A stretch of 64,000 nucleotides of DNA from Lentibacillus cibarius (GTDB lineage Bacteria; Bacillota; Bacilli; Bacillales; Amphibacillaceae): assembly GCF_005887555.1 (NCBI RefSeq), contig NZ_VCIA01000001.1, positions 2,790,001 through 2,854,000 on the forward strand, in the 5' to 3' direction. Position 1 is the stretch's first letter; each line of letters begins with the position of its first letter. The notes under the pieces were generated by a model that saw only the letters and a program-made list of their open reading frames with translations, was not told where the DNA came from and did not search any database. Below, piece by piece: positions 1-64,000 of the stretch. The translations under genes and the position numbers were made by a program.

Positions 1-114
1 AATTATGTTTATGTTAATAATCCTTATGGCCAGAAAAATCAAAGAGTCAGAAAGAAAGACTTCAAAACCACGTGGGAACAAATGGGCAGCCAAGCAATCG
101 TTATCACAGAATAG
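1..114 (+). CDS. C-terminal end of a C39-like peptidase-family protein (partial)
   Basis: The first 37 codons of the window are open in frame 1 and end at a TAG at 112-114. The residues include VNNPYGQKNQ followed by a W-x-x-MGSQAI tail, which resembles the end of secreted peptidase_C39_2 / YvpB-type papain-like proteins, where an Asn-Pro-Tyr-Gly motif follows the active-site region. The start and catalytic Cys lie outside the window, so function is inferred only from this short tail. It is followed by 64 bp and a separate reductase gene. Confidence 0.5.
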   Translation, partial: NYVYVNNPYGQKNQRVRKKDFKTTWEQMGSQAIVITE

Positions 115-178
115 AATTGTTTAACAGACGAAATGAAAAGATACCATCATATTTCAATTTTAGGGGGATCAATTTTTT

Positions 179-937
179 ATGCGTTATGCAGTGGTTACCG
201 GTGTTTCAAAAGGGTTGGGTGAATCAGCTGCCAAACTTTTGTTGGAATCAGGCGTGCATGTGATCGGCATTTCTAGAAGCATTAATCATTCGTTAAATGA
301 TTATGCTGAAGCGAATAATGTCTCGTATCAGCATTATTCTTGTGACTTGGGTGATATTGAAAAAACAGAGGAGGTGGCACAGGAAATCAGTGAGTCTGTT
401 TTTTTTCAGGATCCCGAGACAGTATATCTGATCAATAATGCTGCTGTACTCGAACCAATCGATACATCCATGAATGTAAAACGTACTGATTTAGCGTACC
501 ATATCGGTGTGAATGCGATAGCGCCAATGGTATTGATGAATATATTTTTACAAAAGGCTACTGAACAAGATGTGCGATTTATTGGGACAACTGTTACATC
601 CGGTGCAGCGGAACGACCTGTATATGGCTGGAGCGCTTATTGCACATCCAAGGCAAGTGTGAATATGTATACGAAAACAGCCGCGCTTGAACAGGATGAA
701 TTAAATACCGCAAGCAAAGTCATCGCCTTCAACCCTGGCGTGATGGATACGCAGATGCAGGAACAAATTCGCGCGAGCAGTGAGAATGAATTTAAGGAAG
801 TTGACAATTTCAGGGAATACAAGCAAAATAATATGCTGAAAGACACGGATGTTATTGGCGGGGTACTTGTTGACATTTTAACGGATGAAACGAATATTAT
901 TAATGGCAAAGTTTATGATGCGAAAGACTATTTTTAA
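179..937 (+). CDS. Short-chain dehydrogenase/reductase, YueD-like
   Basis: 252-residue cytoplasmic SDR with an N-terminal Rossmann nucleotide site (TGVSKGLG, about residues 7-14), the NNA motif (LINNAAVLEP, about 85-95) and a catalytic YxxxK (YCTSK, about 157-161) preceded by a serine region. The length and the N-terminal TG-x-S-K-G-L-G motif match the B. subtilis YueD (S)-benzoin-forming benzil reductase / sepiapterin-reductase-like group; these are NADPH-dependent carbonyl reductases. Start chosen at ATG 179 after an AGGGGGATC ribosome-binding site. It is a single gene with a weak hairpin terminator about 110 bp downstream. The physiological substrate is unknown. Confidence 0.75.
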   Translation: MRYAVVTGVSKGLGESAAKLLLESGVHVIGISRSINHSLNDYAEANNVSYQHYSCDLGDIEKTEEVAQEISESVFFQDPETVYLINNAAVLEPIDTSMNVKRTDLAYHIGVNAIAPMVLMNIFLQKATEQDVRFIGTTVTSGAAERPVYGWSAYCTSKASVNMYTKTAALEQDELNTASKVIAFNPGVMDTQMQEQIRASSENEFKEVDNFREYKQNNMLKDTDVIGGVLVDILTDETNIINGKVYDAKDYF

Positions 938-1044
938 TTGCGGTTAAGCTAGGTAAAAGTCCATTTCCAACCTGTTGTGCTGTTTAATTTGCTGATTATC
1001 ATCAGTAAAACATATACAGGCGGCTATGGGCTATTACCGTAAAT

Positions 1045-1076
1045 ATGCAGGGGATGATTGATTCCTCTGCATTTTC
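1045..1076 (+). terminator. Probable weak terminator after the SDR gene
   Basis: Imperfect hairpin with arms ATGCAGGGGAT and ATTCCTCTGCAT followed by four T residues. It lies between the SDR gene and map. The short T run makes it a modest call. Confidence 0.4.
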
Positions 1077-1177
1077 TAGCGAATCAGCCATCGACAGGAT
1101 AGCTATATATTTGCAGATCTACGGGTGACATGTCTAGCCTCCGCAAACAAACATCAACTGCAGAAAGGAAGTCAGAA

Positions 1178-1930
1178 ATGATTACACGAAAAAGTAAGCG
1201 CGAAATTGAAAAGATGCAGGCAGCAGGAGATTTACTCGTCAAATGCCACAAAGAAATAGCCAAAATGATAAAGCCGGGGATTACAACGATGGAGCTTGAT
1301 ACGTTTACAGAGAAGTTTTTGGCAGAGCATGGTGCAACCCCTGAACAAAAAGGTTATAGCGGATATCCATATGCCATTTGTGCCTCCATTAACGATGAAA
1401 TATGTCATGGTTTTCCGCGGGAGGAAGAATTGGCTGACGGGGATATTGTAACCATCGATATGGTCGTAAACTTGAACGGCGGATTAGCTGATTCTGCGTG
1501 GACATACAAAGTAGGAACAGTTGACGATGCGGCCGAACGGCTATTAAACGTGTCCAAAACATCCCTTTACAAAGGTATTGAACAAGCACTTCCCGGCAAT
1601 CGAATTGGAGATATTGGGCATGCCATTCAGACGTATGCTGAAGGAGAAGGATTCTCGGTTGTTCGGGATTTCACTGGTCACGGAATAGGACCAACCATCC
1701 ATGAAGAACCGCACATCCCACATTTCGGTCTGCCGAATAAAGGTACACGGTTAAAAGAAGGCATGGTGATTACGATTGAACCGATGATTAATGAGGGTAG
1801 CTGGCAGAGTAAGATGGACGGTAATAACTGGACAGCGCGAACAGTTGACAAAGGCCGGTCCGCGCAATACGAGCATACCGTTGTCATTACGCAAGACGGA
1901 CCTCTCTTGACAACCGATCAGGATAAGTAA
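1178..1930 (+). CDS. map: Methionine aminopeptidase type I, MapB/YflG-like
   Basis: About 250 residues of the pita-bread fold (M24). It removes the initiator methionine from nascent proteins and binds two divalent metals. Visible elements are the substrate-pocket region YPYAICASINDEICHGFP, first metal Asp in VTIDMVV, second Asp in GLADSAW, the metal His in GHGIGPTIHEEP, and metal Glu residues in TIEPMI and YEHTVVIT. Start taken at ATG 1178, preceded by GAAAGGAAGTC; an upstream in-frame ATG at 1130 has no good ribosome-binding site. It is slightly longer than the housekeeping Map beside secY and resembles the second paralogue (YflG). It is a single gene, not in a ribosomal operon. Confidence 0.85.
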   Translation: MITRKSKREIEKMQAAGDLLVKCHKEIAKMIKPGITTMELDTFTEKFLAEHGATPEQKGYSGYPYAICASINDEICHGFPREEELADGDIVTIDMVVNLNGGLADSAWTYKVGTVDDAAERLLNVSKTSLYKGIEQALPGNRIGDIGHAIQTYAEGEGFSVVRDFTGHGIGPTIHEEPHIPHFGLPNKGTRLKEGMVITIEPMINEGSWQSKMDGNNWTARTVDKGRSAQYEHTVVITQDGPLLTTDQDK

Positions 1931-1956
1931 TCGTATGTTCCGAAAGGGGGGGTTAT

Positions 1957-2721
1957 TTGCGCGTTGTATCGATTTGTCCGAGTAATACAGAAATCATGGC
2001 CTATCTTGAGCAAACCAACCTGCTTGTTGGTGTCGATGATTATTCGGACTGGCCGGTAGAGATGCAGCAATTGCCGAAAGTTGGTCGGGACCTTTCCATT
2101 GATATGGACAAGGTAGAAGCACTACACCCGGATCTGATCCTGGCCTCGTTAAGTGTTCCGGGGATGGAAAAGAATATTGAGGTACTGAATGAAAGAAAGC
2201 TGCCGTTTGTTACAATGAATCCTAATTCGCTCGAGGAAATTGCCGATGACATCGAAACAGTCGGTAATGCACTGGGACTTAAAAACCTTGGGAAAGAAAA
2301 AGCGGCAGCCTTCCGTACAGAGATAGCTGCTTTTCGAGAACAGGCATCGTTAAAACGAGAAAGACCTTCCTTATATTGGGAGTGGTGGCCCAAGCCTGTT
2401 TTCACACCAGGGCGCCCCAACTGGCTCACAGAAATTAGTGAATTGGCAGGTGCCAGAAATATATTCGACACAGAAAACGAAGCAAACGTCCAAACAACAT
2501 GGGATGATGTGAAATGGCGTAATCCGGATCATATTTGCATGGTTTGGGTGGGTGTACAGGAGTCAAAAATGCGCCCGGAATTGGTGAAGAAAAGGCCCGG
2601 CTGGAGTGAAATGAACGCCATTCAGAATGATCGTATCCATGTACTGGAAGAATCGCTGTTTTGCCGACCATCACCACGGCTTTTGAACGGGTTACGTAAA
2701 TTGACGGATATTCTAGAATAA
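1957..2721 (+). CDS. Helical-backbone metal-receptor protein, cobalamin/iron-chelate binding type
   Basis: 254-residue protein of the BtuF/FepB-like periplasmic-binding fold (COG0614). It begins VVSICPSNTEIMAYL, the typical first strand of the domain, contains PDLILASLS and ends in the usual NGLRKLTDIL helix. Family members capture cobalamin or ferric siderophores for ABC importers. This one has no signal peptide or lipobox: the TTG start at 1957 follows AAAGGGGGGG and the domain starts at residue 2. It may therefore act in the cytosol or be mis-sorted by annotation pipelines. No permease or ATPase gene is adjacent. A strong terminator follows directly. Confidence 0.7.
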   Translation: MRVVSICPSNTEIMAYLEQTNLLVGVDDYSDWPVEMQQLPKVGRDLSIDMDKVEALHPDLILASLSVPGMEKNIEVLNERKLPFVTMNPNSLEEIADDIETVGNALGLKNLGKEKAAAFRTEIAAFREQASLKRERPSLYWEWWPKPVFTPGRPNWLTEISELAGARNIFDTENEANVQTTWDDVKWRNPDHICMVWVGVQESKMRPELVKKRPGWSEMNAIQNDRIHVLEESLFCRPSPRLLNGLRKLTDILE

Positions 2722-2750
2722 AGCTCTCCTTTAGTGAGGAGAGCTTTTTT
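2721..2750 (+). terminator. Rho-independent terminator
   Basis: Perfect stem AAGCTCTCCT / AGGAGAGCTT with a TTAGTG loop and a run of T residues, immediately after the stop codon of the cobalamin-binding-like gene. Confidence 0.9.
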
Positions 2751-2788
2751 AAATGAAGTTACTCGGATATCCGTTACTATAGACCGCA

Positions 2789-2850
2789 ATGTTTGGCGTT
2801 TTCTCAATGAACTCTGGCGTTTTCATGTTAAACTTTGGCGTTTTTGTCAA
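2789..2850. repeat. Three 21-bp-phased degenerate repeats
   Basis: The pentamer TGGCG followed by a T run recurs at 2794, 2815 and 2836, exactly 21 bp apart, embedded in a degenerate TGAACTTTGGCGTTTTC-like unit. It sits in the tail-to-tail gap between two convergent genes. A related 21-bp family appears at 29679-29780 and 46815-46877. Confidence 0.7.
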
Positions 2851-2893
2851 AGGATGATTCATATGATGACGCCGATTGCATAAAACGGCAATA

Positions 2894-4294
2894 TTAATTT
2901 AGCTTCTCTGACTTTGTCGATGTCCGCTGTGATTTGATGATTGTTTTACCACCAAATAATATGGTTATGATCGGACTAAGCAAACAGAAAAAGGCGAATG
3001 GTAAATACGTCAGTACCGGAACACCGAGAACATCTGCAATAAATACACCGCAGACGCTCCAAGGGACAAGCGGATTGATGACAGTGCCAGCGTCCTCTAG
3101 CGTTCTCGACAGTGCCTTGTTAGACAATCCGGCTTTCTGATACACGCCTTTAAACGTTTCCCCTGTAAGCATAATGGACAGATACTGCTCCCCGATCAAC
3201 ACATTTACACCAATAGCTGATGCTGCTGTTGACAATATAATTGCTCGAACCTTTTGCAGTTTTTCCTGAAATGCGGACAATATAGACGGAACAATTCCGG
3301 TGACAAATAGTAAACCACCGAATCCGAGTGCCAAGATAACAAGAGAGATGGTAAATAGCATATCGTTAATGCCACCTTTTGTCAGGAGGCTATTAACGGG
3401 TTCAAAACCGGTTGAGCCTGTATAGCCATCAAACCAGATTGCCCATATCTCCGTCCATGCCAGTCCGCTTGTTATACTGGCAAGGATGGTGGCTGTCATA
3501 CTGCTTACAGCCAAGGAAATAAAAGCCGGCACTTTGAAAATGGTAGCTAGGATGAGTATGATCAGCGGAATCCAGGAAGTCCAGTAAATCAACCCCGTCT
3601 CCTCGAGGCCGGCCATATATTTATCCAGATTTTCTATACCCACTGAGGCATTAGGTGAAAGCATGGCAAACAACAAAAATGAAATGATAAAAGCAGGAAT
3701 CGTTGTCAGGCTCAAGTGCCGTATATGCTCGAATAAATCCACCTCAACAATTGTTGACGCCAAGTTCGTCGTATCCGACAGCGGTGACATTTTATCACCG
3801 AAAAAGGCCCCAGATACGATGGCTCCTGCGGTAATCGCCATGGACGCATCCATGGCAGTCCCCATGCCGATGAAGGCAACACCAATCGTGGCCGTGGTAG
3901 TCAGGGAACTGCCGAGCGAAATCCCGATAATAGCGGTGACGGCAAACGCAATCGCATAAAACCAGGTACCACCAATTAACGAGAAACCGGTACTAATGAG
4001 CACTGGAATTGTTCCGCTGATCATCCAGCTGCTGATGAGTATACCAATGAGCAGGAACAGGAAGATGGCCCCCATGCCGGATTTGGCACCGGCTATCATT
4101 CCTTCTTCCAGATCTTTGAACGAAATTTTCCTGCTAAGCCCGTATATGACGATAAGCATAATAGCAATAAGAATTGGAATATGGGGTCGTGTTCCCAGGC
4201 CAATTAGAAAATAACTAATAAGACCGATTGTTAAAAAGAATATGAAAATAGATTCACCAAGAGCAGGCTTGTGTTTTGGTTCGATGGGAAACAT
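2894..4294 (-). CDS. NhaC-family Na+/H+ antiporter-like transporter, T-box regulated
   Basis: About 466 residues of a polytopic inner-membrane transporter of the NhaC / arginine-ornithine-antiporter-like superfamily. Visible family marks are the SGAFFGDKMSPLSDTTNLAS segment (about residues 160-180), the conserved GTMINPLVPW-like motif (here GTVINPLVPWSVCG), and about twelve hydrophobic helices. Start chosen at the ATG at 4294 because AAGGAGG lies nine bases upstream; a TTG three codons earlier is too close. Upstream is a T-box leader. NhaC homologues with tyrosine T-boxes have been proposed to carry tyrosine rather than only exchange Na+ and H+, so a role in Tyr uptake is a reasonable inference here. 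Confidence 0.8.
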   Translation of the reverse strand: MFPIEPKHKPALGESIFIFFLTIGLISYFLIGLGTRPHIPILIAIMLIVIYGLSRKISFKDLEEGMIAGAKSGMGAIFLFLLIGILISSWMISGTIPVLISTGFSLIGGTWFYAIAFAVTAIIGISLGSSLTTTATIGVAFIGMGTAMDASMAITAGAIVSGAFFGDKMSPLSDTTNLASTIVEVDLFEHIRHLSLTTIPAFIISFLLFAMLSPNASVGIENLDKYMAGLEETGLIYWTSWIPLIILILATIFKVPAFISLAVSSMTATILASITSGLAWTEIWAIWFDGYTGSTGFEPVNSLLTKGGINDMLFTISLVILALGFGGLLFVTGIVPSILSAFQEKLQKVRAIILSTAASAIGVNVLIGEQYLSIMLTGETFKGVYQKAGLSNKALSRTLEDAGTVINPLVPWSVCGVFIADVLGVPVLTYLPFAFFCLLSPIITILFGGKTIIKSQRTSTKSEKLN

Positions 4295-4334
4295 CTGAAA
4301 CAACCTCCTTATGTTTTTTTAGATACAGCCATAT

Positions 4335-4570
4335 AAAAAAGGCTCCATCCCACATAGGGACGAAGCCTTACTCCGCGTTACCACCCTGATTGAAGGGTCA
4401 CTAAACCATCATTTGTGGTTGACCCCTCCGCTCATGAAACATATCCGCTAAAATCTGAATGTGTAATTCGATCCTTACTTGCCAAGGTTTGCACCAACCA
4501 CCCTGTCGCTGTTTGCTGCCCGGTAAAAATCTACTGCGCATTCACGGATGCTATATTCGGTTAGAGATTA
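4335..4570 (-). promoter_or_regulatory. T-box riboswitch leader with probable Tyr specifier
   Basis: Read on the minus strand, the leader contains the distal Stem I motif GGTTGGTGCAAACC, the specifier loop GAATTACACATTC, the T-box sequence AGGGTGGTAACGCGG (4373-4387) and a terminator hairpin with TTCGTCCC / GGGATGGA arms and a T run (4335-4369). The best specifier codon is UAC (4463-4465), because it follows GAAU and is followed by a purine, as the family requires; UUA (Leu) is the only close alternative. Uncharged tRNA-Tyr would pair here and favour the antiterminator, switching on the transporter gene. Confidence 0.88.
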
Positions 4571-4575
4571 CTACG

Positions 4576-4605
4576 AATATACACGGTACGGCGGGAAGTT
4601 GTCAA
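4576..4605 (-). promoter_or_regulatory. Sigma-A promoter for the T-box/NhaC transcript
   Basis: On the minus strand a consensus TTGACA (4600-4605) and TATATT (4576-4581) are separated by 18 bp, just upstream of the first conserved T-box element. Confidence 0.7.
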
Positions 4606-4872
4606 TATGCTTTTGATAGAGGGGTGAGTTAAATATTTACACGAATTCCCCTTGACCTTTATTGCCTTTCTTTTTAGTTCTTGAAACACGAGAAAAATGT
4701 TATAATAGCACGCACCTTGAGTGCAGCAGTCAACTGTATGAATTTGTTTACCGTTTTGCTAATTGGGGTATACTATTGAGGGCTATAACCTTACGTATAA
4801 CTGCTACCGGTCAGTTAATGATCGGCTCTGTTTTATTGCAATAAACTGTATAAAAGAAAGGTGTATGTCAGT

Positions 4873-6378
4873 ATGAATAAGCCAAATCTACAATTATCGC
4901 TTCAATCATTAAGTCTTATTGCGGGATTTATGGTATGGGTATTAATCTCCTCACTCATGCCGATTATTAATGAAGAAGTACAATTAACATCCGGCCAGTT
5001 GTCATTCGTTACAGCAGTTCCAGTTATTCTTGGCTCTTTATTGCGCGTTCCGTTAGGTTTTTATACGAATCGCTTTGGTGCGAAAAATATGTTCATTTTG
5101 AGTTTTATTGTACTTTTATTTCCTGTGTTCTATTTAAGCATTGCTGATTCTTTCTTTGATTTAATTCTTAGCGGACTCTTTTTGGGTGTTGGTGGAGCAA
5201 CATTTTCCATTGGGGTTACTTCGTTGCCAAAATACTATTCAAAGGATAAACACGGTTTCGTTAACGGTATTTATGCTTTAGGAAATGCGGGTACTGCGAT
5301 TACAACGTTCGGTGCTCCGGTTATTGCCTCCTCTATCGGTTGGGAAAATACTGTCCGTTTATATTTAGTGTTAATGCTCGTGTTTATTGTATTTAACTTC
5401 TTTTTAGGTGATAAAGACGAGGCTAAAGAAAAGGTCTCCATGGTGGAGCAGTTAAAAAGTGTTTATCGTAACCAAATACTATGGTTTTTAAGTCTCTTTT
5501 ATTTTATTACATTTGGTGCCTTCGTTGCATTTACAGTCTACTTACCCAATTTTCTAGTTGATAATTATGGATTGACCCCTGGTGATGCCGGGCTTCGTAC
5601 GGCAGGATTTATTGTTTTGGCAACAATAATTCGTCCAGTTGGTGGATTCCTTGCTGATAAGTTGAATGCGCATATTATATTAATGATTATTTTTCTTGGT
5701 ATAAGTGCTTCCGGTGTACTATTGTCTTTCACACCGACGATTGAGCTATATACAGTCGGCACATTATCAGTTGCTGTTTTCGCCGGTATTGGAAATGGTA
5801 CTGTATTTAAGCTTGTTCCACTTCACTTTTCTAAGCAAGCAGGGGTCGTCAACGGGATTGTTGCTGCTATTGGTGGATTAGGTGGGTTCTTTCCGCCCAT
5901 CGTATTGAGTACCGTATTTAATCTAACTGGTCATTATGCGATTGGATTTATGGCGTTATCCGAGTTTGCCTTAGTAAGCTTTGTTATCGTCGTGTATATG
6001 TATTATCAGGACAGGTTAAGTTTAGAAAGGAAAATTATCGAAGGCACTGCTGAAGGGATCATGATTACTGATAAGCATGCCATTATTCAGGATGTAAACC
6101 CTGCTTTCACACGAATTACAGGTTATGAAGAAGAGGAAGCAATAGGAAAAAAACCAAGCATTCTTAGCTCTGGAAAACATGATAAATCATTTTATGAAAA
6201 AATGTGGCAAACCATTCATGAACAAGGATATTGGGAAGGCGAAATCTGGAATAAACGAAAAGATGGCGAAATATATGTAGAATGGTTAACCATCAGTCAG
6301 TTGAACAACGACAAAGGTAACCCACAATATTATGTAGGAACGATGAGTGACATATCAGCTGCAAAGGACGACATTTAA
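4873..6378 (+). CDS. NarK/NasA-type MFS nitrate/nitrite transporter fused to a C-terminal PAS domain
   Basis: About 501 residues. Residues 1 to about 380 form a 12-helix MFS transporter with nitrate-porter features (glycine-rich FLGVGGATFSIGVTSLPKYY and the matching C-half segment GIGNGTVFKLVP). Residues about 385-495 are a PAS domain: GIMITDKHAIIQDVNPAFTR, then ITGYEEEEAIGKKP, a LSSGKH-FY-MW segment and GEIWNKRKDGEIYVEW. This PAS subtype usually precedes GGDEF or kinase domains, but no output domain follows; the protein stops after DIS. The PAS would face the cytoplasm. Start at ATG 4873 is favoured by AAAGGTG nine bases upstream; a GTG at 4861 is possible. No nitrate reductase gene is nearby. 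Confidence 0.85.
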   Translation: MNKPNLQLSLQSLSLIAGFMVWVLISSLMPIINEEVQLTSGQLSFVTAVPVILGSLLRVPLGFYTNRFGAKNMFILSFIVLLFPVFYLSIADSFFDLILSGLFLGVGGATFSIGVTSLPKYYSKDKHGFVNGIYALGNAGTAITTFGAPVIASSIGWENTVRLYLVLMLVFIVFNFFLGDKDEAKEKVSMVEQLKSVYRNQILWFLSLFYFITFGAFVAFTVYLPNFLVDNYGLTPGDAGLRTAGFIVLATIIRPVGGFLADKLNAHIILMIIFLGISASGVLLSFTPTIELYTVGTLSVAVFAGIGNGTVFKLVPLHFSKQAGVVNGIVAAIGGLGGFFPPIVLSTVFNLTGHYAIGFMALSEFALVSFVIVVYMYYQDRLSLERKIIEGTAEGIMITDKHAIIQDVNPAFTRITGYEEEEAIGKKPSILSSGKHDKSFYEKMWQTIHEQGYWEGEIWNKRKDGEIYVEWLTISQLNNDKGNPQYYVGTMSDISAAKDDI

Positions 6379-6388
6379 TAAAACCGTT

Positions 6389-6434
6389 AAAGCCCCCTTA
6401 TCGATGATTAAAAATCACTTTAAGGGGGCTTTTT
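6389..6434 (+). terminator. Rho-independent terminator
   Basis: Twelve-base stem AAAGCCCCCTTA / TAAGGGGGCTTT with a T run, directly after the transporter-PAS gene. Confidence 0.9.
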
Positions 6435-6439
6435 ATGAG

Positions 6440-6467
6440 TTGACACAGATAAAATTCAAGGTAAGAT
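6440..6467 (+). promoter_or_regulatory. Candidate sigma-A promoter for azlCD
   Basis: TTGACA at 6440-6445 and TAAGAT at 6462-6467 with 16-bp spacing, 35 bp before azlC. Confidence 0.45.
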
Positions 6468-6501
6468 AAAATAAACATGACCTATAATTGGGGGGTACCA
6501 A

Positions 6502-7230
6502 ATGGATACAGAATTGGCCGAGGAACAGCATGCATCCCCAACAATACATATGATTCGAAAGGGTTTCACTGTTGGACTTCCGATTATGCTCGGATACCTG
6601 CCGATAGCGATTACGTATGGTGTCTTGGCGAAACAATCGGGAATGTCACTGATGGAATTGACATTGATGAGTGTTATGGTTTTTGCTGGTGCTAGTCAGT
6701 TTATGGGAGCAAACATGATTGCCGTTGGTGCTGGGGCACTCGAAATTATCGTTGCAACTTTTGTGCTGAACTTCCGCCATTTTGTGATGAGTCTGTCGTT
6801 TATGAATCGATTGCGGGATATAGGCTTGAAATGGAAAGTCCCCTTATCACTAGGACTGACCGATGAAACTTTTGCTGTATCCGCACTGCATACGAAAGAA
6901 GCAAGCGCAGAAAAAGGTGCTTACTTTTATGCATCACTTATTCTGACAGCTTATGCTTCCTGGGTTGGCGGATCTTTTTTAGGTGGGCTGCTCGGTGAAA
7001 TCATTCCAACACAATTAAGCCAGAGTATGGGCATTGCTTTATACGCGATGTTCATCGGCTTACTCATCCCGTCGGTGAAAAAAGAGTGGGGTGTTGGGCT
7101 GGTTGCCGTTATAGCGATGCTGATTAATACCATTTTTAATCAATTCCTGAGTGACGGCTGGGCAATTGTAGCCGGCACGGTATTAGGCGGATTAAGTGGC
7201 GTATTTCTATTGAAGGGGGAGACTTCATGA
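6502..7230 (+). CDS. azlC: AzlC-family branched-chain amino acid exporter, large subunit
   Basis: 242-residue membrane protein with the AzlC signature: GFTVGLPIMLGYLPIAITYGVLA near residues 18-40, MSVMVFAGASQFMGANMI about 55-72 and the NFRHFVMSLSF segment about 88-98. AzlC pairs with the small AzlD to export branched-chain amino acids or analogues such as azaleucine. The ATG at 6502 follows a G-rich ribosome-binding site. The stop overlaps the azlD start (ATGA), so the two are translationally coupled. Confidence 0.9.
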   Translation: MDTELAEEQHASPTIHMIRKGFTVGLPIMLGYLPIAITYGVLAKQSGMSLMELTLMSVMVFAGASQFMGANMIAVGAGALEIIVATFVLNFRHFVMSLSFMNRLRDIGLKWKVPLSLGLTDETFAVSALHTKEASAEKGAYFYASLILTAYASWVGGSFLGGLLGEIIPTQLSQSMGIALYAMFIGLLIPSVKKEWGVGLVAVIAMLINTIFNQFLSDGWAIVAGTVLGGLSGVFLLKGETS

Positions 7231-7520
7231 TTATAGCCATCATCATTGGTATGGCTCTTGTAACGATGATTCCAAGGGTCATTCCTGCATTTATTGTTGA
7301 TAAGCTGCAATTCCGGGATTGGATGAATCGCTGGCTGAATGCTATTCCATTTGCTGCTTTAGGTGCACTTATCTTTCCCGGAATCATGACGGTTATTCCT
7401 GATAAACCGGTGATTGGTCTTATTGGTGGAGCTGTGGCAGTAGCCCTTGCATATTTGGGATTGAATGTCATTTTAGTCGTTGCCGGTGCTATTGTTACAG
7501 TATTTCTCTTAACGATGTGA
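7227..7520 (+). CDS. azlD: AzlD-family small subunit
   Basis: 97-residue protein with about four helices, matching the AzlD domain: N-terminal MALVTMIPRVIPAF and FRDWMNRWLNAIPFAALGALIFPGI. It is the obligatory partner of AzlC in the export complex. It overlaps azlC by four bases. No clear terminator lies in the following 130 bp. Confidence 0.9.
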   Translation: MIIAIIIGMALVTMIPRVIPAFIVDKLQFRDWMNRWLNAIPFAALGALIFPGIMTVIPDKPVIGLIGGAVAVALAYLGLNVILVVAGAIVTVFLLTM

Positions 7521-7650
7521 TTTTGAATATGGATTATTTGTCTTAATCCACCCTGCTAAAATATGGATGACCCCTGACTTGGATAATTCGACACGGTATG
7601 TAAACAGTAAAGGTAGTGTTGATTATTGAGTTAAAGGAATGTTGAATCTT

Positions 7651-8850
7651 ATGGGAAGTCACCTTAAAAAGCAGGAGAAACTATGGATTATCCTTTCATT
7701 GGCAACAATCCCGCTGATTATGACGCTGGGAAATTCGATGCTCATCCCGATTTTACCGGTGATGGAAAAAGAACTGGACATATCCAAGCTCGAATCAAGT
7801 TATATCATTACAACTTATTCAGTTGTAGCCATTTTTTTAATTCCAATTGCAGGTTTTCTGTCGGATCGATTCGGCAGGAAAAAAGTGATTATTCCTGCGT
7901 TGATTATCACAGGTCTTGGAGGATTGGTGGCCGGATGGGCCTCACAAGTAATGGATCAAGCATTTCTCGTTGTCATAGCCGGCAGAGTTCTGCAAGGGAT
8001 TGGTGCATCAGGAGCGTTTCCAATTGTATTGCCGCTTGTAGGGGATATATTTAAAGATGACGAGGAAGCAAGCTCAACGCTTGGCATTATTGAAACGTCC
8101 AATACGGTCGGTAAAGTGTTAAGTCCGATTTTAGGTGCGGCACTCGCGGCACTTGTCTGGTTTCTTCCGTTTTATTCAATTCCGGTTTTATGTATTATTT
8201 CTGTTCTGATGGTTAGCTTCCTGGTTAAGAATAAGGGAGGGGAAGAACAGGGGACACATTTCAAGGAATATTTATCGATGGCAAAAGATGTGTTCAAAGA
8301 GCATGGTAAGTGGTTGGTGGCAGTTTTTCTCATTGGTGCCATTTTAATGTTCATTTTGTTTGGTTTTTTATTTTACTTATCGAGCATTCTTGAAGATAAA
8401 TACGATTACAAAGGGATATGGAAAGGCCTTTTACTGGCGATACCTTTATTGGCATTATCGATCGCCTCATTTGTTAGTGGACGGATGATTAAAGGAAAAC
8501 TGACCGTCATGAAGTGGGTGACATTCATCGGCATTATCCTTGCTGGTGCATCAGTGGCGGTAATTCCGTTTATGGACCATCCAGTTTACTTACTGTCCGT
8601 CTTTTTTGTTTGTGGCGTTGGAATTGGCATGTCGCTTCCATGTCTTGACGCACTGATTACGGAAAGTCTGGAAAAGACGGTTCGAGGGATCATTACATCC
8701 ATTTACACGTCCATGCGGTTTATCGGAGTTGCCGCTGGTCCACCCGTGATTGCTGTTATGATGAAAGGAAATATTATTTGGATGGCCAGTCTATTAACCA
8801 TATTCGCGCTTATTGCAGGTTTTCTCGGATATCGGAACATTAACCCTTGA
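7651..8850 (+). CDS. MFS multidrug-type efflux transporter (DHA1-like)
   Basis: About 399 residues with 12 predicted helices. Motif A GFLSDRFGRKKVI lies between helices 2 and 3, and a motif-C-like GKVLSPILGAALAALVW in helix 5 is typical of proton-driven drug antiporters. The substrate cannot be read from sequence. Start: ATG 7651 is preferred because AAAGGA ends 12 bases upstream, whereas the in-frame ATG at 7639 abuts it with no spacing. Single gene; the next gene is unrelated. Confidence 0.75.
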   Translation: MGSHLKKQEKLWIILSLATIPLIMTLGNSMLIPILPVMEKELDISKLESSYIITTYSVVAIFLIPIAGFLSDRFGRKKVIIPALIITGLGGLVAGWASQVMDQAFLVVIAGRVLQGIGASGAFPIVLPLVGDIFKDDEEASSTLGIIETSNTVGKVLSPILGAALAALVWFLPFYSIPVLCIISVLMVSFLVKNKGGEEQGTHFKEYLSMAKDVFKEHGKWLVAVFLIGAILMFILFGFLFYLSSILEDKYDYKGIWKGLLLAIPLLALSIASFVSGRMIKGKLTVMKWVTFIGIILAGASVAVIPFMDHPVYLLSVFFVCGVGIGMSLPCLDALITESLEKTVRGIITSIYTSMRFIGVAAGPPVIAVMMKGNIIWMASLLTIFALIAGFLGYRNINP

Positions 8851-9010
8851 TGAATTGCAATCAGTGGGGATTCTGACACATCAGTGTACATCCCCATTGA
8901 TTATTTTACGAACTGAAAATATAGAAAATTTACTTAAATCTGTTAATTACCCCTTGCAAATTACTGAAAAATTTAGGATAATGGAAAAAAGGAACGAGGG
9001 GGAGTGTTCC

Positions 9011-9244
9011 ATGAACCGGCAAAAAGAAGGATACCGGTTTTATCGTTACAATGGGAAAACACTTTATGCAAAACGGGAGATTTCTTACGAGTTGAGACTG
9101 AATGCACAATTAGTGCTGGATGAACTATGTTTTAATTGGAATAAGTTGAAATTGGAAGAAGCGGTTAATCATTCCATTGATACAGGGAATAAGGAACAAT
9201 TCCTGCGATTAAGCAAGGAATACAGAAATTTTGTTTGGGAATAA
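9011..9244 (+). CDS. IDEAL-domain small protein
   Basis: 77 residues. The central part, with AQLVLDELCFNWNKLKLEEAV and a trailing FLRLSKEY, matches the IDEAL domain, a short helical module found in Firmicutes proteins such as YpiB-like proteins and at the ends of some regulators. Start at ATG 9011 is set by GAGGGGGAG eight bases upstream; the longer open frame upstream overlaps the MFS gene and has no ribosome-binding site. Function unknown. Confidence 0.8.
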   Translation: MNRQKEGYRFYRYNGKTLYAKREISYELRLNAQLVLDELCFNWNKLKLEEAVNHSIDTGNKEQFLRLSKEYRNFVWE

Positions 9245-9267
9245 ATAAGTCCGATTTTCAGCACAAA

Positions 9268-9299
9268 TGCCTTACCCTAAAGCGGTAGGGCATTTTTTT
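9268..9299 (+). terminator. Rho-independent terminator
   Basis: Imperfect stem TGCCTTACC / GGTAGGGCA with a T7 run, 24 bp after the IDEAL gene. Confidence 0.8.
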
Positions 9300-9481
9300 G
9301 AATGAGTCAACACAGCCCTGTTAAGGATATAGTAAGATTTCAGTAGAGAATCCACATAATAGCAGCGACCAGCGACCAGCCGCTTATATTGTGACTAATT
9401 CACGCCATTTCTGTTAACCATTTGTGTTGAACTTTTGTTACAATTAGATTGGGTCAAATGATACATAAGGAGGTAATACAA

Positions 9482-10867
9482 ATGGAATATCGGGTGGAAA
9501 AAGATACATTAGGAGAAATACATGTGCCCGCTGACAAATTTTGGGGGGCACAAACACAGCGGAGTAAGCAAAATTTCCCTATCGGCAATGAAGAAATGCC
9601 AGCTGAAGTGATTAAAGCGTTTGCCATCTTGAAAAAAAGTGCTGCCAAAGCTAACAGTGAACTAGGGCTTTTGGAACAAGAAAAGGCAGAGGCAATTGCC
9701 CATGCTGCAGATCAAATCATAAACGGCACACTTGATGAACATTTTCCGTTGGTTGTATGGCAGACAGGAAGCGGTACACAGTCCAATATGAATGTAAATG
9801 AAGTGATTGCACATGCCGGGAGCAATTGGCTAAAAGAACAAGGCAGTGAGTTGCAACTGCATCCAAACGATGATGTCAATAAATCACAAAGCTCCAATGA
9901 TACGTATCCGACGGCAATGCACATTGCGTTCGCATTAAAATTAGAAGATGTGGTGCTTCCTGCCTTGCAAACGATGAAAAATACCTTGCATGAAAAAATG
10001 AATGCGTTTCAAGATATCGTTAAAATTGGCCGTACCCATTTACAGGACGCAACACCATTGACCCTGGGACAGGAAGTAAGCGGCTGGCATCGGATGCTTG
10101 AAAAATCCGAGCAGATGATCAGCGAAAGTTTACATCATGTTAAACAGCTTGCCATTGGCGGGACAGCGGTTGGAACAGGACTAAATGCGCACCCGGATTT
10201 TTCGGAGGCAGTTACAAAAGCTATAAGTGAGGTTACTGGTAAACAATTTATTTCCGCACCAAATAAATTTCATGCACTGACAAGTCACGATGAAGCCGTC
10301 TTTGCGCATGGTGCACTTAAAGGACTTGCTAGCGACCTAATGAAAATCGCTAATGATGTACGCTGGCTGGCAAGCGGACCACGTTGCGGAATTGGCGAAA
10401 TCTCTATCCCGGCGAATGAACCCGGAAGCTCTATTATGCCGGGAAAAGTCAATCCAACACAAAGTGAAGCGGTCACGATGGCAGCAGCTCAGGTAATGGG
10501 AAATGATGCTACTATCGGTTTTGCAGCTAGCCAAGGCAATTTTGAACTGAATGTGTTCAAACCGGTCATTGCGTATAACTTCTTGCAGTCCGCTCAGTTA
10601 CTTGCAGACAGCATTCTGTCATTTGACGAACGGTGTGTACAAGGCATCGAGCCGAATCATGAACAAATTGAGAAATATTTGCGTGATTCCTTAATGCTAG
10701 TAACTGCACTAAATCCGCATATTGGTTATGAGAATGCAGCTAAGATTGCCAAGAAAGCATTCGCCGATAATTCAACATTAAAAGAAGCCGCCGTTCAGCT
10801 AGAACTATTGACTGAAGAACAATTTGACGATTATGTCAATCCGAAAGAAATGACCTATCCAAAATAA
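9482..10867 (+). CDS. fumC: Class II fumarate hydratase
   Basis: 461 residues, the normal FumC length. It interconverts fumarate and L-malate in the TCA cycle as a homotetramer. Visible marks are [14 protein letters not shown], the [18 protein letters not shown] active-site segment, [10 protein letters not shown] and the superfamily signature [13 protein letters not shown] around residues 316-328. Start ATG 9482 follows a perfect AAGGAGG; an upstream in-frame ATG at 9449 is not supported. Monocistronic, with a terminator at 11017-11055 beyond a repeat element. Confidence 0.95.
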
Positions 10868-10879
10868 TGGTTAGTAACA

Positions 10880-10968
10880 AAGGCGTAAGCGCCCTTGAAG
10901 GCTAAGAACGCGACGTCCTGTGCGGGCGCCTGCACTAGTACGTCCTATACATCGAAGCCGGACGTGGC
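10880..10968 (+). repeat. Core-only copy of a dispersed Bacillaceae-type repeat
   Basis: The stretch from about 10900 to 10960 (CTAAGAACGCGACGTCCTGT ... CTGCACTAGTACGTCCTATA) matches the reverse complement of 59671-59735 at roughly 80 percent by eye. It is flanked by a small GGCG-TAA-GCGCC hairpin. It lacks the GTTGATT ends seen in the other copies. Confidence 0.7.
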
Positions 10969-11016
10969 CTAACTTTGCAAGTAAGGTCATCCATATTTTA
11001 TACTTCCGACGTCACT

Positions 11017-11055
11017 AAAAAGCTCACAACCCTACATGGGTCAGTGAGCTTTTTT
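11017..11055 (+). terminator. Rho-independent terminator (fumC side)
   Basis: Stem AAAAAGCTCAC / GTGAGCTTTTTT enclosing a smaller ACCC-TACAT-GGGT hairpin. The symmetric A and T runs could let it work in both directions. Confidence 0.85.
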
Positions 11056-11133
11056 AAGAAACAATTACCAGCGATAATCTATGATAAGATTTCCGTTTCT
11101 GCTCACAATAATGCGTACAGGAGGTGATAACAC

Positions 11134-11340
11134 ATGGCAAATAACAACAGTCAAAACTCAAACCAATTAGTTGTTCCTGGAGCAGAGCAAGCGCTTAACC
11201 AAATGAAAACTGAGATTGCACAAGAATTTGGTGTGAACCTTGGTGCTGACACTACTTCCCGTGCTAACGGTTCTGTTGGTGGTGAAATTACCAAGCGCCT
11301 GGTTCAGACTGCACAGTCTCAATTTAGTGGACAACAATAA
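11134..11340 (+). CDS. Alpha/beta-type small acid-soluble spore protein
   Basis: 68-residue DNA-binding spore protein. It coats and protects forespore DNA and is degraded at germination by GPR protease. The GPR site region reads [10 protein letters not shown], and the conserved DNA-binding C-terminal block reads [15 protein letters not shown]. Asn/Gln-rich ends are typical of the family. Start ATG follows AGGAGGTGA. Expected to be sigma-G dependent; its neighbour yheA is also near an ssp gene in B. subtilis. Confidence 0.93.
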
Positions 11341-11395
11341 ATAACTGATGGCTTTAGGGGGGATGAGGCTTCCCTCTAACAATAATAACTGACAC

Positions 11396-11430
11396 CAAAA
11401 GGGGAAGTCTTTCATGGCTTCCCCTTCATT
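11396..11430 (+). terminator. Hairpin after the SASP gene; rest of the 407-bp gap is unassigned
   Basis: GGGGAAG / CTTCCCC stem with a 10-nt loop, followed by a weak T-rich tail. The remainder of 11341-11748 is AT-rich toward its 3' end (about 11600-11660) and I see no convincing gene in it. A long minus-strand frame there overlaps the SASP gene and was rejected. Confidence 0.5.
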
Positions 11431-11748
11431 AATACTTATATTGGTATTTCTTACATAAATTGGATGTGGTGCTGTTACCAATTCACAGTGGCTAGGACGT
11501 TCTGCACGAATAGCCGTATCTGTTAAGGTCATTTCTTGAAGTATCGTGATAACAAATGGCCGAAGAAAAAATTTTACGCAATTGATCAATCATGAAAAAA
11601 GCCTCTTCTCCCTTATATTTTTTATATTATAGTAATATTTTTAATACATAAAAATGAATTTTACATGTTTATGCTTAATCCAGAAAGGTATACATGCGGG
11701 GATACGTCTGTTATAGTTAGTTTAGCCAAAAATGAAGGAGGATCTATT

Positions 11749-12111
11749 GTGGCTAATATTTATGATAGTGCGTATGATTTAGAAAAGGCGATTCGTAACA
11801 GTGATGAGTTCAAGAACTTACAGCAAGCTTACGAGGCTGTCATGGCTGATCCAAACGCAAAGCAAATGTTCGACAACTTCAGGAATACACAGATGGAATT
11901 GCAGGAAAAGCAGATGCAAGGCCAGGAAATTTCCGAAGAAGAAGTAGAACAAGCACGTAAAGTTGTTGAATTAGTGCAGCAGCATGAAGATATCTCGAAT
12001 TTGATGGAAGAGGAACAGCGCTTAAACGTTGTCATTAATGACGTCAGCCGGATTATTACCAAACCGCTCGAAGAACTGTATGGCAACCCGGAAGACGATT
12101 CAAACGAATAA
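11749..12111 (+). CDS. yheA: YlbF/YmcA-superfamily protein, YheA-like
   Basis: 120-residue all-helical cytosolic protein. It starts ANIYDSAYDLEKAIRNSDEF and carries the conserved ADPNAKQMFDNFRN segment and a charged coiled coil. It belongs with YheA in the family that includes the competence/biofilm proteins YlbF and YmcA, which act with YaaT on RNase Y; YheA itself has no assigned role. GTG 11749 is chosen as start because GGAGG lies seven bases upstream and the family N-terminus begins here; earlier in-frame ATGs add an unrelated tail. Confidence 0.85.
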   Translation: MANIYDSAYDLEKAIRNSDEFKNLQQAYEAVMADPNAKQMFDNFRNTQMELQEKQMQGQEISEEEVEQARKVVELVQQHEDISNLMEEEQRLNVVINDVSRIITKPLEELYGNPEDDSNE

Positions 12112-12120
12112 AAAATAAAC

Positions 12121-12157
12121 AGAGTCCGCGGCATAAGAAGCTACGGGCTCTTTTTTT
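12121..12157 (+). terminator. Rho-independent terminator after yheA
   Basis: AGAGTCCG / CGGGCTCT stem (one mismatch) plus T7. Confidence 0.85.
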
Positions 12158-12168
12158 ATTACAACTCT

Positions 12169-12354
12169 TTAACGGTGGAATAGCACGAGTTTTGCATTCG
12201 GTGCGACACAGCGGTGGGTATAGTTGTTGTACCCTTTTTCGGTAAGTTTCTGATGACCGATGTTCTTCGCTTCATCATTACTGGAAGCTTCAAATGACTC
12301 ATCAAGCAGTTTCTCCCCGGTTTTGTCAAAGACAGTCAAATGATATGTCCTCAT
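12169..12354 (-). CDS. yhzD: YhzD-like small protein
   Basis: 61 residues resembling B. subtilis YhzD: an N-terminal TYHLTVFDKTGEKLLDE strand-turn-strand and a C-terminal THRCVAPNAKLVLFH. It is soluble, with a probable ferredoxin-like beta/alpha fold and no known function. The start ATG at 12354 follows AAGGAGG. It is convergent with yheA and only a short distance from its terminator. Confidence 0.65.
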   Translation of the reverse strand: MRTYHLTVFDKTGEKLLDESFEASSNDEAKNIGHQKLTEKGYNNYTHRCVAPNAKLVLFHR

Positions 12355-12565
12355 TATGAACCTCCTTATATTGATTATTGAAGGCTGATTATTCTCAATG
12401 TTAAAAGATTAAAACTAATTTTATAATAAACATACCATAAAAAAGGATAAGAGAGAAGGAAAATGTTGTTCAAAATAATAATCAGGCATCATATTAGAAC
12501 GTGCATTCGTTTCATGGCTTTGGTAAAATAATGGTAAGAAGACGTTCGATAGGAGGCAAGGGGGT

Positions 12566-13798
12566 ATGGGGGAGATATCGTTTATCCATGCAGCGGATTT
12601 GCATTTAGACAGTCCGTTCCAAGGGCTTTCACACATTCCGGAGAGCATGTTTGAAAAAGTGAAGAACAGTACCTTCGAGGCATTAGACCGACTTGTACAA
12701 GCGGCAATTGATAAACAGGTGGATTTTGTACTGCTTGTGGGAGATCTGTATGATAATGAAAAACAGAGCTTGAAAGCACAAGTCCGGCTGCGAAATGCAT
12801 TTGAAAAACTAAAGCAACATCACATTCATGTATATATGTCGCACGGTAATCATGATTTTATTGGTGGTAATAGTAACCCAATAACCTATCCGGATAATGT
12901 ATTTGTTTTTCCCGATGAGAATGTAACCCATTTCACCTATGAAAAAAATAAGGAAACGCTGGCGGTTATCTACGGTTTTAGCTATGAAAATCGTTCGGTC
13001 ACAGCAGAAAAAGCGCGGGAATATGAGCTGGTATCCTGGGCGAATATTCCATACCATATCGCCATGCTTCATGGTAGTTTATACAGCAATACAGAACATG
13101 ATGTGTATGCGCCGTTCCATTTGGCAGACCTGACCGCAACGGATTTTGATTATTGGGCACTAGGACACATCCATCAGCGGGAGGTACTTAAATCGGCTCC
13201 ACCGGTTGTGTATCCCGGCAATATACAAGGGAGAAACAGCAAGGAGTCGGGGAAAAAGGGTTGTTATCATGTTGTGTTATCTGAGAAAGGCACGCAGTTT
13301 ACCTTCCTGCCGCTACAATCCATTGAATTCAACAAACTGACCATTGATATTTCCTGCTGCAATGAAGCACACCAACTTGAGACAGTCATTCGTGAGGAGA
13401 TAGAGAAAGCGCGGGGGAATAGTGGACCGGCATTAATACAACTAACATTAAGCGGTGCCGAAAGTCATTTCCGGGAATGGAAGCAAGCTGCAGATGAAAT
13501 GATACAACTTGTGAATGAGGCGTTTGTGCACCAGAACGACTGGACATACATATACCGCTATACGTTTGACTGGACAGAAACTAATTCATTCCAAGCATTA
13601 AAGCGGAGTGGGCATTTTGCCGGGGAATTACTCAGACATGCGAATGAGGCGAACATCCAATCATACTTAGACGACCTCTACCGACATAGGCAGGCGAAAA
13701 AATATTTACACGCCATGTCCAAGGAACAGGAAGTGCGTGTGAAACAAAGGGCCAAACAGCTGCTTGTTGAAGGTTTATTCGACAAGGGAGGTGACTAA
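12566..13798 (+). CDS. yhaO: SbcD-like metallophosphoesterase DNA repair nuclease YhaO
   Basis: 410 residues. Calcineurin-like nuclease domain in the first about 270: FIHAADLHLDSPF (metal Asp-His), VGDLYDN, MSHGNHDFIGG and GHIHQREV carry the metal ligands. The family degrades DNA ends together with an SbcC/Rad50-like ATPase. Start ATG 12566 follows AGGAGG. The stop lies one base before the start codon of yhaN, so the two are coupled, as in B. subtilis. Confidence 0.9.
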   Translation: MGEISFIHAADLHLDSPFQGLSHIPESMFEKVKNSTFEALDRLVQAAIDKQVDFVLLVGDLYDNEKQSLKAQVRLRNAFEKLKQHHIHVYMSHGNHDFIGGNSNPITYPDNVFVFPDENVTHFTYEKNKETLAVIYGFSYENRSVTAEKAREYELVSWANIPYHIAMLHGSLYSNTEHDVYAPFHLADLTATDFDYWALGHIHQREVLKSAPPVVYPGNIQGRNSKESGKKGCYHVVLSEKGTQFTFLPLQSIEFNKLTIDISCCNEAHQLETVIREEIEKARGNSGPALIQLTLSGAESHFREWKQAADEMIQLVNEAFVHQNDWTYIYRYTFDWTETNSFQALKRSGHFAGELLRHANEANIQSYLDDLYRHRQAKKYLHAMSKEQEVRVKQRAKQLLVEGLFDKGGD

Positions 13799-13799
13799 T

Positions 13800-16763
13800 G
13801 TGCAATTAAAAGAGGCGACAATTTTTGGTTTTGGTAAATGGGTTGACTATACGATAGACTTTACGGATCATAACTTCATTTGCATATATGGTAATAATGA
13901 ATCAGGAAAGACGACAATTCAGCAGTTTCTCTTATTCATGCTGTTTGGCATGCCTCCTAAAAAACGCGCCGACTACAGGCCAAAGACGAGCAGCAAAATG
14001 GGAGGAAGACTAACAGTGGAGGATCCTGAAGCTGGTATATATACTATCGAACGGCTGCATGACGTGCGTAATGGCAAGGCGGTATGCTATACGCCGGATG
14101 GCAACGAACACGGAGAAACATGGCTGCAGGAGCGGCTGAACGGAATGACGAAAGAAACCTACCAATCCATTTTCACATTTTCCGCTGTCGATTTGCTGGA
14201 TATCAGACACATGAAAGAAGATGACGTAGGCGAAGTACTACTCGGTATCGGAATGACCGGTTCCAACAGTATTCATACACTGGAAAAGCAACTGGAGGCA
14301 GAACTGGGGGATTTGTTCAAACCATTTGGCAAAAAGCCGACCATCAATCAGCAGTTAACATCGATGGATACGCTATATTCATCGTTGCAAGAATATCGGG
14401 AAACAAAGGATGAATATCGGACGAAAAGGGAAAAGCTAAACCAATTGACAACTGAGATGGAGCAGTTGCAGGTACAGTTGGATGAAGCAAAAGATGCTGT
14501 TTTTCGGCTGGACAAGAAACTACAAGCTTTCCCTGTTCTGAAAGATTATCAAAAAGTGAAAGAACAATACCAGTCCTACCCGGAGCAACTAACTTTTCCG
14601 GAAAATGGAATCGAGCGGCTTGAACAACTGAATGAATACTTGATGCCGATGAAAAGCGAATTATCCGTGCTTCAGCATAACTTAGAAGAATATAAAACGA
14701 AAAGGGATGCTATCCGGAATGATTTTTATCATAGTGATGTTTATGAACAGCTGGAGACGATTATACAGCGAAAACAGAACTGGCTTGATTGTCAACAAGA
14801 GCTGCATCGATATGAGGAAGCTATACAGAAGCTAGCGTGGCAAATCGGAAAAGAACTGAATCAGCTTAATGCTGGCATTTCCGTCGACGATTTAACATCG
14901 TTGCAATTGCCTTTTTCTGCTGAGAAGATATGGAATCAGGTGAAACGTGATCATGACCAGATTGTTGTGATGAAGGAACAGCTGGAGAGAGAACACAAAC
15001 AGCTGCTGAAAGAGCAAGCGTACCTGAATGAGCAAAAAGACAAGTTGCAGGCGTCATTGACAGATGAAGCACAGGAACATGCGCTACAGGAAACAATCCG
15101 TCAATACCATCGTGAGGAACATATGCAATGGGACTTAGCCGAACAGACGAATCAGTGGAATCAGTTGAAACAGAGAAAAGAAAAGAATGCTTTAAACTGG
15201 CTTGTTGTCGGAATTGGTATGTGTGTTGCTCTGATGGTTGCAGCGGTTATGCAGGGTGCCATGTATCTGTGGGGGATTGCTGGTATCATTTTTTTTGTAT
15301 CTATCGGGCAGTGGGCAGTGAGAAAACAGTCTTTCCGCGAATTTGAAAAGATGTTTACATCCAAGCATCCACAATCCAGTCAAGTGACCGAAGAAATGAA
15401 ACGGGAAGCGGAACAACTTCTTTCAGAAAATGAACAAAAGAAACAGGAATTATCTATTGTGCAAGATAAACTACAGTCAAACGAAATGGAGATTTTAAAA
15501 TGGGAAGAAAAGCAGTCGGGACTGGACCAACGCGAAAACCGTTTGACTAAACAAATTGCGAATCAGTATAGGCAATATCCGTTTTTGGAACGGATTGAAA
15601 TAGCTTATTGGCCGGCATTTTATCACACGCTCAAACATGTGCTTGATTTGCAGCAAGATAAAGAGCAGCAGGAATGGGAATATGACAAACGACTACAGGA
15701 AAGCAAGCAATTTGAAAACTGGACACAACGCACTTTTCGTGATATGAATTGGGAAGATACTGGTAAGTCGGTGGAAGATAAATTAGCAGATATGGAGCAT
15801 GTACTGCAAAAATATCGGGATGATTTAGCCAGAATGGAACAGTATGATCAATGGATTGCCGAAACAGAAGCTAGAAGGCGACAAGTACAGAAAAAAATGC
15901 GTGTGTATGAAGAAGCGTGGACACAACTGATGACCGTCGCCGGAACGGATACCCAAGAGGAATACCTGAAAAAAGGGAAGCAACTGAAGGAAAAGCAGGA
16001 ATATGCCAATAGAATGTCTGAATTGGACAATCAATTGGCAAGAATATTACCGGGGGATGACTATGAAACCTTCATTACAATGGAGCTGTCTGAAGAGCAT
16101 GTACTAAAATCAGCATATGAAAGCGAATCAGACCGGATTGACGAACTCGAGCGCACCATTGAAAAAAAACGGGAGTTACGGGCGGATATGAATGCAGAAC
16201 TTGCCGCGTTGGAGACGTCAGAATCATACTCCGAGGCACTGCACCGCTTTACAATAGAACAAGAAAAACTTGAAAGCTTAGCTGAGGAATGGGCGGTGTT
16301 GAAAGCCGCTAAGGAAATGCTTACAGAAACAAAACGGAACTATCGTCGTAATTATATGGGACAAGTTACGGACAAAACGACATATTATTTCCACCAACTT
16401 ACACAGAAAGCATACAATGCCATTTATCCTCCTGAAGAAAACAAGCCATTTCGAGTTGAAGCCAGAGATGGTATACGGTATGATGTAAACGAGCTTTCAC
16501 AAGCAACGATTGATCAGTTGTACGTCTCCCTACGATTGGGAATTAGTGAAGTGATGAGTGAAAAACATCGTCTCCCGTTCATTATTGATGATGCATTTGT
16601 TCACTTTGACCCTTCTCGGACAAAACAGGTCATAGCTTTGTTGTCGGAGGTGTCCCAGCGACAACAGATTATATTGTTTACTTGTAAGACAAGTGTGGTA
16701 GAAGCCGCAACAGATGCGAGCTTGATTGAATCCGACAGTTCTGTTCGCATTCCCTTGCCATAA
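13800..16763 (+). CDS. yhaN: SbcC/Rad50-like coiled-coil ATPase YhaN
   Basis: About 987 residues. Walker A GNNESGKTT at residues 31-39, two long coiled-coil arms (about 190-470 and 530-850) and a C-terminal ATPase half with LSQATIDQLYVSLRLG signature-like and LPFIIDDAFVHFD Walker B motifs. A short hydrophobic segment (NWLVVGIGMCVALMVAAVM and following, near residues 465-510) interrupts the coiled coil, an odd feature for a soluble SMC-like protein that is shared by YhaN proteins. GTG 13800 is the start because GGGAGGTGA lies just upstream; the longer frame overlaps yhaO. Partner of YhaO. Confidence 0.88.
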   Translation: MQLKEATIFGFGKWVDYTIDFTDHNFICIYGNNESGKTTIQQFLLFMLFGMPPKKRADYRPKTSSKMGGRLTVEDPEAGIYTIERLHDVRNGKAVCYTPDGNEHGETWLQERLNGMTKETYQSIFTFSAVDLLDIRHMKEDDVGEVLLGIGMTGSNSIHTLEKQLEAELGDLFKPFGKKPTINQQLTSMDTLYSSLQEYRETKDEYRTKREKLNQLTTEMEQLQVQLDEAKDAVFRLDKKLQAFPVLKDYQKVKEQYQSYPEQLTFPENGIERLEQLNEYLMPMKSELSVLQHNLEEYKTKRDAIRNDFYHSDVYEQLETIIQRKQNWLDCQQELHRYEEAIQKLAWQIGKELNQLNAGISVDDLTSLQLPFSAEKIWNQVKRDHDQIVVMKEQLEREHKQLLKEQAYLNEQKDKLQASLTDEAQEHALQETIRQYHREEHMQWDLAEQTNQWNQLKQRKEKNALNWLVVGIGMCVALMVAAVMQGAMYLWGIAGIIFFVSIGQWAVRKQSFREFEKMFTSKHPQSSQVTEEMKREAEQLLSENEQKKQELSIVQDKLQSNEMEILKWEEKQSGLDQRENRLTKQIANQYRQYPFLERIEIAYWPAFYHTLKHVLDLQQDKEQQEWEYDKRLQESKQFENWTQRTFRDMNWEDTGKSVEDKLADMEHVLQKYRDDLARMEQYDQWIAETEARRRQVQKKMRVYEEAWTQLMTVAGTDTQEEYLKKGKQLKEKQEYANRMSELDNQLARILPGDDYETFITMELSEEHVLKSAYESESDRIDELERTIEKKRELRADMNAELAALETSESYSEALHRFTIEQEKLESLAEEWAVLKAAKEMLTETKRNYRRNYMGQVTDKTTYYFHQLTQKAYNAIYPPEENKPFRVEARDGIRYDVNELSQATIDQLYVSLRLGISEVMSEKHRLPFIIDDAFVHFDPSRTKQVIALLSEVSQRQQIILFTCKTSVVEAATDASLIESDSSVRIPLP

Positions 16764-16841
16764 ATGGTAAACTAATTTCAGATAAACGGAAGGCTGTCCG
16801 CAGTCATAAAAAAAGAAAGAGAGCATATGGAGGGAATTCCA

Positions 16842-17411
16842 ATGCAGAACGATGAAAATACTTCCAATGAAGCAGCGAAGTATGAAGAAACACTCGAGAA
16901 ATTTATTCAGGTTATTGCCAAGAACATGAGTTTATACGGTATTACCTCCTCGATAGGGCGGTTGTACGGTGTTTTGTATTTTTCCGATGAACCGATGACA
17001 TTGGATGATATGCGCAATGCCCTGGAGATGAGCAAAACCAGTATGTCTACCGGTGTTCGCGCTCTGTCGGATATGAAAATGGTTGAATCGACATTTCGGC
17101 GAGGCATCCGTAAAGATTTGTACCAATCAGAGGAAGACTGGTATAAATCATTCACATCTTTATTCGCAAACCGGTGGCGCCACCATACGGAAACAAATAT
17201 AGAAGAAGCAAATGAAGCTATACGCGAGTTGCGAAAAATTGATCGTCGAACAGAAGACGAGGAATTAAAGAGTAAAATCAAGCGTGATATTGACAGGTTG
17301 GAATATGCGAAGAATTATTATAAATGGTTGATGGACTTTATCCAGCTTGTAGATTCAGGCAAGATATTTGAATACTTGCCAAGACATGATGAAGAGGAAC
17401 ACAGGGATTGA
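16842..17411 (+). CDS. GbsR/MarR-family regulator (orphan)
   Basis: About 189 residues of the GbsR family: winged helix with GITSSIGRLYGVLYFSDEPMTLDDM, helix-turn-helix MSKTSMSTGVRALSDMKMV (about 65-83) and the GIRKDLYQ motif, then a helical C-terminal domain. GbsR of B. subtilis represses glycine-betaine synthesis genes and senses choline. Here no gbsAB genes are adjacent; it sits between yhaN and yhaM. ATG 16842 with GGAGGG eight bases upstream is preferred over ATG 16827. A second, shorter paralogue lies beside opuA. Confidence 0.82.
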   Translation: MQNDENTSNEAAKYEETLEKFIQVIAKNMSLYGITSSIGRLYGVLYFSDEPMTLDDMRNALEMSKTSMSTGVRALSDMKMVESTFRRGIRKDLYQSEEDWYKSFTSLFANRWRHHTETNIEEANEAIRELRKIDRRTEDEELKSKIKRDIDRLEYAKNYYKWLMDFIQLVDSGKIFEYLPRHDEEEHRD

Positions 17412-17531
17412 TGCGTTTCGATCAATCCTTTTTATAAGGATAAAATGTATAAATAAAGTGATACAATTTTTACTGGCCAAGCTAGCTACGTCCGGCTCCA
17501 GTACCTTTGTTTCAGAGGGGGAGGAACTGTT

Positions 17532-18479
17532 TTGAAAAAGGGGATAGGACATTACCATATTGGTGACGCATTTGATGACTTTATTTTAATCAAATCATCC
17601 GCTAGAGGCGTTGCCAGCAATGGGAAACCATTTTTGACATTAATCCTGCGTGATGCGACCGGTGAAATTGAAGCAAAGTTATGGGAAATTACGAAAGAGG
17701 ACGAAGAGGTGTTTATCCCGGAACAAATTGTCAGGCTTACTGGTGAAGTGAACCAGTTCCGCGGGAAGCCACAGCTGAAAATTTTTTCTATCCGGCCATC
17801 CAACGCGAGCGATGGTGTCCAGGTAGATGATTTCGTCGCAAAGGCTCCGGTGGAAAAGGAAGTACTCATGGAAAAATTGACAGAAGCGATTTTTGAAATG
17901 CAAAACCCATCATTGCAACGAATGGTACGGGCGCTCGTGAAAAAGTATCAGGAGGGCTTGCTAACCTATCCAGCGGCGACAAAGAATCATCACGAATATG
18001 TATCAGGACTTCTTCACCATATTGTCAGCATGCTGTCGCTGGCGAAAGAGCTGCATACCTTGTATCCGGAAACAAATAAGGATTTACTGTACGCAGGCGT
18101 TATTCTGCATGATCTTGGGAAAGTGAAGGAACTCTCAGGCGTCGTTACCACTTCATATACACTGGAAGGGAAACTGCTTGGGCACATTCCTATGATGGTC
18201 GAAGAAATCGGAAATATGGCTAAAGAATTACAAATTGATGGAGAGGAAGTATTGATTCTGCAGCACTTAATCTTATCCCACCATGGTAAAGCGGAATGGG
18301 GAAGCCCGAAGCCACCGTTAATCAGAGAGGCGGAACTGCTGCATTTAATTGATTTGGTTGATGCACGGATGAACATGCTGAACCGCGCCTTGGATAAAGT
18401 AAAACCGGGAGAATTTACGGACCGATTATTTGCACTCGATAACCGGTCATTTTATAAGCCCCTATTTGAAGATAATTAG
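17532..18479 (+). CDS. yhaM: 3'-5' exoribonuclease YhaM
   Basis: 315 residues: N-terminal OB-fold (about 15-100, with [16 protein letters not shown]) and C-terminal HD phosphohydrolase domain with [12 protein letters not shown], the [10 protein letters not shown] motif and [12 protein letters not shown]. YhaM is a Mn-dependent RNase that trims short 3' extensions. The TTG start at 17532 follows GGGGGAGG. In B. subtilis it also lies between yhaN and yhaL. Confidence 0.93.
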
Positions 18480-18570
18480 AAAGGTACCCCCATAATTGTG
18501 AAGCGACTGTCATTTTTTAGCCCACGTATTCATATACATAAAATAAAAATGATGGACAAGGGGGCTAAGT

Positions 18571-18771
18571 ATGATTTTCGGAATGCCTTGGTGGGTTTTC
18601 ATGATAATCCTTTTTATATTTTTGACCGGATATATGGCGTTCAGAGCAATGCGAGCTGAGCGCAAACTGGAAAATTATTATATCGAACAAGAAGGTCAGG
18701 TCTATATCGATCGTATCGAACAGGAACGTGAACAACGGCAGAAGCAAAAAGGGCGGCAATTGTCACATTAG
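18571..18771 (+). CDS. yhaL: YhaL-like sporulation protein
   Basis: 66 residues: one N-terminal transmembrane helix (WWVFMIILFIFLTGYMAF) followed by a basic, Glu/Gln-rich cytoplasmic tail. Size, topology and position between yhaM and prsA match B. subtilis YhaL, a sigma-E regulon member of unknown function. Shares a bidirectional terminator with prsA. Confidence 0.75.
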   Translation: MIFGMPWWVFMIILFIFLTGYMAFRAMRAERKLENYYIEQEGQVYIDRIEQEREQRQKQKGRQLSH

Positions 18772-18787
18772 CTGCTGTTAAATCTCT

Positions 18788-18826
18788 AAAAAAAGCTGAT
18801 CCATAGTTATGGATCAGCTTTTTTTC
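18788..18826. terminator. Bidirectional terminator between yhaL and prsA
   Basis: A7 then GCTGATCCAT / ATGGATCAGC stem then T7; symmetric, serving both convergent genes. Confidence 0.92.
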
Positions 18827-18833
18827 GTTTAAA

Positions 18834-19730
18834 TTACTTATCTTCTTCTTTATCTTTCTGATTGGATGCTTTTTGGGCGAATATGCCTTTTAAATCTTTT
18901 ACTTTTACGTCGATATTAGCATCATCCAGTAGCCCATTAACTTTTTCACGGGCTTTTTGCACGTCCATCCGTTGGTTAATAATGTCACGGCGGATACCGT
19001 CTTTATTATCTTTAAATGAACCGATGTCTTTTTCCGTTTCACGCTTGTCCGTCACCTTGATAATGTGATAACCATAATCGGTTTTAACGGGTTCACTGAT
19101 TTTACCTGTTTCCATACTATAAGCCTTATCCTCAAACGCCGGTGTCATTTTTCCAGTGGAGAAATAGCCAAGTTTTCCGCCTTCATCCTTCGTCTTTGTA
19201 TCTTCTGAGTATTCTTTGGCGAGTTTTGCAAAGTCTCCGCCGTTATCAAGTTTTTTCTTTACTTCTTTAGCCGTCTTTTCATCTTGGACTAAAATGTGCT
19301 GTGCCTGCACTTCGGTTTTCATACGCTCATATTTTTCTTTCATTTCTTTTTCTGAAATATCCATATCCTCAGCCACGGCTTCTTCCTGCAGTAGGCTTAG
19401 TTTAAGCATTTTACGAAATGCCTGCTCATCTTTAAAACCTTGCCGCTTGAGCGCTGTTTGGAACTGGTTGCCTAGCTGATCTTTAACATTCTGCACTTCT
19501 TTGTCAATTTGTTTTTCGGATACATCATATTTGTCGTCCAGTACTTCCACCGTAACCATTTCCCGGAGGACATCTTCACCATAACGTTCCTTTAATTCTT
19601 GATAAAATTCATCTTTTGTTACATTGCCTGCATCTGTTTCAGCCACTATTTTCGAATCATCACCAGAGTTACAAGCAGCCAATGTGAATACGCTAGCTGT
19701 TAATGTCACTGCGATTGCTATTTTTTTCAT
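18834..19730 (-). CDS. prsA: PrsA peptidyl-prolyl isomerase foldase lipoprotein
   Basis: 298 residues. Lipoprotein signal with lipobox FTLAAC at residues 15-20, an N-terminal SurA-like chaperone lobe, a parvulin PPIase domain (about 135-230: QAQHILVQDE, GGDFAKLAKEYSED, GGKLGYF, YGYHIIKV) and a Lys/Glu-rich tail. It folds secreted proteins outside the membrane and is essential or near-essential in Bacillus. Confidence 0.95.
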   Translation of the reverse strand: MKKIAIAVTLTASVFTLAACNSGDDSKIVAETDAGNVTKDEFYQELKERYGEDVLREMVTVEVLDDKYDVSEKQIDKEVQNVKDQLGNQFQTALKRQGFKDEQAFRKMLKLSLLQEEAVAEDMDISEKEMKEKYERMKTEVQAQHILVQDEKTAKEVKKKLDNGGDFAKLAKEYSEDTKTKDEGGKLGYFSTGKMTPAFEDKAYSMETGKISEPVKTDYGYHIIKVTDKRETEKDIGSFKDNKDGIRRDIINQRMDVQKAREKVNGLLDDANIDVKVKDLKGIFAQKASNQKDKEEDK

Positions 19731-19826
19731 AAGTGAACACTCCTAATTCGTTTGTTACTTGTTAAATCACTATTTTAATATAACATAAATGCTTCAAAAA
19801 AATGTGTGATAAATGTGTAATCTATA

Positions 19827-20012
19827 TTATGTTATCGCGTTTAGTACTTTCATATAAGAGGATATGAGTAATATCAGGATCATTATATTCGTAAAGCGAA
19901 ACATGGTAGATTGTTTTCTTTCTTTCATCTCCATTTTCATGCAGAATTGATAAGTGAGTGAGTTAAAAATGAACAATACAAATACTGCGTAAAATGGAAA
20001 AATCATCGTCAT
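19827..20012 (-). CDS. Small two-helix membrane protein
   Basis: 61 residues with two hydrophobic segments (MIFPFYAVFVLFIFNSL and IMILILLISSYM) separated by a charged loop KMEMKERKQS. ATG 20012 follows AAGGGGGTAATTGC, a good ribosome-binding site. I do not recognise it; its place next to prsA corresponds to a small gene (yhaK position) in B. subtilis, but no similarity is claimed. Confidence 0.6.
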   Translation of the reverse strand: MTMIFPFYAVFVLFIFNSLTYQFCMKMEMKERKQSTMFRFTNIMILILLISSYMKVLNAIT

Positions 20013-20105
20013 GCAATTACCCCCTTACAAAACATACGAAATTATCCATTGTTTATACTGTACCAAAAGATGAACAGCATGAACAGAGTAAATTAAAGAA
20101 GGGCA

Positions 20106-20133
20106 TAAAAAAATCGGCATTTGTAGCCGATTT
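20106..20133 (-). terminator. Terminator for the DUF3267-like gene
   Basis: On the minus strand AAATCGGC-TACAAAT-GCCGATTT followed by a T run. A second inverted repeat GCAATCCGGG / CCCGGATTGC spans about 20141-20188 just before it. Confidence 0.8.
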
Positions 20134-20195
20134 ACAGGCAGCAATCCGGGAACTTGCGCCTTCACTCAGGGAAACGGTACCCGGATTGCAATTAA

Positions 20196-20738
20196 TTATG
20201 AAGATTTTATTAGAATGGCAATTTCATTATTACTGTTTTCAATATAAGCTTCTTTTGGTGCCTTAGCAATATAAAGGATATACAGAAAGTCTGTAAAGGT
20301 CATTCCGATGTGAATCGAAGTAAAAATTAAAAAGTATACATAATAGTCACTGAAAAAGTACGCAGCCATCACACCGGGTATAGTGATGAGCAATGTTGGT
20401 GCAACTGCGGCAAGCAATGATACTTTTTTAGATACATATTTTTTTGTATAATAATTAATATTAGAAAAGAAAATAATATTCTGTTTGTAAATTAGTCTTG
20501 CCTGTTTGTTCATCATAATTAGTGGTAACATGTGCATGAACACGTGTATAAACGGCATGAACAGAATCGCTGTCAAAAGCGGAAAAATGCCGAATTCGTC
20601 TAAATTACTCGTTCCATGCTTAATGGATATGGGTACATACAGGAAAACAAAGGCTAAGAGGCCAGTCAAAAATGATTGCAGATACAATCGATTCATTCCG
20701 TATTGTTTATGCAAATTAATGATTTTCAAGCAATTCAT
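20196..20738 (-). CDS. DUF3267-like integral membrane protein (YhaJ position)
   Basis: About 180 residues with four to five helices. The family is described as putative zincin-type membrane proteins. The expected HExxH position here reads HVFMH (about residue 65-70, in MPFIHVFMHMLPLI), so the catalytic Glu is missing and proteolysis is doubtful. Start at the ATG at 20738, with AGGAGGGGATC upstream; a longer frame to 20762 lacks one. It lies between prsA and yhaI, consistent with yhaJ by position. The family assignment is moderate. Confidence 0.6.
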   Translation of the reverse strand: MNCLKIINLHKQYGMNRLYLQSFLTGLLAFVFLYVPISIKHGTSNLDEFGIFPLLTAILFMPFIHVFMHMLPLIMMNKQARLIYKQNIIFFSNINYYTKKYVSKKVSLLAAVAPTLLITIPGVMAAYFFSDYYVYFLIFTSIHIGMTFTDFLYILYIAKAPKEAYIENSNNEIAILIKSS

Positions 20739-20913
20739 TTTTGATCCCCTCCTATTATTCATTAATCCATTTTTCCTCTAAGATAATAGTACGGAAAGGC
20801 ATAAAAAGCAATAGGTTTTCAGGAAAAAATATGATCTTTTTTTAAACAATCTAAAACGCTGTCATACCAAGGGTGGACAGCGCTCAGATAAATGCGGCAG
20901 GGGGCTGGTTCAA

Positions 20914-21261
20914 GTGGGAAATGAAAAGGATAACGCAACAACTGCTTTTCACCTGCAAATGCTAGTGAAAACTTTGGACATGGATCAGTATCCGTTGATC
21001 AGAATGGTGATTGAAAATAACATAACTGAGCAAGAATACAATGAACTATTTGCGCTTTTGGAAAAGCTGCACCAACAGTATATGTCGCAAAAGGAAGAAG
21101 GTTTAATGGATTTCACATCATTATTGGTCCATTTTGCGGGTATGCTGAATGAAAAGTTGAATCCGGATGCGACAATTATCGCACTAAAAAAAGAAGGATA
21201 CTATCCTTCTTTAATGGAAATGTTTATGCAGATTTTAAATAAGTATGGAAGGTTGTGCTGA
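20914..21261 (+). CDS. yhaI: YhaI-like DUF1878 protein
   Basis: 115 residues, soluble and helical, with the DUF1878 pattern YPLIRMVIENNITEQEYNELFALLE and LNPDATIIALKKEGYYPSLM. No biochemical role is known. GTG 20914 with AGGGGG upstream is the probable start. In B. subtilis yhaI precedes hpr/scoC; here the next locus is a GbsR-like regulator and opuA. Confidence 0.82.
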   Translation: MGNEKDNATTAFHLQMLVKTLDMDQYPLIRMVIENNITEQEYNELFALLEKLHQQYMSQKEEGLMDFTSLLVHFAGMLNEKLNPDATIIALKKEGYYPSLMEMFMQILNKYGRLC

Positions 21262-21303
21262 TAATGGTTGTCTTAACATTAGGGGAGGGAAATGGCCGAA
21301 ATG

Positions 21304-21777
21304 CTATGATTCATCGGCCAAATGGCGAAACGAGGTCTCAACTTGTTTGTGAAAATCGATAATGTCGTTCAGGCTGTTAACGATTTCCAAGGTGTTTTCT
21401 CCATTGTTCTGGTCAAGTTCTCTTTGTATGGTTTCAAGTGAATCCTTCTGATGACTGGATGCTTCAATCCATCTGTTTACATAGTTATTCATAAATGTTT
21501 TGAACAATTGATTATTAGCTTCATATAAATCTTTTCGTACGCCTTTTCTCCAGACACGGGTAACCAGATTTGCGTCAGACAAGCTGCGTATACTCGTGCT
21601 CATCGATGTTTTACTTTTTCCCAGTGCTTCTCCCATATCATCCAGTGTCTGCGGTGTTTCTTGTAAATACAGATAAACAAATAGTCTTGCTTCCACCGGC
21701 GTTAAGCCAAACATTTCAATTGTTTTGGCAAATTCCATAATAATTTTATTTGTGATTTGTTCGGTAGATCCACGCAT
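21304..21777 (-). CDS. GbsR/OpcR-like MarR-type regulator divergent from opuA
   Basis: 157 residues: winged helix with FGLTPVEARLFVYLYLQETPQTLDDM, HTH MGEALGKSKTSMSTSIRSLSD and WRKGVRKDLYEANNQLFKTF, then a short helical tail. It shares the KTSMST and GxRKDLY motifs with the paralogue at 16842-17411 but lacks its long C-terminal region. Divergent position suggests local control of the opuA osmoprotectant operon, as OpcR/GbsR regulate opu transporters in B. subtilis. The stop codon lies in a GGCCGA / TCGGCC inverted repeat (21293-21318). Confidence 0.8.
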   Translation of the reverse strand: MRGSTEQITNKIIMEFAKTIEMFGLTPVEARLFVYLYLQETPQTLDDMGEALGKSKTSMSTSIRSLSDANLVTRVWRKGVRKDLYEANNQLFKTFMNNYVNRWIEASSHQKDSLETIQRELDQNNGENTLEIVNSLNDIIDFHKQVETSFRHLADES

Positions 21778-21900
21778 AAAATCCCCCTAAATGTCCTGCT
21801 ATATAAAGATTACATTAAAATTCAGTATAATAAAAACACGATATTGATGAGAAATATGGCGAAAAACAAAGAAATTAAAAGCATGTATCTATATAATTAC

Positions 21901-21918
21901 GTACAGAACAAACTGTAC
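21901..21918. promoter_or_regulatory. Candidate operator for the GbsR-like regulator
   Basis: Perfect dyad GTACAG-N6-CTGTAC, with an additional GTACAAA half-site repeated at 21915 and 21928. It lies in the regulator/opuA divergent region. Rest of the roughly 350-bp gap is AT-rich. Confidence 0.45.
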
Positions 21919-21952
21919 AAATGAAACGTACAAAATCAACGGTATTTACTAT

Positions 21953-21980
21953 TTGTAATTTATAGCCTTTTCGATATATA
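21953..21980 (+). promoter_or_regulatory. Candidate opuA promoter
   Basis: TTGTAA (21953-21958) and TATATA (21975-21980), 16 bp apart, about 35 bp downstream of the GTACAG dyad. It gives a leader of roughly 145 nt before the leader ORF. Confidence 0.35.
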
Positions 21981-22130
21981 GTATTAAGAGTGGATGATGC
22001 GAACTAGTTAAATTTGTTTTTGCGGCCAAAAGCATAGATTTAGTTTTGTTTTAAAATTTAATCTGATAGAAAAGTTGCAAGACGATGATCCATGTCGTGC
22101 AGCACCGCAAAAAGGAAAGGGGAGAACAGT

Positions 22131-22271
22131 GTGACAGATAGCTCCACAGTGAAGGATGGAATCTATCAAAGTCAACTGGCAGATATTCCAGTGATATCTA
22201 TCAACTTGGATACAAACAGAATAGGAAACAGAAAAACGAACAATTTGAAACCAAGCGAGGTGAAAGCATGA
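22131..22271 (+). CDS. 46-codon leader ORF translationally coupled to opuAA
   Basis: GTG start at 22131 preceded by AAAGGGGAGA; the reading frame runs 46 codons (MTDSSTVKDG ... KPSEVKA) and its TGA overlaps the opuAA ATG (ATGA at 22268-22271). The peptide is hydrophilic, with no signal sequence, and I recognise no family. A good ribosome-binding site and perfect coupling argue that it is translated. It could regulate OpuA synthesis or be a real small protein; no homologue search was possible. Confidence 0.55.
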   Translation: MTDSSTVKDGIYQSQLADIPVISINLDTNRIGNRKTNNLKPSEVKA

Positions 22272-23482
22272 GTGAAATTAAGGTGAATCAATTGACTAAG
22301 ATTTTCGGCAAACGCCCGAAACAAGCAGTTAAACATCTTGAAGAAAATAAGTCAAAAGATGAAATTCTGGAAATGACCGGAATGACGGTAGGTGTTAACC
22401 AGGCCTCCTTTGAAGTTCAGGACGGTGAAGTATTTGTCATCATGGGATTGTCCGGAAGCGGGAAATCCACACTTGTTCGCATGCTGAACCGGTTGATTGA
22501 ACCAACGTCAGGTGAGGTATGGCTTGGTGATGAGAATATTACAGAAATGAACAAAGAACAACTGCGGGATATGCGCAGAAGGAAAATGAGCATGGTTTTC
22601 CAAAACTTTGCACTGTTACCGCATAAAACGATTCAAAAAAATGCAGAGTACGGTTTAGAAATTCAAGGTACTGATAAAGAAGAACGTGCGAAAAAAGCAA
22701 AAGAAGCACTTGAGCTGGTTGGACTAGGTGGGTATACGGATAAATACCCAAGTGAATTATCAGGCGGTATGCAGCAACGTGTTGGTCTGGCAAGAGCGCT
22801 TGCGAATGATCCTGAAATTCTTCTAATGGATGAAGCATTTAGTGCTCTCGATCCACTTATCCGTAAAGATATGCAGGATGAATTGATGGATTTACAGCAG
22901 TCCGTGCATAAAACCATTATCTTCATCACACACGACCTAGATGAGGCCCTGCGTATTGGTGACAGAATTGCTTTAATGAAAGATGGAAGCATTGTGCAAG
23001 TCGGGACGGCCGAAGAAATTTTAATGGACCCGGCCAACGATTATGTTGAGCGTTTCGTTGAAGATGTTGATTTGGCAAAGGTACTTACTGCCGGTCATGT
23101 GATGAAGCGGGCTGAGAATGTTACCGTTGATAGAGGGGCTAATGTTGCTTTAAAACTTATGAAAGACAGCGGAGTATCCACTATTTACGTTGTGGATAAG
23201 AAGAAGAAATTGCTCGGATATGTGACTGCAGACCAGGCGGCTGAGGCAGCAAAAGAAGGAAAAGGACTTGAAGAAGTCTTGACAACAGATATACCGACAG
23301 TTACCCCGGATACATTGCTAACGGATACGTTTGAACCAATGGCTGATGACAAAGCACCACTGTCTGTCGTTGATGAATCAGGCCGGCTTGTGGGTATTAT
23401 TGTCCGTGGCTCTGTCATCGGTGCACTGGCCGGTGATAATGAAGTGCTAAATGAAAATGGAGGTGAAGTAATCCATGGATAA
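22268..23482 (+). CDS. opuAA: Glycine betaine ABC transporter ATP-binding protein
   Basis: 404 residues. Walker A GLSGSGKST at about 60-68, signature LSGGMQQR at 164-171, Walker B ILLMDEAFSALD near 186-197 and H-loop ITHD. Two CBS domains (about 270-400) form the ionic-strength/nucleotide sensing module known in OpuA. The N-terminal 45-residue extension (FGKRP-KQA ... EETG-like) before the nucleotide-binding core is typical of OpuAA/ProV. It energises uptake of compatible solutes under high salt. Confidence 0.95.
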   Translation: MSEIKVNQLTKIFGKRPKQAVKHLEENKSKDEILEMTGMTVGVNQASFEVQDGEVFVIMGLSGSGKSTLVRMLNRLIEPTSGEVWLGDENITEMNKEQLRDMRRRKMSMVFQNFALLPHKTIQKNAEYGLEIQGTDKEERAKKAKEALELVGLGGYTDKYPSELSGGMQQRVGLARALANDPEILLMDEAFSALDPLIRKDMQDELMDLQQSVHKTIIFITHDLDEALRIGDRIALMKDGSIVQVGTAEEILMDPANDYVERFVEDVDLAKVLTAGHVMKRAENVTVDRGANVALKLMKDSGVSTIYVVDKKKKLLGYVTADQAAEAAKEGKGLEEVLTTDIPTVTPDTLLTDTFEPMADDKAPLSVVDESGRLVGIIVRGSVIGALAGDNEVLNENGGEVIHG

Positions 23483-24317
23483 TTCTGGTCAACTATTCCC
23501 GAAACTGCCGTTAGCGGATTGGATTGAATCATTTGTCGACTTTTTAACAACATATCTTTCAGCTTTATTTGATGCCATCTCCACCGTTATTGAGTTTATA
23601 ACAGAAGGTTTTGTAGATTTAATGGACCTGGCACCGCCGATCGTACTTATCATATTGATTGCGTTACTGGCTTGGTGGGTAGTAAACTGGAAATTAGGTG
23701 TGTTTGCACTTATAGGACTTGGTCTCATTAACAATCTCGGTTATTGGCCGGAATTGATTGAAACCATTTCGCTAGTTGTTATATCGGTTTTAATTTCTAT
23801 GATTATTGGGATTCCAATTGGTATTTGGATGTCTCAGAAAGCTTCTGTACAGGCTATCATAACCCCTGTGCTTGACTTTATGCAGACGATGCCGGCCTTT
23901 GTGTATTTGATTCCGGCGGTTGTCTTCTTCAGTCTTGGTATGGTGCCTGGAGTTGTTGCAACAATTATTTTCTCCATGCCACCTACAGTAAGGCTTACCA
24001 ACCTTGGTATCCGACAGGTCGACCAAGAGCTTATCGAAGCTTCTAATGCGTTTGGTTCTTCGACTGGACAGCGGTTAACGAAGGTACAGATACCGCTAGC
24101 TATGTCAACGATTATGGCAGGTATTAACCAAACAATCATGCTTTCACTATCGATGGTTGTTATTGCATCGATGGTAGGTGCACCTGGTCTCGGAACGGTC
24201 GTATACAGAGCTGTAACCCAGGTTGCTATCGGACCGGGTTTTGAAGGCGGATTGTCTCTTGTTATTCTTGCGATGTTGCTTGACCGTATTACGCAAGGAG
24301 CAAGTAGTAAAAACTAG
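23475..24317 (+). CDS. opuAB: Glycine betaine ABC transporter permease
   Basis: 280 residues with about seven helices and the BPD permease EAA loop (ELIEASNAFGSSTGQRLTKVQIP, about 176-198). The N-terminal segment LPLADWIESFVDFLTT is the usual OpuAB amphipathic start. It overlaps opuAA by eight bases. It forms the membrane channel for betaine with OpuAA and OpuAC. Confidence 0.95.
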   Translation: MDNSGQLFPKLPLADWIESFVDFLTTYLSALFDAISTVIEFITEGFVDLMDLAPPIVLIILIALLAWWVVNWKLGVFALIGLGLINNLGYWPELIETISLVVISVLISMIIGIPIGIWMSQKASVQAIITPVLDFMQTMPAFVYLIPAVVFFSLGMVPGVVATIIFSMPPTVRLTNLGIRQVDQELIEASNAFGSSTGQRLTKVQIPLAMSTIMAGINQTIMLSLSMVVIASMVGAPGLGTVVYRAVTQVAIGPGFEGGLSLVILAMLLDRITQGASSKN

Positions 24318-24398
24318 CGTGTTCACGGGCTTTCTGCATCATTATGATGTAGAAAGTCTGAACATATAAATTATTATATCTTAGGAGGATTGGTTCTT

Positions 24399-25355
24399 AT
24401 GTTTAAGAATCTTAAACTATTAGGCCTTGCTGCCGCCCTTCTCTTGGCAGTTACACTCGTCGCTTGTGGCGGTGGAGATAATGAAGGAGAGAGCGATAAC
24501 TCCGGCGACAGCGGCAACGGTGATGAAGGGGACAGTGCAAGTGGTGTAGAGCTTGGTGAAAAAGAATTGGAGGTTCCATATGTTGCGTGGGCAGGAGCTA
24601 TTGCCAGGACACCTTTAGTTGAGCAGGTGCTGGAAGACGTTGGCTACACTGTGGAAACAAAACAGGTTGACGCAGGTGCGATGTGGTCAAGTGTTGCTAA
24701 CGGTGGTTCGGCATTTATGACTGCTTCATGGCTTCCGGCAACACACAAGTCATATCAGGAGAAATTTGGTGATGATGTTGAAGACATTGGCAATTTCGTG
24801 GATCAAGCGCCACTTGCGCTGACGGTACCGTCTTACATGGATATTGATTCCGTTGAGGATTTGAAAGACAATGAAGAGCTTGGTGAAGCCGTTGATTGGA
24901 CAATCACTGGTATTGACCCGGGTGCTGGTATTATGCAGAATACGACAACGGCATTGGAAGAATATGGCCTTGACAATTGGGAGCTGCAGAGATCATCTGA
25001 AGGTGCTATGCTTTCCCAACTGCAGAAAAAGATTGAGGACGAAGAACCAATCATTGTTCCAGGATGGAAACCACATTGGATGTTTGCTGAACTGGATCTA
25101 AAAATGCTTGATGATCCTAAAGAAGTTTACGGTGGTGATGGTGACCGAGTCGGTGCAATCGCCAATAAAAACTTTAAGGAAGATTCTCCGGCAGCATACA
25201 AAGTTCTTAAACGTTTAACAGAAGATTATAACGAAGAAATTGAGAATGAGCTGCTTGTAAAAATTAATGATGGCGCCGAACCAGAAGATGCAGCAAAGCA
25301 ATTTATTGAAGACAATCAGGATCTTATAGAAAAATGGACAACCGACTTAGAGTAA
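24399..25355 (+). CDS. opuAC: Glycine betaine-binding lipoprotein
   Basis: 318 residues. Lipoprotein signal with lipobox LVAC (about residues 20-23), a Gly/Asp/Glu/Ser-rich linker of about 25 residues, then an OpuAC domain with several conserved Trp residues (WAGAIAR, MWSSVANG, TASWLPATH, GWKPHWMF) that form the aromatic betaine cage. The very acidic linker and surface fit a high-salt environment. ATG 24399 follows AGGAGG; upstream TTG 24390 is an artefactual start. A separate ribosome-binding site 80 bp after opuAB suggests an independent translation level. Confidence 0.95.
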   Translation: MFKNLKLLGLAAALLLAVTLVACGGGDNEGESDNSGDSGNGDEGDSASGVELGEKELEVPYVAWAGAIARTPLVEQVLEDVGYTVETKQVDAGAMWSSVANGGSAFMTASWLPATHKSYQEKFGDDVEDIGNFVDQAPLALTVPSYMDIDSVEDLKDNEELGEAVDWTITGIDPGAGIMQNTTTALEEYGLDNWELQRSSEGAMLSQLQKKIEDEEPIIVPGWKPHWMFAELDLKMLDDPKEVYGGDGDRVGAIANKNFKEDSPAAYKVLKRLTEDYNEEIENELLVKINDGAEPEDAAKQFIEDNQDLIEKWTTDLE

Positions 25356-25382
25356 GTCCTATGGTATAAAATAATGTATAAG

Positions 25383-25413
25383 AAAAGCTGCCCCGTACAA
25401 TGGGGCAGCTTTT
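25383..25413 (+). terminator. opuA operon terminator
   Basis: AAAAGCTGCCCC / GGGGCAGCTTTT hairpin, 28 bp after opuAC. Confidence 0.9.
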
Positions 25414-25443
25414 CTATATATGTGGAATAGAAGGACTTACTGT

Positions 25444-25809
25444 TTAATAAGACTTATTTTGCACGTTGTCTTCCAATTCCTTAAGGCTTGATTCAATTTG
25501 GGACAGGTATTCCTGAATATTTTCCTGGTGTGGTTCTAACGTTTTTTTCCACGTTTCAACGGAATTTTTCATCTCCTGTGTTAATTCCTTAATAAGTACG
25601 GCTCCTTCTTTGGTTGTTTGTGTAAGTTGTTCTGTTAACTGAACACTGTCGTTTTTCAGTTTTTCATATAGGTCTTTCCATTCTAACCTCTGATTTTTGA
25701 CACGATTACGAAGCTCCTGACCGGATTCCGGTGTGCTTAATAAAGCTGTGGCAGCACCAATTGCACCACCGGCAATGATACCAATAATAAATGATTTTCC
25801 CTTTGCCAT
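25444..25809 (-). CDS. yhaH: YtxH-domain protein, YhaH-like
   Basis: 121 residues. An N-terminal Gly/Ala-rich membrane segment (FIIGIIAGGAIGAATALLSTPESG) is the YtxH signature, followed by a long amphipathic helix or coiled coil. B. subtilis YtxH-family members are general-stress proteins. Position between the scoC locus and trpP matches YhaH. Confidence 0.85.
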   Translation of the reverse strand: MAKGKSFIIGIIAGGAIGAATALLSTPESGQELRNRVKNQRLEWKDLYEKLKNDSVQLTEQLTQTTKEGAVLIKELTQEMKNSVETWKKTLEPHQENIQEYLSQIESSLKELEDNVQNKSY

Positions 25810-25891
25810 ATGTTTCGCTCCCTTCAGTAAGTTTATCTACGTTTTTCCGAAAAGATTCAATTACTTTTTCGACTGTTAAATTGACTTTCGG

Positions 25892-25923
25892 AAAAAAGCC
25901 CCTGACAAGCTTATGCCAGGGGG
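25892..25923 (-). terminator. trpP terminator
   Basis: On the minus strand CCCCTG / CAGGGG hairpin with loop GCATAAGCTTGT, followed by C and T6. Confidence 0.85.
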
Positions 25924-25938
25924 TATAAAAAGTACGTT

Positions 25939-26460
25939 TTAGGTTGCTGTCATTGGCTGAGACCGTTTTAGAATCGATTGAACGATTGGGTAGACGACAG
26001 TCATGAAAACCGCATTTAAAAGAGCGGCAGGTAAGACGATTGTCGCAAACAGTAGTGGAAAAGCACCGTTCATCAATCCGATGATATAGAGTGCGACTGT
26101 TAAAAATACGGACCCGCTAATCATCGTACCGGCTGCGGTCAATACAGGCACATTTATTTTTGTGCTCAACCGGTCTTTCAAAAGAAGTACTAATCCGAAA
26201 AACAGTAAGCCAGTGATAGGTTTATCAATCATATTTGCAATTTGTCCCCCGGCAGTCTGGGTTGTCAAAGCTGAAATGACACCGGCTGCAACAGATAAAA
26301 TAGCGACATATTTCGGCTTTGGAAATAGCATGATTCCCAGAAACATCATTGACAGCAGCATGTCAGGCTTCATTCCGTAAAAGAACGGTGGAATGATAAA
26401 ATGCAGTACTGCTCCAATCCCCAATAACATGGATAAAAGTACTAAAACGCGTGTATTCAT
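25939..26460 (-). CDS. trpP: Tryptophan transporter TrpP
   Basis: 173-residue membrane protein with about five helices. Starts MNTRVLVLLSMLLGIGAVLHFIIPPFFYGMKPDMLLSMMF, the TrpP family signature, with the conserved GGQIANMIDKPITG. It imports tryptophan. In B. subtilis translation is repressed by tryptophan-activated TRAP, and a TRAP-type site covers the ribosome-binding site here. The region between trpP and hit, where serC lies in B. subtilis, is empty. Confidence 0.92.
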   Translation of the reverse strand: MNTRVLVLLSMLLGIGAVLHFIIPPFFYGMKPDMLLSMMFLGIMLFPKPKYVAILSVAAGVISALTTQTAGGQIANMIDKPITGLLFFGLVLLLKDRLSTKINVPVLTAAGTMISGSVFLTVALYIIGLMNGAFPLLFATIVLPAALLNAVFMTVVYPIVQSILKRSQPMTAT

Positions 26461-26466
26461 TTTAAC

Positions 26467-26489
26467 CTCTCCTCTTCTCGGCTAAGCTA
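26467..26489 (-). promoter_or_regulatory. TRAP-type binding site over the trpP ribosome-binding site
   Basis: On the minus strand five (G/U)AG triplets (UAG, UAG, GAG, GAG, GAG) are spaced with exactly two bases between each, a 5-nt period, ending seven bases before the ATG. The GAG triplets form the Shine-Dalgarno. TRAP binds such repeats and would block translation when tryptophan is plentiful. Five triplets are fewer than the nine to eleven usual in B. subtilis targets. Confidence 0.75.
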
Positions 26490-26587
26490 GTAGTTACCTT
26501 CCAACTGTGCGCTCATTGCCAGCTGCGAAAGCTTATCATAAGTATAACATAAAATATCTCGGATAAACAGTAGTAATTTTCAAAAAG

Positions 26588-27013
26588 CTAAAGGGATGCG
26601 TTGATTTTTTGTGCTATTTCCTGTAGATCTGCTTGTTCGTAATCGTCAGTGTGTGTTGTCCAGTTTGACGAAAATCCATCATTTTCACCGTAACGCGGAA
26701 TCAAATGGATATGTAAGTGAAAGACTGATTGATCAGCCGGCTTCTCATTGTTATTCAACAGATTCATGCCAATAGGTTCATACGCACTTTTAATAGCTGC
26801 GGCGATTTTCGGAATGCGTTCGAACAATTTGCTTGCAACTTCTGGTGGTGTTTCATAAATGTTTTTTGTATGTGTTTTCGGAATGACGAGTGTATGCCCT
26901 TTGGTTACTTGCGAAATGTCCAGAAATGCGTAAACCTCTTTATCTTCATAAACTTTTGCCGATGGAATTTCACCGTCAATTATTTTACAGAAAATACAAT
27001 CTTCATGCGCCAT
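26588..27013 (-). CDS. hit: HIT-family nucleotide hydrolase
   Basis: 141 residues. Starts with CIFCKIIDGEIPSAKVYED, typical of bacterial HIT (Hint branch) proteins, and carries the histidine triad HLHIHLIPR. It hydrolyses purine nucleoside phosphoramidates. Start ATG 27013 follows AGGAGTG. In B. subtilis hit is divergent from ecsA, as here. Confidence 0.93.
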   Translation of the reverse strand: MAHEDCIFCKIIDGEIPSAKVYEDKEVYAFLDISQVTKGHTLVIPKTHTKNIYETPPEVASKLFERIPKIAAAIKSAYEPIGMNLLNNNEKPADQSVFHLHIHLIPRYGENDGFSSNWTTHTDDYEQADLQEIAQKINASL

Positions 27014-27099
27014 AATTAATCACTCCTAACCCATTTTTGTTTATTGTATATAGAAATAGGGGGAGAAGTAAAGCAATCCGTTAGAAAAACTCGGGTGAG

Positions 27100-27143
27100 T
27101 TAAAAGAGAAACAGGCCGGACTCACGGGTTGTGAGCCGGCCTG
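27100..27143 (-). terminator. GC-rich hairpin with T-rich tail on the minus strand
   Basis: CAGGCCGG / CCGGCCTG stem (27112-27119 and 27136-27143) with inner CTCAC / GTGAG pairing; read on the minus strand it is followed by TTTCTCTTTT. It ends a minus-strand transcript about 90 bp before hit, which implies an RNA or attenuated leader upstream. Confidence 0.55.
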
Positions 27144-27353
27144 CCTTAGGAAGCCAGAGGATGTCAAACATCTAACGTTGGGGACTTTTGTAATTTGTTA
27201 AATCGCTTATCGCTTTTTAACGTGAATTACAAGAACCGCTTTGTCAGCATCTCAAATGGTTGAGATGGTCTCACAATTGGTTTTAAGCATTAGATGGTGC
27301 TTTTTGGACTCGACTTTTGCATCTCTTTAGACGCATAGCCTCGGATCCTTTTA

Positions 27354-27610
27354 CCAATCACCTAATTATCGATCGCCAACACCTCATTTGTGTGCATTGC
27401 GAAATTAATGATACGTTGCTAACGACGTACGGCTTTGCCAATCATTTAATAACTTTTCGTCAACACCTCATTTGTGTGCATCACGAAGTTAATGATATTT
27501 TGCATCCTAACGACACACGGCTTTTGCCAATCATTTAATTACCTTTCGCCAACACCTCATTTGTGTGCATCACGAAATTACGTGATCATTTTCATCCTCT
27601 TGGCTTCATT
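27354..27610. repeat. Triplicate imperfect tandem repeat, 84-89 bp
   Basis: Three copies begin CCAATCA at 27354, 27438 and 27527. The core CAACACCTCATTTGTGTGCA is present unchanged in all three (27377, 27461, 27550) and is followed by GAAATTAATGAT-like sequence and, in the first two copies, by an ACGGCTTT tract. Flanks diverge. It lies in the 713-bp gap between divergent hit and ecsA. Several other short inverted repeats occur at 27190-27262 in the same gap. Confidence 0.8.
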
Positions 27611-27667
27611 ACGTAGTCTTGCCGGCCTATTTGTTTTTTATACATTTTTTTTGTCGATGAGTTTGTT

Positions 27668-27696
27668 TTGGAATGATTTGCGAAACATGATAAAAT
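27668..27696 (+). promoter_or_regulatory. ecsAB promoter
   Basis: TTGGAA and TAAAAT separated by 17 bp, 30 bp before the ecsA start. Confidence 0.6.
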
Positions 27697-27726
27697 TTTA
27701 GCTAGCTAGGACGAGGAGGAGACATT

Positions 27727-28470
27727 TTGGAACCTTTGCTACACATTACTGATTTGCATGGCGGATACACGCATAAAAATGTGCTTCATGGTATATCATT
27801 TGGCGTTTATCCTGGTGAAATCGTCGGACTGATTGGACTGAATGGTGCAGGTAAAAGTACCACCATTAAACATATTATCGGGTTGATGCAGGCGAAACAG
27901 GGTAACGTCGCTGTTAACGGGAAAACATTTCAAGAAAATCCTAATACGTACCGAAACCAAATAGCCTATATTCCGGAAATGCCGGTATTATATGATGAAT
28001 TGACATTATACGAGCATCTAAGGCTAACCGCAATGGCCTATGATATTTCCGAGGATGTGTTTGAAAAACGACTCAATCCGTTACTGAAGGCGTTTCGCAT
28101 GGAAAAACGACTTAAATGGTTCCCTACGCATTTTTCCAAAGGGATGCGGCAAAAAGTGATGATTATGTGTGCCTTTTTGATTGAACCGCCTTTATATATT
28201 GTAGACGAGCCCTTTGTTGGATTAGACCCACTTGGCATCAAATCGTATTTAGAGTGGATGGATGAAATGAAAGCCAATGGGTCAGGTGTATTAATGTCAA
28301 CGCATATTCTCGCAACGGCGGAACGAAATTGTGACCGATTTGTCATTTTGCATGACGGAAAAATCAGAGCTGATGGGACACTTGCCGAATTGCGACGGGA
28401 TTTTGCCATGCCTGAAGCATCGCTGGATGATTTGTACGTGGAGCTGACAAAGGAAGATAGCCATGTTTAA
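27727..28470 (+). CDS. ecsA: ABC transporter ATP-binding protein EcsA
   Basis: 247 residues. Walker A GLNGAGKST at 37-45, Q-loop region IAYIPEMPVLYDEL, signature FSKGMRQKVMIM, Walker B LYIVDEPFVGLD and switch STH. TTG start 27727 follows GAGGAGG. EcsA with EcsB affects protein secretion, intramembrane protease RasP activity and export of peptide signals in Gram-positive bacteria. Confidence 0.94.
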   Translation: MEPLLHITDLHGGYTHKNVLHGISFGVYPGEIVGLIGLNGAGKSTTIKHIIGLMQAKQGNVAVNGKTFQENPNTYRNQIAYIPEMPVLYDELTLYEHLRLTAMAYDISEDVFEKRLNPLLKAFRMEKRLKWFPTHFSKGMRQKVMIMCAFLIEPPLYIVDEPFVGLDPLGIKSYLEWMDEMKANGSGVLMSTHILATAERNCDRFVILHDGKIRADGTLAELRRDFAMPEASLDDLYVELTKEDSHV

Positions 28471-29677
28471 CGCACATGATCTTTTTAAGCAGCGATTTTC
28501 CGCGCATATGAAGGAGACAAGCCGCTATCTGCGTTATATTTTTAATGGACATATCGCTTTTGCAATGCTGTTTCTTATTTCTGCGTTAGCATATTATTAT
28601 CAGCAATGGCTGGCAGCGCTTCCGGAGAATTTTCCAACGGCCGTGATTATTGGAATCACATTCGGGTTATTAGTCAGTTACAGCCCGGCCCGCACACTGT
28701 TGAAAGAGCCAGACCTTGTGTTTCTAATTGCTGCCGAACATAAAATGGGACCGTATTTTAGGGATGCATTGATCTACAGTTTTGTTGTCCAGCTTTATTT
28801 GGTACTGCTGGCGGGTGCGGCATTTGGGCCACTGTATGCTGCGACTTATCCGGACAGAGCGGGCAGCGTTTATTTATGGACGCTGGTTGTCGTACTTATT
28901 TTCAAAGCCTGGAACTTGCTTGCCACCTGGTGGATGCTGAAAATCAGGGAACCCGGTGTGCGACAAGTGGACCAGGCTGCTCGGACACTATTGAATGTAG
29001 CGATATTTTATTTTGCAGTACGTGGTGAGATGTTGTGGGCAGCCGTCACGACGGTATTATTTGCGTTTGTTTTTTTGTATGACTGGCGGGTTTCTGTAAA
29101 ACAGCCGGGAATTGTGTGGGATTTGCTGTTGAAAAAAGACCGCGGCCGCATGCAGACGTTTTACCGGCTTGCCAACATGTTCACGGATGTCCCGCATTTG
29201 AAAAATCAAGTGAAGCGTCGTGACTGGCTGGTTACATTCGTCAAGCGTGTGCCATTTACCAGAACACATACATTTGACTATTTATACCGGATTTCGTTTG
29301 TTCGCAGTGCCGATTATTTAGGGATGTACGCCAGGCTCCTGGTCATCGGTGGGCTGTTCATATATTTTGTCCCGAATATGTGGCTGCAGCTTTTGTTTGC
29401 GCTGTTGTTTCTCTATATGAGCAGTTTCCAGATGGTTACACTGTATTATCATCATCGAACCGTTATGTGGCTGGACTTGTATCCCGTTTCCTTGGATGTG
29501 CGGCAGCGGTCACTAGTCAAATTGTTGTACTCGCTTGCCTTGATTCAGACGGTTTTGTATACTATCCTGTTTGTGGTTATGCAGGAATGGATTGGTGCGC
29601 TTGCCATGATAGCTATAGGGATGTTATTTATTTTCGCGTTTATTCGTGGGTATGTATATAGGAAAATCATGGCTTGA
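28463..29677 (+). CDS. ecsB: ABC transporter permease EcsB
   Basis: 404 residues with about nine to ten helices in two clusters and a central soluble region. Starts FNAHDLFKQRFSAHMKETSRYLRYIFNGH, the EcsB signature. Overlaps ecsA by eight bases. The ecsC gene that follows in B. subtilis is absent; a 21-bp-phased repeat starts at the next base after the stop. Confidence 0.92.
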   Translation: MFNAHDLFKQRFSAHMKETSRYLRYIFNGHIAFAMLFLISALAYYYQQWLAALPENFPTAVIIGITFGLLVSYSPARTLLKEPDLVFLIAAEHKMGPYFRDALIYSFVVQLYLVLLAGAAFGPLYAATYPDRAGSVYLWTLVVVLIFKAWNLLATWWMLKIREPGVRQVDQAARTLLNVAIFYFAVRGEMLWAAVTTVLFAFVFLYDWRVSVKQPGIVWDLLLKKDRGRMQTFYRLANMFTDVPHLKNQVKRRDWLVTFVKRVPFTRTHTFDYLYRISFVRSADYLGMYARLLVIGGLFIYFVPNMWLQLLFALLFLYMSSFQMVTLYYHHRTVMWLDLYPVSLDVRQRSLVKLLYSLALIQTVLYTILFVVMQEWIGALAMIAIGMLFIFAFIRGYVYRKIMA

Positions 29678-29678
29678 A

Positions 29679-29780
29679 TGATAAAGTTCACAGTGAATTC
29701 GCTAAAGTTCACAATTAAAATGATAAAGTTCACAGCGAATTCGCTAAAGTTCACAATCAAAATGATCAAGTTCACACCTT
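29679..29780. repeat. 42-bp tandem repeat built from 21-bp units
   Basis: AAGTTCACA recurs at exact 21-bp steps (units at 29683, 29704, 29725, 29746, 29767). Two 42-bp copies (29679-29720 and 29721-29762) differ by two substitutions; the third is partial. The complement reads TGTGAACTTTAGCGAATTC and is related to the repeats at 2789-2850. Confidence 0.85.
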
Positions 29781-29832
29781 CACTTCATTCCAGTGAAAAC
29801 TTCAGAGGTGCAAATAAGCCATTCGCAAAAAC

Positions 29833-29869
29833 GATCGCAGTGATATTCACTATAGAATTCACTGCGATC
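29833..29869. repeat. Perfect 11-bp inverted repeat between ecsB and yhaA
   Basis: GATCGCAGTGA and TCACTGCGATC around a 15-nt loop. No T run on either side, so it is not a standard terminator, but it lies between convergent genes. Nothing else was seen in the 300-bp gap besides the repeat array. Confidence 0.6.
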
Positions 29870-29977
29870 ATGTTATGTTAAAATGATAATAGAGATTATC
29901 CAGGGATGGTGAAACCTTATACTTAAACTAACTGGCAAGTTTATGCAAAAGTTAGGATATATAAACGAACCCTTGTT

Positions 29978-31147
29978 TTATTGCTTCTGATATTCAAAAT
30001 AAGCGGCTATAAGTGTTTTGGCTGCGGTTGGGATCGCCCGTTCATCGATATCAAACATAGGATGGTGGTGCGGGTAAGGATTCCCTTCTTTCTGCGCACC
30101 GGTAAAGAAATAGGCTCCGGGTTTTTCTATGGTGTAGTAGGCGAAATCTTCCCCGGCCATGACCGGTTTTACTTCTTCGGCCGTATGAATAGCTTGAACG
30201 TTTTCGGAAGCTTTAAGTACCAGTTCCGCTTCTTCTGCATGATTTACAAGCGGTGGATAGCCTTTTTCATAGTTAAATGTGTATGTTGCATCATTCGCGA
30301 CGCAAATGCCTTTGATGATTTTTTCCATTTCCTTCATAACCTGGTCCTGCACATCCTTATCTAAATAGCGGACGGTTCCAACGAGTTTTGCTTTATCCGC
30401 AATCACATTGAACGCATCCCCGGCCTCAAATTGACCAATCGAGATGACAGCGGTTTTCAATGGGTCGAGCCGTCTTGAGACAATCTGCTGTAGCTGTGAG
30501 ACGAGTTGGGATCCGATAGTGATGGCATCTTTCGTTTCGTGCGGATAGCCGCCATGCCCGCCTTGGCCTTGGACAGTTATGTCAAAGCGATCCGGTCCGG
30601 CCATGAAAACGTCTTTAGATGTTTGCAGGACGCCGAGTGGTGTGGTGGCCCATAAGTGTGTTCCAAACACTGCATCAGCATCATCCAGTGCACCAGATTC
30701 GATGATTGGCTTAGCACCACCTGGAGCGTATTCTTCCGCATGCTGATGGAGAAAGAGAATGGTCCCGGGCAATTCATCCTGAAAGCCTTTCATTGTTTTG
30801 GCAAGTGTTAAAAGGGATGCAGTATGTCCGTCATGGCCGCATGCATGCATGACACCATCCATTTTTGATTTGTACGGTACATCTTTTTCATCCTGAATCG
30901 GTAACGCGTCAAAGTCAGCTCTAAGCGCAACCGTCTTTCCCGGTTTTCCGCCTGTCAGTGTTGCAATGACGCCGTTACCGCCAATACTTTTTTCATAGGG
31001 AATACCTAGTTTTTCATAGTAATCGGCAATGTATTGTGCTGTTTTGGTTTCTTGAAATGAAACTTCCGGATACTGATGCAGATAACGTCGTATATCAACC
31101 ATTTCCGGATACAATTCGTCCAATTTGTTATGGATCGCTTGAAGCAA
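29978..31147 (-). CDS. M20-family amidohydrolase, YhaA-like
   Basis: About 389 residues. M20D dinuclear metallopeptidase/amidohydrolase: RYLHQYPEVSF near the N-terminus, metal His in HACGHDGHTA, HQHAEEYAPGG, a dimerisation domain (ITVQGQGGHGGYPHETKDAI) and a C-terminal GEDFAYY motif. It removes N-acyl groups from amino acids or related compounds; the substrate is undefined. A TTG start at 31147 is chosen because GAGGGGG lies eight bases upstream and a TATAAT box precedes it; the longer open frame to 31255 is out of family. Position after ecsB matches yhaA. Confidence 0.82.
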   Translation of the reverse strand: MLQAIHNKLDELYPEMVDIRRYLHQYPEVSFQETKTAQYIADYYEKLGIPYEKSIGGNGVIATLTGGKPGKTVALRADFDALPIQDEKDVPYKSKMDGVMHACGHDGHTASLLTLAKTMKGFQDELPGTILFLHQHAEEYAPGGAKPIIESGALDDADAVFGTHLWATTPLGVLQTSKDVFMAGPDRFDITVQGQGGHGGYPHETKDAITIGSQLVSQLQQIVSRRLDPLKTAVISIGQFEAGDAFNVIADKAKLVGTVRYLDKDVQDQVMKEMEKIIKGICVANDATYTFNYEKGYPPLVNHAEEAELVLKASENVQAIHTAEEVKPVMAGEDFAYYTIEKPGAYFFTGAQKEGNPYPHHHPMFDIDERAIPTAAKTLIAAYFEYQKQ

Positions 31148-31305
31148 AGCAAAAGCCCCCTCTAATCCTTTTTTAATATTATAACATCTTTGGCTGGCAT
31201 AGTGATATATAGCGGATTGAAAAAGTGAGCGATTGTCAGGAGAAGTGTGACACATCGGTAAGGGTTAAAGGCAAACACCAATTAGTTAGTGCATGCAAAG
31301 GAATG

Positions 31306-31339
31306 AAAAAAAGGACTGCATCTGGTGAACAGTCCTTTT
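31306..31339 (-). terminator. Terminator of the ferritin-like gene
   Basis: On the minus strand GAAAAGGACTG / CAGTCCTTTTTTT hairpin with a long T run, just after the stop codon. Confidence 0.88.
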
Positions 31340-31348
31340 CGTGTATAT

Positions 31349-31783
31349 TTAGTTGACGCGAGGGTCGGTCAGTAGTCGTTCAATTTCTTCTTTGTGACCC
31401 GTTTCGTCGGCAATCATGTCCTCCAGTTTAACAACAAGTTCGGTATAACCTAGTTGTTCAGCCTGTTGCTTACGTGTTTCGTATCGCTTAATTGTATCCT
31501 TTTCCGATTCCAGTGCAGCCTCTAATAGATCCCTTACCTCTGTTGGCTGTGGAATGTCTGAAGCTTTTGTTGTTGGTGTGCCACCCAGTGATTTGATTTT
31601 TTCTGATAAATACAAGGCATGGCCCATTTCATCATTTATTTCGCTTTCGAAAAAAGGTTTCAGCGCGGAACGGTATAATCCGGAAACAACCGAGGCACTG
31701 TACGTGTACTGAATGGCAGCAGCATACTCATGTGCTAAATCCTCATTTAGTCCGTCAATAAGTTTTTGTAAATCTTGATCCAT
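31349..31783 (-). CDS. Ferritin-like / bacterioferritin-type protein
   Basis: 144 residues, four-helix bundle. Carboxylate and His residues at ferritin-type spacing: LAHEYAAAIQY, FFESEINDEMGHALYL, EKDTIKRYE and ADETGHKEEIERLL (two E-x-x-H type helices). Likely a diiron iron-storage or Dps/rubrerythrin-related protein of the Bacillaceae group often called bacterioferritin. No heme-binding Met is evident. Confidence 0.75.
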   Translation of the reverse strand: MDQDLQKLIDGLNEDLAHEYAAAIQYTYSASVVSGLYRSALKPFFESEINDEMGHALYLSEKIKSLGGTPTTKASDIPQPTEVRDLLEAALESEKDTIKRYETRKQQAEQLGYTELVVKLEDMIADETGHKEEIERLLTDPRVN

Positions 31784-31890
31784 AACTCATCCCAACCTTT
31801 CGTTATTAATGCGAGCACATAATTATAATACCACACTCTTTCGTTATTAAAACATGAATTAAAATAAAGAATAGATGCAGGGGGGTAAGT

Positions 31891-32526
31891 ATGTTTACAA
31901 GACGGAATTATATTGTCGTACTTTTGTTCGCCATGATCCTTATCATTACCGGTATATGGATTGTTCGTATTATAAGCGGGCAACCCTTATATCTTGATGA
32001 ACTGACGCGTACCTTTGCAAAAGAAGTAGCAGGTACGACTATATATACTGTATTTCGCTGGATAACCGAATTAGGATCAAGCACTTTTCTGACGCCGTTT
32101 ACTATTATTGTATCAATGCTGTTATGGCGTGCTTTTCGGGACTGGCTGCCGGCACTCGTTTTTGTACTTGGGACGTTATCATCGCACGGATTGAATATCC
32201 TGATTAAACAGCTAGTGGAACGAGAACGGCCAAGCATTTTGGTTGCAGCCCATGCGGAAGGGTACAGTTTTCCATCCGGGCATGCGATGATTCCGATGGT
32301 CTGCTACGGTTTTCTGGCATACCTGCTGGCGCAAAAATTACATTCAAGCAAAAAAGCTGTTGTCATTCAATTCGCGCTTGCCTTGCTGATTTTATTGATT
32401 GGTTTAAGTCGCTATGTGATCAATGTGCACTACTTAACTGATGTTCTAGCTGGGTTTATCTTTGGGTTTATTTTTCTTTTAGGACAGATTTATGTATATA
32501 AATGGCTGCGTGCGAAATGGACTTGA
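31891..32526 (+). CDS. PAP2-family membrane phosphatase
   Basis: 211 residues with about six helices and the three phosphatase motifs: KQLVERERPS, SFPSGHA and SRYVINVHYLTDVLAG. It is probably a lipid phosphatase acting on undecaprenyl or phosphatidylglycerol phosphate on the outer face. ATG 31891 follows a GGGGGG-type ribosome-binding site. Divergent from the ferritin-like gene. Confidence 0.85.
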   Translation: MFTRRNYIVVLLFAMILIITGIWIVRIISGQPLYLDELTRTFAKEVAGTTIYTVFRWITELGSSTFLTPFTIIVSMLLWRAFRDWLPALVFVLGTLSSHGLNILIKQLVERERPSILVAAHAEGYSFPSGHAMIPMVCYGFLAYLLAQKLHSSKKAVVIQFALALLILLIGLSRYVINVHYLTDVLAGFIFGFIFLLGQIYVYKWLRAKWT

Positions 32527-32655
32527 CGCACCCCTGTGATACCGTGTCGCGCGCATACTTGTCAGATCCCAAAAAACAATAACATTAATTGATTGATTCT
32601 AAAATACGCCTTCCTGTATAATACAAGCGTATATTGCCTTGAGGAGGCTGCCGGC

Positions 32656-33084
32656 ATGGGAGATACGAACACGAAGGAAACAATGCTACTGCTTATATGG
32701 GCACAGGTGCTTGTTGCCGTTTTGGGTAGCTTGTTTTATTCCGAGGTCATGGGGTACGTCCCATGTGAAATGTGTTGGTATCAGCGGATTCTAATGTACC
32801 CATTAGTAATCATTTACGGTACCGCACTTATTAAAAGAGATGTAATAATTGCACTGCCGGGCCTTATTTTAAGTGGGATTGGGATGGTTGTCTCCATTTA
32901 TCATTACTTCGTGCAAAAACTGCCTGCATTGCATGAAGCCGGCAGTTCATGTGGTGCGATACCATGCAATACGACCTACGTTAACTATTTCGGCTTTATC
33001 ACCATTCCTTTTCTAGCTGGTACTGCTTTTATGATTATATTTGTATTGCATATGGTTATTTTGAGAAAACACGGGAGGAAATAA
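32656..33084 (+). CDS. bdbC: Disulfide-bond formation protein BdbC (DsbB-like)
   Basis: 142 residues, four helices, with the periplasm-facing CEMCWYQR redox pair (about residues 36-39) and a second pair in CGAIPC (about 100-105). It passes electrons from the extracytoplasmic thiol oxidase to quinone. ATG 32656 follows GAGGAGG; the longer frame upstream is unsupported. It is directly followed (one base gap) by a thioredoxin-like gene, its likely partner. Bdb proteins also serve competence in Bacillus. Confidence 0.9.
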   Translation: MGDTNTKETMLLLIWAQVLVAVLGSLFYSEVMGYVPCEMCWYQRILMYPLVIIYGTALIKRDVIIALPGLILSGIGMVVSIYHYFVQKLPALHEAGSSCGAIPCNTTYVNYFGFITIPFLAGTAFMIIFVLHMVILRKHGRK

Positions 33085-33085
33085 C

Positions 33086-33592
33086 GTGAAACAGAAAATG
33101 TTTATCATATTAGGAATCATTATCGTCCTTTTTATCGCACTTTACTTTGTTGTGGATTTAAAAAATGAGCAAGCGATTGGCGACAAGGACAATCCTTATG
33201 GGAAAGATAGGTTGGATCAGGCGACGATTGATCAGTTGGATAATCCGAACTATCAGAATCAGATTATACCGGATGATTTAGACGAAAAGCTAGAAAATGG
33301 TGAGGATATGTTCATTTATTTTTATCATCCTGAATGCCCGCACTGTCAGAAGTTGACACCGCGATTAGTACCGCTGGCGCAAGAAATGGGTGTCGATATG
33401 AAAAAAGTAAACCTACTAGAATTCGAGAATGCGTGGGATACGTACGGAATTGAAAGCACCCCGACCCTTGTCTATTATGAAAATGGGGAAGAAGTGGAGC
33501 GTGTCAATGGCGCACAACCGAACGAATTGTTTCGGGACTTTTTCAATGAGTATGTTGTAAATTCAAAAGGAAGTGACGAAGGAGCAAGCTAG
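33086..33592 (+). CDS. Membrane-anchored thioredoxin-like protein
   Basis: 168 residues: N-terminal membrane anchor (MFIILGIIIVLFIALYFVV), acidic linker, then a thioredoxin fold with CPHC active site (YFYHPECPHCQKL, about residues 87-90) and the cis-Pro STPTLVYY. The pair with bdbC suggests a DsbA/BdbD-like or reductant role, but the fold lacks the helical insertion of BdbD and is closer to thioredoxin. GTG start at 33086 follows GGAGG. Confidence 0.8.
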   Translation: MKQKMFIILGIIIVLFIALYFVVDLKNEQAIGDKDNPYGKDRLDQATIDQLDNPNYQNQIIPDDLDEKLENGEDMFIYFYHPECPHCQKLTPRLVPLAQEMGVDMKKVNLLEFENAWDTYGIESTPTLVYYENGEEVERVNGAQPNELFRDFFNEYVVNSKGSDEGAS

Positions 33593-33615
33593 CGCTGATG
33601 CAGCTTGCTCCTTCT
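33579..33615 (+). terminator. Terminator after the bdbC/thioredoxin operon
   Basis: AAGGAGCAAGCT / AGCTTGCTCCTT perfect 12-bp stem overlapping the stop codon, with a weak T tail. Confidence 0.75.
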
Positions 33616-33654
33616 GTGTATACGCTCATAAGTCTGAGAACATCCTGCATGTTA

Positions 33655-34149
33655 CTACTCGACTTCAACCATATGGTAGCTCGTTATAAATGGTCTGTCT
33701 AAAAAGTATGCCGGTGGTTTCGCGTCACCGCCCTTATGAGCTTGTTTGAATTGATTTGAGTTCTTCCAGTTTTCGAAGTCATTCTCTGATGCCCATTGCG
33801 TCAAAACGACATACGTATTTCCGTTCTTCGGCCGCAGTAGACGGAATGCCTGAAACCCAGGCATTGTTTCTACGTCTTGTTGCCGTTGCTTGAATTTATC
33901 CTCAAACGTTGCCTTGCCTTCATCGGCAACTGGGATATTATTCATGACAACGAAACCGTTAACTTGCAAATCACCATTATCAATGACGATGTCGTAAGCC
34001 CTTCCGGAAGCAAATACGTTTTTTCCTTTCCCTTCGTAGTACACTAACGTGCTCGCACTTTCCTTCATAAAGTAAAAGCTGATATCAGGATGCTGCTTGG
34101 GAAGCTTTTTTAAGAATTCAAATGTCCCATTCGTCATATAAGCATTCAT
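33655..34149 (-). CDS. hmoB: Heme-degrading monooxygenase HmoB
   Basis: 164 residues with an N-terminal extension and a C-terminal ABM (antibiotic biosynthesis monooxygenase) fold: FVVMNNIPV, RQQDVETMPGFQAFRLLRP and VVLTQWASENDFENWKNS. It matches B. subtilis HmoB (YhgC), which cleaves heme and releases iron. Divergently placed next to pbpF-hemEHY, as in B. subtilis, linking heme breakdown with heme synthesis. Confidence 0.9.
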   Translation of the reverse strand: MNAYMTNGTFEFLKKLPKQHPDISFYFMKESASTLVYYEGKGKNVFASGRAYDIVIDNGDLQVNGFVVMNNIPVADEGKATFEDKFKQRQQDVETMPGFQAFRLLRPKNGNTYVVLTQWASENDFENWKNSNQFKQAHKGGDAKPPAYFLDRPFITSYHMVEVE

Positions 34150-34352
34150 AGTAACGCTCCTTTCATTTCACTTACCACTAGTGTAACATACCCGAAAAGC
34201 AGGGGCGCTAACCTCTTATCCGGAGTGTAACTTGGTAGCCATCTATTTTAGAGCGCCACTGACTCAATTTCTGTATAAAACACTGGTCAAGTGATAGGGA
34301 TACTATTTCTTTCATCGATGCGAAAATTGTCGTATACTATTAATGAGGTGAG

Positions 34353-36494
34353 TTGATAAAAACAATGAAACGATTAAAATGGCTTTTGCTTTCATTCGTG
34401 TTTCTTGTTCTTCTTGGAATAATTGGATATGCTGCTATATTGTTCGGCGGCAATTTTGTGGTTGATGAGGAGGACTTGATCCCCGATGCCACCACAACGT
34501 TTGAGACACGTGAAGGGGAAGTCATTGGAAAACTGTATAATGAAAACAGAATACCGGTCACAATGGATGACATACCCGAATATGTACAGAAGGCGTTCAT
34601 CGCGATTGAGGACAGGCGTTTCTATGACCATGGAGGGATTGATTTTCGGTCGGTTGTCAGGGCTGTTTATCGTGATATCATCGCGATGGATAAAGTGGAA
34701 GGCGCAAGCACGATTACACAGCAGCTGGCTAAAAATTTGTTCCTTGACAATGATAAAACGTGGATGCGTAAAACCAAAGAAGCGATGGCTGCCATTCATT
34801 TAGAACGCAATTTATCTAAAGATGACATATTGGAATTATACTTAAATGAAATATATTTCGGGGAAGGTGTATACGGTGTTGAAGCTGCGTCCCGAAAATT
34901 TTTCAATAAGTCGGCAAGCGAATTGACCCTGTCAGAGGGAGCACTGTTGGCAGGTCTTGCGAAAGCACCGAATGGGTACTCGCCGATTAGACATCCAGAT
35001 AAGGCTGAAACACGAAGAAACGTTGTGCTCAAGGCAATGGTGGATACCGGGAATATTTCGACAGAAGAATCTGTCCAGGCGCAAGGTAAAACACTTGGCC
35101 TGGACGTGCAGGAATATGAACCGAAACCGTGGGCAGCCAGCTTCCTTGATCTTGCTGTGAAGGAAGCAGCTGACAAATATCATGTATCCATGAAAGAACT
35201 GCGGCGCGGCGGCTATCGGATTGTTATCACTGTCGAACCGGAAGCCCAGCAGATAGCCTATCGTAAATTTCAGAACAAAAATTATTTCCCCGGGAACACG
35301 GATGGTGTAGAAGGTGCTTTTGTCATGCTTGAGCAGCAGTCGGGAGAAATTGCCGCAGCTATCGGAGGCAGAGATTATAAGTTCGGTGATATGAACCGTG
35401 TAACCGTTAAACGCCAACCGGGATCGGCAATCAAGCCACTTGCCGTGTACGGACCTGCCATGATGAAAGAAGCCTATCAGCCGTACACAATGATCCAAGA
35501 TAAAAAGCAGGCAATCGATGGCTATACAGCGACAAATTATGACGGGCAGTATGCTGGATCTGTTTCCATTTATCAAGCGCTTGTGGAATCGAAAAATGCT
35601 CCCGCTGTCTGGCTTTTGAACGAAATCAGCGTTCCATATGCAAAAGACTATTTAGATCAGCTCGGGATGCCCATTAAAGATAAAGGACTGGCTATTGCGC
35701 TGGGCGGACTGTCTAAAGGGGTGACCCCGCTGCAAATGGCAACAAGCTACAGGGTATTTGCCAGCAACGGTGAAAGGATTGATGCGTATGCTATTGAGCA
35801 GATTCTGAATCGGGATGGTGAAGTTATGCATGAGGCTAATCCGAATACCGATAGTGTTTTCAGCCCGCAAGTAGCGTGGAATATAACAAGTATATTAGCA
35901 ACTACCGTAAAGGATGGAACGGCAAGTGCCGGCAATTTTCCGAAAGCATTGGCGGGTAAAACCGGCTCAACGAAACATCCACATGTTAAGGATGCGGTGA
36001 AAGATGCTTGGTTTGCCGGTTTCACACCGGAATACGTTAGTGCCATGTGGATGGGGTATGACCAATCGGATGAACATCATTACTTAACAGAAGGCAGTGC
36101 GGCGCCGACCCGCCTGACAAAAGCTATTTTAACAGAAATGGATAAACACAAGTCTTTGACCGCAGCATTCAAACAGCCGGAAAATGTTGCGGCATTACCG
36201 GAGCCGATTGAATTGCCTACGAAAATAACACTGCAAGGCGATTATTCGTTTGGTGGTATCCCCTTGCTGAAAGGTACACTTAAATGGACAGAAGCAAACG
36301 ATGAGCGGATAGTCTATCATATCTATCGAGAAGAAAAAGGGGAAGATAAGCAGATTGGTGAGGTAGAAGACGGAAATATGTTTACGATTAAGCGTCTCCC
36401 ATTCTTTGCCTCATCCCGGTATTATGTCGTACCATTTAATCCGTTGACGAATACAGAAGGGAAAAAGTCAAATACGGTGGAACTATCCCTTTGA
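34353..36494 (+). CDS. pbpF: Class A penicillin-binding protein PbpF (PBP2C-like)
   Basis: 713 residues. Transmembrane anchor at about 8-28, glycosyltransferase domain with EDRRFYDHGG and GASTITQQLAKN, transpeptidase domain with SAIK (SxxK in KRQPGSAIKP), a SKN-type motif VESKNAP and KTGST. It builds and cross-links peptidoglycan; B. subtilis PbpF acts in spore and vegetative wall synthesis. Start: TTG 34353 has GAGGTGA only a few bases upstream, ATG 34365 is too far from it; neither is ideal. Confidence 0.9.
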   Translation: MIKTMKRLKWLLLSFVFLVLLGIIGYAAILFGGNFVVDEEDLIPDATTTFETREGEVIGKLYNENRIPVTMDDIPEYVQKAFIAIEDRRFYDHGGIDFRSVVRAVYRDIIAMDKVEGASTITQQLAKNLFLDNDKTWMRKTKEAMAAIHLERNLSKDDILELYLNEIYFGEGVYGVEAASRKFFNKSASELTLSEGALLAGLAKAPNGYSPIRHPDKAETRRNVVLKAMVDTGNISTEESVQAQGKTLGLDVQEYEPKPWAASFLDLAVKEAADKYHVSMKELRRGGYRIVITVEPEAQQIAYRKFQNKNYFPGNTDGVEGAFVMLEQQSGEIAAAIGGRDYKFGDMNRVTVKRQPGSAIKPLAVYGPAMMKEAYQPYTMIQDKKQAIDGYTATNYDGQYAGSVSIYQALVESKNAPAVWLLNEISVPYAKDYLDQLGMPIKDKGLAIALGGLSKGVTPLQMATSYRVFASNGERIDAYAIEQILNRDGEVMHEANPNTDSVFSPQVAWNITSILATTVKDGTASAGNFPKALAGKTGSTKHPHVKDAVKDAWFAGFTPEYVSAMWMGYDQSDEHHYLTEGSAAPTRLTKAILTEMDKHKSLTAAFKQPENVAALPEPIELPTKITLQGDYSFGGIPLLKGTLKWTEANDERIVYHIYREEKGEDKQIGEVEDGNMFTIKRLPFFASSRYYVVPFNPLTNTEGKKSNTVELSL

Positions 36495-36507
36495 TTTAGA
36501 CAAATTG

Positions 36508-36535
36508 GTGACAATAGCTGTTTTTTCTATACAAT
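36508..36535 (+). promoter_or_regulatory. Candidate hemEHY promoter
   Basis: GTGACA and TACAAT with 16-bp spacing in the pbpF-hemE gap. Confidence 0.4.
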
Positions 36536-36615
36536 CGTACGAGAAATCGATATAGTGAACAGTGGATGAACAGTGCATATTTCTGTGACTAAGGTTAGGA
36601 TAAAGGGTGAAATAG

Positions 36616-37650
36616 GTGACAACGAACATTAATGACACAATTATTAAAGCCTATAAAGGTGAAAAAACAAATTATACACCTACCTGGTATATGCGTCAGG
36701 CAGGTCGGTCGCAAAAAGCGTACCGTGAGTTGAAGGAAAAATACACGTTGTTTGAAATTACGCACCAGCCGGAACTCTGTGCGTACGTAACCCGCTTACC
36801 TGTTGAGCATTACGGGGTGGATGCGGCGATTCTGTATAAGGATATTATGTCTCCGTTGCCGTCACTTGGTGTGGATGTCGAAATTAAAAAAGGTATCGGT
36901 CCGGTGATTGATAACCCGATTGCAAACTTCCAGGATGTCGAACGGCTCGGCATGATTAATCCTGAACGAGATGTGCCGTACGTGCTCGATACAATTCGGT
37001 TGCTGACCAAGGAGCAATTGAACGTACCACTTATTGGTTTCAGTGGTGCACCATTTACACTGGCCAGCTACATGATTGAAGGCGGTCCGTCCAAAAATTA
37101 CAGCAAAACAAAAGCATTGATGTACAGTCAGCCGGATGTCTGGTTTGCCCTTATGGATAAGCTGGCAGAAATGACGATTGCCTATGTGAAGGCACAAATT
37201 GATGCCGGTGCCAGCGCTATTCAAATTTTTGATTCGTGGGTTGGTGCATTGAGTGCTGCGGACTATCGTTACTACATTAAACCAATCATGAATCGTATTT
37301 TCTCAGCATTGCGTGCAAAACAGGTGCCGCTGATTGTATTTGGTGTCGGGGCACGGCACTTGCTGCTGGAGTGGAATGACCTTCCAGTAGATGTGATCGG
37401 TCTGGACTGGCGTACATCTATTACTGAAGCACGGAAGATGGGTGTAACGAAAGTACTGCAAGGAAATCTCGATCCGACCGTACTGCTTGCTGATTGGGAA
37501 ACGATTGAGGCAAAGACCAAGACAATTTTGGATGAAAGCATGCAGGACGGAAATCATGTATTTAACCTCGGCCACGGTGTCACTCCGGATATCAAGCCGG
37601 AAACACTGCAAAAGTTGACAAAGCTTATCCAAGCGTACTCAGCGCGATAA
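36616..37650 (+). CDS. hemE: Uroporphyrinogen decarboxylase
   Basis: 344 residues. N-terminal signature [10 protein letters not shown] (about 22-31), [31 protein letters not shown] and DSWVGALS with the catalytic Asp/Arg framework. It converts uroporphyrinogen III to coproporphyrinogen III. First gene of hemE-hemH-hemY. GTG start 36616 with AAAGGGTG upstream. Confidence 0.96.
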
Positions 37651-37675
37651 ACAGAGATGAAAGAGGTGTTGCGAA

Positions 37676-38614
37676 ATGGGAAAGAAGAAATTAGGGCTCT
37701 TAGTCATGGCCTATGGGACGCCGTATAAGGAGGAGGATATTGAACCATATTATACGGATATTCGCCACGGAAGAAAGCCGTCGGAAGAGCAGCTGCAGGA
37801 TTTAAAAGACCGTTATAAAGCAATCGGTGGCATTTCACCATTAGCCAGAATTACCGAAGAACAAACGAAAGCGCTTGAAGCCAAGCTGAATGCCATGCAG
37901 GATGAAATTGAATTTAAGGCCTATATCGGGCTCAAGCACATCCATCCGTTTATTGAGGATGCCATACAGCAAATGGCACAAGACGGTATCGAGGAAGCGG
38001 TGTCGATTGTACTCGCTCCGCACTATTCCACGTTTAGTGTCAAATCGTATAACAAACGCGCCAATGACACCGCCGAAACACATGGGATCTCCATTGAGTC
38101 TGTTGAAAGCTGGTATGATGAGCCAGGCTTCATTAAGTACTGGGCCGACCAGATTAGCGGGATTTATGAAAATATGTCTGCAGAAGAACGGGAAAAAGCA
38201 GTTCTTGTCGTTTCCGCGCACAGCTTGCCGGAAAAGATTTTGCAAGACGGGGACCCATATCCAGAACAATTGAAGGAAACAGCTCGACTCATTTCCGAAC
38301 AGACCGGTATTCAAAACTATGCGATTGGCTGGCAAAGTGAAGGCAATACGCCTGATCCATGGCTCGGACCGGATGTGCAGGATTTGACCCGTGAACTATA
38401 CGAACAGAAAGGTTATGAATCATTTGTGTATGCACCGGTCGGTTTTATTTCCGATCATTTGGAAGTGTTGTATGACAATGATTACGAATGCAAAGTGGTT
38501 TGCGATGAGCTTGGTGTGAATTATCACCGCCCGGAAATGCCAAATACCCACCCGCAATTTATTGCAACCCTTGCCGATGTCGTAATGAAGAAAGTGAAGC
38601 GTGAAGTCCAATGA
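37676..38614 (+). CDS. hemH: Coproporphyrin ferrochelatase
   Basis: 312 residues of the Gram-positive monomeric, soluble ferrochelatase (CpfC): [28 protein letters not shown], the [10 protein letters not shown] region carrying the metal/porphyrin His, SAHSLPEKI and [13 protein letters not shown]. It inserts Fe2+ into coproporphyrin III in the coproporphyrin-dependent pathway. Stop overlaps the hemY start (ATGA). Confidence 0.95.
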
Positions 38615-40026
38615 GCCAGAAGAAAAAGATACTTATAGCAGGCGGTGGTATCACAGGATTGACTGCTGCCTATTACTTGCAAAAAGAAATAACTGAAAAA
38701 GATTTGCCGTATGAAGTGAAGCTGGTTGAAGCGGGTAACCGGCTCGGCGGTAAAATTAAAACAACTAGGAAAAATGGATTTGTGATTGAACAAGGACCAG
38801 ATTCATTTTTATCGCGTAAGCAGCCTGCAGTAAAATTGACGGATGAACTTGGCCTTCGTGATCAGCTTGTACGAAATGGAACAGGACAGTCGTATATCCT
38901 CGTTAATGGTAAACTGCATAAGATGCCAAAGGGTTCGTTTATGGGGGTTCCTAGACAAGTCCGGCCGTTTTTATTCTCAGGATTGCTGTCTCCTGCCGGA
39001 AAATTGCGTGCTGGGATGGATTTCGTCCTGCCACGAGGAAAACAAGCTGACCAGTCATTAGGAGGCTTTTTCCGGCGCCGTTTTGGTAATGAATTAGTCG
39101 AAAATTTAGTTGAACCGCTTCTATCGGGTATTTACGCCGGTAATATTGATGAAATGAGCATTATGGCCACGTTCCCGAACTTCTACCAGCTCGAACAGGA
39201 ACATCGCAGTCTGATTAAAGGACTCCAGTCCACGATGGAAAAAAAGCCGAAACAGAAGAAAAAAGGCAAAACAACCGACAAAAAACAGGGGATGTTTTTC
39301 TCGTTTAAAGACGGCCTTGAAACACTGGTCGAACGGCTTGAGGAGTGTCTGGGTGATATTGTCGAGTGCAATGCCGGGGTTGATCACATCGAGAAAAAGG
39401 ATCATGGCTATCACGTACTACTGGATAACGGTGACGTGTATAAAGCCGATGCCGTTGTAATGACGACACCACATGCCACCTTGCCAAAAGTGTTCAGCCA
39501 ATTTGATCTGTTTGATGAATTCCAAGATATTCCATCTACATCGGTTGCGAATGTGGCGATGGCCTTTGACGCATCAGCGATTAAGCAGGATATTGATGGA
39601 ACCGGTTTTGTCGTCTCAAGAAACAGCGATTACCGGATTACAGCTTGTACCTGGACACATAAAAAATGGCCTAATGCTGCACCAGATGGAAAAGCCCTTG
39701 TCCGCTGTTATGTTGGCAGGCCTGATGACCAATCTGTGGTTGATTTCTCGGATGAAGAAATCACCGACATCGTGCTGAATGACTTAAATAAAACGATGAA
39801 TATTACGCAAAAGCCGGAATTCAGTGTTATCAGCCGCTGGAAACGAGCGATGCCACAATACACTGTCGGCCATAACGAACGGATTGCTAACGTTCGTGAA
39901 TCGATGCGCATGGAACTCCCTGGCGTATTTTTGGCAGGAAGTTCTTATGAAGGTGTCGGCATCCCGGACTGTATCGGTCAAGGGGAACAAGCAGTGGCAA
40001 ACGTTCTGGACTTTTTGCAGGATTGA
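38611..40026 (+). CDS. hemY: Coproporphyrinogen III oxidase (HemY/CgoX)
   Basis: 471 residues. FAD Rossmann motif [15 protein letters not shown] at about 9-23 and R-L-GGKI-T following; C-terminal FAD motif [16 protein letters not shown] Lys-rich insert ([17 protein letters not shown], about 210-228) is present in Bacillaceae forms. It oxidises coproporphyrinogen III to coproporphyrin III, feeding HemH. Last gene of the operon; yhgD/yhgE do not follow. Confidence 0.95.
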
Positions 40027-40081
40027 AACGAAGTAATGAACGTTCACTGCGATAGATGAATGATGGAAGACTTATAGAATG

Positions 40082-40125
40082 AAAAATCCGAACTGATTCG
40101 ATTTGAATCATCGTTCGGATTTTTC
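40082..40125 (+). terminator. hemEHY terminator
   Basis: AAAAATCCGAAC / GTTCGGATTTTT hairpin with inner GATTCGA / TTGAATC pairing. Confidence 0.9.
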
Positions 40126-40150
40126 TTTATAACGTCAGAAAGTACAAAAT

Positions 40151-40710
40151 ATGGATGCTCAAGTCCATTTCGGCCGGCTTCAAGCTCCGATTTGGTTTCG
40201 AGACGTGCTCTCAAGACCGTTTCGCCCGGTTCTAAGCTCCAATTTGGTTTCGAGACGCGCTCTCAAGACCTTTTCGACCAGTTTCAAGTCCCAATTTGGT
40301 TTCGAGACGTGCTCTCGAGACCATTTCGACCAGTTTCAAGCACCAATTTGGTTTCGAGACGTGCTCTCGGGACCTTTTCGCCCGGTTCTAAGCTCCAATT
40401 TGGTCTCGAGACGTGCTCTCAAGACCTTTTCGACCAGTTTCAAGGTTCAATTTGGTCTCGAGACGTGCTCTCAAGACTTTTTCGACCAGTTTCAAGGTTC
40501 AATTTGGTCTCGAAACGCGCTCTCGAGACCATTTCGACCAGTTTCAAGTCCCAATTTGGTTTCGAGACGTGCTCTCAAGACCGTTTCGCCCGGTTCTAAG
40601 CTCCAATTTGGTTTCGAGACGTGCTCTCGAGCCCGTTTCGTCCGGTTTCAAGCGCCAAATTGGTTTCGAGACGTGCTCTTGATTTCCTTTAAGCAGTTTT
40701 GAAGGCTACA
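40151..40710. repeat. 52-bp tandem array, about ten copies in exact register
   Basis: The unit begins TTTGGTTTCGAGACG at 40191, 40243, 40295, 40347, 40399, 40451, 40503, 40555, 40607 and (degenerate) 40659, with a partial copy before 40191. There are no indels. Copies 1 and 8 are identical. Each has an inverted repeat GGTYTCGAGA / TCTCRAGACC around CGTGC. It occupies the gap between hemY and an AT-rich cluster. 52 is not a multiple of three, so it is unlikely to be selected as coding. Confidence 0.95.
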
Positions 40711-40859
40711 CACTAATCTTCTGATATGGGGGATATGTTCGGGCGGGCATTGGCATCCCTTCTTATATATCGCTTTTTTTGTTTCTGAATAATGGCTCTG
40801 TCCCAACCATGATCTTTAGTAAGACACACCGTTTTAAAAGTTGCCAGTATTCCACCTCT

Positions 40860-40888
40860 TTGAGTATGATATGTCTAAGAAGTATAAT
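40860..40888 (+). promoter_or_regulatory. Sigma-A promoter of the 40964 gene
   Basis: TTGAGT and perfect TATAAT separated by 17 bp. Confidence 0.7.
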
Positions 40889-40963
40889 ATGGAAAATTTC
40901 GACTTCAGTAAACCGAGTCAACTAATAAGCTAGAACGCTTTAAACAATGGGGGGGTTGTAAGA

Positions 40964-41242
40964 ATGGCGATTGCCGTTGGTTATGCTGTTGCTTTGTTAG
41001 GTACAGTTATCGCTTATCTGCTCAGTGAAGGCAAGCCGAAAAAAACAAAATATAAAGTGTGGGGCATTGCTCTTATGTTACCGATATCACCAGCTTTGGC
41101 TTTTTCGATTGGATTAACTTATGCAGTGATTGTTAAAAACGGCTGGGCAGCATTAATGATGTGGTATATTTTTCCGTTAATTTTCATAATTGGTCTTATC
41201 ATGTTGTTGGTTGGAATCTTTAGTAAAGAAGAAGCGAAATAA
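40964..41242 (+). CDS. Three-helix membrane protein, unrecognised
   Basis: 92 residues with three hydrophobic helices (about 2-20, 31-55 and 64-85) and short charged loops (SEGKPKKTKYK, SKEEAK). ATG 40964 follows a G7 ribosome-binding site and a clear promoter. First member of an AT-rich block of small genes between the 52-bp array and pepF; no homologue recognised. Confidence 0.65.
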   Translation: MAIAVGYAVALLGTVIAYLLSEGKPKKTKYKVWGIALMLPISPALAFSIGLTYAVIVKNGWAALMMWYIFPLIFIIGLIMLLVGIFSKEEAK

Positions 41243-41328
41243 ATTGATGTGATAAGACGATCAGGCGCAAAAGACATGCGTTACTTCGGTAATATCTGAA
41301 TAGATTGGAGAATCAAGGGGGTGTTTAA

Positions 41329-41895
41329 ATGTTAAAAGTTGTACAGTTATCCATTTTAATACCCTTTATTTTTATGGTTGGGTGTAGCGGTCTTTCAAAA
41401 TACGATGATAATGAAGCAGCAGCGATTGTAAAAGGTCAAGAGATTACAGTAGGTGATTTACGTTTTTTATATCCTGATGATACTGCGTTAGATTATCTTG
41501 AATCGGCAATAGAAGTAGAATTGGTAAAACAAGAGGTAAAAGAAATGGACCTTGATATTTCTAGCAATTTAAGTGATGAAAAAAACCGTAATGAATTCAA
41601 AAAACTTCCTCCTAAAAATACAAAAAAAGACGAAGGTGGAAAGCAAATTCGTAAGTTTGCCAAAGCTCAAGCTAAAAAATTAGATATGACACCAGAAGAT
41701 TTCCAAAGAGAATATGCAAATAAAATTAATGAACGAAATGCTTATATCAATACCTATCTCGAGGAGAAATTAGGTGATGCAGAAGCAGATGTTAATGATG
41801 AAAATTGGATAGAGGAATTTGGAGAAGAATATCATAATTTATTAGAAAAACTGGTGGATGAGAATGAAGATGAAATTGAAATTTTAATTGATTAA
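41329..41895 (+). CDS. Lipoprotein with SurA/PrsA-like N-terminal lobe but no PPIase domain
   Basis: 188 residues. Signal peptide with lipobox MVGC (about residue 16-19), then the AAIVKGQEITVGDLRFLYP segment that resembles the first lobe of PrsA/SurA (the 'V-x-G-x-x-I-T-x-x-D' pattern). The rest is highly charged and helical. The parvulin domain of true PrsA proteins is missing. ATG 41329 follows AAGGGGGTG. Function unknown; a chaperone-like role is speculation. Confidence 0.65.
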   Translation: MLKVVQLSILIPFIFMVGCSGLSKYDDNEAAAIVKGQEITVGDLRFLYPDDTALDYLESAIEVELVKQEVKEMDLDISSNLSDEKNRNEFKKLPPKNTKKDEGGKQIRKFAKAQAKKLDMTPEDFQREYANKINERNAYINTYLEEKLGDAEADVNDENWIEEFGEEYHNLLEKLVDENEDEIEILID

Positions 41896-41950
41896 TAACT
41901 TCAAGAATCGAGCCACTATCGTAAATAAGGGTCAGAAGGAGTTGATACCC

Positions 41951-42148
41951 TTGGTCATTTTGGCAGACGCATTACGTACGATTTCTTACTTAACTCTTAT
42001 TATTAGTGCAGGTTTCTTTTTACGACATTTGGACAAAACTAAAAAGCAAAGAAAACTTCTAACCGCTGAATTTACAATGTACATAATCATACAGATTGCA
42101 CTTGCCCTCTTTGCAATCAGTTTATTGATTTCGATATTTGTTAATTGA
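41951..42148 (+). CDS. Small two-helix membrane protein
   Basis: About 65 residues from a TTG at 41951, which has AGAAGGAG nine bases upstream; a longer frame from TTG 41888 overlaps the lipoprotein gene's end. Two helices (LRTISYLTLIISAGFFL, YIIIQIALALFAISLLISIF) flank the basic loop DKTKKQRK. Not recognised. Confidence 0.5.
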   Translation: MVILADALRTISYLTLIISAGFFLRHLDKTKKQRKLLTAEFTMYIIIQIALALFAISLLISIFVN

Positions 42149-42252
42149 TTATAAGACTCATAAGTTACACGCAGAAGACCTTTGACCAGGTGAAACAAAA
42201 TATATATTATCCGTAGTAAAATTCAGTAGAACACAAAAAGGGGATTAATAAA

Positions 42253-42438
42253 ATGGAAGATCAACAATTTATCGATATTGAATTGAAGGAATCTGAATCC
42301 TTAGCCAATATGTTGGGTGAATTGCTTAATCAAAAAAGAGAAGAAACCGGGTCGTATAATATTTTTGTTCAAAATGTAATACCGGTGGGACAAAATCATT
42401 TTACTGTCATTCTGAATACTGTTGTGACAGGCTACTAA
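42253..42438 (+). CDS. Small soluble protein, unrecognised
   Basis: 61 residues, acidic N-terminus (DIELKESESLANMLGELLNQKREETG) then a beta-rich half (YNIFVQNVIPVGQNHFTVILNTVV). ATG follows AAAAAGGGGAT. Last gene of the AT-rich cluster. No family recognised. Confidence 0.55.
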   Translation: MEDQQFIDIELKESESLANMLGELLNQKREETGSYNIFVQNVIPVGQNHFTVILNTVVTGY

Positions 42439-42512
42439 TTGAAGTTAAGATTGTGATAAATACTTGTTCATTAATCAGGCGCGGTTCGAAAAAATTTAAA
42501 AGTAGACTCCCA

Positions 42513-42573
42513 GTTGATTGGAGTGAAAGACGGCGACTCCCGCGGAAAGCTTCCGACTGGAACGGAAATCAAC
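42513..42573. repeat. Truncated inverted-repeat element
   Basis: 61 bp running from GTTGATTGGAGTG to CTGGAACGGAAATCAAC, i.e. both ends of the element at 59596-59778 (in opposite orientation) with the middle deleted. End pairs GTTGATT / AATCAAC are perfect. Confidence 0.75.
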
Positions 42574-42646
42574 GGGGTGTACGTTATTCTATTATATCGA
42601 ACGGGTGCAGTTCTTGTCCCGAAACCTACAGGAACATACTGTATGC

Positions 42647-42675
42647 AAAAAGAGCTCCAGTCCCAGCTGGAGCTC
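42647..42675 (-). terminator. pepF terminator
   Basis: AGAGCTCCAG / CTGGAGCTCT stem, followed by TTTTT on the minus strand. Confidence 0.9.
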
Positions 42676-42682
42676 TATCCTT

Positions 42683-44497
42683 CTATTCATAGCTTTTTTC
42701 CAATTCATCAACGAGCTGTCCGACATAAGCAACAGCTTCTTTAATAGCGTCTGGCTTGGACATGTCGACGCCGGCTTTTTTAGCTAGGTCGAGCGGCTTT
42801 AACGTTCCGCCGGCTTTGAGAACTGAAAGCCAGCGATCCACGGCAGGCTGACCTTCTTCTCGGATTTGTTTAGCCATTGCGGTGGAAACGGTCAGCCCGG
42901 CTGAGTAGGTATACGGATAAAGGCCCATATAATAATGTGGTTGCCGCATCCATGTCAGTCCGGCGCCGTCATCGATGGTTACAGCGTCACCCCAGAAGTT
43001 TTCCAGTGCTGCCTTCTTCTGTTCGTTCAGAACGGCTGCTGTCAATGGTGTTCCTTCTTCAGCCAAGGCGTATACACGTCGCTGGAACTCACCCTCAAGC
43101 AAATGGGTTACAAAGTTATGGTAATACGTTCCAAGCAGCGAACTAATGACCCAGCGTTTCATCCGTTTATCATCCGTGTTTGCCAGTAAATGATCAGCAA
43201 GTAGCAATTCATTCATTGTTGACGGTGCTTCGATGAAATACGTGGATGGGCTGGTGTTGACAAGTGACTGATTTTTTCCGGCTAAATAAAAATGTCCTGC
43301 ATGCCCAAGTTCATGCGCCAAAACAAATGCACCCCGCATGGTATCTGTCCATGTGATTAGTATATATGGATGAACGTCATATGGAGGTGAGCAAAATGCA
43401 CCGGTTTGTTTTCCGACGTTGTCTGCCCGGTCAACCCAGCGGTTATGAATACCTTGCCGCATAATGTCGCTATACTCCGGCCCCATCACCTGAAGTGCTT
43501 CAAGGATGGTATTGGTTGCTTCTTCGTATGTTGTTGCCGGATTGAATGTCGGATCAAGTGGCGCTTTCAAATCGGCAAAACGCATCTCATCGAGGCCGAG
43601 CTTTTCCTGTTTTAGTTTGGCAAACCGGCGCATGTGCGGTGCAAGCTCGTTTTGAATGACATCAAGCTGATTATGGTACATGTCCTTAGTCACCTGTTGC
43701 GGGTGTAGCAGCATGTCGGTAACCGAATCATAGGAGCGCAAACGTGCCATCGTAACTTGTTTGGTTACTTCGGTTGCATAGGTTGCGGCATACGTGTTCT
43801 GGTACTGACGCAACGTTTTCGTGAAGGAGTCATATGCTTGTCGCCTTGCTTCTGTATCAGGAGACAATTCATAGCTGTCCTCATAAAGTGCAGCAGACAT
43901 CGGCAGTTCGTCACCATTACTGTCTTTGATAGCGTCAAATTGCATGTCTGATGATTTGCTCCGCTCGTAAATCATATATGGTGCGCTATGTACCTCGTCA
44001 AGGGCGGCAAGCGTTTCCTCGATTTCCGGAGCGAGTGTAAATGGTTTTTTCTCAAGGATATCTGCAAGCATTTTCCAGTAGGTTTCGAGTGCCGGTTCTA
44101 CGGATATAAAGTGCTCGATGGCTTCTCCCGTTAATTGCAGCAGCTCATTTTCAACAAAGGCCAATTTGGCGCCTATCGCGGCCATGGCTGATGCTACTTT
44201 GGCAGAATCGGCCTGATTTTCGGGGTCGGATCCGTCCGCACTGGATTTCAGGCTTGCATACGTCGATACGCGAATCAGCCGTTTTTGAAAGTTTTCGTAT
44301 GCTTGCAGTCCATTTAACAGGTTCTGGGCGTTTGCTGTCAGTCTGCCTTTATACTGTGTGACATCACTGACGTTTGCTTGGATAGCTTTCAATTCTTTTT
44401 CCCAGTCCTCTTTGGATGCAAATAAGTCAGTTAAATCCCATGTTTGTTCAGCAGGTACTTCCGAACGTGTTTTTCGCTTTGTGGTTGTTGCCACCAT
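42683..44497 (-). CDS. pepF: Oligoendopeptidase F
   Basis: 604 residues, M3B thermolysin-like zinc peptidase. Zinc motif HELGH in VLAHELGHAGHFYLAG plus the downstream Glu in FIEAPSTMNELLLADHL. Starts with the usual PepF N-terminal LTDLFASKEDWEKE. It degrades short peptides in the cytosol. Separate terminator, own ribosome-binding site (GGGAGG). Confidence 0.94.
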   Translation of the reverse strand: MVATTTKRKTRSEVPAEQTWDLTDLFASKEDWEKELKAIQANVSDVTQYKGRLTANAQNLLNGLQAYENFQKRLIRVSTYASLKSSADGSDPENQADSAKVASAMAAIGAKLAFVENELLQLTGEAIEHFISVEPALETYWKMLADILEKKPFTLAPEIEETLAALDEVHSAPYMIYERSKSSDMQFDAIKDSNGDELPMSAALYEDSYELSPDTEARRQAYDSFTKTLRQYQNTYAATYATEVTKQVTMARLRSYDSVTDMLLHPQQVTKDMYHNQLDVIQNELAPHMRRFAKLKQEKLGLDEMRFADLKAPLDPTFNPATTYEEATNTILEALQVMGPEYSDIMRQGIHNRWVDRADNVGKQTGAFCSPPYDVHPYILITWTDTMRGAFVLAHELGHAGHFYLAGKNQSLVNTSPSTYFIEAPSTMNELLLADHLLANTDDKRMKRWVISSLLGTYYHNFVTHLLEGEFQRRVYALAEEGTPLTAAVLNEQKKAALENFWGDAVTIDDGAGLTWMRQPHYYMGLYPYTYSAGLTVSTAMAKQIREEGQPAVDRWLSVLKAGGTLKPLDLAKKAGVDMSKPDAIKEAVAYVGQLVDELEKSYE

Positions 44498-44606
44498 GTT
44501 TTCTCCTCCCTGTTAACTATTTCGTTTCTCTAACCAATTATACATTATAAATAACCGAAATAATATATTTTTCCGATAATTTTTTGGTGAAGAACTCCAT
44601 TTGCAC

Positions 44607-44636
44607 AAAAAAATACAGCTGTATGAATAGCTGTAT
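44607..44636 (-). terminator. yhfH terminator
   Basis: ATACAGCT / AGCTGTAT with T7 on the minus strand. Confidence 0.85.
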
Positions 44637-44686
44637 CAATGGAAGGATAGTATGGTTTTAGCGTACACTAGAAATACGTCTCTATT

Positions 44687-44815
44687 TTACAAAGCTGGAT
44701 GGTCACAGTCGTCACACAAGTTGCCGTAGCAATCTGCCTTTTCATACATGATATCACCGCATTTGTGGCATCTCTTCTTTGGCAGGTTTCGGAAAAACTC
44801 AATAACGTTAATCAT
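44687..44815 (-). CDS. yhfH: YhfH-like mini zinc-ribbon protein
   Basis: 42 residues: INVIEFFRNLPKKRCHKCGDIMYEKADCYGN then CDDCDHPAL. Four Cys in two CxxC pairs (CHKC, CDDC) form a zinc ribbon; one further Cys lies between them. ATG 44815 follows AAAGGGGGATG. Next to yhfI, as in B. subtilis. Role unknown. Confidence 0.8.
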   Translation of the reverse strand: MINVIEFFRNLPKKRCHKCGDIMYEKADCYGNLCDDCDHPAL

Positions 44816-44926
44816 ATATGCATCCCCCTTTGATTTGTTAAACTTATTGTAATATAACAGTATGCTAAATGTCAATACTGTGTTACAACAAATTTTAAAA
44901 GAAAATTTAAAAGGGAGTGAATACTA

Positions 44927-45670
44927 TTGAAACTAACTATAATCGGCTTTTGGGGTGGTTATCCTGGCCCGGATGGCGCTACTTCGGCTTATTTACTCGA
45001 AAAAAATGGTTTCACACTGTTGATGGATGCCGGCAGTGGTTCATTGTCCAAATTGCAAAAAAGAAAACATGTGATGGATCTGGATGCAGTGATTTTGTCG
45101 CACTATCACAGTGATCATATTGCTGACATCGGTGTTTTACAGTACGCGCGACTGGTTCAATCATATCTTAATGGACCGGTTGATACGCTGCCGATATACG
45201 GCCATACAGAAGACAAGGCAGGTTTTAACCAATTAACCCATAAGTGTACAAAGGGTGTTGCGTATGATCCAAAGTCGGTATTGACGATCGGTCCTTTTTC
45301 CATCACGTTTCTGAAGACCAACCATCCGGTACCGTGCTTCGGGATGCGGATAACAGATGGAGATGCAACGATTGTTTATACCGCGGATACGGCATTTAAG
45401 GAAGAATGGGCGAATTTTGCCAAAGATGCTGATATTCTTATAACGGACTGCAATTTTTATGCGGATCAAGACGGTGCACAGGCAGGACACATGACAAGCG
45501 AAGAAGGCGCCACGATTGCAGCTGGAGCAAATGCCGGCGAACTATTGCTGAGTCATCTGCCGCAGTATAGGGACAATCAGGATTTAGTGACAGAAGCTAG
45601 TGCGCATTTCTCTGGGAACATTCATTTGGCACGGGAAGGTTTTGTTTGGGAAAAAGGCCATAATTTTTGA
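44927..45670 (+). CDS. yhfI: Metallo-beta-lactamase-fold hydrolase YhfI
   Basis: 247 residues, MBL fold of the RNase Z/phosphodiesterase-like branch: AGSGSLSKL, SHYHSDHIADI zinc motif (about 60-70), TADTAFKEEW and LLSHLPQY. TTG start with AAAGGGAGTG upstream. It is followed by lplJ with a 63-bp gap. Substrate unknown. Confidence 0.85.
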   Translation: MKLTIIGFWGGYPGPDGATSAYLLEKNGFTLLMDAGSGSLSKLQKRKHVMDLDAVILSHYHSDHIADIGVLQYARLVQSYLNGPVDTLPIYGHTEDKAGFNQLTHKCTKGVAYDPKSVLTIGPFSITFLKTNHPVPCFGMRITDGDATIVYTADTAFKEEWANFAKDADILITDCNFYADQDGAQAGHMTSEEGATIAAGANAGELLLSHLPQYRDNQDLVTEASAHFSGNIHLAREGFVWEKGHNF

Positions 45671-45733
45671 TTGGAATGGCCGATTCATTTAAACTTGTTG
45701 TTGTCGAATCATTTAAATAGAGGAGGTATAGCT

Positions 45734-46729
45734 ATGAAATTTATTGATAATCAGGGAATAACCGATCCAATGATTAACTTGGCGATTGAGGAGTATATTT
45801 TGCAAAATTTCGGTGAAAAGGATACATATTTACTGTTCTATATCAATAAACCGTCGATCATTGTTGGGCGGAATCAGAACAGTGTAGAAGAAATTAACAC
45901 AGATTATGTTGAGGAAAATGACATCAAGGTTGTCCGTCGCCTATCTGGTGGTGGTGCGGTTTACCATGATGAACAGAACCTCAACTTCAGTTTTATTACA
46001 AAAGATGACGGGGAAAGTTTCCAGGATTTTGCTAAATTTACGCAGCCAGTTGTTGATGCGTTGAATAAATTAGGTGTACCCGCAGAAATGAAAGGCCGGA
46101 ATGACCTTGCCGTTGAAGGGCGTAAAATCTCCGGGAATGCGATGTTTTCAACCAAGGGGCGCATGTTCAGCCACGGGACGCTAATGCTCGACTCGGAGAT
46201 TGAGCATGTTGTAGCAGCATTAAATGTTAATAAAGAAAAAATTGAATCAAAAGGAATTAAGTCGATTCGCAGTCGTGTTGCCAACATTTCCGAATATCTT
46301 GATGAAAAAATTTCAATGGAAGCGTTTAAAGAACTGATTCTTAAATATATTTTCGATGTGGAAGATGTGAAGGATGTGCCGCGCCATGAATTGACCGAAG
46401 CGGATTGGGATGAAATCTACAAAATCTCGGAAAACCGCTATCAGAAGTGGGAATGGAACTTTGGTAAATCCCCGAAATTCAACGTACAGGCATCACATAA
46501 ATTTGACGGGGGTCTTGTCGATGTGCGGCTCGACGTGAAAAACGGCATGATCGAAAACTGCACAATTTATGGGGACTTTTTCGGACTTGGTGACGTTAGT
46601 GAATTAGAAGACAAGCTGACCGGTATCCGTCATGAGCGCAAGGCAATTGACGAAGCGCTCGCCGATGTTGATGTTTCCTACTATCTTGGCAAAATTTCTA
46701 AAGAAGACTTCGTTGGCTTGCTTTATTAA
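45734..46729 (+). CDS. lplJ: Lipoate-protein ligase LplJ
   Basis: 331 residues. Catalytic core with INLAIEEYIL-like start, RRLSGGGAVYHDEQNLNFSFI (lipoyl/AMP loop), KGRNDLAVEGRKISGNA and a C-terminal LplA-C domain. It attaches free lipoate to E2 and GcvH proteins. ATG 45734 with AGGAGG; the upstream in-frame extension is not family-like. Confidence 0.93.
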   Translation: MKFIDNQGITDPMINLAIEEYILQNFGEKDTYLLFYINKPSIIVGRNQNSVEEINTDYVEENDIKVVRRLSGGGAVYHDEQNLNFSFITKDDGESFQDFAKFTQPVVDALNKLGVPAEMKGRNDLAVEGRKISGNAMFSTKGRMFSHGTLMLDSEIEHVVAALNVNKEKIESKGIKSIRSRVANISEYLDEKISMEAFKELILKYIFDVEDVKDVPRHELTEADWDEIYKISENRYQKWEWNFGKSPKFNVQASHKFDGGLVDVRLDVKNGMIENCTIYGDFFGLGDVSELEDKLTGIRHERKAIDEALADVDVSYYLGKISKEDFVGLLY

Positions 46730-46814
46730 TTTTAGAAGAAAAAGGTTGGGCAAAAGGAAATAAATCAACTGGATTTTTGCGGGGGTGCGGCTGATGAGCA
46801 AAACACAGTTGTAT

Positions 46815-46926
46815 TTGTGACGGTTTGAGCGGATATCTGGTTAACTTGAGCCGGAATTGTGACAGCTTGACCCAATCAGTAAATATTGCACCCCTTAATC
46901 CTAATCAGGAGATATCCGCTGTTTTT
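46815..46926. repeat. 21-bp-phased repeats inside a long inverted repeat
   Basis: Three 21-bp units (46815-46835, 46836-46856, 46857-46877) share TTGTGAC-GyTTGA spacing. The first unit also carries AGCGGATATCT (46828-46838), perfectly complementary to AGATATCCGCT at 46910-46920, which is followed by T5. It may act as a long-loop lplJ terminator. Nothing else is apparent in 46730-47023. Confidence 0.55.
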
Positions 46927-47023
46927 ATGGATTCTTCCAGCTTTTTTTTCGTATATTCGCTGCACATTTTTGTATTATTCTCCATAACCTGTGCAACATA
47001 ACGCTAAAAAGGAGTTGGTAGCA

Positions 47024-47164
47024 ATGTATAAAAAGGATCAACCGGAACTAGATACATTCACCTTATTAAATCCGGGGTTCGACATTATGCCCGGACAGGA
47101 TAGCGACAAACAGAACCCCGTTACACAGCTTCAAAATGTAAATGATCCTAAATCATCCGGCTAA
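47024..47164 (+). CDS. Unannotated 46-residue small protein
   Basis: ATG 47024 is preceded by AAAAAGGAGTTGG, a near-perfect ribosome-binding site, and the 46-codon frame ends in a TAA that sits inside a good terminator. The peptide begins MYKKDQPELDTFTLLNPGFD and contains MPGQDSDKQNP; it is hydrophilic, with no signal peptide. I recognise no family. A regulatory or sporulation microprotein is possible but not shown. Confidence 0.6.
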   Translation: MYKKDQPELDTFTLLNPGFDIMPGQDSDKQNPVTQLQNVNDPKSSG

Positions 47165-47183
47165 AGTGTTTGCCGGATTTTTG
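47155..47183 (+). terminator. Terminator of the 46-aa gene
   Basis: ATCCGGC / GCCGGAT stem followed by T5; overlaps the TAA. Confidence 0.85.
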
Positions 47184-47254
47184 TCAATTTTATTAAGAAA
47201 ATGAACATTTCTATATCATTTTTGCAATAAATCTGGTAAATTGTAGACAGGCCT

Positions 47255-47277
47255 CTTTCTTTTCATGTAAAAGAAAG
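47255..47277 (+). promoter_or_regulatory. Hairpin covering the comK ribosome-binding site
   Basis: Perfect 9-bp inverted repeat CTTTCTTTT / AAAAGAAAG with loop CATGT; the 3' arm is part of the AAAGGA Shine-Dalgarno. An AAAA-N5-ATTT element resembling half of a ComK box lies further upstream (about 47200). Confidence 0.5.
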
Positions 47278-47287
47278 GATAAGTTAT

Positions 47288-47809
47288 ATGATAAATAATG
47301 TTTACCTTACATCATATGAAGTCACCCCTCTCACAATGGCCATCGTAGCCGATTACGATGATAACGGTGATCCAAGGACGATTGTACTGGAAGAACAGGA
47401 AAAATTCATTGTGCATAAGTCCCCCACTAAGATTATTGAAGATGCGTGTAAGTTTTTTGGATCAAGTCTAAAAGGTCGGCAGGAGGGCACTCGTGGTATC
47501 TGTGGCATTACCCATAAAGCTCCGATTTCCATTGACCCGTCATGTGGCATGTATTTCTTTCCCACCGCGTCACCGATGAAACCCAAATGCTCGTGGATTG
47601 CGCATTCTCATGTTGAACAAATGAATCAGTACCCTCATCGGCAAACGGAATTTATTTTCAAGAACGGCTGGACTATGCTTCTGGATGTTTCCTTTGGGTC
47701 GATGCTCAATCAGGTGCAGCGGACGGCCCAGTATCGGTATCTTCTTGATAATCGGCTGAAGTATGTGCAACGGAATAACGCTGATATGGTGGCAGAGCCT
47801 TATGCATAA
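47288..47809 (+). CDS. comK: Competence transcription factor ComK
   Basis: 173 residues (B. subtilis ComK about 192). Family features: YEVTPLTMAI, the SRxxGRxxGTRxxxGxTHKxPIxI block (here FGSSLKGRQEGTRGICGITHKAPISI), FFPTASP...CSWIAHSHV and SFGSMLNQVQRTAQYR. ComK activates DNA-uptake genes by binding AT-boxes. The shorter C-terminus lacks part of the MecA-interaction tail of B. subtilis. The 3' end overlaps the convergent gene by about 100 bp. Confidence 0.93.
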   Translation: MINNVYLTSYEVTPLTMAIVADYDDNGDPRTIVLEEQEKFIVHKSPTKIIEDACKFFGSSLKGRQEGTRGICGITHKAPISIDPSCGMYFFPTASPMKPKCSWIAHSHVEQMNQYPHRQTEFIFKNGWTMLLDVSFGSMLNQVQRTAQYRYLLDNRLKYVQRNNADMVAEPYA

Positions 47810-48146
47810 GCTCCTTTATAATTATTTCCACCTTTTTGCGGATGGCCGGGTTAAAGTAATTCCGTTTTTCTTCACGACCGTTACAAAGGAATAAGTAGGA
47901 AGAGAATGAATCATTTTTATTTAGCGTAACGACCCGCATGCTTTTATCTCGCATCATTTTCCGCAAATCCTTGCGCTCATTCGTGGCTTCCGTGTTCATC
48001 GCCTCCAGCATGTCAAGATATGGTTCCTTTATTTTAAATGTTCCCGCCTGGACATGCTGGATATCCTGCTGTATGACAGTTATTGCCATGGATAGAAATA
48101 AAAACCGTGAAGCCAGTTGCAATTCTTCATCATTCAGACAACGCAT
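47706..48146 (-). CDS. yhjD: YhjD-like protein, overlapping comK antisense
   Basis: 146 residues. Resembles B. subtilis YhjD over the first about 115: LASRFLFLSMAITVIQQDIQ, KEPYLDMLEAM and YLFLCNGREEKRNYFNPAIRKKVE. The last about 30 residues (PPYQRYSVAHTSADYQ...) are extra and encoded opposite the comK 3' end. YhjD is a sporulation-linked protein of unknown function. ATG follows GGAGGGG. Confidence 0.65.
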   Translation of the reverse strand: MRCLNDEELQLASRFLFLSMAITVIQQDIQHVQAGTFKIKEPYLDMLEAMNTEATNERKDLRKMMRDKSMRVVTLNKNDSFSSYLFLCNGREEKRNYFNPAIRKKVEIIIKELMHKALPPYQRYSVAHTSADYQEDTDTGPSAAPD

Positions 48147-48341
48147 GTTAACCCCTCCATATAACGAACATTTGTTCTAAAACCATTATATGATAAATGA
48201 ATAAAAAAATACACTAAAATGACAAGAAAGAGGCCAAGGAATATTCTGCTAGGCAGATTTAGAAGTTTATTTTAAAATGAAAATAGAAACACTAAATACA
48301 GTGAAAGAGATGCGTGGAATGAGTGAGGGGACAATGATGCT

Positions 48342-49004
48342 ATGTACTTGCTGAACGTCAGCTTGATGGATTGGAGACTATGGCTTGAGCAGGAGAAAAT
48401 GGATGAATATATCCTGGAATTACTGAATGAATATGAAAGTCTTGGTCCACTGCCGGGCATTCTTTTGCCATTTATAGAGGCGTTTTTGCCTTTTTTGCCG
48501 CTTGTTGTGTTTGTTTTTGCTAATGCAGCGGCATACGGCCTTTGGAAAGGGTTCGTTTTATCGTGGCTGGGGTCGTGTGCTGGCTCGATTGTGGTGTTTT
48601 TAGTGATTCGCCGGCTTGGGGACAAGCGCATATTTAAAGCAATGCGCAGAAACAAGCAAGTCCACAAGGTAACCAACTGGGTGGAGCGCCATGGCTTTGG
48701 TCCTTTGTTTCTGTTGATGTGTTTTCCGTTCTCACCCTCGTCGGTCATCAATGTTGTATCAGGGTTATCTAAAATAAGCATGCAGCAATTTATCCTTGCT
48801 GTCCTAATGGGGAAATCGGTCATGATTTTTTCCATCGCGTATGTTGGGTCAAGCATATTGGAATTTGCCACGAAGCCAGTTAAAACCATTGTTGTCGGGG
48901 TGTGCATTTTGCTGTTCTGGGTGTTCGGTAAATACCTTGAACGGCGGCTGAACAGGAGAATCACTGAAAAAGAAATTTCAGAAAAGCGACAGGTTAAAAA
49001 GTAA
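48342..49004 (+). CDS. yhjE: TVP38/TMEM64 (DedA/VTT)-family membrane protein YhjE
   Basis: 220 residues from ATG 48342 (GAGGGG 11 bases upstream) or 201 from ATG 48399 (AGGAG only three bases upstream); the true start is uncertain. VTT domain: LPFIEAFLPFLPLVVFVFANAAAYGLWKGF, GSCAGSIVVFLVIRRLG and FGPLFLLMCFPFSPSSVINVVSGL. Followed by sipV as in B. subtilis. Likely a lipid scramblase or DedA-like transporter. Confidence 0.85.
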   Translation: MYLLNVSLMDWRLWLEQEKMDEYILELLNEYESLGPLPGILLPFIEAFLPFLPLVVFVFANAAAYGLWKGFVLSWLGSCAGSIVVFLVIRRLGDKRIFKAMRRNKQVHKVTNWVERHGFGPLFLLMCFPFSPSSVINVVSGLSKISMQQFILAVLMGKSVMIFSIAYVGSSILEFATKPVKTIVVGVCILLFWVFGKYLERRLNRRITEKEISEKRQVKK

Positions 49005-49078
49005 ATAACCGGGGTATGCTGTTAAAAAAGCGGAAGCACCCGCTATTTCTACAAGACAGACCCTGGAGGAAAACTGGT

Positions 49079-49627
49079 ATGAGAAAAAGTTATATACGGA
49101 GAGTTATTCCAATTATTTTATTGGCTGTTGCTTTGGCATTTATCTTCCGGTCACAGCTGTTTGCAAGCTATATTGTGAATGGTGAATCGATGGAGCCGAC
49201 CCTTTATGATGGAAATCTGCTCATGGTTAATAAAGTAGTTTACAATCTGACTGATGTTGACCGATTTGACGTTATTGTGTTCCATGCCAATGAAAGGGAT
49301 GATTATGTAAAAAGGGTCATTGGTTTGCCGGGAGACAGCATTGTTTACAAAAGTGATAAGCTGTATATTAATGGAGACTATATAGGAGAACCATTTCTGA
49401 AGTCGTTTAAGAAAACGAGTAGTGTAACACCATATACCGACGACTTCACGTTGGAAGGAACAACCGGAAAGACACAAGTACCTGAAGGGAAATTGTTCGT
49501 CATGGGAGACAATCGAAGAAATAGCCTAGACAGCCGCAAAATTGGTTTTGTCCCAATTGATGAGGTTGTTGGAAAAGTGGACATTAAATACTGGCCATTT
49601 TCGGATCTCCAGTTAAGTTTTGGCTGA
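49079..49627 (+). CDS. sipV: Type I signal peptidase SipV-like
   Basis: 182 residues: one N-terminal helix (VIPIILLAVALAFIF), catalytic Ser in NGESMEPTL and Lys in YVKRVIGLPGD, then MGDNRRNSLDSR. It cleaves Sec/Tat signal peptides outside the membrane. ATG 49079 with TGGAGGAAA is chosen; the upstream frame adds no family sequence. Confidence 0.93.
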   Translation: MRKSYIRRVIPIILLAVALAFIFRSQLFASYIVNGESMEPTLYDGNLLMVNKVVYNLTDVDRFDVIVFHANERDDYVKRVIGLPGDSIVYKSDKLYINGDYIGEPFLKSFKKTSSVTPYTDDFTLEGTTGKTQVPEGKLFVMGDNRRNSLDSRKIGFVPIDEVVGKVDIKYWPFSDLQLSFG

Positions 49628-49729
49628 ACGAGATAATAGCAAAAGGGATTACATATAACATCAGTGCCATCAAACCTATTCTCTGCTAAAATGAGAATAG
49701 GTTTATTTTTTGGTAAGGGAGCGGAAGCG

Positions 49730-52700
49730 ATGGGACTCCGATTCTTATTAGGGCGCGCCGGAACCGGCAAAAACGACAGAATTCTGAGAGAAATAAAAGA
49801 AGCGCTGGTCAATGATCCTCAAGGTGCGCCTATCTATTATATTGTACCTGAACAGATGACGTTTCAGCAGGAGTATGCACTATTTCAGGACGAAACAGTA
49901 AAAGGAAGCACACGCGCACAGGTGATCAGTTTTTCACGGCTAGCTTATCGCGTGTTGCAGGAAACCGGCGGCGGAACAAGGCAATTTATTAGTTCGGTCG
50001 GTACACAGATGATGCTCCGGAAAATCATCGAGGAAAAAGAAACTGATTGGAATATATTTCAAAAAACATTGGAAAAACAAGGATTTCTGGAACAACTTGA
50101 GCGCATGATCACCGAGTTCAAACGTTATCGCATTACACCGGACATGCTTTATATGCAAGTAGAACAGATGAAGCAATTTGTTCACCAGGAGCCCGGTGAG
50201 GTTGCATTAGCAGGGAAGCTGAATGATTTAGCTTATATTTATGAAAAATTAGCTATGGCACTGCATGGAAAATATGTAGATAGTGAAGATCAACTGCAGC
50301 TGCTGGCCGACAAGCTAAAAGATGCGCCATCACTCGACGGTGCAACCATTTATTTGGACGGTTTCCACCGTTTGTCCCCAAAAGAACTACTCGTTGTAGA
50401 AGCGCTCATGGAAACGTGCAGTACTGTAACGGTGTCATTGATAACCAATCTTCCGGATGGTGACGCGCCTTCGGACTTGGACTTGTTCTATCAAACGAAA
50501 GACACGTATTATACGCTTCAGGCAACAGCGGAGGCGAACGGTATTCCTATTGAAGGGACAGAGGTGTTTCAGGTTGAAGAAGGAAAATTGCGCAACCGTC
50601 CATATTTTTCCCATCTGGAACAGCATTTTGACACACGTCCTGCACCGGCTTATAAAGGGGAGGCGCCCATTCAAATTGCTGAAGCGGTTCATCCGCGAGC
50701 AGAATTAGAAGGTGCTGCCCAGGAAATTCTCCGCCTCGTCCGTGAAGAACATTATCGATTTCGTGATATAGCTGTGTTCATCCGGCAGACCGAGGTGTAC
50801 CATGATTTGATCGAAACGATTTTCAATGATCATGACATTCCGGTTTTTATTGATGAAAAACGTACGATGCTTAACCATTCATTGATTGAACTGATTCGGT
50901 CCGTGTTGGAAATGGCAGATGGAAATTGGCGCTATGATGCTGTTTTCCGTGTGTTAAAGACAGGCTTCATTCCGTCTGTTGATTCACAATACCCACTGGA
51001 TAATGACGCAATTGATGAACTGGAAAACTATGTATTGGAATACGGCATTCGTTCACGGGAACGTTGGCTCGGTGATGAAGAATGGATCTTTCAGCGTTTT
51101 CGCGGGTTTGATCAGTCAGCCCAGACCGATAAAGAAAAGGAAACACAAAAACGGATAAACGCATATCGCAGCCAGGTGGTTCAGGCATTGCAGGCGTTTG
51201 ACCGTGATATTCGAAAGGCAAAAACGGTACAGGACCGGTGTGAAGTCGTTTATCTATTGCTGGAGAAGCTGAATGTACCTAATCGATTGGAACAGATGCA
51301 GCAAATGTACGACGAAGAAGGGAAAATCGAAAAGGCGCGGGAGCAGGAACAAGTGTGGAATGCAGTGATCCAGTTATTCGACGAAATGGTCGAGATGGCA
51401 GGGGACGAAACGATGTCACTGAAAACATTTCGTTCGGCGATTGAAGCTGGGTTTGAATCGTTGACATTTGCCCACGTACCACCAAGCATTGATCATGTTA
51501 TCGTTGGTACGATTGATCGGTCACGGATAAGTGGCATGAAGTGTTCGTTATTGCTTGGGGTAAATGATGGTATATGGCCAATGAAGCCGGCCGAGGACGG
51601 CATGATCAATGAACAGGAGCGTGACACACTGGCGGCGCTTGGGATGCAACTAGCGGAAAGCAGTAAACGCCAGCTGCTAGATGATTGGTTTTATATGTAT
51701 CTGGCGTTTACGGCGGCGAATGATTATTTATGGGTCAGTTATCCGTTGAGTGATGAGGAAGGAAAGTCTAACATGCCTTCCCAGCTCATTAACCGGCTGG
51801 AAGAATTGTTTCCGGCATGTTCGGAACATCTGCTGCTGCAGGATCCCGATGAACTGGTGGATGCCGAGCGATTTATTACGACGCCTGTAAAGACAAGGGC
51901 TGCACTGACTGCCCAATTAGCCCGCGTCCGGAAAGGCTATCCAGTGAAAGATGTATGGTGGCATGTCTTGAACTGGTATATAAAACATGAGCCAAAACAC
52001 GGTACAACTTATAAGATCTTGCAAAGCCTGTACTATCAGAACCGCCCAGCGAATTTGACGAAAGAGACGATGGACGAACTGTATCCGAAACAGGTGAAAG
52101 CGAGTGTCTCCAGGCTGGAATCGTATTACCGCTGTTCGTATCAGCACTTTGCAAACTATAGTCTGAACCTGCAGGAACGAAAAACGTATAAGCTGGATGC
52201 CCCTGATATTGGTCAACTTTTTCATGAGGCACTGAAAAAAATCACCGAATGGATTCAGGCTGAGGGAAGGGAATTTGCCCAACTGACGAAAAAGGATAGT
52301 GCGGGCTATGCACGCCAGGCTGTCGAAAAACTGGCACCAGCACTGCAGCACCAGATTTTGCACAGTTCCAATCGGTATAAATATATTCAGGAGAAGCTGC
52401 AGGAAGTGATTACAAGGGCAACATACATTTTAAGCGAACAAGCCCGGAACAGTGCGTTCACACCGGTCGGGCTTGAACTTGGTTTCGGTGATCAGCAGCC
52501 GCTTGGTCCGGTTAAGTTATCATTGCCGAATGGGTTTGAACTGATGCTGCGCGGACGGATTGACCGTGTAGATAAAGCAGAGAATGATGATGGATTGTTT
52601 TTACGGATTATCGACTATAAATCAAGTGAAAAAGGGCTGAATTTGCTAGAAGTCTATTACGGACTGGCGCTGCAAATGCTGACTTATTTGGATGTTGTAC

Positions 52701-53221
52701 TGTCCGAATCCGAACAATGGCTCGGTGTGAAGGCAACACCAGCCGGGGTACTTTATTTTCATGTACACAACCCGATGATTTCTACCAGCAGACAAATGAC
52801 CGATGCTGAAATAGAAAAGGAACTGTTCAAAAAATATAAAATGCAAGGGCTATTACTCTCAGATGAGCAAATCGTCAAGCTGATGGATACGTCACTCGAA
52901 TCAGGCAAGAGCCAGATGATTCCTGCCGGTGTGAAAAAGAACGGCGGATTTCACAGTAACTCTAAAATTGCCGACAGCGACACATTTAGAAGCCTGCAAG
53001 ATCATATCCATCATCTGATGACACAGGCCGGTATTGATATAACATCAGGCGGTGTCCATCTGAACCCGTATCAATATAAGCAAACAGTTCCGTGCACCTA
53101 TTGCCCATTTCTGTCCGTCTGCCAATTCGATCCGACGCTAGAGGAAAATAATTACCGGAAGCTGCCAGATATGAAAGACGAAGAAGTGTTGGACAAGCTT
53201 CGTTATAAGGGGGAATCGTGA
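49730..53221 (+). CDS. addB: Helicase-exonuclease AddAB subunit AddB
   Basis: 1163 residues. Walker A GRAGTGKND at 8-16, UvrD-like inactive helicase core, and a C-terminal RecB-like nuclease domain with IIDYKSSEKG. Four Fe-S Cys: one in SYYRCSYQHF (about 803) and the CTYCPFLSVC set near the C-terminus. AddAB resects double-strand breaks. ATG 49730 follows AAGGGAGCGG. It overlaps addA by a base or so. Confidence 0.95.
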   Translation: MGLRFLLGRAGTGKNDRILREIKEALVNDPQGAPIYYIVPEQMTFQQEYALFQDETVKGSTRAQVISFSRLAYRVLQETGGGTRQFISSVGTQMMLRKIIEEKETDWNIFQKTLEKQGFLEQLERMITEFKRYRITPDMLYMQVEQMKQFVHQEPGEVALAGKLNDLAYIYEKLAMALHGKYVDSEDQLQLLADKLKDAPSLDGATIYLDGFHRLSPKELLVVEALMETCSTVTVSLITNLPDGDAPSDLDLFYQTKDTYYTLQATAEANGIPIEGTEVFQVEEGKLRNRPYFSHLEQHFDTRPAPAYKGEAPIQIAEAVHPRAELEGAAQEILRLVREEHYRFRDIAVFIRQTEVYHDLIETIFNDHDIPVFIDEKRTMLNHSLIELIRSVLEMADGNWRYDAVFRVLKTGFIPSVDSQYPLDNDAIDELENYVLEYGIRSRERWLGDEEWIFQRFRGFDQSAQTDKEKETQKRINAYRSQVVQALQAFDRDIRKAKTVQDRCEVVYLLLEKLNVPNRLEQMQQMYDEEGKIEKAREQEQVWNAVIQLFDEMVEMAGDETMSLKTFRSAIEAGFESLTFAHVPPSIDHVIVGTIDRSRISGMKCSLLLGVNDGIWPMKPAEDGMINEQERDTLAALGMQLAESSKRQLLDDWFYMYLAFTAANDYLWVSYPLSDEEGKSNMPSQLINRLEELFPACSEHLLLQDPDELVDAERFITTPVKTRAALTAQLARVRKGYPVKDVWWHVLNWYIKHEPKHGTTYKILQSLYYQNRPANLTKETMDELYPKQVKASVSRLESYYRCSYQHFANYSLNLQERKTYKLDAPDIGQLFHEALKKITEWIQAEGREFAQLTKKDSAGYARQAVEKLAPALQHQILHSSNRYKYIQEKLQEVITRATYILSEQARNSAFTPVGLELGFGDQQPLGPVKLSLPNGFELMLRGRIDRVDKAENDDGLFLRIIDYKSSEKGLNLLEVYYGLALQMLTYLDVVLSESEQWLGVKATPAGVLYFHVHNPMISTSRQMTDAEIEKELFKKYKMQGLLLSDEQIVKLMDTSLESGKSQMIPAGVKKNGGFHSNSKIADSDTFRSLQDHIHHLMTQAGIDITSGGVHLNPYQYKQTVPCTYCPFLSVCQFDPTLEENNYRKLPDMKDEEVLDKLRYKGES

Positions 53222-56200
53222 TGGCTGCCTGGACGCAAAAACAGGAAGAAGCAATTTATACAGATGGCAGTGATGTCCTTGTTGCAGCTGCCGCGGGATC
53301 AGGGAAAACAGCCGTGCTCGTGGAACGCATTATCCAAAAGTTAGTTCGAACGGATAACCCGGTCGACATTGACTCACTTCTTGTCGTGACATTTACGAAT
53401 GCTGCGGCACAGGAGATGCGCAGTCGTGTCGGGCAAGCCCTGGAAGCCAAATTGGCCGAAAATCCGTCGTCCAATCATCTGAAAAAACAGTTGTCCATGC
53501 TGCAGCGTGCATCCATATCAACATTGCACTCCTTCTGCCTTGATATTGTCCGGCAATATACGTATCTGCTTGATATTGATCCAGCCTTCAGGATTGCTGA
53601 TAATATGGAAACCGATCTGATCAAGCAGGAAGTAATCGATGACTTATTTGAGGAATGGTACGGGGAAGAAGGGCAGGCACAGGCAGACTTCTTTTCTGTT
53701 GTGGACCGTTTTTCCAGTGACCGCAGTGATGCAGATGTGGAAAAGCTTATTCTGACATTGTATACATTTGCTATGCAGAATCCATGGCCGGAAGCATGGT
53801 TGGATCGTCTTTCCGAAGTGTATGATATCCCAGATAACTGGCGAGAGGATGACCTCGACTGGCTAGCCATCATTAAAAACGAGGTCCGAAATGAGCTAGA
53901 CGCCATCCAGCAGGAGATGCAGCTGGCGATGGACTTGACGAGAGAAACGGATGGTCCGTACCACTATGCGGAGACAATTGAAGCTGATTTTGCCAATCTG
54001 CAGGAAGCACGGGTCCATCTTGATTCTTGGGATGCGTTGCAAACATTTATGGTTTCCAGTGCGTTTGCACGATTATCAGGAAAAAAAGCAGACTGTGATG
54101 AGGCGAAAAAGGATCAAGCTAAAAAATTACGGGACCGTTACAAAAAACGCTGGAATGATATGAAGGATAGATGGTTTAGTCGTGATCTGGCAGGGCATGT
54201 GCGTGACATGCAGGAATTGGCGCCCGTCATCAGACAACTAACCGAGCTTGTTAAACAGTTTAAGTACCGTTTCACCGAACAAAAACGCGAACGGGCGATT
54301 GTTGATTTTTCCGATCTTGAACATGATTGCCTGCAGCTGTTGATGGATGATACATCACAACCCGGCCATGTACAGCCTTCTGATGTGGCTCTCGGTCTGC
54401 GTGAGCAATTCACGGAGTTGCTTGTTGATGAGTATCAGGATACCAACCTTGTTCAGGAAACGATTCTGTCGCTGATAAGTGATCAGGACGGGCCCGGTAA
54501 CATGTTCATGGTTGGGGATGTGAAACAAAGTATATACCGTTTCCGTCATGCTGAACCTTCCTTGTTTATCGATAAGTATAAACGGTTTGCGACGGATACC
54601 AATCACGCCCAGCGCATTGATTTGTCCAGTAATTTCCGCAGCCGGAAAGATGTGCTTATCGGCACCAACTTCATTTTTCGCCAGATTCTTGATGAGGAAT
54701 TAGGTGAAATTAACTATGATGAAGATGCGGAATTAATATATAGCAATGATAGATATGATTTACTCCCGCATGCAGATCCGGAACCTGAACTGGTTATGAT
54801 CGACAGGGAAGCACCGGATGAGCAAGAAGACACGCCGGAAGAAGCGGAATATAAGGATTTGGAAAAAGCCCAGCTAGAGGCCAGGGCATATGCAGAGAAA
54901 ATCAAAGGATGGATAGGCCAAAACGAGAATGCCCCGTTACAAGTGTATGATAAAACAATCGATGCGCAGCGGGACATGCAATACCGGGATGTCGTTATTC
55001 TATTACGTTCGATGACATGGGCACCGACGATTATGGATGAACTGAAAAAACAAGGCATACCCGTCTATGCTGATCTTTCCACCGGCTACTTTGACGCCAT
55101 TGAGGTAAAAGTCATGCTGAACTTCTTGAAAGTCATTGATAACCCGAGACAGGACATCCCGCTTGCTTCCGTCCTCAAATCACCGATAGTCGGAATGGAT
55201 GAGGAAGAACTCGGGCAGATACGTCTCGCTGCTAAACAGGCAACCTATTATGACGCGTTAAACATTTATCACCGGCGCAATACAAGTGAGACAGCCACAA
55301 AAGCCGGTCACTTTTTGGAAAACCTTGGTCGGTACCGTCTCGCATCACGCCAAGGAGCACTTTCCGAGTTGATTTGGCAGATTTATAGGGAAACAGGCTA
55401 TTACGACTTTGTCGGCGGCATGCCGGGAGGACGGCAGCGACAGGCTAACTTGAGGGCGTTGTATGACCGGGCACGTGGTTATGAAACGACATCATTCCGC
55501 GGGCTGTTCCGATTTTTACGGTTCATCGAGCGGATGGAGGAGCGTGGCGATGATTTAGGTGCAGCACGTGCACTCAGCGAGCAGGAAGATGTGGTCCGGA
55601 TGATGACAATCCATAAAAGTAAAGGGCTGGAATTTCCGGTTGTCATCCTTGGAGCAATGGATAAACAGTTTAATATGCAGGATTTGAATGCCCGTTATTT
55701 ACTGCATAAAGACCTTGGTATGGCCAGTAAATATATCGATCCGGTGAAACGGATCACCTATCCAACGTTGTATTTTCATGCGATGAAACAGAAAAAATTG
55801 CGTGAGTTACTAGCCGAGGAAATGCGCGTTCTGTACGTTGCCATGACGCGCGCGAAGGAGAAACTGCTGATGATCGGCAATGTCGCTTCTTTCGCTAAGA
55901 AGCAGGAAAAGTGGGAGGAGATGCTCGATCATTCCGATTGGATACTTCCGGCACATGATCGTGTGAAAGCAAAGTCGTATTTGGATTGGGTCGGACCTGC
56001 GTTAATCCGGCATCAGATGAATGATGCATTACGAACAGTGGAAGTCACGGATAAGGTACTTGAAGCCATCCGTCTTGACCCATCAAAGTGGAAAGTGACC
56101 GTTGTGCATGGAAGTTCCTACATCAATCTCGAGGATGATACCGAAGTGACAGATAGTCAGCTTCAGGAAAAAGTAGTAAACTGGGAGCCGTTGGAGGTAG

Positions 56201-56937
56201 AGGAAAATGCCTATACTGAAGCGGTGGCCAACCGTCTGTCGTATCAATATCCATACCAGCAAGCGGCTAAAGCCCGTTCCAAACAGACAGTTACCGAGCT
56301 GAAGCGACAGCGCGAACAGAGGGATGAGTACAGTGGTGATGCGTTTATTGCCAAGTTTCAGCCGCCAATCACCAGACGGCCGGCGTTTATGCAAAAACAA
56401 AAAGAAATTACCGCTGCCGAACGTGGGACCGCAATGCATACCGTTATGCAGCATATTCCACTAACCAAACCGATGCCATCAGACAAGATCGCCGAATTTG
56501 TGGAATCATTGGCGGAAAAAGAATTTCTTACAAGGCAGGAAGCGGATGCGATTGATACCGAGGCCATTGAACAATTTTTCACCACAACGATTGGTCAAAC
56601 AATCATGAACGCGGCACAAGTTTATCGGGAAGTTCCATTCAGCCTGTCCTTACCCGCGAGCGAAGTCTATGCTGATTGGACGAGTGATACAAACGAACAG
56701 GTACTGATTCAAGGTGTGATCGACTGTGTCATACCAATGAACGATGGCTGGGCAATTTTAGATTACAAAACAGACACCATTACCGTAGATGTGACCGAGC
56801 AGACAAAAGAAACGCTACGCAAGCGTTATGATGTGCAAATGGAACTTTATAAAGAAGCATTGGAACGCATCTGGAAGAAACCCGTAACAGCGGTGCATCT
56901 TTATTTCTTTTCCCGACAGCTCGAGTTAGAAATGTAG
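53221..56937 (+). CDS. addA: Helicase-exonuclease AddAB subunit AddA
   Basis: 1238 residues (GTG 53218 three bases earlier also possible). UvrD/Rep helicase: AAAGSGKTAVLVERI at 23-37, VVTFTNAAAQEMR, VDEYQDTN, VGDVKQSIYRFR, DLSSNFRS and MTIHKSKGLEFPVV. C-terminal nuclease with AILDYKTDTI. It is the motor and 3'-strand nuclease of AddAB. A terminator follows; sbcDC is not present after it. Confidence 0.95.
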   Translation: MAAWTQKQEEAIYTDGSDVLVAAAAGSGKTAVLVERIIQKLVRTDNPVDIDSLLVVTFTNAAAQEMRSRVGQALEAKLAENPSSNHLKKQLSMLQRASISTLHSFCLDIVRQYTYLLDIDPAFRIADNMETDLIKQEVIDDLFEEWYGEEGQAQADFFSVVDRFSSDRSDADVEKLILTLYTFAMQNPWPEAWLDRLSEVYDIPDNWREDDLDWLAIIKNEVRNELDAIQQEMQLAMDLTRETDGPYHYAETIEADFANLQEARVHLDSWDALQTFMVSSAFARLSGKKADCDEAKKDQAKKLRDRYKKRWNDMKDRWFSRDLAGHVRDMQELAPVIRQLTELVKQFKYRFTEQKRERAIVDFSDLEHDCLQLLMDDTSQPGHVQPSDVALGLREQFTELLVDEYQDTNLVQETILSLISDQDGPGNMFMVGDVKQSIYRFRHAEPSLFIDKYKRFATDTNHAQRIDLSSNFRSRKDVLIGTNFIFRQILDEELGEINYDEDAELIYSNDRYDLLPHADPEPELVMIDREAPDEQEDTPEEAEYKDLEKAQLEARAYAEKIKGWIGQNENAPLQVYDKTIDAQRDMQYRDVVILLRSMTWAPTIMDELKKQGIPVYADLSTGYFDAIEVKVMLNFLKVIDNPRQDIPLASVLKSPIVGMDEEELGQIRLAAKQATYYDALNIYHRRNTSETATKAGHFLENLGRYRLASRQGALSELIWQIYRETGYYDFVGGMPGGRQRQANLRALYDRARGYETTSFRGLFRFLRFIERMEERGDDLGAARALSEQEDVVRMMTIHKSKGLEFPVVILGAMDKQFNMQDLNARYLLHKDLGMASKYIDPVKRITYPTLYFHAMKQKKLRELLAEEMRVLYVAMTRAKEKLLMIGNVASFAKKQEKWEEMLDHSDWILPAHDRVKAKSYLDWVGPALIRHQMNDALRTVEVTDKVLEAIRLDPSKWKVTVVHGSSYINLEDDTEVTDSQLQEKVVNWEPLEVEENAYTEAVANRLSYQYPYQQAAKARSKQTVTELKRQREQRDEYSGDAFIAKFQPPITRRPAFMQKQKEITAAERGTAMHTVMQHIPLTKPMPSDKIAEFVESLAEKEFLTRQEADAIDTEAIEQFFTTTIGQTIMNAAQVYREVPFSLSLPASEVYADWTSDTNEQVLIQGVIDCVIPMNDGWAILDYKTDTITVDVTEQTKETLRKRYDVQMELYKEALERIWKKPVTAVHLYFFSRQLELEM

Positions 56938-56982
56938 CCCAGCACTTGTGACAAAATTGTTACAGGGCGTTCCCAGGACTCA

Positions 56983-57030
56983 TTAAGGCCAAATCCTTGG
57001 CAAATCAAGGGTTTGGCCTTAATTTTTTTT
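56983..57030 (+). terminator. addBA terminator
   Basis: TTAAGGCCAAA / TTTGGCCTTAA with T8. Confidence 0.92.
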
Positions 57031-57167
57031 AAATAAAAACCTCCATCCTTCCCACAAAACAAAAGTGTAATATAAATCACATAAATAAGTGATGCAGTTC
57101 ACTTCGATAATGACTCTCAATTACTATGATGTAAATGAACTTAGTTAAGAGGGAGGGAGGTTTTCGT

Positions 57168-57311
57168 ATGAAAGCTTCAAAACAGAACGCTCCACAAAAT
57201 AATTACGATGAAAAATCTTTAAAAGGTACGTTTGCATCGGTTTTAGTTGTAGCAGCTATTATCGTCGTCATGTGGGCCGGTGTATTCGCACTGTATATGG
57301 CTAGAGTATAA
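57168..57311 (+). CDS. Cytochrome oxidase-type subunit IIa (small membrane subunit)
   Basis: 47 residues, shorter than many callers report. Soluble N-terminus MKASKQNAPQNNYDEKSL then one helix (LKGTFASVLVVAAIIVVMWAGVFALYMARV), the pattern of ba3-type subunit IIa. ATG follows GGGAGGGAGG. Placed immediately before subunit II, as in ba3 operons. Confidence 0.85.
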   Translation: MKASKQNAPQNNYDEKSLKGTFASVLVVAAIIVVMWAGVFALYMARV

Positions 57312-57325
57312 GGGGGGGAAACAGT

Positions 57326-57787
57326 ATGCATCGTCTGGAAGAGATATGGTTAGCGTTAAGTGGTGGTATTCTTATTATTTTTATGGTGATCGTTGGTTAT
57401 CAAGGGTTTGCGCTCGGTATGAATCCGCCAAGTAATATGGAAACAATTGACCCGCAAAAGGTCGACGAGATAGAACCTTTTGATGAACCTGGCGTATACA
57501 AGCGAGGCGAAAATGAATATGAAGTAATCATGACTTTACAGACATTTTCATTTAATCCTGGTGACATTGAAATACCTGCAGGAGCAGAAGTTACGTTCAC
57601 GATGACATCGAAGGATGTAACACATGGGTTTCAGGTTGCCGGAACAAACATAAATGCCATGGTTATGCCTGGTCGTATTCAAAAAATTACCCATACGTTT
57701 GATGAACCGGGAAATTATCTCGTTTTATGTAATGAATATTGCGGTGCAGGGCATCAGCTGATGTCTACTGAAATTACGGTGAAGTAA
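57326..57787 (+). CDS. CuA-containing heme-copper oxidase subunit II
   Basis: 153 residues: single N-terminal helix (about 8-30) and a cupredoxin CuA domain. CuA ligands visible: His100 in VTHGF, Cys135, Glu137, Cys139, His143 and Met146 in LCNEYCGAGHQLM. It takes electrons from cytochrome c or another small donor. All CuA ligands are intact. Compact ba3-like size. Confidence 0.93.
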   Translation: MHRLEEIWLALSGGILIIFMVIVGYQGFALGMNPPSNMETIDPQKVDEIEPFDEPGVYKRGENEYEVIMTLQTFSFNPGDIEIPAGAEVTFTMTSKDVTHGFQVAGTNINAMVMPGRIQKITHTFDEPGNYLVLCNEYCGAGHQLMSTEITVK

Positions 57788-57799
57788 AGGAGTGATAGC

Positions 57800-59479
57800 A
57801 TGGCAAAGCCGCTAAAAGATGTTATTCGTGATGATCCGAAGAAGATATTTGGATTAAATACTGCCGATGCCAACATATCCAAGGCCTATTTATCAACAGC
57901 ATTTATTACATTGCTTATCGGCGGTATTCTCGGTCTGCTTCAAGGTCTGCAGCGGGCCGGGCTTATGGAATTACCAGCGTTTCTAAATTACTATCAGGTT
58001 TTAACGGCGCATGGTATTCTATTAATTTTAATTTTTACAGCTGCTTTTACAATCGGCTATCTATATGCAGGGTTTTCGCATACAATTGGCGGACTGCTTC
58101 CGAAAGTCCGTAAGATGGCCTGGACAGGATTTGGCCTAATATTAGTCGGGGTTGTACTTGTTGTTGCAACAATTCTGTTCAATGAAGCGTCTGTCTTATA
58201 CACATTCTACCCGCCAATGGCAGCATCACCTGTATTCTATATTGGACTGGTATTTGTTGTACTGGGAATCTGGTCGAACTGTTTCGGTGTATTCATTAAC
58301 TATAATCATTGGCGTAAAAACCATAAAGGTCAAGTAACACCATTATTCGCATTCTTTACCATGGGTGTGTTCGTTTTATGGTTTTTCGGAAGTCTTGGTG
58401 TAACTTATGAAGTGCTGACGCTAATTCCATGGTCACTCGGTTGGAAAGAAACCGTAAATGTGATGGTAAGCCGGACACTATTCTGGAGTTTTGGCCACAC
58501 ACTCGTAAATATTTGGTATATTGTGGCCACATCAGCATGGTATGTAGCAATCCCAAAAATTATTGGAGGAAGACTGTTCAGTGATAAACTGGCAAGGGTT
58601 GTCGTCATTTTACTTGTTATTTTAAATATTCCTGGAGGATTCCACCATCAGATTATTGATCCGGGAATCACAGAATCCATTAAGTTTCTGCACGTGTTTA
58701 TGAGTGTGTCCATCGCATTCCCATCTCTTATGACAGCATTTGCGATGTTCGCCGTCATGGAACGTGCAGGTCGCAAGCACGGTGGAAAAGGATTATTCGG
58801 CTGGCTTAAGAAACTGCCGTGGGGCGATGTACGTTTCCTAGCACCGATGATTGCAATGATCGCCTTTATTCCTGGTGGTGCAGGTGGGTTAATCAATACA
58901 AGTAACCAAATAAATCAAGTTATTCACAATACACTCTGGGTTGTCGGACACTTTCACATAACCGTCGGCGTGTCGGTTGTGCTAACGTTCTTTGGTATTT
59001 GTTACTTTTTGATTCCGTTCATTTCAAAACGCAAGCTGACACCGCAAATGAACAAATTAGGGATCATTCAAACGATTGTTTGGACAGTCGGAATGTTGCT
59101 GATGGCTGGTTCACAACATATGGTTGGTCTTTTGGGTGACCCACGTCGGACATCTTATACAACTTATGGTGACCATGAGACAGCACTGAGCTGGATTCCA
59201 TACGAATATGTGATGGGAATTGGTGCTACATTGCTTCTTCTGGGCATCATCATCCAAGTATATGCCGTATTCAATATGATGTTCTTTGCACCAAAAGGCG
59301 AAACGGAATTCCCAATTGGTGAATCTGAAGATGATGCATTACCAACACCACTCTGGACAGAACGTTGGAGTCTCTGGATTATCCTGATGCTGATGGTTGT
59401 TGCTATGGCTTATGTCGTACCAATCGTAGACTTTGTCGTGAACGGATCTCCAGGATCACCGCCAATCAAAACATGGTAA
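57800..59479 (+). CDS. ba3-like heme-copper oxidase/reductase subunit I with altered active site
   Basis: 559 residues, about 13 helices. Low-spin heme His71 and His386, CuB His233, His282, His283 and high-spin heme His384 are all present and (from memory) coincide with Thermus ba3 numbering. The helix-VI motif reads H-T-L-V-N (233-237): the Tyr that is cross-linked to His233 in oxidases is Asn237, and the next K-channel Tyr (244) is Thr. Ser309 and Thr312 of the K-channel are kept. Standard annotation would be cytochrome c oxidase subunit I; NO-reductase-like function is a serious alternative. Confidence 0.9.
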   Translation: MAKPLKDVIRDDPKKIFGLNTADANISKAYLSTAFITLLIGGILGLLQGLQRAGLMELPAFLNYYQVLTAHGILLILIFTAAFTIGYLYAGFSHTIGGLLPKVRKMAWTGFGLILVGVVLVVATILFNEASVLYTFYPPMAASPVFYIGLVFVVLGIWSNCFGVFINYNHWRKNHKGQVTPLFAFFTMGVFVLWFFGSLGVTYEVLTLIPWSLGWKETVNVMVSRTLFWSFGHTLVNIWYIVATSAWYVAIPKIIGGRLFSDKLARVVVILLVILNIPGGFHHQIIDPGITESIKFLHVFMSVSIAFPSLMTAFAMFAVMERAGRKHGGKGLFGWLKKLPWGDVRFLAPMIAMIAFIPGGAGGLINTSNQINQVIHNTLWVVGHFHITVGVSVVLTFFGICYFLIPFISKRKLTPQMNKLGIIQTIVWTVGMLLMAGSQHMVGLLGDPRRTSYTTYGDHETALSWIPYEYVMGIGATLLLLGIIIQVYAVFNMMFFAPKGETEFPIGESEDDALPTPLWTERWSLWIILMLMVVAMAYVVPIVDFVVNGSPGSPPIKTW

Positions 59480-59491
59480 TATGTTACTTGT

Positions 59492-59528
59492 AAAAGAGAT
59501 AGTCCGTTCATTTGGGACTATCTCTTTC
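59492..59528 (+). terminator. Terminator of the heme-copper operon
   Basis: AAAGAGATAGTCC / GGGACTATCTCTTT hairpin. Confidence 0.88.
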
Positions 59529-59595
59529 CATAAGGCTGTTTTCACACATGATGTTGTTTTTAAGTAGTTGATATCTAATGCGACATAAGTGGTAT

Positions 59596-59778
59596 GTTGA
59601 TTTCCGTTCCAGCCAGTCGCTTTCCGCGGGCAACGCTTCAGCTTCCTCGGAAGAAAACCGCTTCCTGCGGGATCTTCGACGCACAGGACGTGCTAGTGCA
59701 GGCGTTGCGACAGGACGTCGCGATCTTAGCCTGCCTTCCTTTTCCCGCAGGAGTCGACTGGCCTCCACTCCAACCAAC
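59596..59778. repeat. Full-length modular inverted-repeat element
   Basis: Begins GTTGATTTCCGTTCCAGCC and ends CCACTCCAACCAAC, the two ends forming an imperfect inverted repeat (GCCAGTCG and GCGGG blocks pair). The middle (59671-59735) matches the core-only copy at 10880-10968 in reverse. Shortened relative at 42513-42573. Confidence 0.8.
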
Positions 59779-59845
59779 CATCAAAATAGAGATATAATTA
59801 AGTATCAAGTGAATATTATAAAATCACAACTACAATACCAGCGGA

Positions 59846-60031
59846 GGAAATACACGGAGACTCCTGTGGGAGCAAAAGCCTAGATGAGACCCCGCAGTGC
59901 AACGAGCATTACCTCTACCGAATAAGCTACGAGTTGCGAGGAGTGCTGCATCACTGAAATCACTTCCAACACGACGAGCACCCAGCACGAGGAGGCTCAT
60001 CAGCTGCCCACGGAAAGCGTAGTGTATTTCC
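59846..60031. repeat. Second inverted-repeat element with perfect 10-bp ends
   Basis: GGAAATACAC (59846-59855) and GTGTATTTCC (60022-60031). Inside are GACTCCTGTGGGAGC, GAGACCCCGCAG, ACGAGGAGGCTC and CGGAAAGCG modules, related to those of the 59596 element in rearranged order, plus an insert of about 75 bp. Both elements fill most of the 670-bp gap before the SCO gene. Confidence 0.75.
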
Positions 60032-60149
60032 GCGCGGTGGTTTAACACTCATACAAAGTTACGTCGCAGTTTATAAAAATTGTTAAGTAGGGTTTCGTTC
60101 TCTAGGGTGAAGACAGGCTTATATTAAAATTCTTTGGGAAGTGATCGTT

Positions 60150-60788
60150 ATGATCAAAAACCGACATAATACAATCGCAGTGGTGGTTGTCATCGTTTTT
60201 GGCTTTGTGTTGTTTTATTTTGGTACTGACGGGTTTCACGCATTTACAGCGGAAAGCGCACGCACCTATGACATCTTGCAAAACAAACCTGAATTTCCAT
60301 CTGTTACGCTGGAAGACAGTAAGAGCCGTACGTACACGTTTGACGAGTTTGCTGATGGAAGGTATGTGTTTGTTACGTTTATGTACACTAGCTGCACAAC
60401 TGTTTGTCCGGAACTGGAAATGAACATGTTACAAGTCTACGAACAAATACCGGAAAAATATATTGACGAAGATATTGTTTTTTTAAGCATCAGTTTTGAT
60501 CCAGAACGAGATGACCCTAAGACATTAACAAAATACCGTGGCTATTTTGACAGTGATGGGGAAACGTGGCGAATGGCCAGAATTAACGATAGGGAAGAAC
60601 TAGATTCGCTTCTTGATGAATTGGGAGTCGTTGTTATTCCGAATGAAAATGGTGATTTCACCCACAACAGTGCATTTTATTTAATCGGTAAATCAGGTCA
60701 TCTGCAGCAAGTAATGGACTATACGCTAGTTGACGAAGCTGCCGCCAAAGTGAATGATATACTATCGGGACAGGAGGGCGATGAATAA
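60150..60788 (+). CDS. SCO1/SenC copper-assembly protein
   Basis: 212 residues: N-terminal anchor (VVVVIVFGFVLFYFG), thioredoxin-like domain with CxxxC (Cys82-Cys86 in TSCTTVCPE) and the conserved copper-binding His172 in FTHNSAFYLIG. SCO proteins deliver copper to the CuA site of subunit II. ATG 60150 with GGGAAGTG upstream preferred over GTG 60141. Overlaps the next gene by one base. Confidence 0.92.
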   Translation: MIKNRHNTIAVVVVIVFGFVLFYFGTDGFHAFTAESARTYDILQNKPEFPSVTLEDSKSRTYTFDEFADGRYVFVTFMYTSCTTVCPELEMNMLQVYEQIPEKYIDEDIVFLSISFDPERDDPKTLTKYRGYFDSDGETWRMARINDREELDSLLDELGVVVIPNENGDFTHNSAFYLIGKSGHLQQVMDYTLVDEAAAKVNDILSGQEGDE

Positions 60789-61363
60789 TGAAACAGTCAT
60801 TTTATGGAATGCTCTTGTTTATCTTTCTCGTCCTCCCACCTGTGGCGACCATTATGGAGTCAATTATGATTGTCCATATGCATATGCAAATGACCCTTCT
60901 AGTAATCTCCGGATTGCTGATGGGGCGCTTTTTCCAGTTGAAATTCCCTCAGTTTTTTAGTAAGTGGAACCATAACGGCATCCCGGGTATTCTTTTATTC
61001 GCTGTTATCTGGAGTTATTGGATGGTTCCGCGGGCGATGGATGAGGCATTGACGATACAAATGGTGGAGCTGTTTAAATTTGTAAGTTTACCGTTTCTTG
61101 CTGGCGTTCCATTAAGGGATAGCTGGAAGAAAATTGGTTCAGTCGGACAGAAGGTCGTTTTTGGATTTTTAATTATCGTATTCTCAGTGATGGCCTGGTT
61201 GTATATTGGAGCCGACAGTCAAATTTGCAACAACTATCTTCAAGTAGAGCAGCAAACACTTGGCTGGGGGTCGTTGTTTATCGGTGCGTTGTTATTAGTC
61301 TATGTGATCCAGTTATTTTTTATCGATACGACTGCTTATGAGGAAGCGGAGCAGTGCAGTTAA
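60788..61363 (+). CDS. Membrane protein coupled to SCO, unrecognised (CtaG-like His/Met motif)
   Basis: 191 residues, about five to six helices. Near residues 27-40 is MIVHMHMQMTLLV, a His/Met cluster recalling the HM-x-x-HMLL motif of CtaG copper chaperones, though size and other parts do not match well. TAATG coupling to SCO (stop and start overlap by one base) suggests a common role in assembly or regulation of the heme-copper enzyme. Two Cys (C157-like in SQICNNYLQ and the C-terminal C) are present. Confidence 0.6.
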   Translation: MKQSFYGMLLFIFLVLPPVATIMESIMIVHMHMQMTLLVISGLLMGRFFQLKFPQFFSKWNHNGIPGILLFAVIWSYWMVPRAMDEALTIQMVELFKFVSLPFLAGVPLRDSWKKIGSVGQKVVFGFLIIVFSVMAWLYIGADSQICNNYLQVEQQTLGWGSLFIGALLLVYVIQLFFIDTTAYEEAEQCS

Positions 61364-61375
61364 ATAACCATTTAG

Positions 61376-61416
61376 AAAAACTTCGGCCCCACCTTATAGC
61401 GAGGCCGAAGTTTTTT
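61376..61416 (+). terminator. Terminator after the SCO operon
   Basis: AAAAACTTCGGCC / GGCCGAAGTTTTTT hairpin. Confidence 0.9.
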
Positions 61417-61447
61417 AGCCTTTCAACATTCATATTTTCTGACGTTA

Positions 61448-61487
61448 TAAAAAAGACGATCTGTCATCTAAAGCACTGACAGATCGT
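61448..61487 (-). terminator. gerP operon terminator
   Basis: On the minus strand ACGATCTGTCA / TGACAGATCGT hairpin and T6, immediately after gerPF. Confidence 0.9.
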
Positions 61488-61706
61488 TTATGCGTTGGCA
61501 GAAACATTCTGGTCACTGATATCGGGATCCAGTGGGTTAGTTGAACTGACGCCGTTATTCGTACAGATAAAATCACCAGTATTCTGTGATCCCGAGCCGG
61601 TGCTTGTTTTGGAGGAGCTTTTCGGTGACAGGTAAAAAGAATCACCAAAATTAACGACACCCCCGCCAACACTATTTATCTTAATTGGTCCTACCATTGA
61701 TGGCAT
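61488..61706 (-). CDS. gerPF: Spore germination protein GerPF
   Basis: 72 residues of the GerPA/GerPF family: PSMVGPIKINSVGGGVVNFGDSFYLSPKSSSKT then GSGSQNTGDF. GerP proteins localise to the spore coat and help small germinants pass it. Last gene of the operon. Begins MPSMVGPI like GerPF paralogues. Confidence 0.9.
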   Translation of the reverse strand: MPSMVGPIKINSVGGGVVNFGDSFYLSPKSSSKTSTGSGSQNTGDFICTNNGVSSTNPLDPDISDQNVSANA

Positions 61707-61747
61707 AATAACACCTTCTTAGGTTGAAATTGATGAACTATGATAGC

Positions 61748-62146
61748 TTATGAATCCGCTTGGTTCGTGTGTGTATTGTCGTCCATTAATCGGCGGAAAT
61801 GTTTGATTCGTGCCTCACTGGTCACTTCGCGGATACTGCCTACTTGGAAAATAGCAGCTTGACTGACACCTAATAAGTTGATGTCCCCCACATGGATGGT
61901 TTCTTTATGCTGAAGTGTGGTTTTCTGAACGGGTTGTTGTTGCTCCGGTAAATTCGCTTCCATGTCAAATAGGGAATAGTTTTCAAATCGCACGCCATCA
62001 TCACCAGAGAAAATGGCGCCTTCTTTTTGAACGGCTATTCCCTTGGCTTTTGTACGGGCACATACGGCGTCACCGATATTAAAGATGCTGCTGTATGTTA
62101 AGCCGTTTAATTTAATGTTTCGAACGGAAGATGTACGCTGCTGCAT
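61748..62146 (-). CDS. gerPE: Spore germination protein GerPE
   Basis: 132 residues from ATG 62146, just after the gerPD stop: MQQRTSSVRNIKLNGLTYSSIFNIGDA, the GerPE N-terminus, and INLLGVSQAAIFQVGSI near the end. The longer frame upstream overlaps gerPD in another frame and is not the start. Coat-associated permeability protein. Confidence 0.85.
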   Translation of the reverse strand: MQQRTSSVRNIKLNGLTYSSIFNIGDAVCARTKAKGIAVQKEGAIFSGDDGVRFENYSLFDMEANLPEQQQPVQKTTLQHKETIHVGDINLLGVSQAAIFQVGSIREVTSEARIKHFRRLMDDNTHTNQADS

Positions 62147-62153
62147 GCTCTCA

Positions 62154-62327
62154 TCACCCGGATAAAGGAACAATGGTGCCAATGGTGGCTGCCTCAGGCG
62201 GGGTGTCAAAGAAAGACGAGAGCACAAATCGTTCGTTATCACCAATCAGGAACACAGACGATGCTGTTACAGTACCGATGTCAACCTGATCGACACAAAG
62301 CTCCCAATTGTGTACTTCCATATTCAT
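62154..62327 (-). CDS. gerPD: Spore germination protein GerPD
   Basis: 57 residues; too short for many callers. MEVHNWELCVDQVDIGTVTASSVFLIGD then TPPEAATIGTIVPLSG matches GerPD. The ATG at 62327 overlaps the gerPC stop (ATGA), so translation is coupled; a second ATG two codons later is possible. Confidence 0.85.
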   Translation of the reverse strand: MNMEVHNWELCVDQVDIGTVTASSVFLIGDNERFVLSSFFDTPPEAATIGTIVPLSG

Positions 62328-62878
62328 CTGTTATCATCCCCTTCCATATATTTGCTTAAGGAGTGGCGAATTTCTTGTTTAATCTGATCCGCAATATACG
62401 TTTTCGTCTCTTCCTCATGAAGGTTGCGCTGATTACGCTTAGCCTCTTCCTCATAAAAGGCAATTCGATCAGGCAACTGTTTAGCAATATCCTCTGTAAG
62501 AACGGCCGGATCGATGGTATCCGGAGCAATTTGGTATTGTGCTGCCATTTCCCGGATAAGTTGTTCGCCATTATTATTCAAATAACCGTTTAGCTCTGTC
62601 AGCAGTTGCCGTTTAAGCGAAGACTTGCCAGAATCAGGAACGGATAGGTCTTCTATGTCTTTCAGGTCATTCGGGGATAGGCCGATATGCAGTGTCCCAT
62701 CAAGTTTTTCTATTTTCAGTTGGTCAAAATTGTATTCCACTTTTTCAACGGTTTGCTCTTTTTTCTGGTTGTTATCATTTTCGATGACTTGCATTCTCGA
62801 TTCGAGTGACCGGATGAACTGGTCTTGTTCATCAATCCGCTGATGGAGATAGTAGATGTAGTCATTCCAGTTGTTCAT
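62324..62878 (-). CDS. gerPC: Spore germination protein GerPC
   Basis: 184 residues. N-terminal coiled coil YYLHQRIDEQDQFIRSLESRMQVIE and the GerPC middle NFDQLKIEKLDGTLHIGLSP, with helical C-terminus. Largest GerP protein; it is structural for the coat complex. ATG follows AGGAGGACACC. Confidence 0.92.
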   Translation of the reverse strand: MNNWNDYIYYLHQRIDEQDQFIRSLESRMQVIENDNNQKKEQTVEKVEYNFDQLKIEKLDGTLHIGLSPNDLKDIEDLSVPDSGKSSLKRQLLTELNGYLNNNGEQLIREMAAQYQIAPDTIDPAVLTEDIAKQLPDRIAFYEEEAKRNQRNLHEEETKTYIADQIKQEIRHSLSKYMEGDDNR

Positions 62879-62941
62879 GAGGTGTCCTCCTTTTGGCTGG
62901 GCAAAGACCTACACACAACATATGCATATACTTACGAAGTG

Positions 62942-63148
62942 TTACGTTTCTGGTTTTTGCAAACGGATGATAGCGGACTCGCCAATCGGTTCGGCCGGCT
63001 CAGCGGGCTCAGTATAACCGCCTGTATTATAAATATCAGCTTTCGACTGAATGCTGCCAGTGCTGCCAATCTGTAGCACAGATGAATTTGATATCGATCC
63101 AACTTTAATGAATTGAATTGAAATGGATTGGTGAATAGTGAGATGCAT
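62942..63148 (-). CDS. gerPB: Spore germination protein GerPB
   Basis: 68 residues from ATG 63148, which has GGAGG upstream: HLTIHQSISIQFIKVGSISNSSVLQIGSTGSI, the GerPB signature, then an unusual acidic TEPAEPAEPIGES repeat. The upstream in-frame extension overlaps gerPA. Confidence 0.9.
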   Translation of the reverse strand: MHLTIHQSISIQFIKVGSISNSSVLQIGSTGSIQSKADIYNTGGYTEPAEPAEPIGESAIIRLQKPET

Positions 63149-63167
63149 AAGGGATACCTCCATTCTG

Positions 63168-63383
63168 TTAGGAAAGGATATTTTGATCCGCCTTATCATT
63201 ATCCTTTACGTACGTGTTTGACTGTCCAAGCCTAATGTATGTCCCGTCACCGGTATTAAAAGACCCACCGCCAGCATAGGTTTTTGCAGTGCTTTCCGGA
63301 CACATGGAATAGACGTCACCGATGTTAAAGATGCTGGAATTGCCGATGTTGTTTACTTTAACTGCACCTACTTTTGCTGGCAT
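63168..63383 (-). CDS. gerPA: Spore germination protein GerPA
   Basis: 71 residues: PAKVGAVKVNNIGNSSIFNIGDVYSMCPESTAKTYAGGGSFNTGD, GerPA/PF family. First gene of the operon (lies most 5' on the minus strand). ATG follows AGGAGGAAG. Confidence 0.9.
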   Translation of the reverse strand: MPAKVGAVKVNNIGNSSIFNIGDVYSMCPESTAKTYAGGGSFNTGDGTYIRLGQSNTYVKDNDKADQNILS

Positions 63384-63406
63384 CGCACTTCCTCCTTTTA
63401 TGTATA

Positions 63407-63415
63407 TAGTTTATG
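63407..63415 (-). promoter_or_regulatory. Candidate sigma-K minus-10 for gerP
   Basis: CATAAACTA on the minus strand matches the sigma-K -10 CATA-N3-TA. GerP operons are known to be sigma-K and GerE controlled; -35 not assigned. Confidence 0.5.
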
Positions 63416-63657
63416 TACAGAAGCGGATTTTTGAAACCATAAAGCGAGGAATTCTGCTTGCCAGTAGAGACCGCAGTATAAAATTATCCATAGAATTGAC
63501 ACCTTTTTTTTTGTTTGTTCAACCAGTTATTCTTAAAAAGAGCAGGTTTTATATGAACGTATTATGTCAAAATGGACGCAATTATTATAGGTGAATCTTA
63601 CCAAATAAAGGATAATTTTAATCCAGGGCAATGAACCTATCCCTGTCCTTTCAATGG

Positions 63658-64000
63658 TTACTTCATCATCTCAATTGAAAAATCAAAATACATGATTATG
63701 AATGCCCCAATCGGAATACCTATCAACCATGCCCACAATGGTCTGCTGTGGTGAAGGCGTAATGTAGGGAAAATAGCACAGTTAAAGAGAACAGACCAAG
63801 CGTAATTCCAGCCGTTATGATAAGTCCCCAATCCGGATACAATTGAAATATATTCATTCAAATTAAAAATGAAAATCCATAAAAGAATCCAAACTATTTG
63901 TGCCATCTTTTTTTGGGGATAATTTGCAAGAAAAATCAATACGACAGCTGGATACATCGAAAGGGAAATAAAATAGTCAGTTAATGTGTGGTTTGGAAGT
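63658..64000 (-). CDS. CBO0543-like membrane protein (truncated by the window edge)
   Basis: The open frame continues upstream past 63957 to the window end (residues LPNHTLTDYFISLSMYPAV read before the internal Met). Four helices visible, with LNEYISIVSGLGTYHNGWNYAWSV and LRLHHSRPLWAW, matching the CBO0543 pattern of Bacillales membrane proteins. Function unknown. N-terminus lies outside the window. Confidence 0.6.
   Translation of the reverse strand, partial: LPNHTLTDYFISLSMYPAVVLIFLANYPQKKMAQIVWILLWIFIFNLNEYISIVSGLGTYHNGWNYAWSVLFNCAIFPTLRLHHSRPLWAWLIGIPIGAFIIMYFDFSIEMMK

Follow-up and report, generated by a model that had tools for sequence, protein, structure and literature searches.

The operon at positions 57168-61363 of the window, by which we mean the whole analysed stretch of 64,000 nucleotides, very probably encodes bNOR, a B (ba3)-related haem-copper NO reductase that is also called CuANOR or 'type I' qCuANOR. 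The cross-linked helix VI tyrosine, which is the mark of B-family oxygen reductases, is absent from its subunit I gene cbaA, where codon 237 is asparagine. The sequence clade, the order of the genes, the similarity of subunit II and the content of the genome all agree with the ba3-related, CuA-bearing NO reductase put forward in the original prediction, which appears well supported. The word 'unusual' used there was too strong, since PMC11388526, in which the CuANOR family bears its present name bNOR and the KEGG name coxA, gives bNOR in 123 of 433 NOR/Nos-bearing Bacillota genomes. The window enzyme is a new member of this already known and often misannotated family, to which an invariant Tyr240 and a conserved upstream palindrome are modest additions.

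Subunit I and residue 237

The open reading frame of cbaA is intact and its translation is a COX1 protein, in which H233-T-L-V-N237 is encoded by 58496-58510 (Table 1). Asparagine had been predicted at codon 237, at the place of the His-linked tyrosine of ba3 oxygen reductases, and the codon was verified as AAT. The protein was compared in an alignment of 204 rows, comprising the query, 120 listed of 3760 homologues, 80 of 129 genome loci and two loci from the genome itself. Among these rows, with homologues taken from the matches listed, residue 237 was Asn in 177 and Tyr in 26, and the remaining row was a fragment (L058_1_2413) which was set aside. The window gene is counted twice among the 177 Asn rows, as query and as L081, and some species are represented both by a locus and by a protein. 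The second ba3-type gene of the same genome belongs to the 26 Tyr rows. In Cytobacillus depressus (L058) the subunit I gene seems to be split between frames into two ORF pieces, by a frameshift or an assembly error.

Table 1. Features of the probable bNOR operon and its upstream region, in window positions.
Feature	Position	Strand	Remark
Crp/Fnr-type palindrome, AAGTGA-TGCAGT-TCACTT	57087..57104	.	63 bases before cbaC
cbaC-like small membrane peptide, 47 aa	57168..57311	+	Place and size as the 46-aa B. azotoformans CuANOR peptide
cbaB, CuA subunit II, 153 aa	57326..57787	+	COX2/cupredoxin domains
cbaA, haem-copper subunit I, 559 aa	57800..59479	+	Asn237 replaces cross-linked Tyr
Asn237 codon, AAT	58508..58510	+	Codon read-out
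Tyr240 codon, TAT	58517..58519	+	Tyr in 177/177 Asn rows
Bacillaceae-1 RNA (RF01690)	59680..59745	-	70.3 bits, gathering 35; in enlarged cbaA-senC gap
senC/SCO1 copper chaperone	60141..60788	+	PF02630; start may be ATG at 60150
cbaD-like membrane protein, 191 aa	60788..61363	+	Place and size as B. azotoformans cbaD1

Asn237 is the mark of a clade and no accident. Identities to the window subunit I fell into two bands, 63-88 percent for Asn loci and 46-52 percent for Tyr loci. A grouping with O2 reductases had been named in advance as evidence against an NO reductase; the window gene falls apart from the Tyr-bearing ba3-type clade, with 56 Asn rows and 27 Tyr rows on opposite sides of one branch (SH-aLRT 99). 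The exchange of Asn and Tyr maps as a single change on this tree, which is a quick tree without bootstrap. Thermus and the type II row had very long branches in it, and their placement was given no weight. Invariant in all 177 Asn rows and found in none of the 26 Tyr rows were Y87, P138, F186, E204, N237, Y240, S245, N276, G279, I285, D287, H298, M301, S302 and A315. Glu204, considered as an NOR-specific residue because of this distribution, was dropped as it aligns with a Glu of Thermus ba3. A chance mutation or sequencing error at codon 237 is excluded by Asn in 177 of 204 rows forming their own clade, and a pseudogene by the intact frame and the conserved ligands.

The predicted residue numbering also proved correct, with His71, 233, 282, 283, 384 and 386 present in 177/177 Asn rows and 26/26 Tyr rows. 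Threonine at position 244 was read correctly (codon ACA), but has no diagnostic value and was dropped, since the residue varies across the Asn rows (V 102, T 43, I 26, L 3, A 2, N 1). The nearest solved structures by sequence are those of the Thermus thermophilus ba3 oxidase (best E 6e-98), which reads H-P-I-V-Y and shares 33 percent identity with the window subunit I in a structural alignment. Compared with it, the window protein has Thr234 for Pro, Asn237 for Tyr, Tyr240 for Leu, Thr244 for Tyr and Ala315 for Thr. In NCBIfam, oxidase models were the only matches to cbaA, all far below cut-off. The NorB cytochrome c-like N-terminal domain (PF22085) was not found in the cbaA product (P0001), which excludes its identity as a qNOR. 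Among the 120 listed of the 3760 matches, names, where given, were those of an oxidase, e.g., 'cbb3-type cytochrome c oxidase subunit I', or 'cytochrome C', and NO-reducing capacity is therefore missed.

Gene order and comparison with bNOR

The genes stand in the order cbaC-cbaB-cbaA-senC-cbaD. Neighbours of other subunit I genes were sought by tblastn at 1e-4 on the same strand within 4500 bases, with the proteins of the window as queries. A subunit II gene was found near all 82 subunit I genes, and the intactness of its CuA ligands, claimed earlier for the window, extends to the whole set: His100, Cys135, Glu137, Cys139, His143 and Met146 were present in 56/56 Asn loci and 26/26 Tyr loci, in rows picked by tblastn alone, and motif-picked rows gave the same result. 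The peptide CbaC was matched by tblastn at 35/56 Asn and 24/26 Tyr loci, and was dropped as an NOR marker due to the latter. When genomes of the class were searched with the CbaC peptide as published, 0 of 398 gave a match, an empty answer which carries no weight.

The two last genes separate the groups. Of the 56 Asn-type subunit I genes, 51 have an SCO homologue and 50 a CbaD homologue nearby, while neither was found at any of the 26 Tyr-type genes; these queries are Asn-clade proteins, so that distant SCO genes near Tyr genes could escape. The CbaD-like protein itself had no Pfam or NCBIfam match. As for the loci in which senC or cbaD was missed, L026 (both) and L034 (CbaD) reach contig ends, and the others are L007, L020, L047 and L051. 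The latter two, Sporosarcina P34 and P32b (L047, L051), have an Asn-type subunit I (H-T-F-V-N) with no nearby senC or cbaD match and no upstream palindrome. L015, titled Arthrobacter beigongshangensis, also has a subunit I of the Asn type, which shares 70 percent identity with that of the window and groups with Sporosarcina; this is a mislabelled assembly or a case of transfer.

Between the subunit I frame and the senC match lie 665 bases in the window, vs 31-408 in the 50 other Asn loci where senC is a neighbour. The interval 59480-60140 is widened by the Bacillaceae-1 RNA and a further repeat-like stretch, perhaps a mobile or repeated element that lies within the operon. Since this element interrupts the cluster, it is uncertain whether senC and cbaD are co-transcribed. 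The operon is followed on the minus strand by the spore germination genes gerPE and gerPC at 61748-62878.

According to Heylen and Keltjens (2012; PMC3475470), the CuANOR purified from B. azotoformans as an NO reductase was assigned to cbaC1-cbaB1-cbaA1-senC1-cbaD1, its subunit I has Asn for the cross-linked Tyr, and the N-terminus of its subunit II is published. The window shares with this cluster, as described there, the five-gene order, about the same gene sizes, the Asn for Tyr, a CuA subunit II, the small peptide, senC and cbaD, while it differs by the Bacillaceae-1 RNA and the longer cbaA-senC gap. Two of 29 matched proteins, P0124 and P0129, start with the exact 20-residue N-terminus published for CuANOR subunit II (PMC3475470), and each is identical to the window subunit II at 105 of 153 positions. 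Placement of the window subunit I in bNOR would thus rest on the published description, on gene order and on subunit II.

Upstream palindrome and denitrification genes

The palindrome upstream of cbaC is the sole match with up to one mismatch in the 64-kb window, yet at least one match occurred in 15 of 100 shuffles. GTGA-N6-TCAC was found upstream in 52/56 Asn loci vs 7/26 Tyr loci. Its distance to the start of the subunit I open frame was 655-811 bases in all 52 of the former and 682-730 in the latter seven. The background was 87 occurrences in 1,052,802 bases of 80 named loci, i.e., about 0.07 per 900 bases. One of the misses, L008, has just 813 upstream bases. The palindrome derives its weight from the conserved place and not from match quality, and was dropped as an exclusive marker because one stands at a similar distance in seven Tyr loci. 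Signs that could serve annotators to tell bNOR from a ba3 oxidase are the Asn at H-x-x-V-[YN], the senC-cbaD tail and, more weakly, this palindrome.

The longer form AGTGA-N6-TCACT is present at three places in the genome: here, before a second (type II) CuA enzyme and at 1584463. A reversed control pattern occurs at four places, and the number of sites alone therefore shows nothing. The related TGTGA-N6-TCACW had 16 forward genome matches vs 5 for the control, with sites among them upstream of the nirK-like gene, at the start of qNOR and beside the second nar operon. The stretch examined around the nar operon closest to the window (L108) and the nosZ locus (L100) gave no palindrome. Among the proteins of the genome is a Crp/Fnr member whose C-terminus has three Cys (L114), like that of B. 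subtilis Fnr, and another Crp/Fnr protein is encoded beside nosZ; either of them may act on the cba palindrome. Expression would probably be on at low oxygen or with NO, through a Crp/Fnr-family regulator bound there, and some other denitrification genes would probably be switched on together with the cba operon. In Salinicoccus luteus a Crp/Fnr-family regulator (L053:8854-9555) directly adjoins the operon. In the window genome the closest homologue of this regulator (47 percent) lies at G000:C1:2877925-2878587, some 27 kb beyond the operon of the window.

The gene content of the genome (G000, 3.66 Mb, 99.09 percent complete) looks like that of a complete denitrifier with three predicted NO reductases, a number which is common in complete denitrifiers of Bacillota according to PMC11388526. 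Two narG were above cut-off, one of them about 6 kb beyond the window end and followed by ORFs resembling narH, narJ and narI (profile scan for narG only). In addition there are nosZ (855 bits, cut-off 625), a nirK-like gene below cut-off (209.7 vs 296.3 bits) and, separate from cbaA, a qNOR of 777 aa which carries the NorB cytochrome c-like domain (PF22085). The Tyr-bearing ba3-type gene (H-P-L-V-Y), 52 percent identical to that of the window, and a second separate COX1 gene reading H-P-E-V-Y would be the ones to serve O2. At L109:4823-8818, next to the nirK-like gene, lies the second CuA haem-copper enzyme (H-I-F-A-N), with a cbaD-like protein of its own, and GTGA-N6-TCAC sites precede both units.

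Active-site tyrosines, proposed mechanism and rival explanations

By sequence the enzyme has ligands for two haems, CuB and CuA, and its genes are linked to those of SCO and CbaD. Membrane cytochrome c would reduce CuA in CbaB, and the low-spin haem would hand the electrons on to the haem-CuB site in CbaA, where two NO would combine to N2O. The cross-linked Tyr supplies an electron and a proton in oxygen reductases; at the window site these would not be needed, because no O-O bond would be broken. Protons would probably come from the cytoplasm via that part of the ba3 K-path which has been kept (subunit II Glu5; Tyr248, Ser309, Thr312 and Ser302), and turnover would then be electrogenic, as it is in the B. 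azotoformans enzyme. Several points were counted against the bNOR reading, namely that NCBIfam gave oxidase models only, that the nirK-like gene was below cut-off, that the cluster is interrupted, and that the palindrome is found at some Tyr genes (7/26) and was not found at L108 and L100. Furthermore, ba3 oxidases with Tyr can reduce NO slowly, and the Asn enzyme might keep some O2 activity, which also counts against this reading.

Tyr240, gained in the same helix, could serve as a substitute tyrosine. Where the 177 Asn rows have Tyr, the 26 Tyr rows have Leu (25) or Ile (1). Tyr240 is placed a single turn of the helix below Asn237 and, at 100 degrees per residue, shares the face of residues 233, 237, 244 and 248. 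The AlphaFold model shows no break in helix 221-254; it was made from 43 sequences, with a mean pLDDT of 81.3 that drops below 50 close to part of the site, at 285-289 and 373-376. Outside helix VI, tyrosine was gained at Tyr87 (Phe or Leu in 26/26 Tyr rows) and in part at Tyr402 (Phe in 17/26). Both are invariant in Asn rows, each about 16 residues along the helix from a ligand His (71 and 386). cbb3 enzymes carry their active-site Tyr on another helix, and such a residue had been regarded beforehand as a possible refutation; Tyr87 and, in part, Tyr402 were the only candidates, and given their offset they would be unlikely to reach CuB. A limited search in open papers gave no published account of Tyr240 or of a conserved palindrome in bNOR. 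That the tyrosine of bNOR has moved by one turn, with Tyr240 giving a proton and perhaps an electron at the haem-CuB site, and that one AGTGA-N6-TCACT Crp/Fnr-type operator controls both CuA-type NO reductase operons, is a speculative proposal which we consider rather doubtful as a whole. Tyr240 offers a simple mutational handle on the conversion of an oxygen reductase into an NO reductase, or the reverse.

The gain and invariance of Tyr240, and its position on the face of residues 233 and 237 in an unbroken modelled helix, would also suit an oxygen reductase in which this residue replaces Tyr237 as the redox-active, proton-giving one. We regard such an enzyme as very improbable, because two Tyr-bearing COX1 genes are kept in the genome, the gene content suggests denitrification, and an enzyme of like kind from B. 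azotoformans was purified as an NO reductase, as described in PMC3475470. There is hardly any chance that mutation has made this a dead ba3-type oxidase: the missing residue is one that oxygen reductases need, but the frame is intact, all metal ligands are present, and Asn237 together with many other positions is conserved clade-wide. Unlikely, though less so than these two, is a bifunctional NO/O2 reductase that would serve mainly when conditions are microoxic. The cross-link position without Tyr argues against it, and we know of no O2 activity in the bNOR family. Retention of several K-path residues is in its favor, as is the suggestion, in PMC11388526, that B. azotoformans bNOR serves aerobic NO reduction in microoxic settings.

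Apart from the window operon, read here as bNOR, the genome has a candidate for the type II qCuANOR of Heylen and Keltjens in the 487-aa enzyme by the nirK-like gene. It looks like this type by size, Asn and CuA subunit. With the window enzyme it shares the CuA subunit II, Asn at the Tyr position and a similar upstream palindrome, while its subunit I is shorter, has Tyr at 241 instead of 240 and is 24 percent identical to that of the window over query 218-451.
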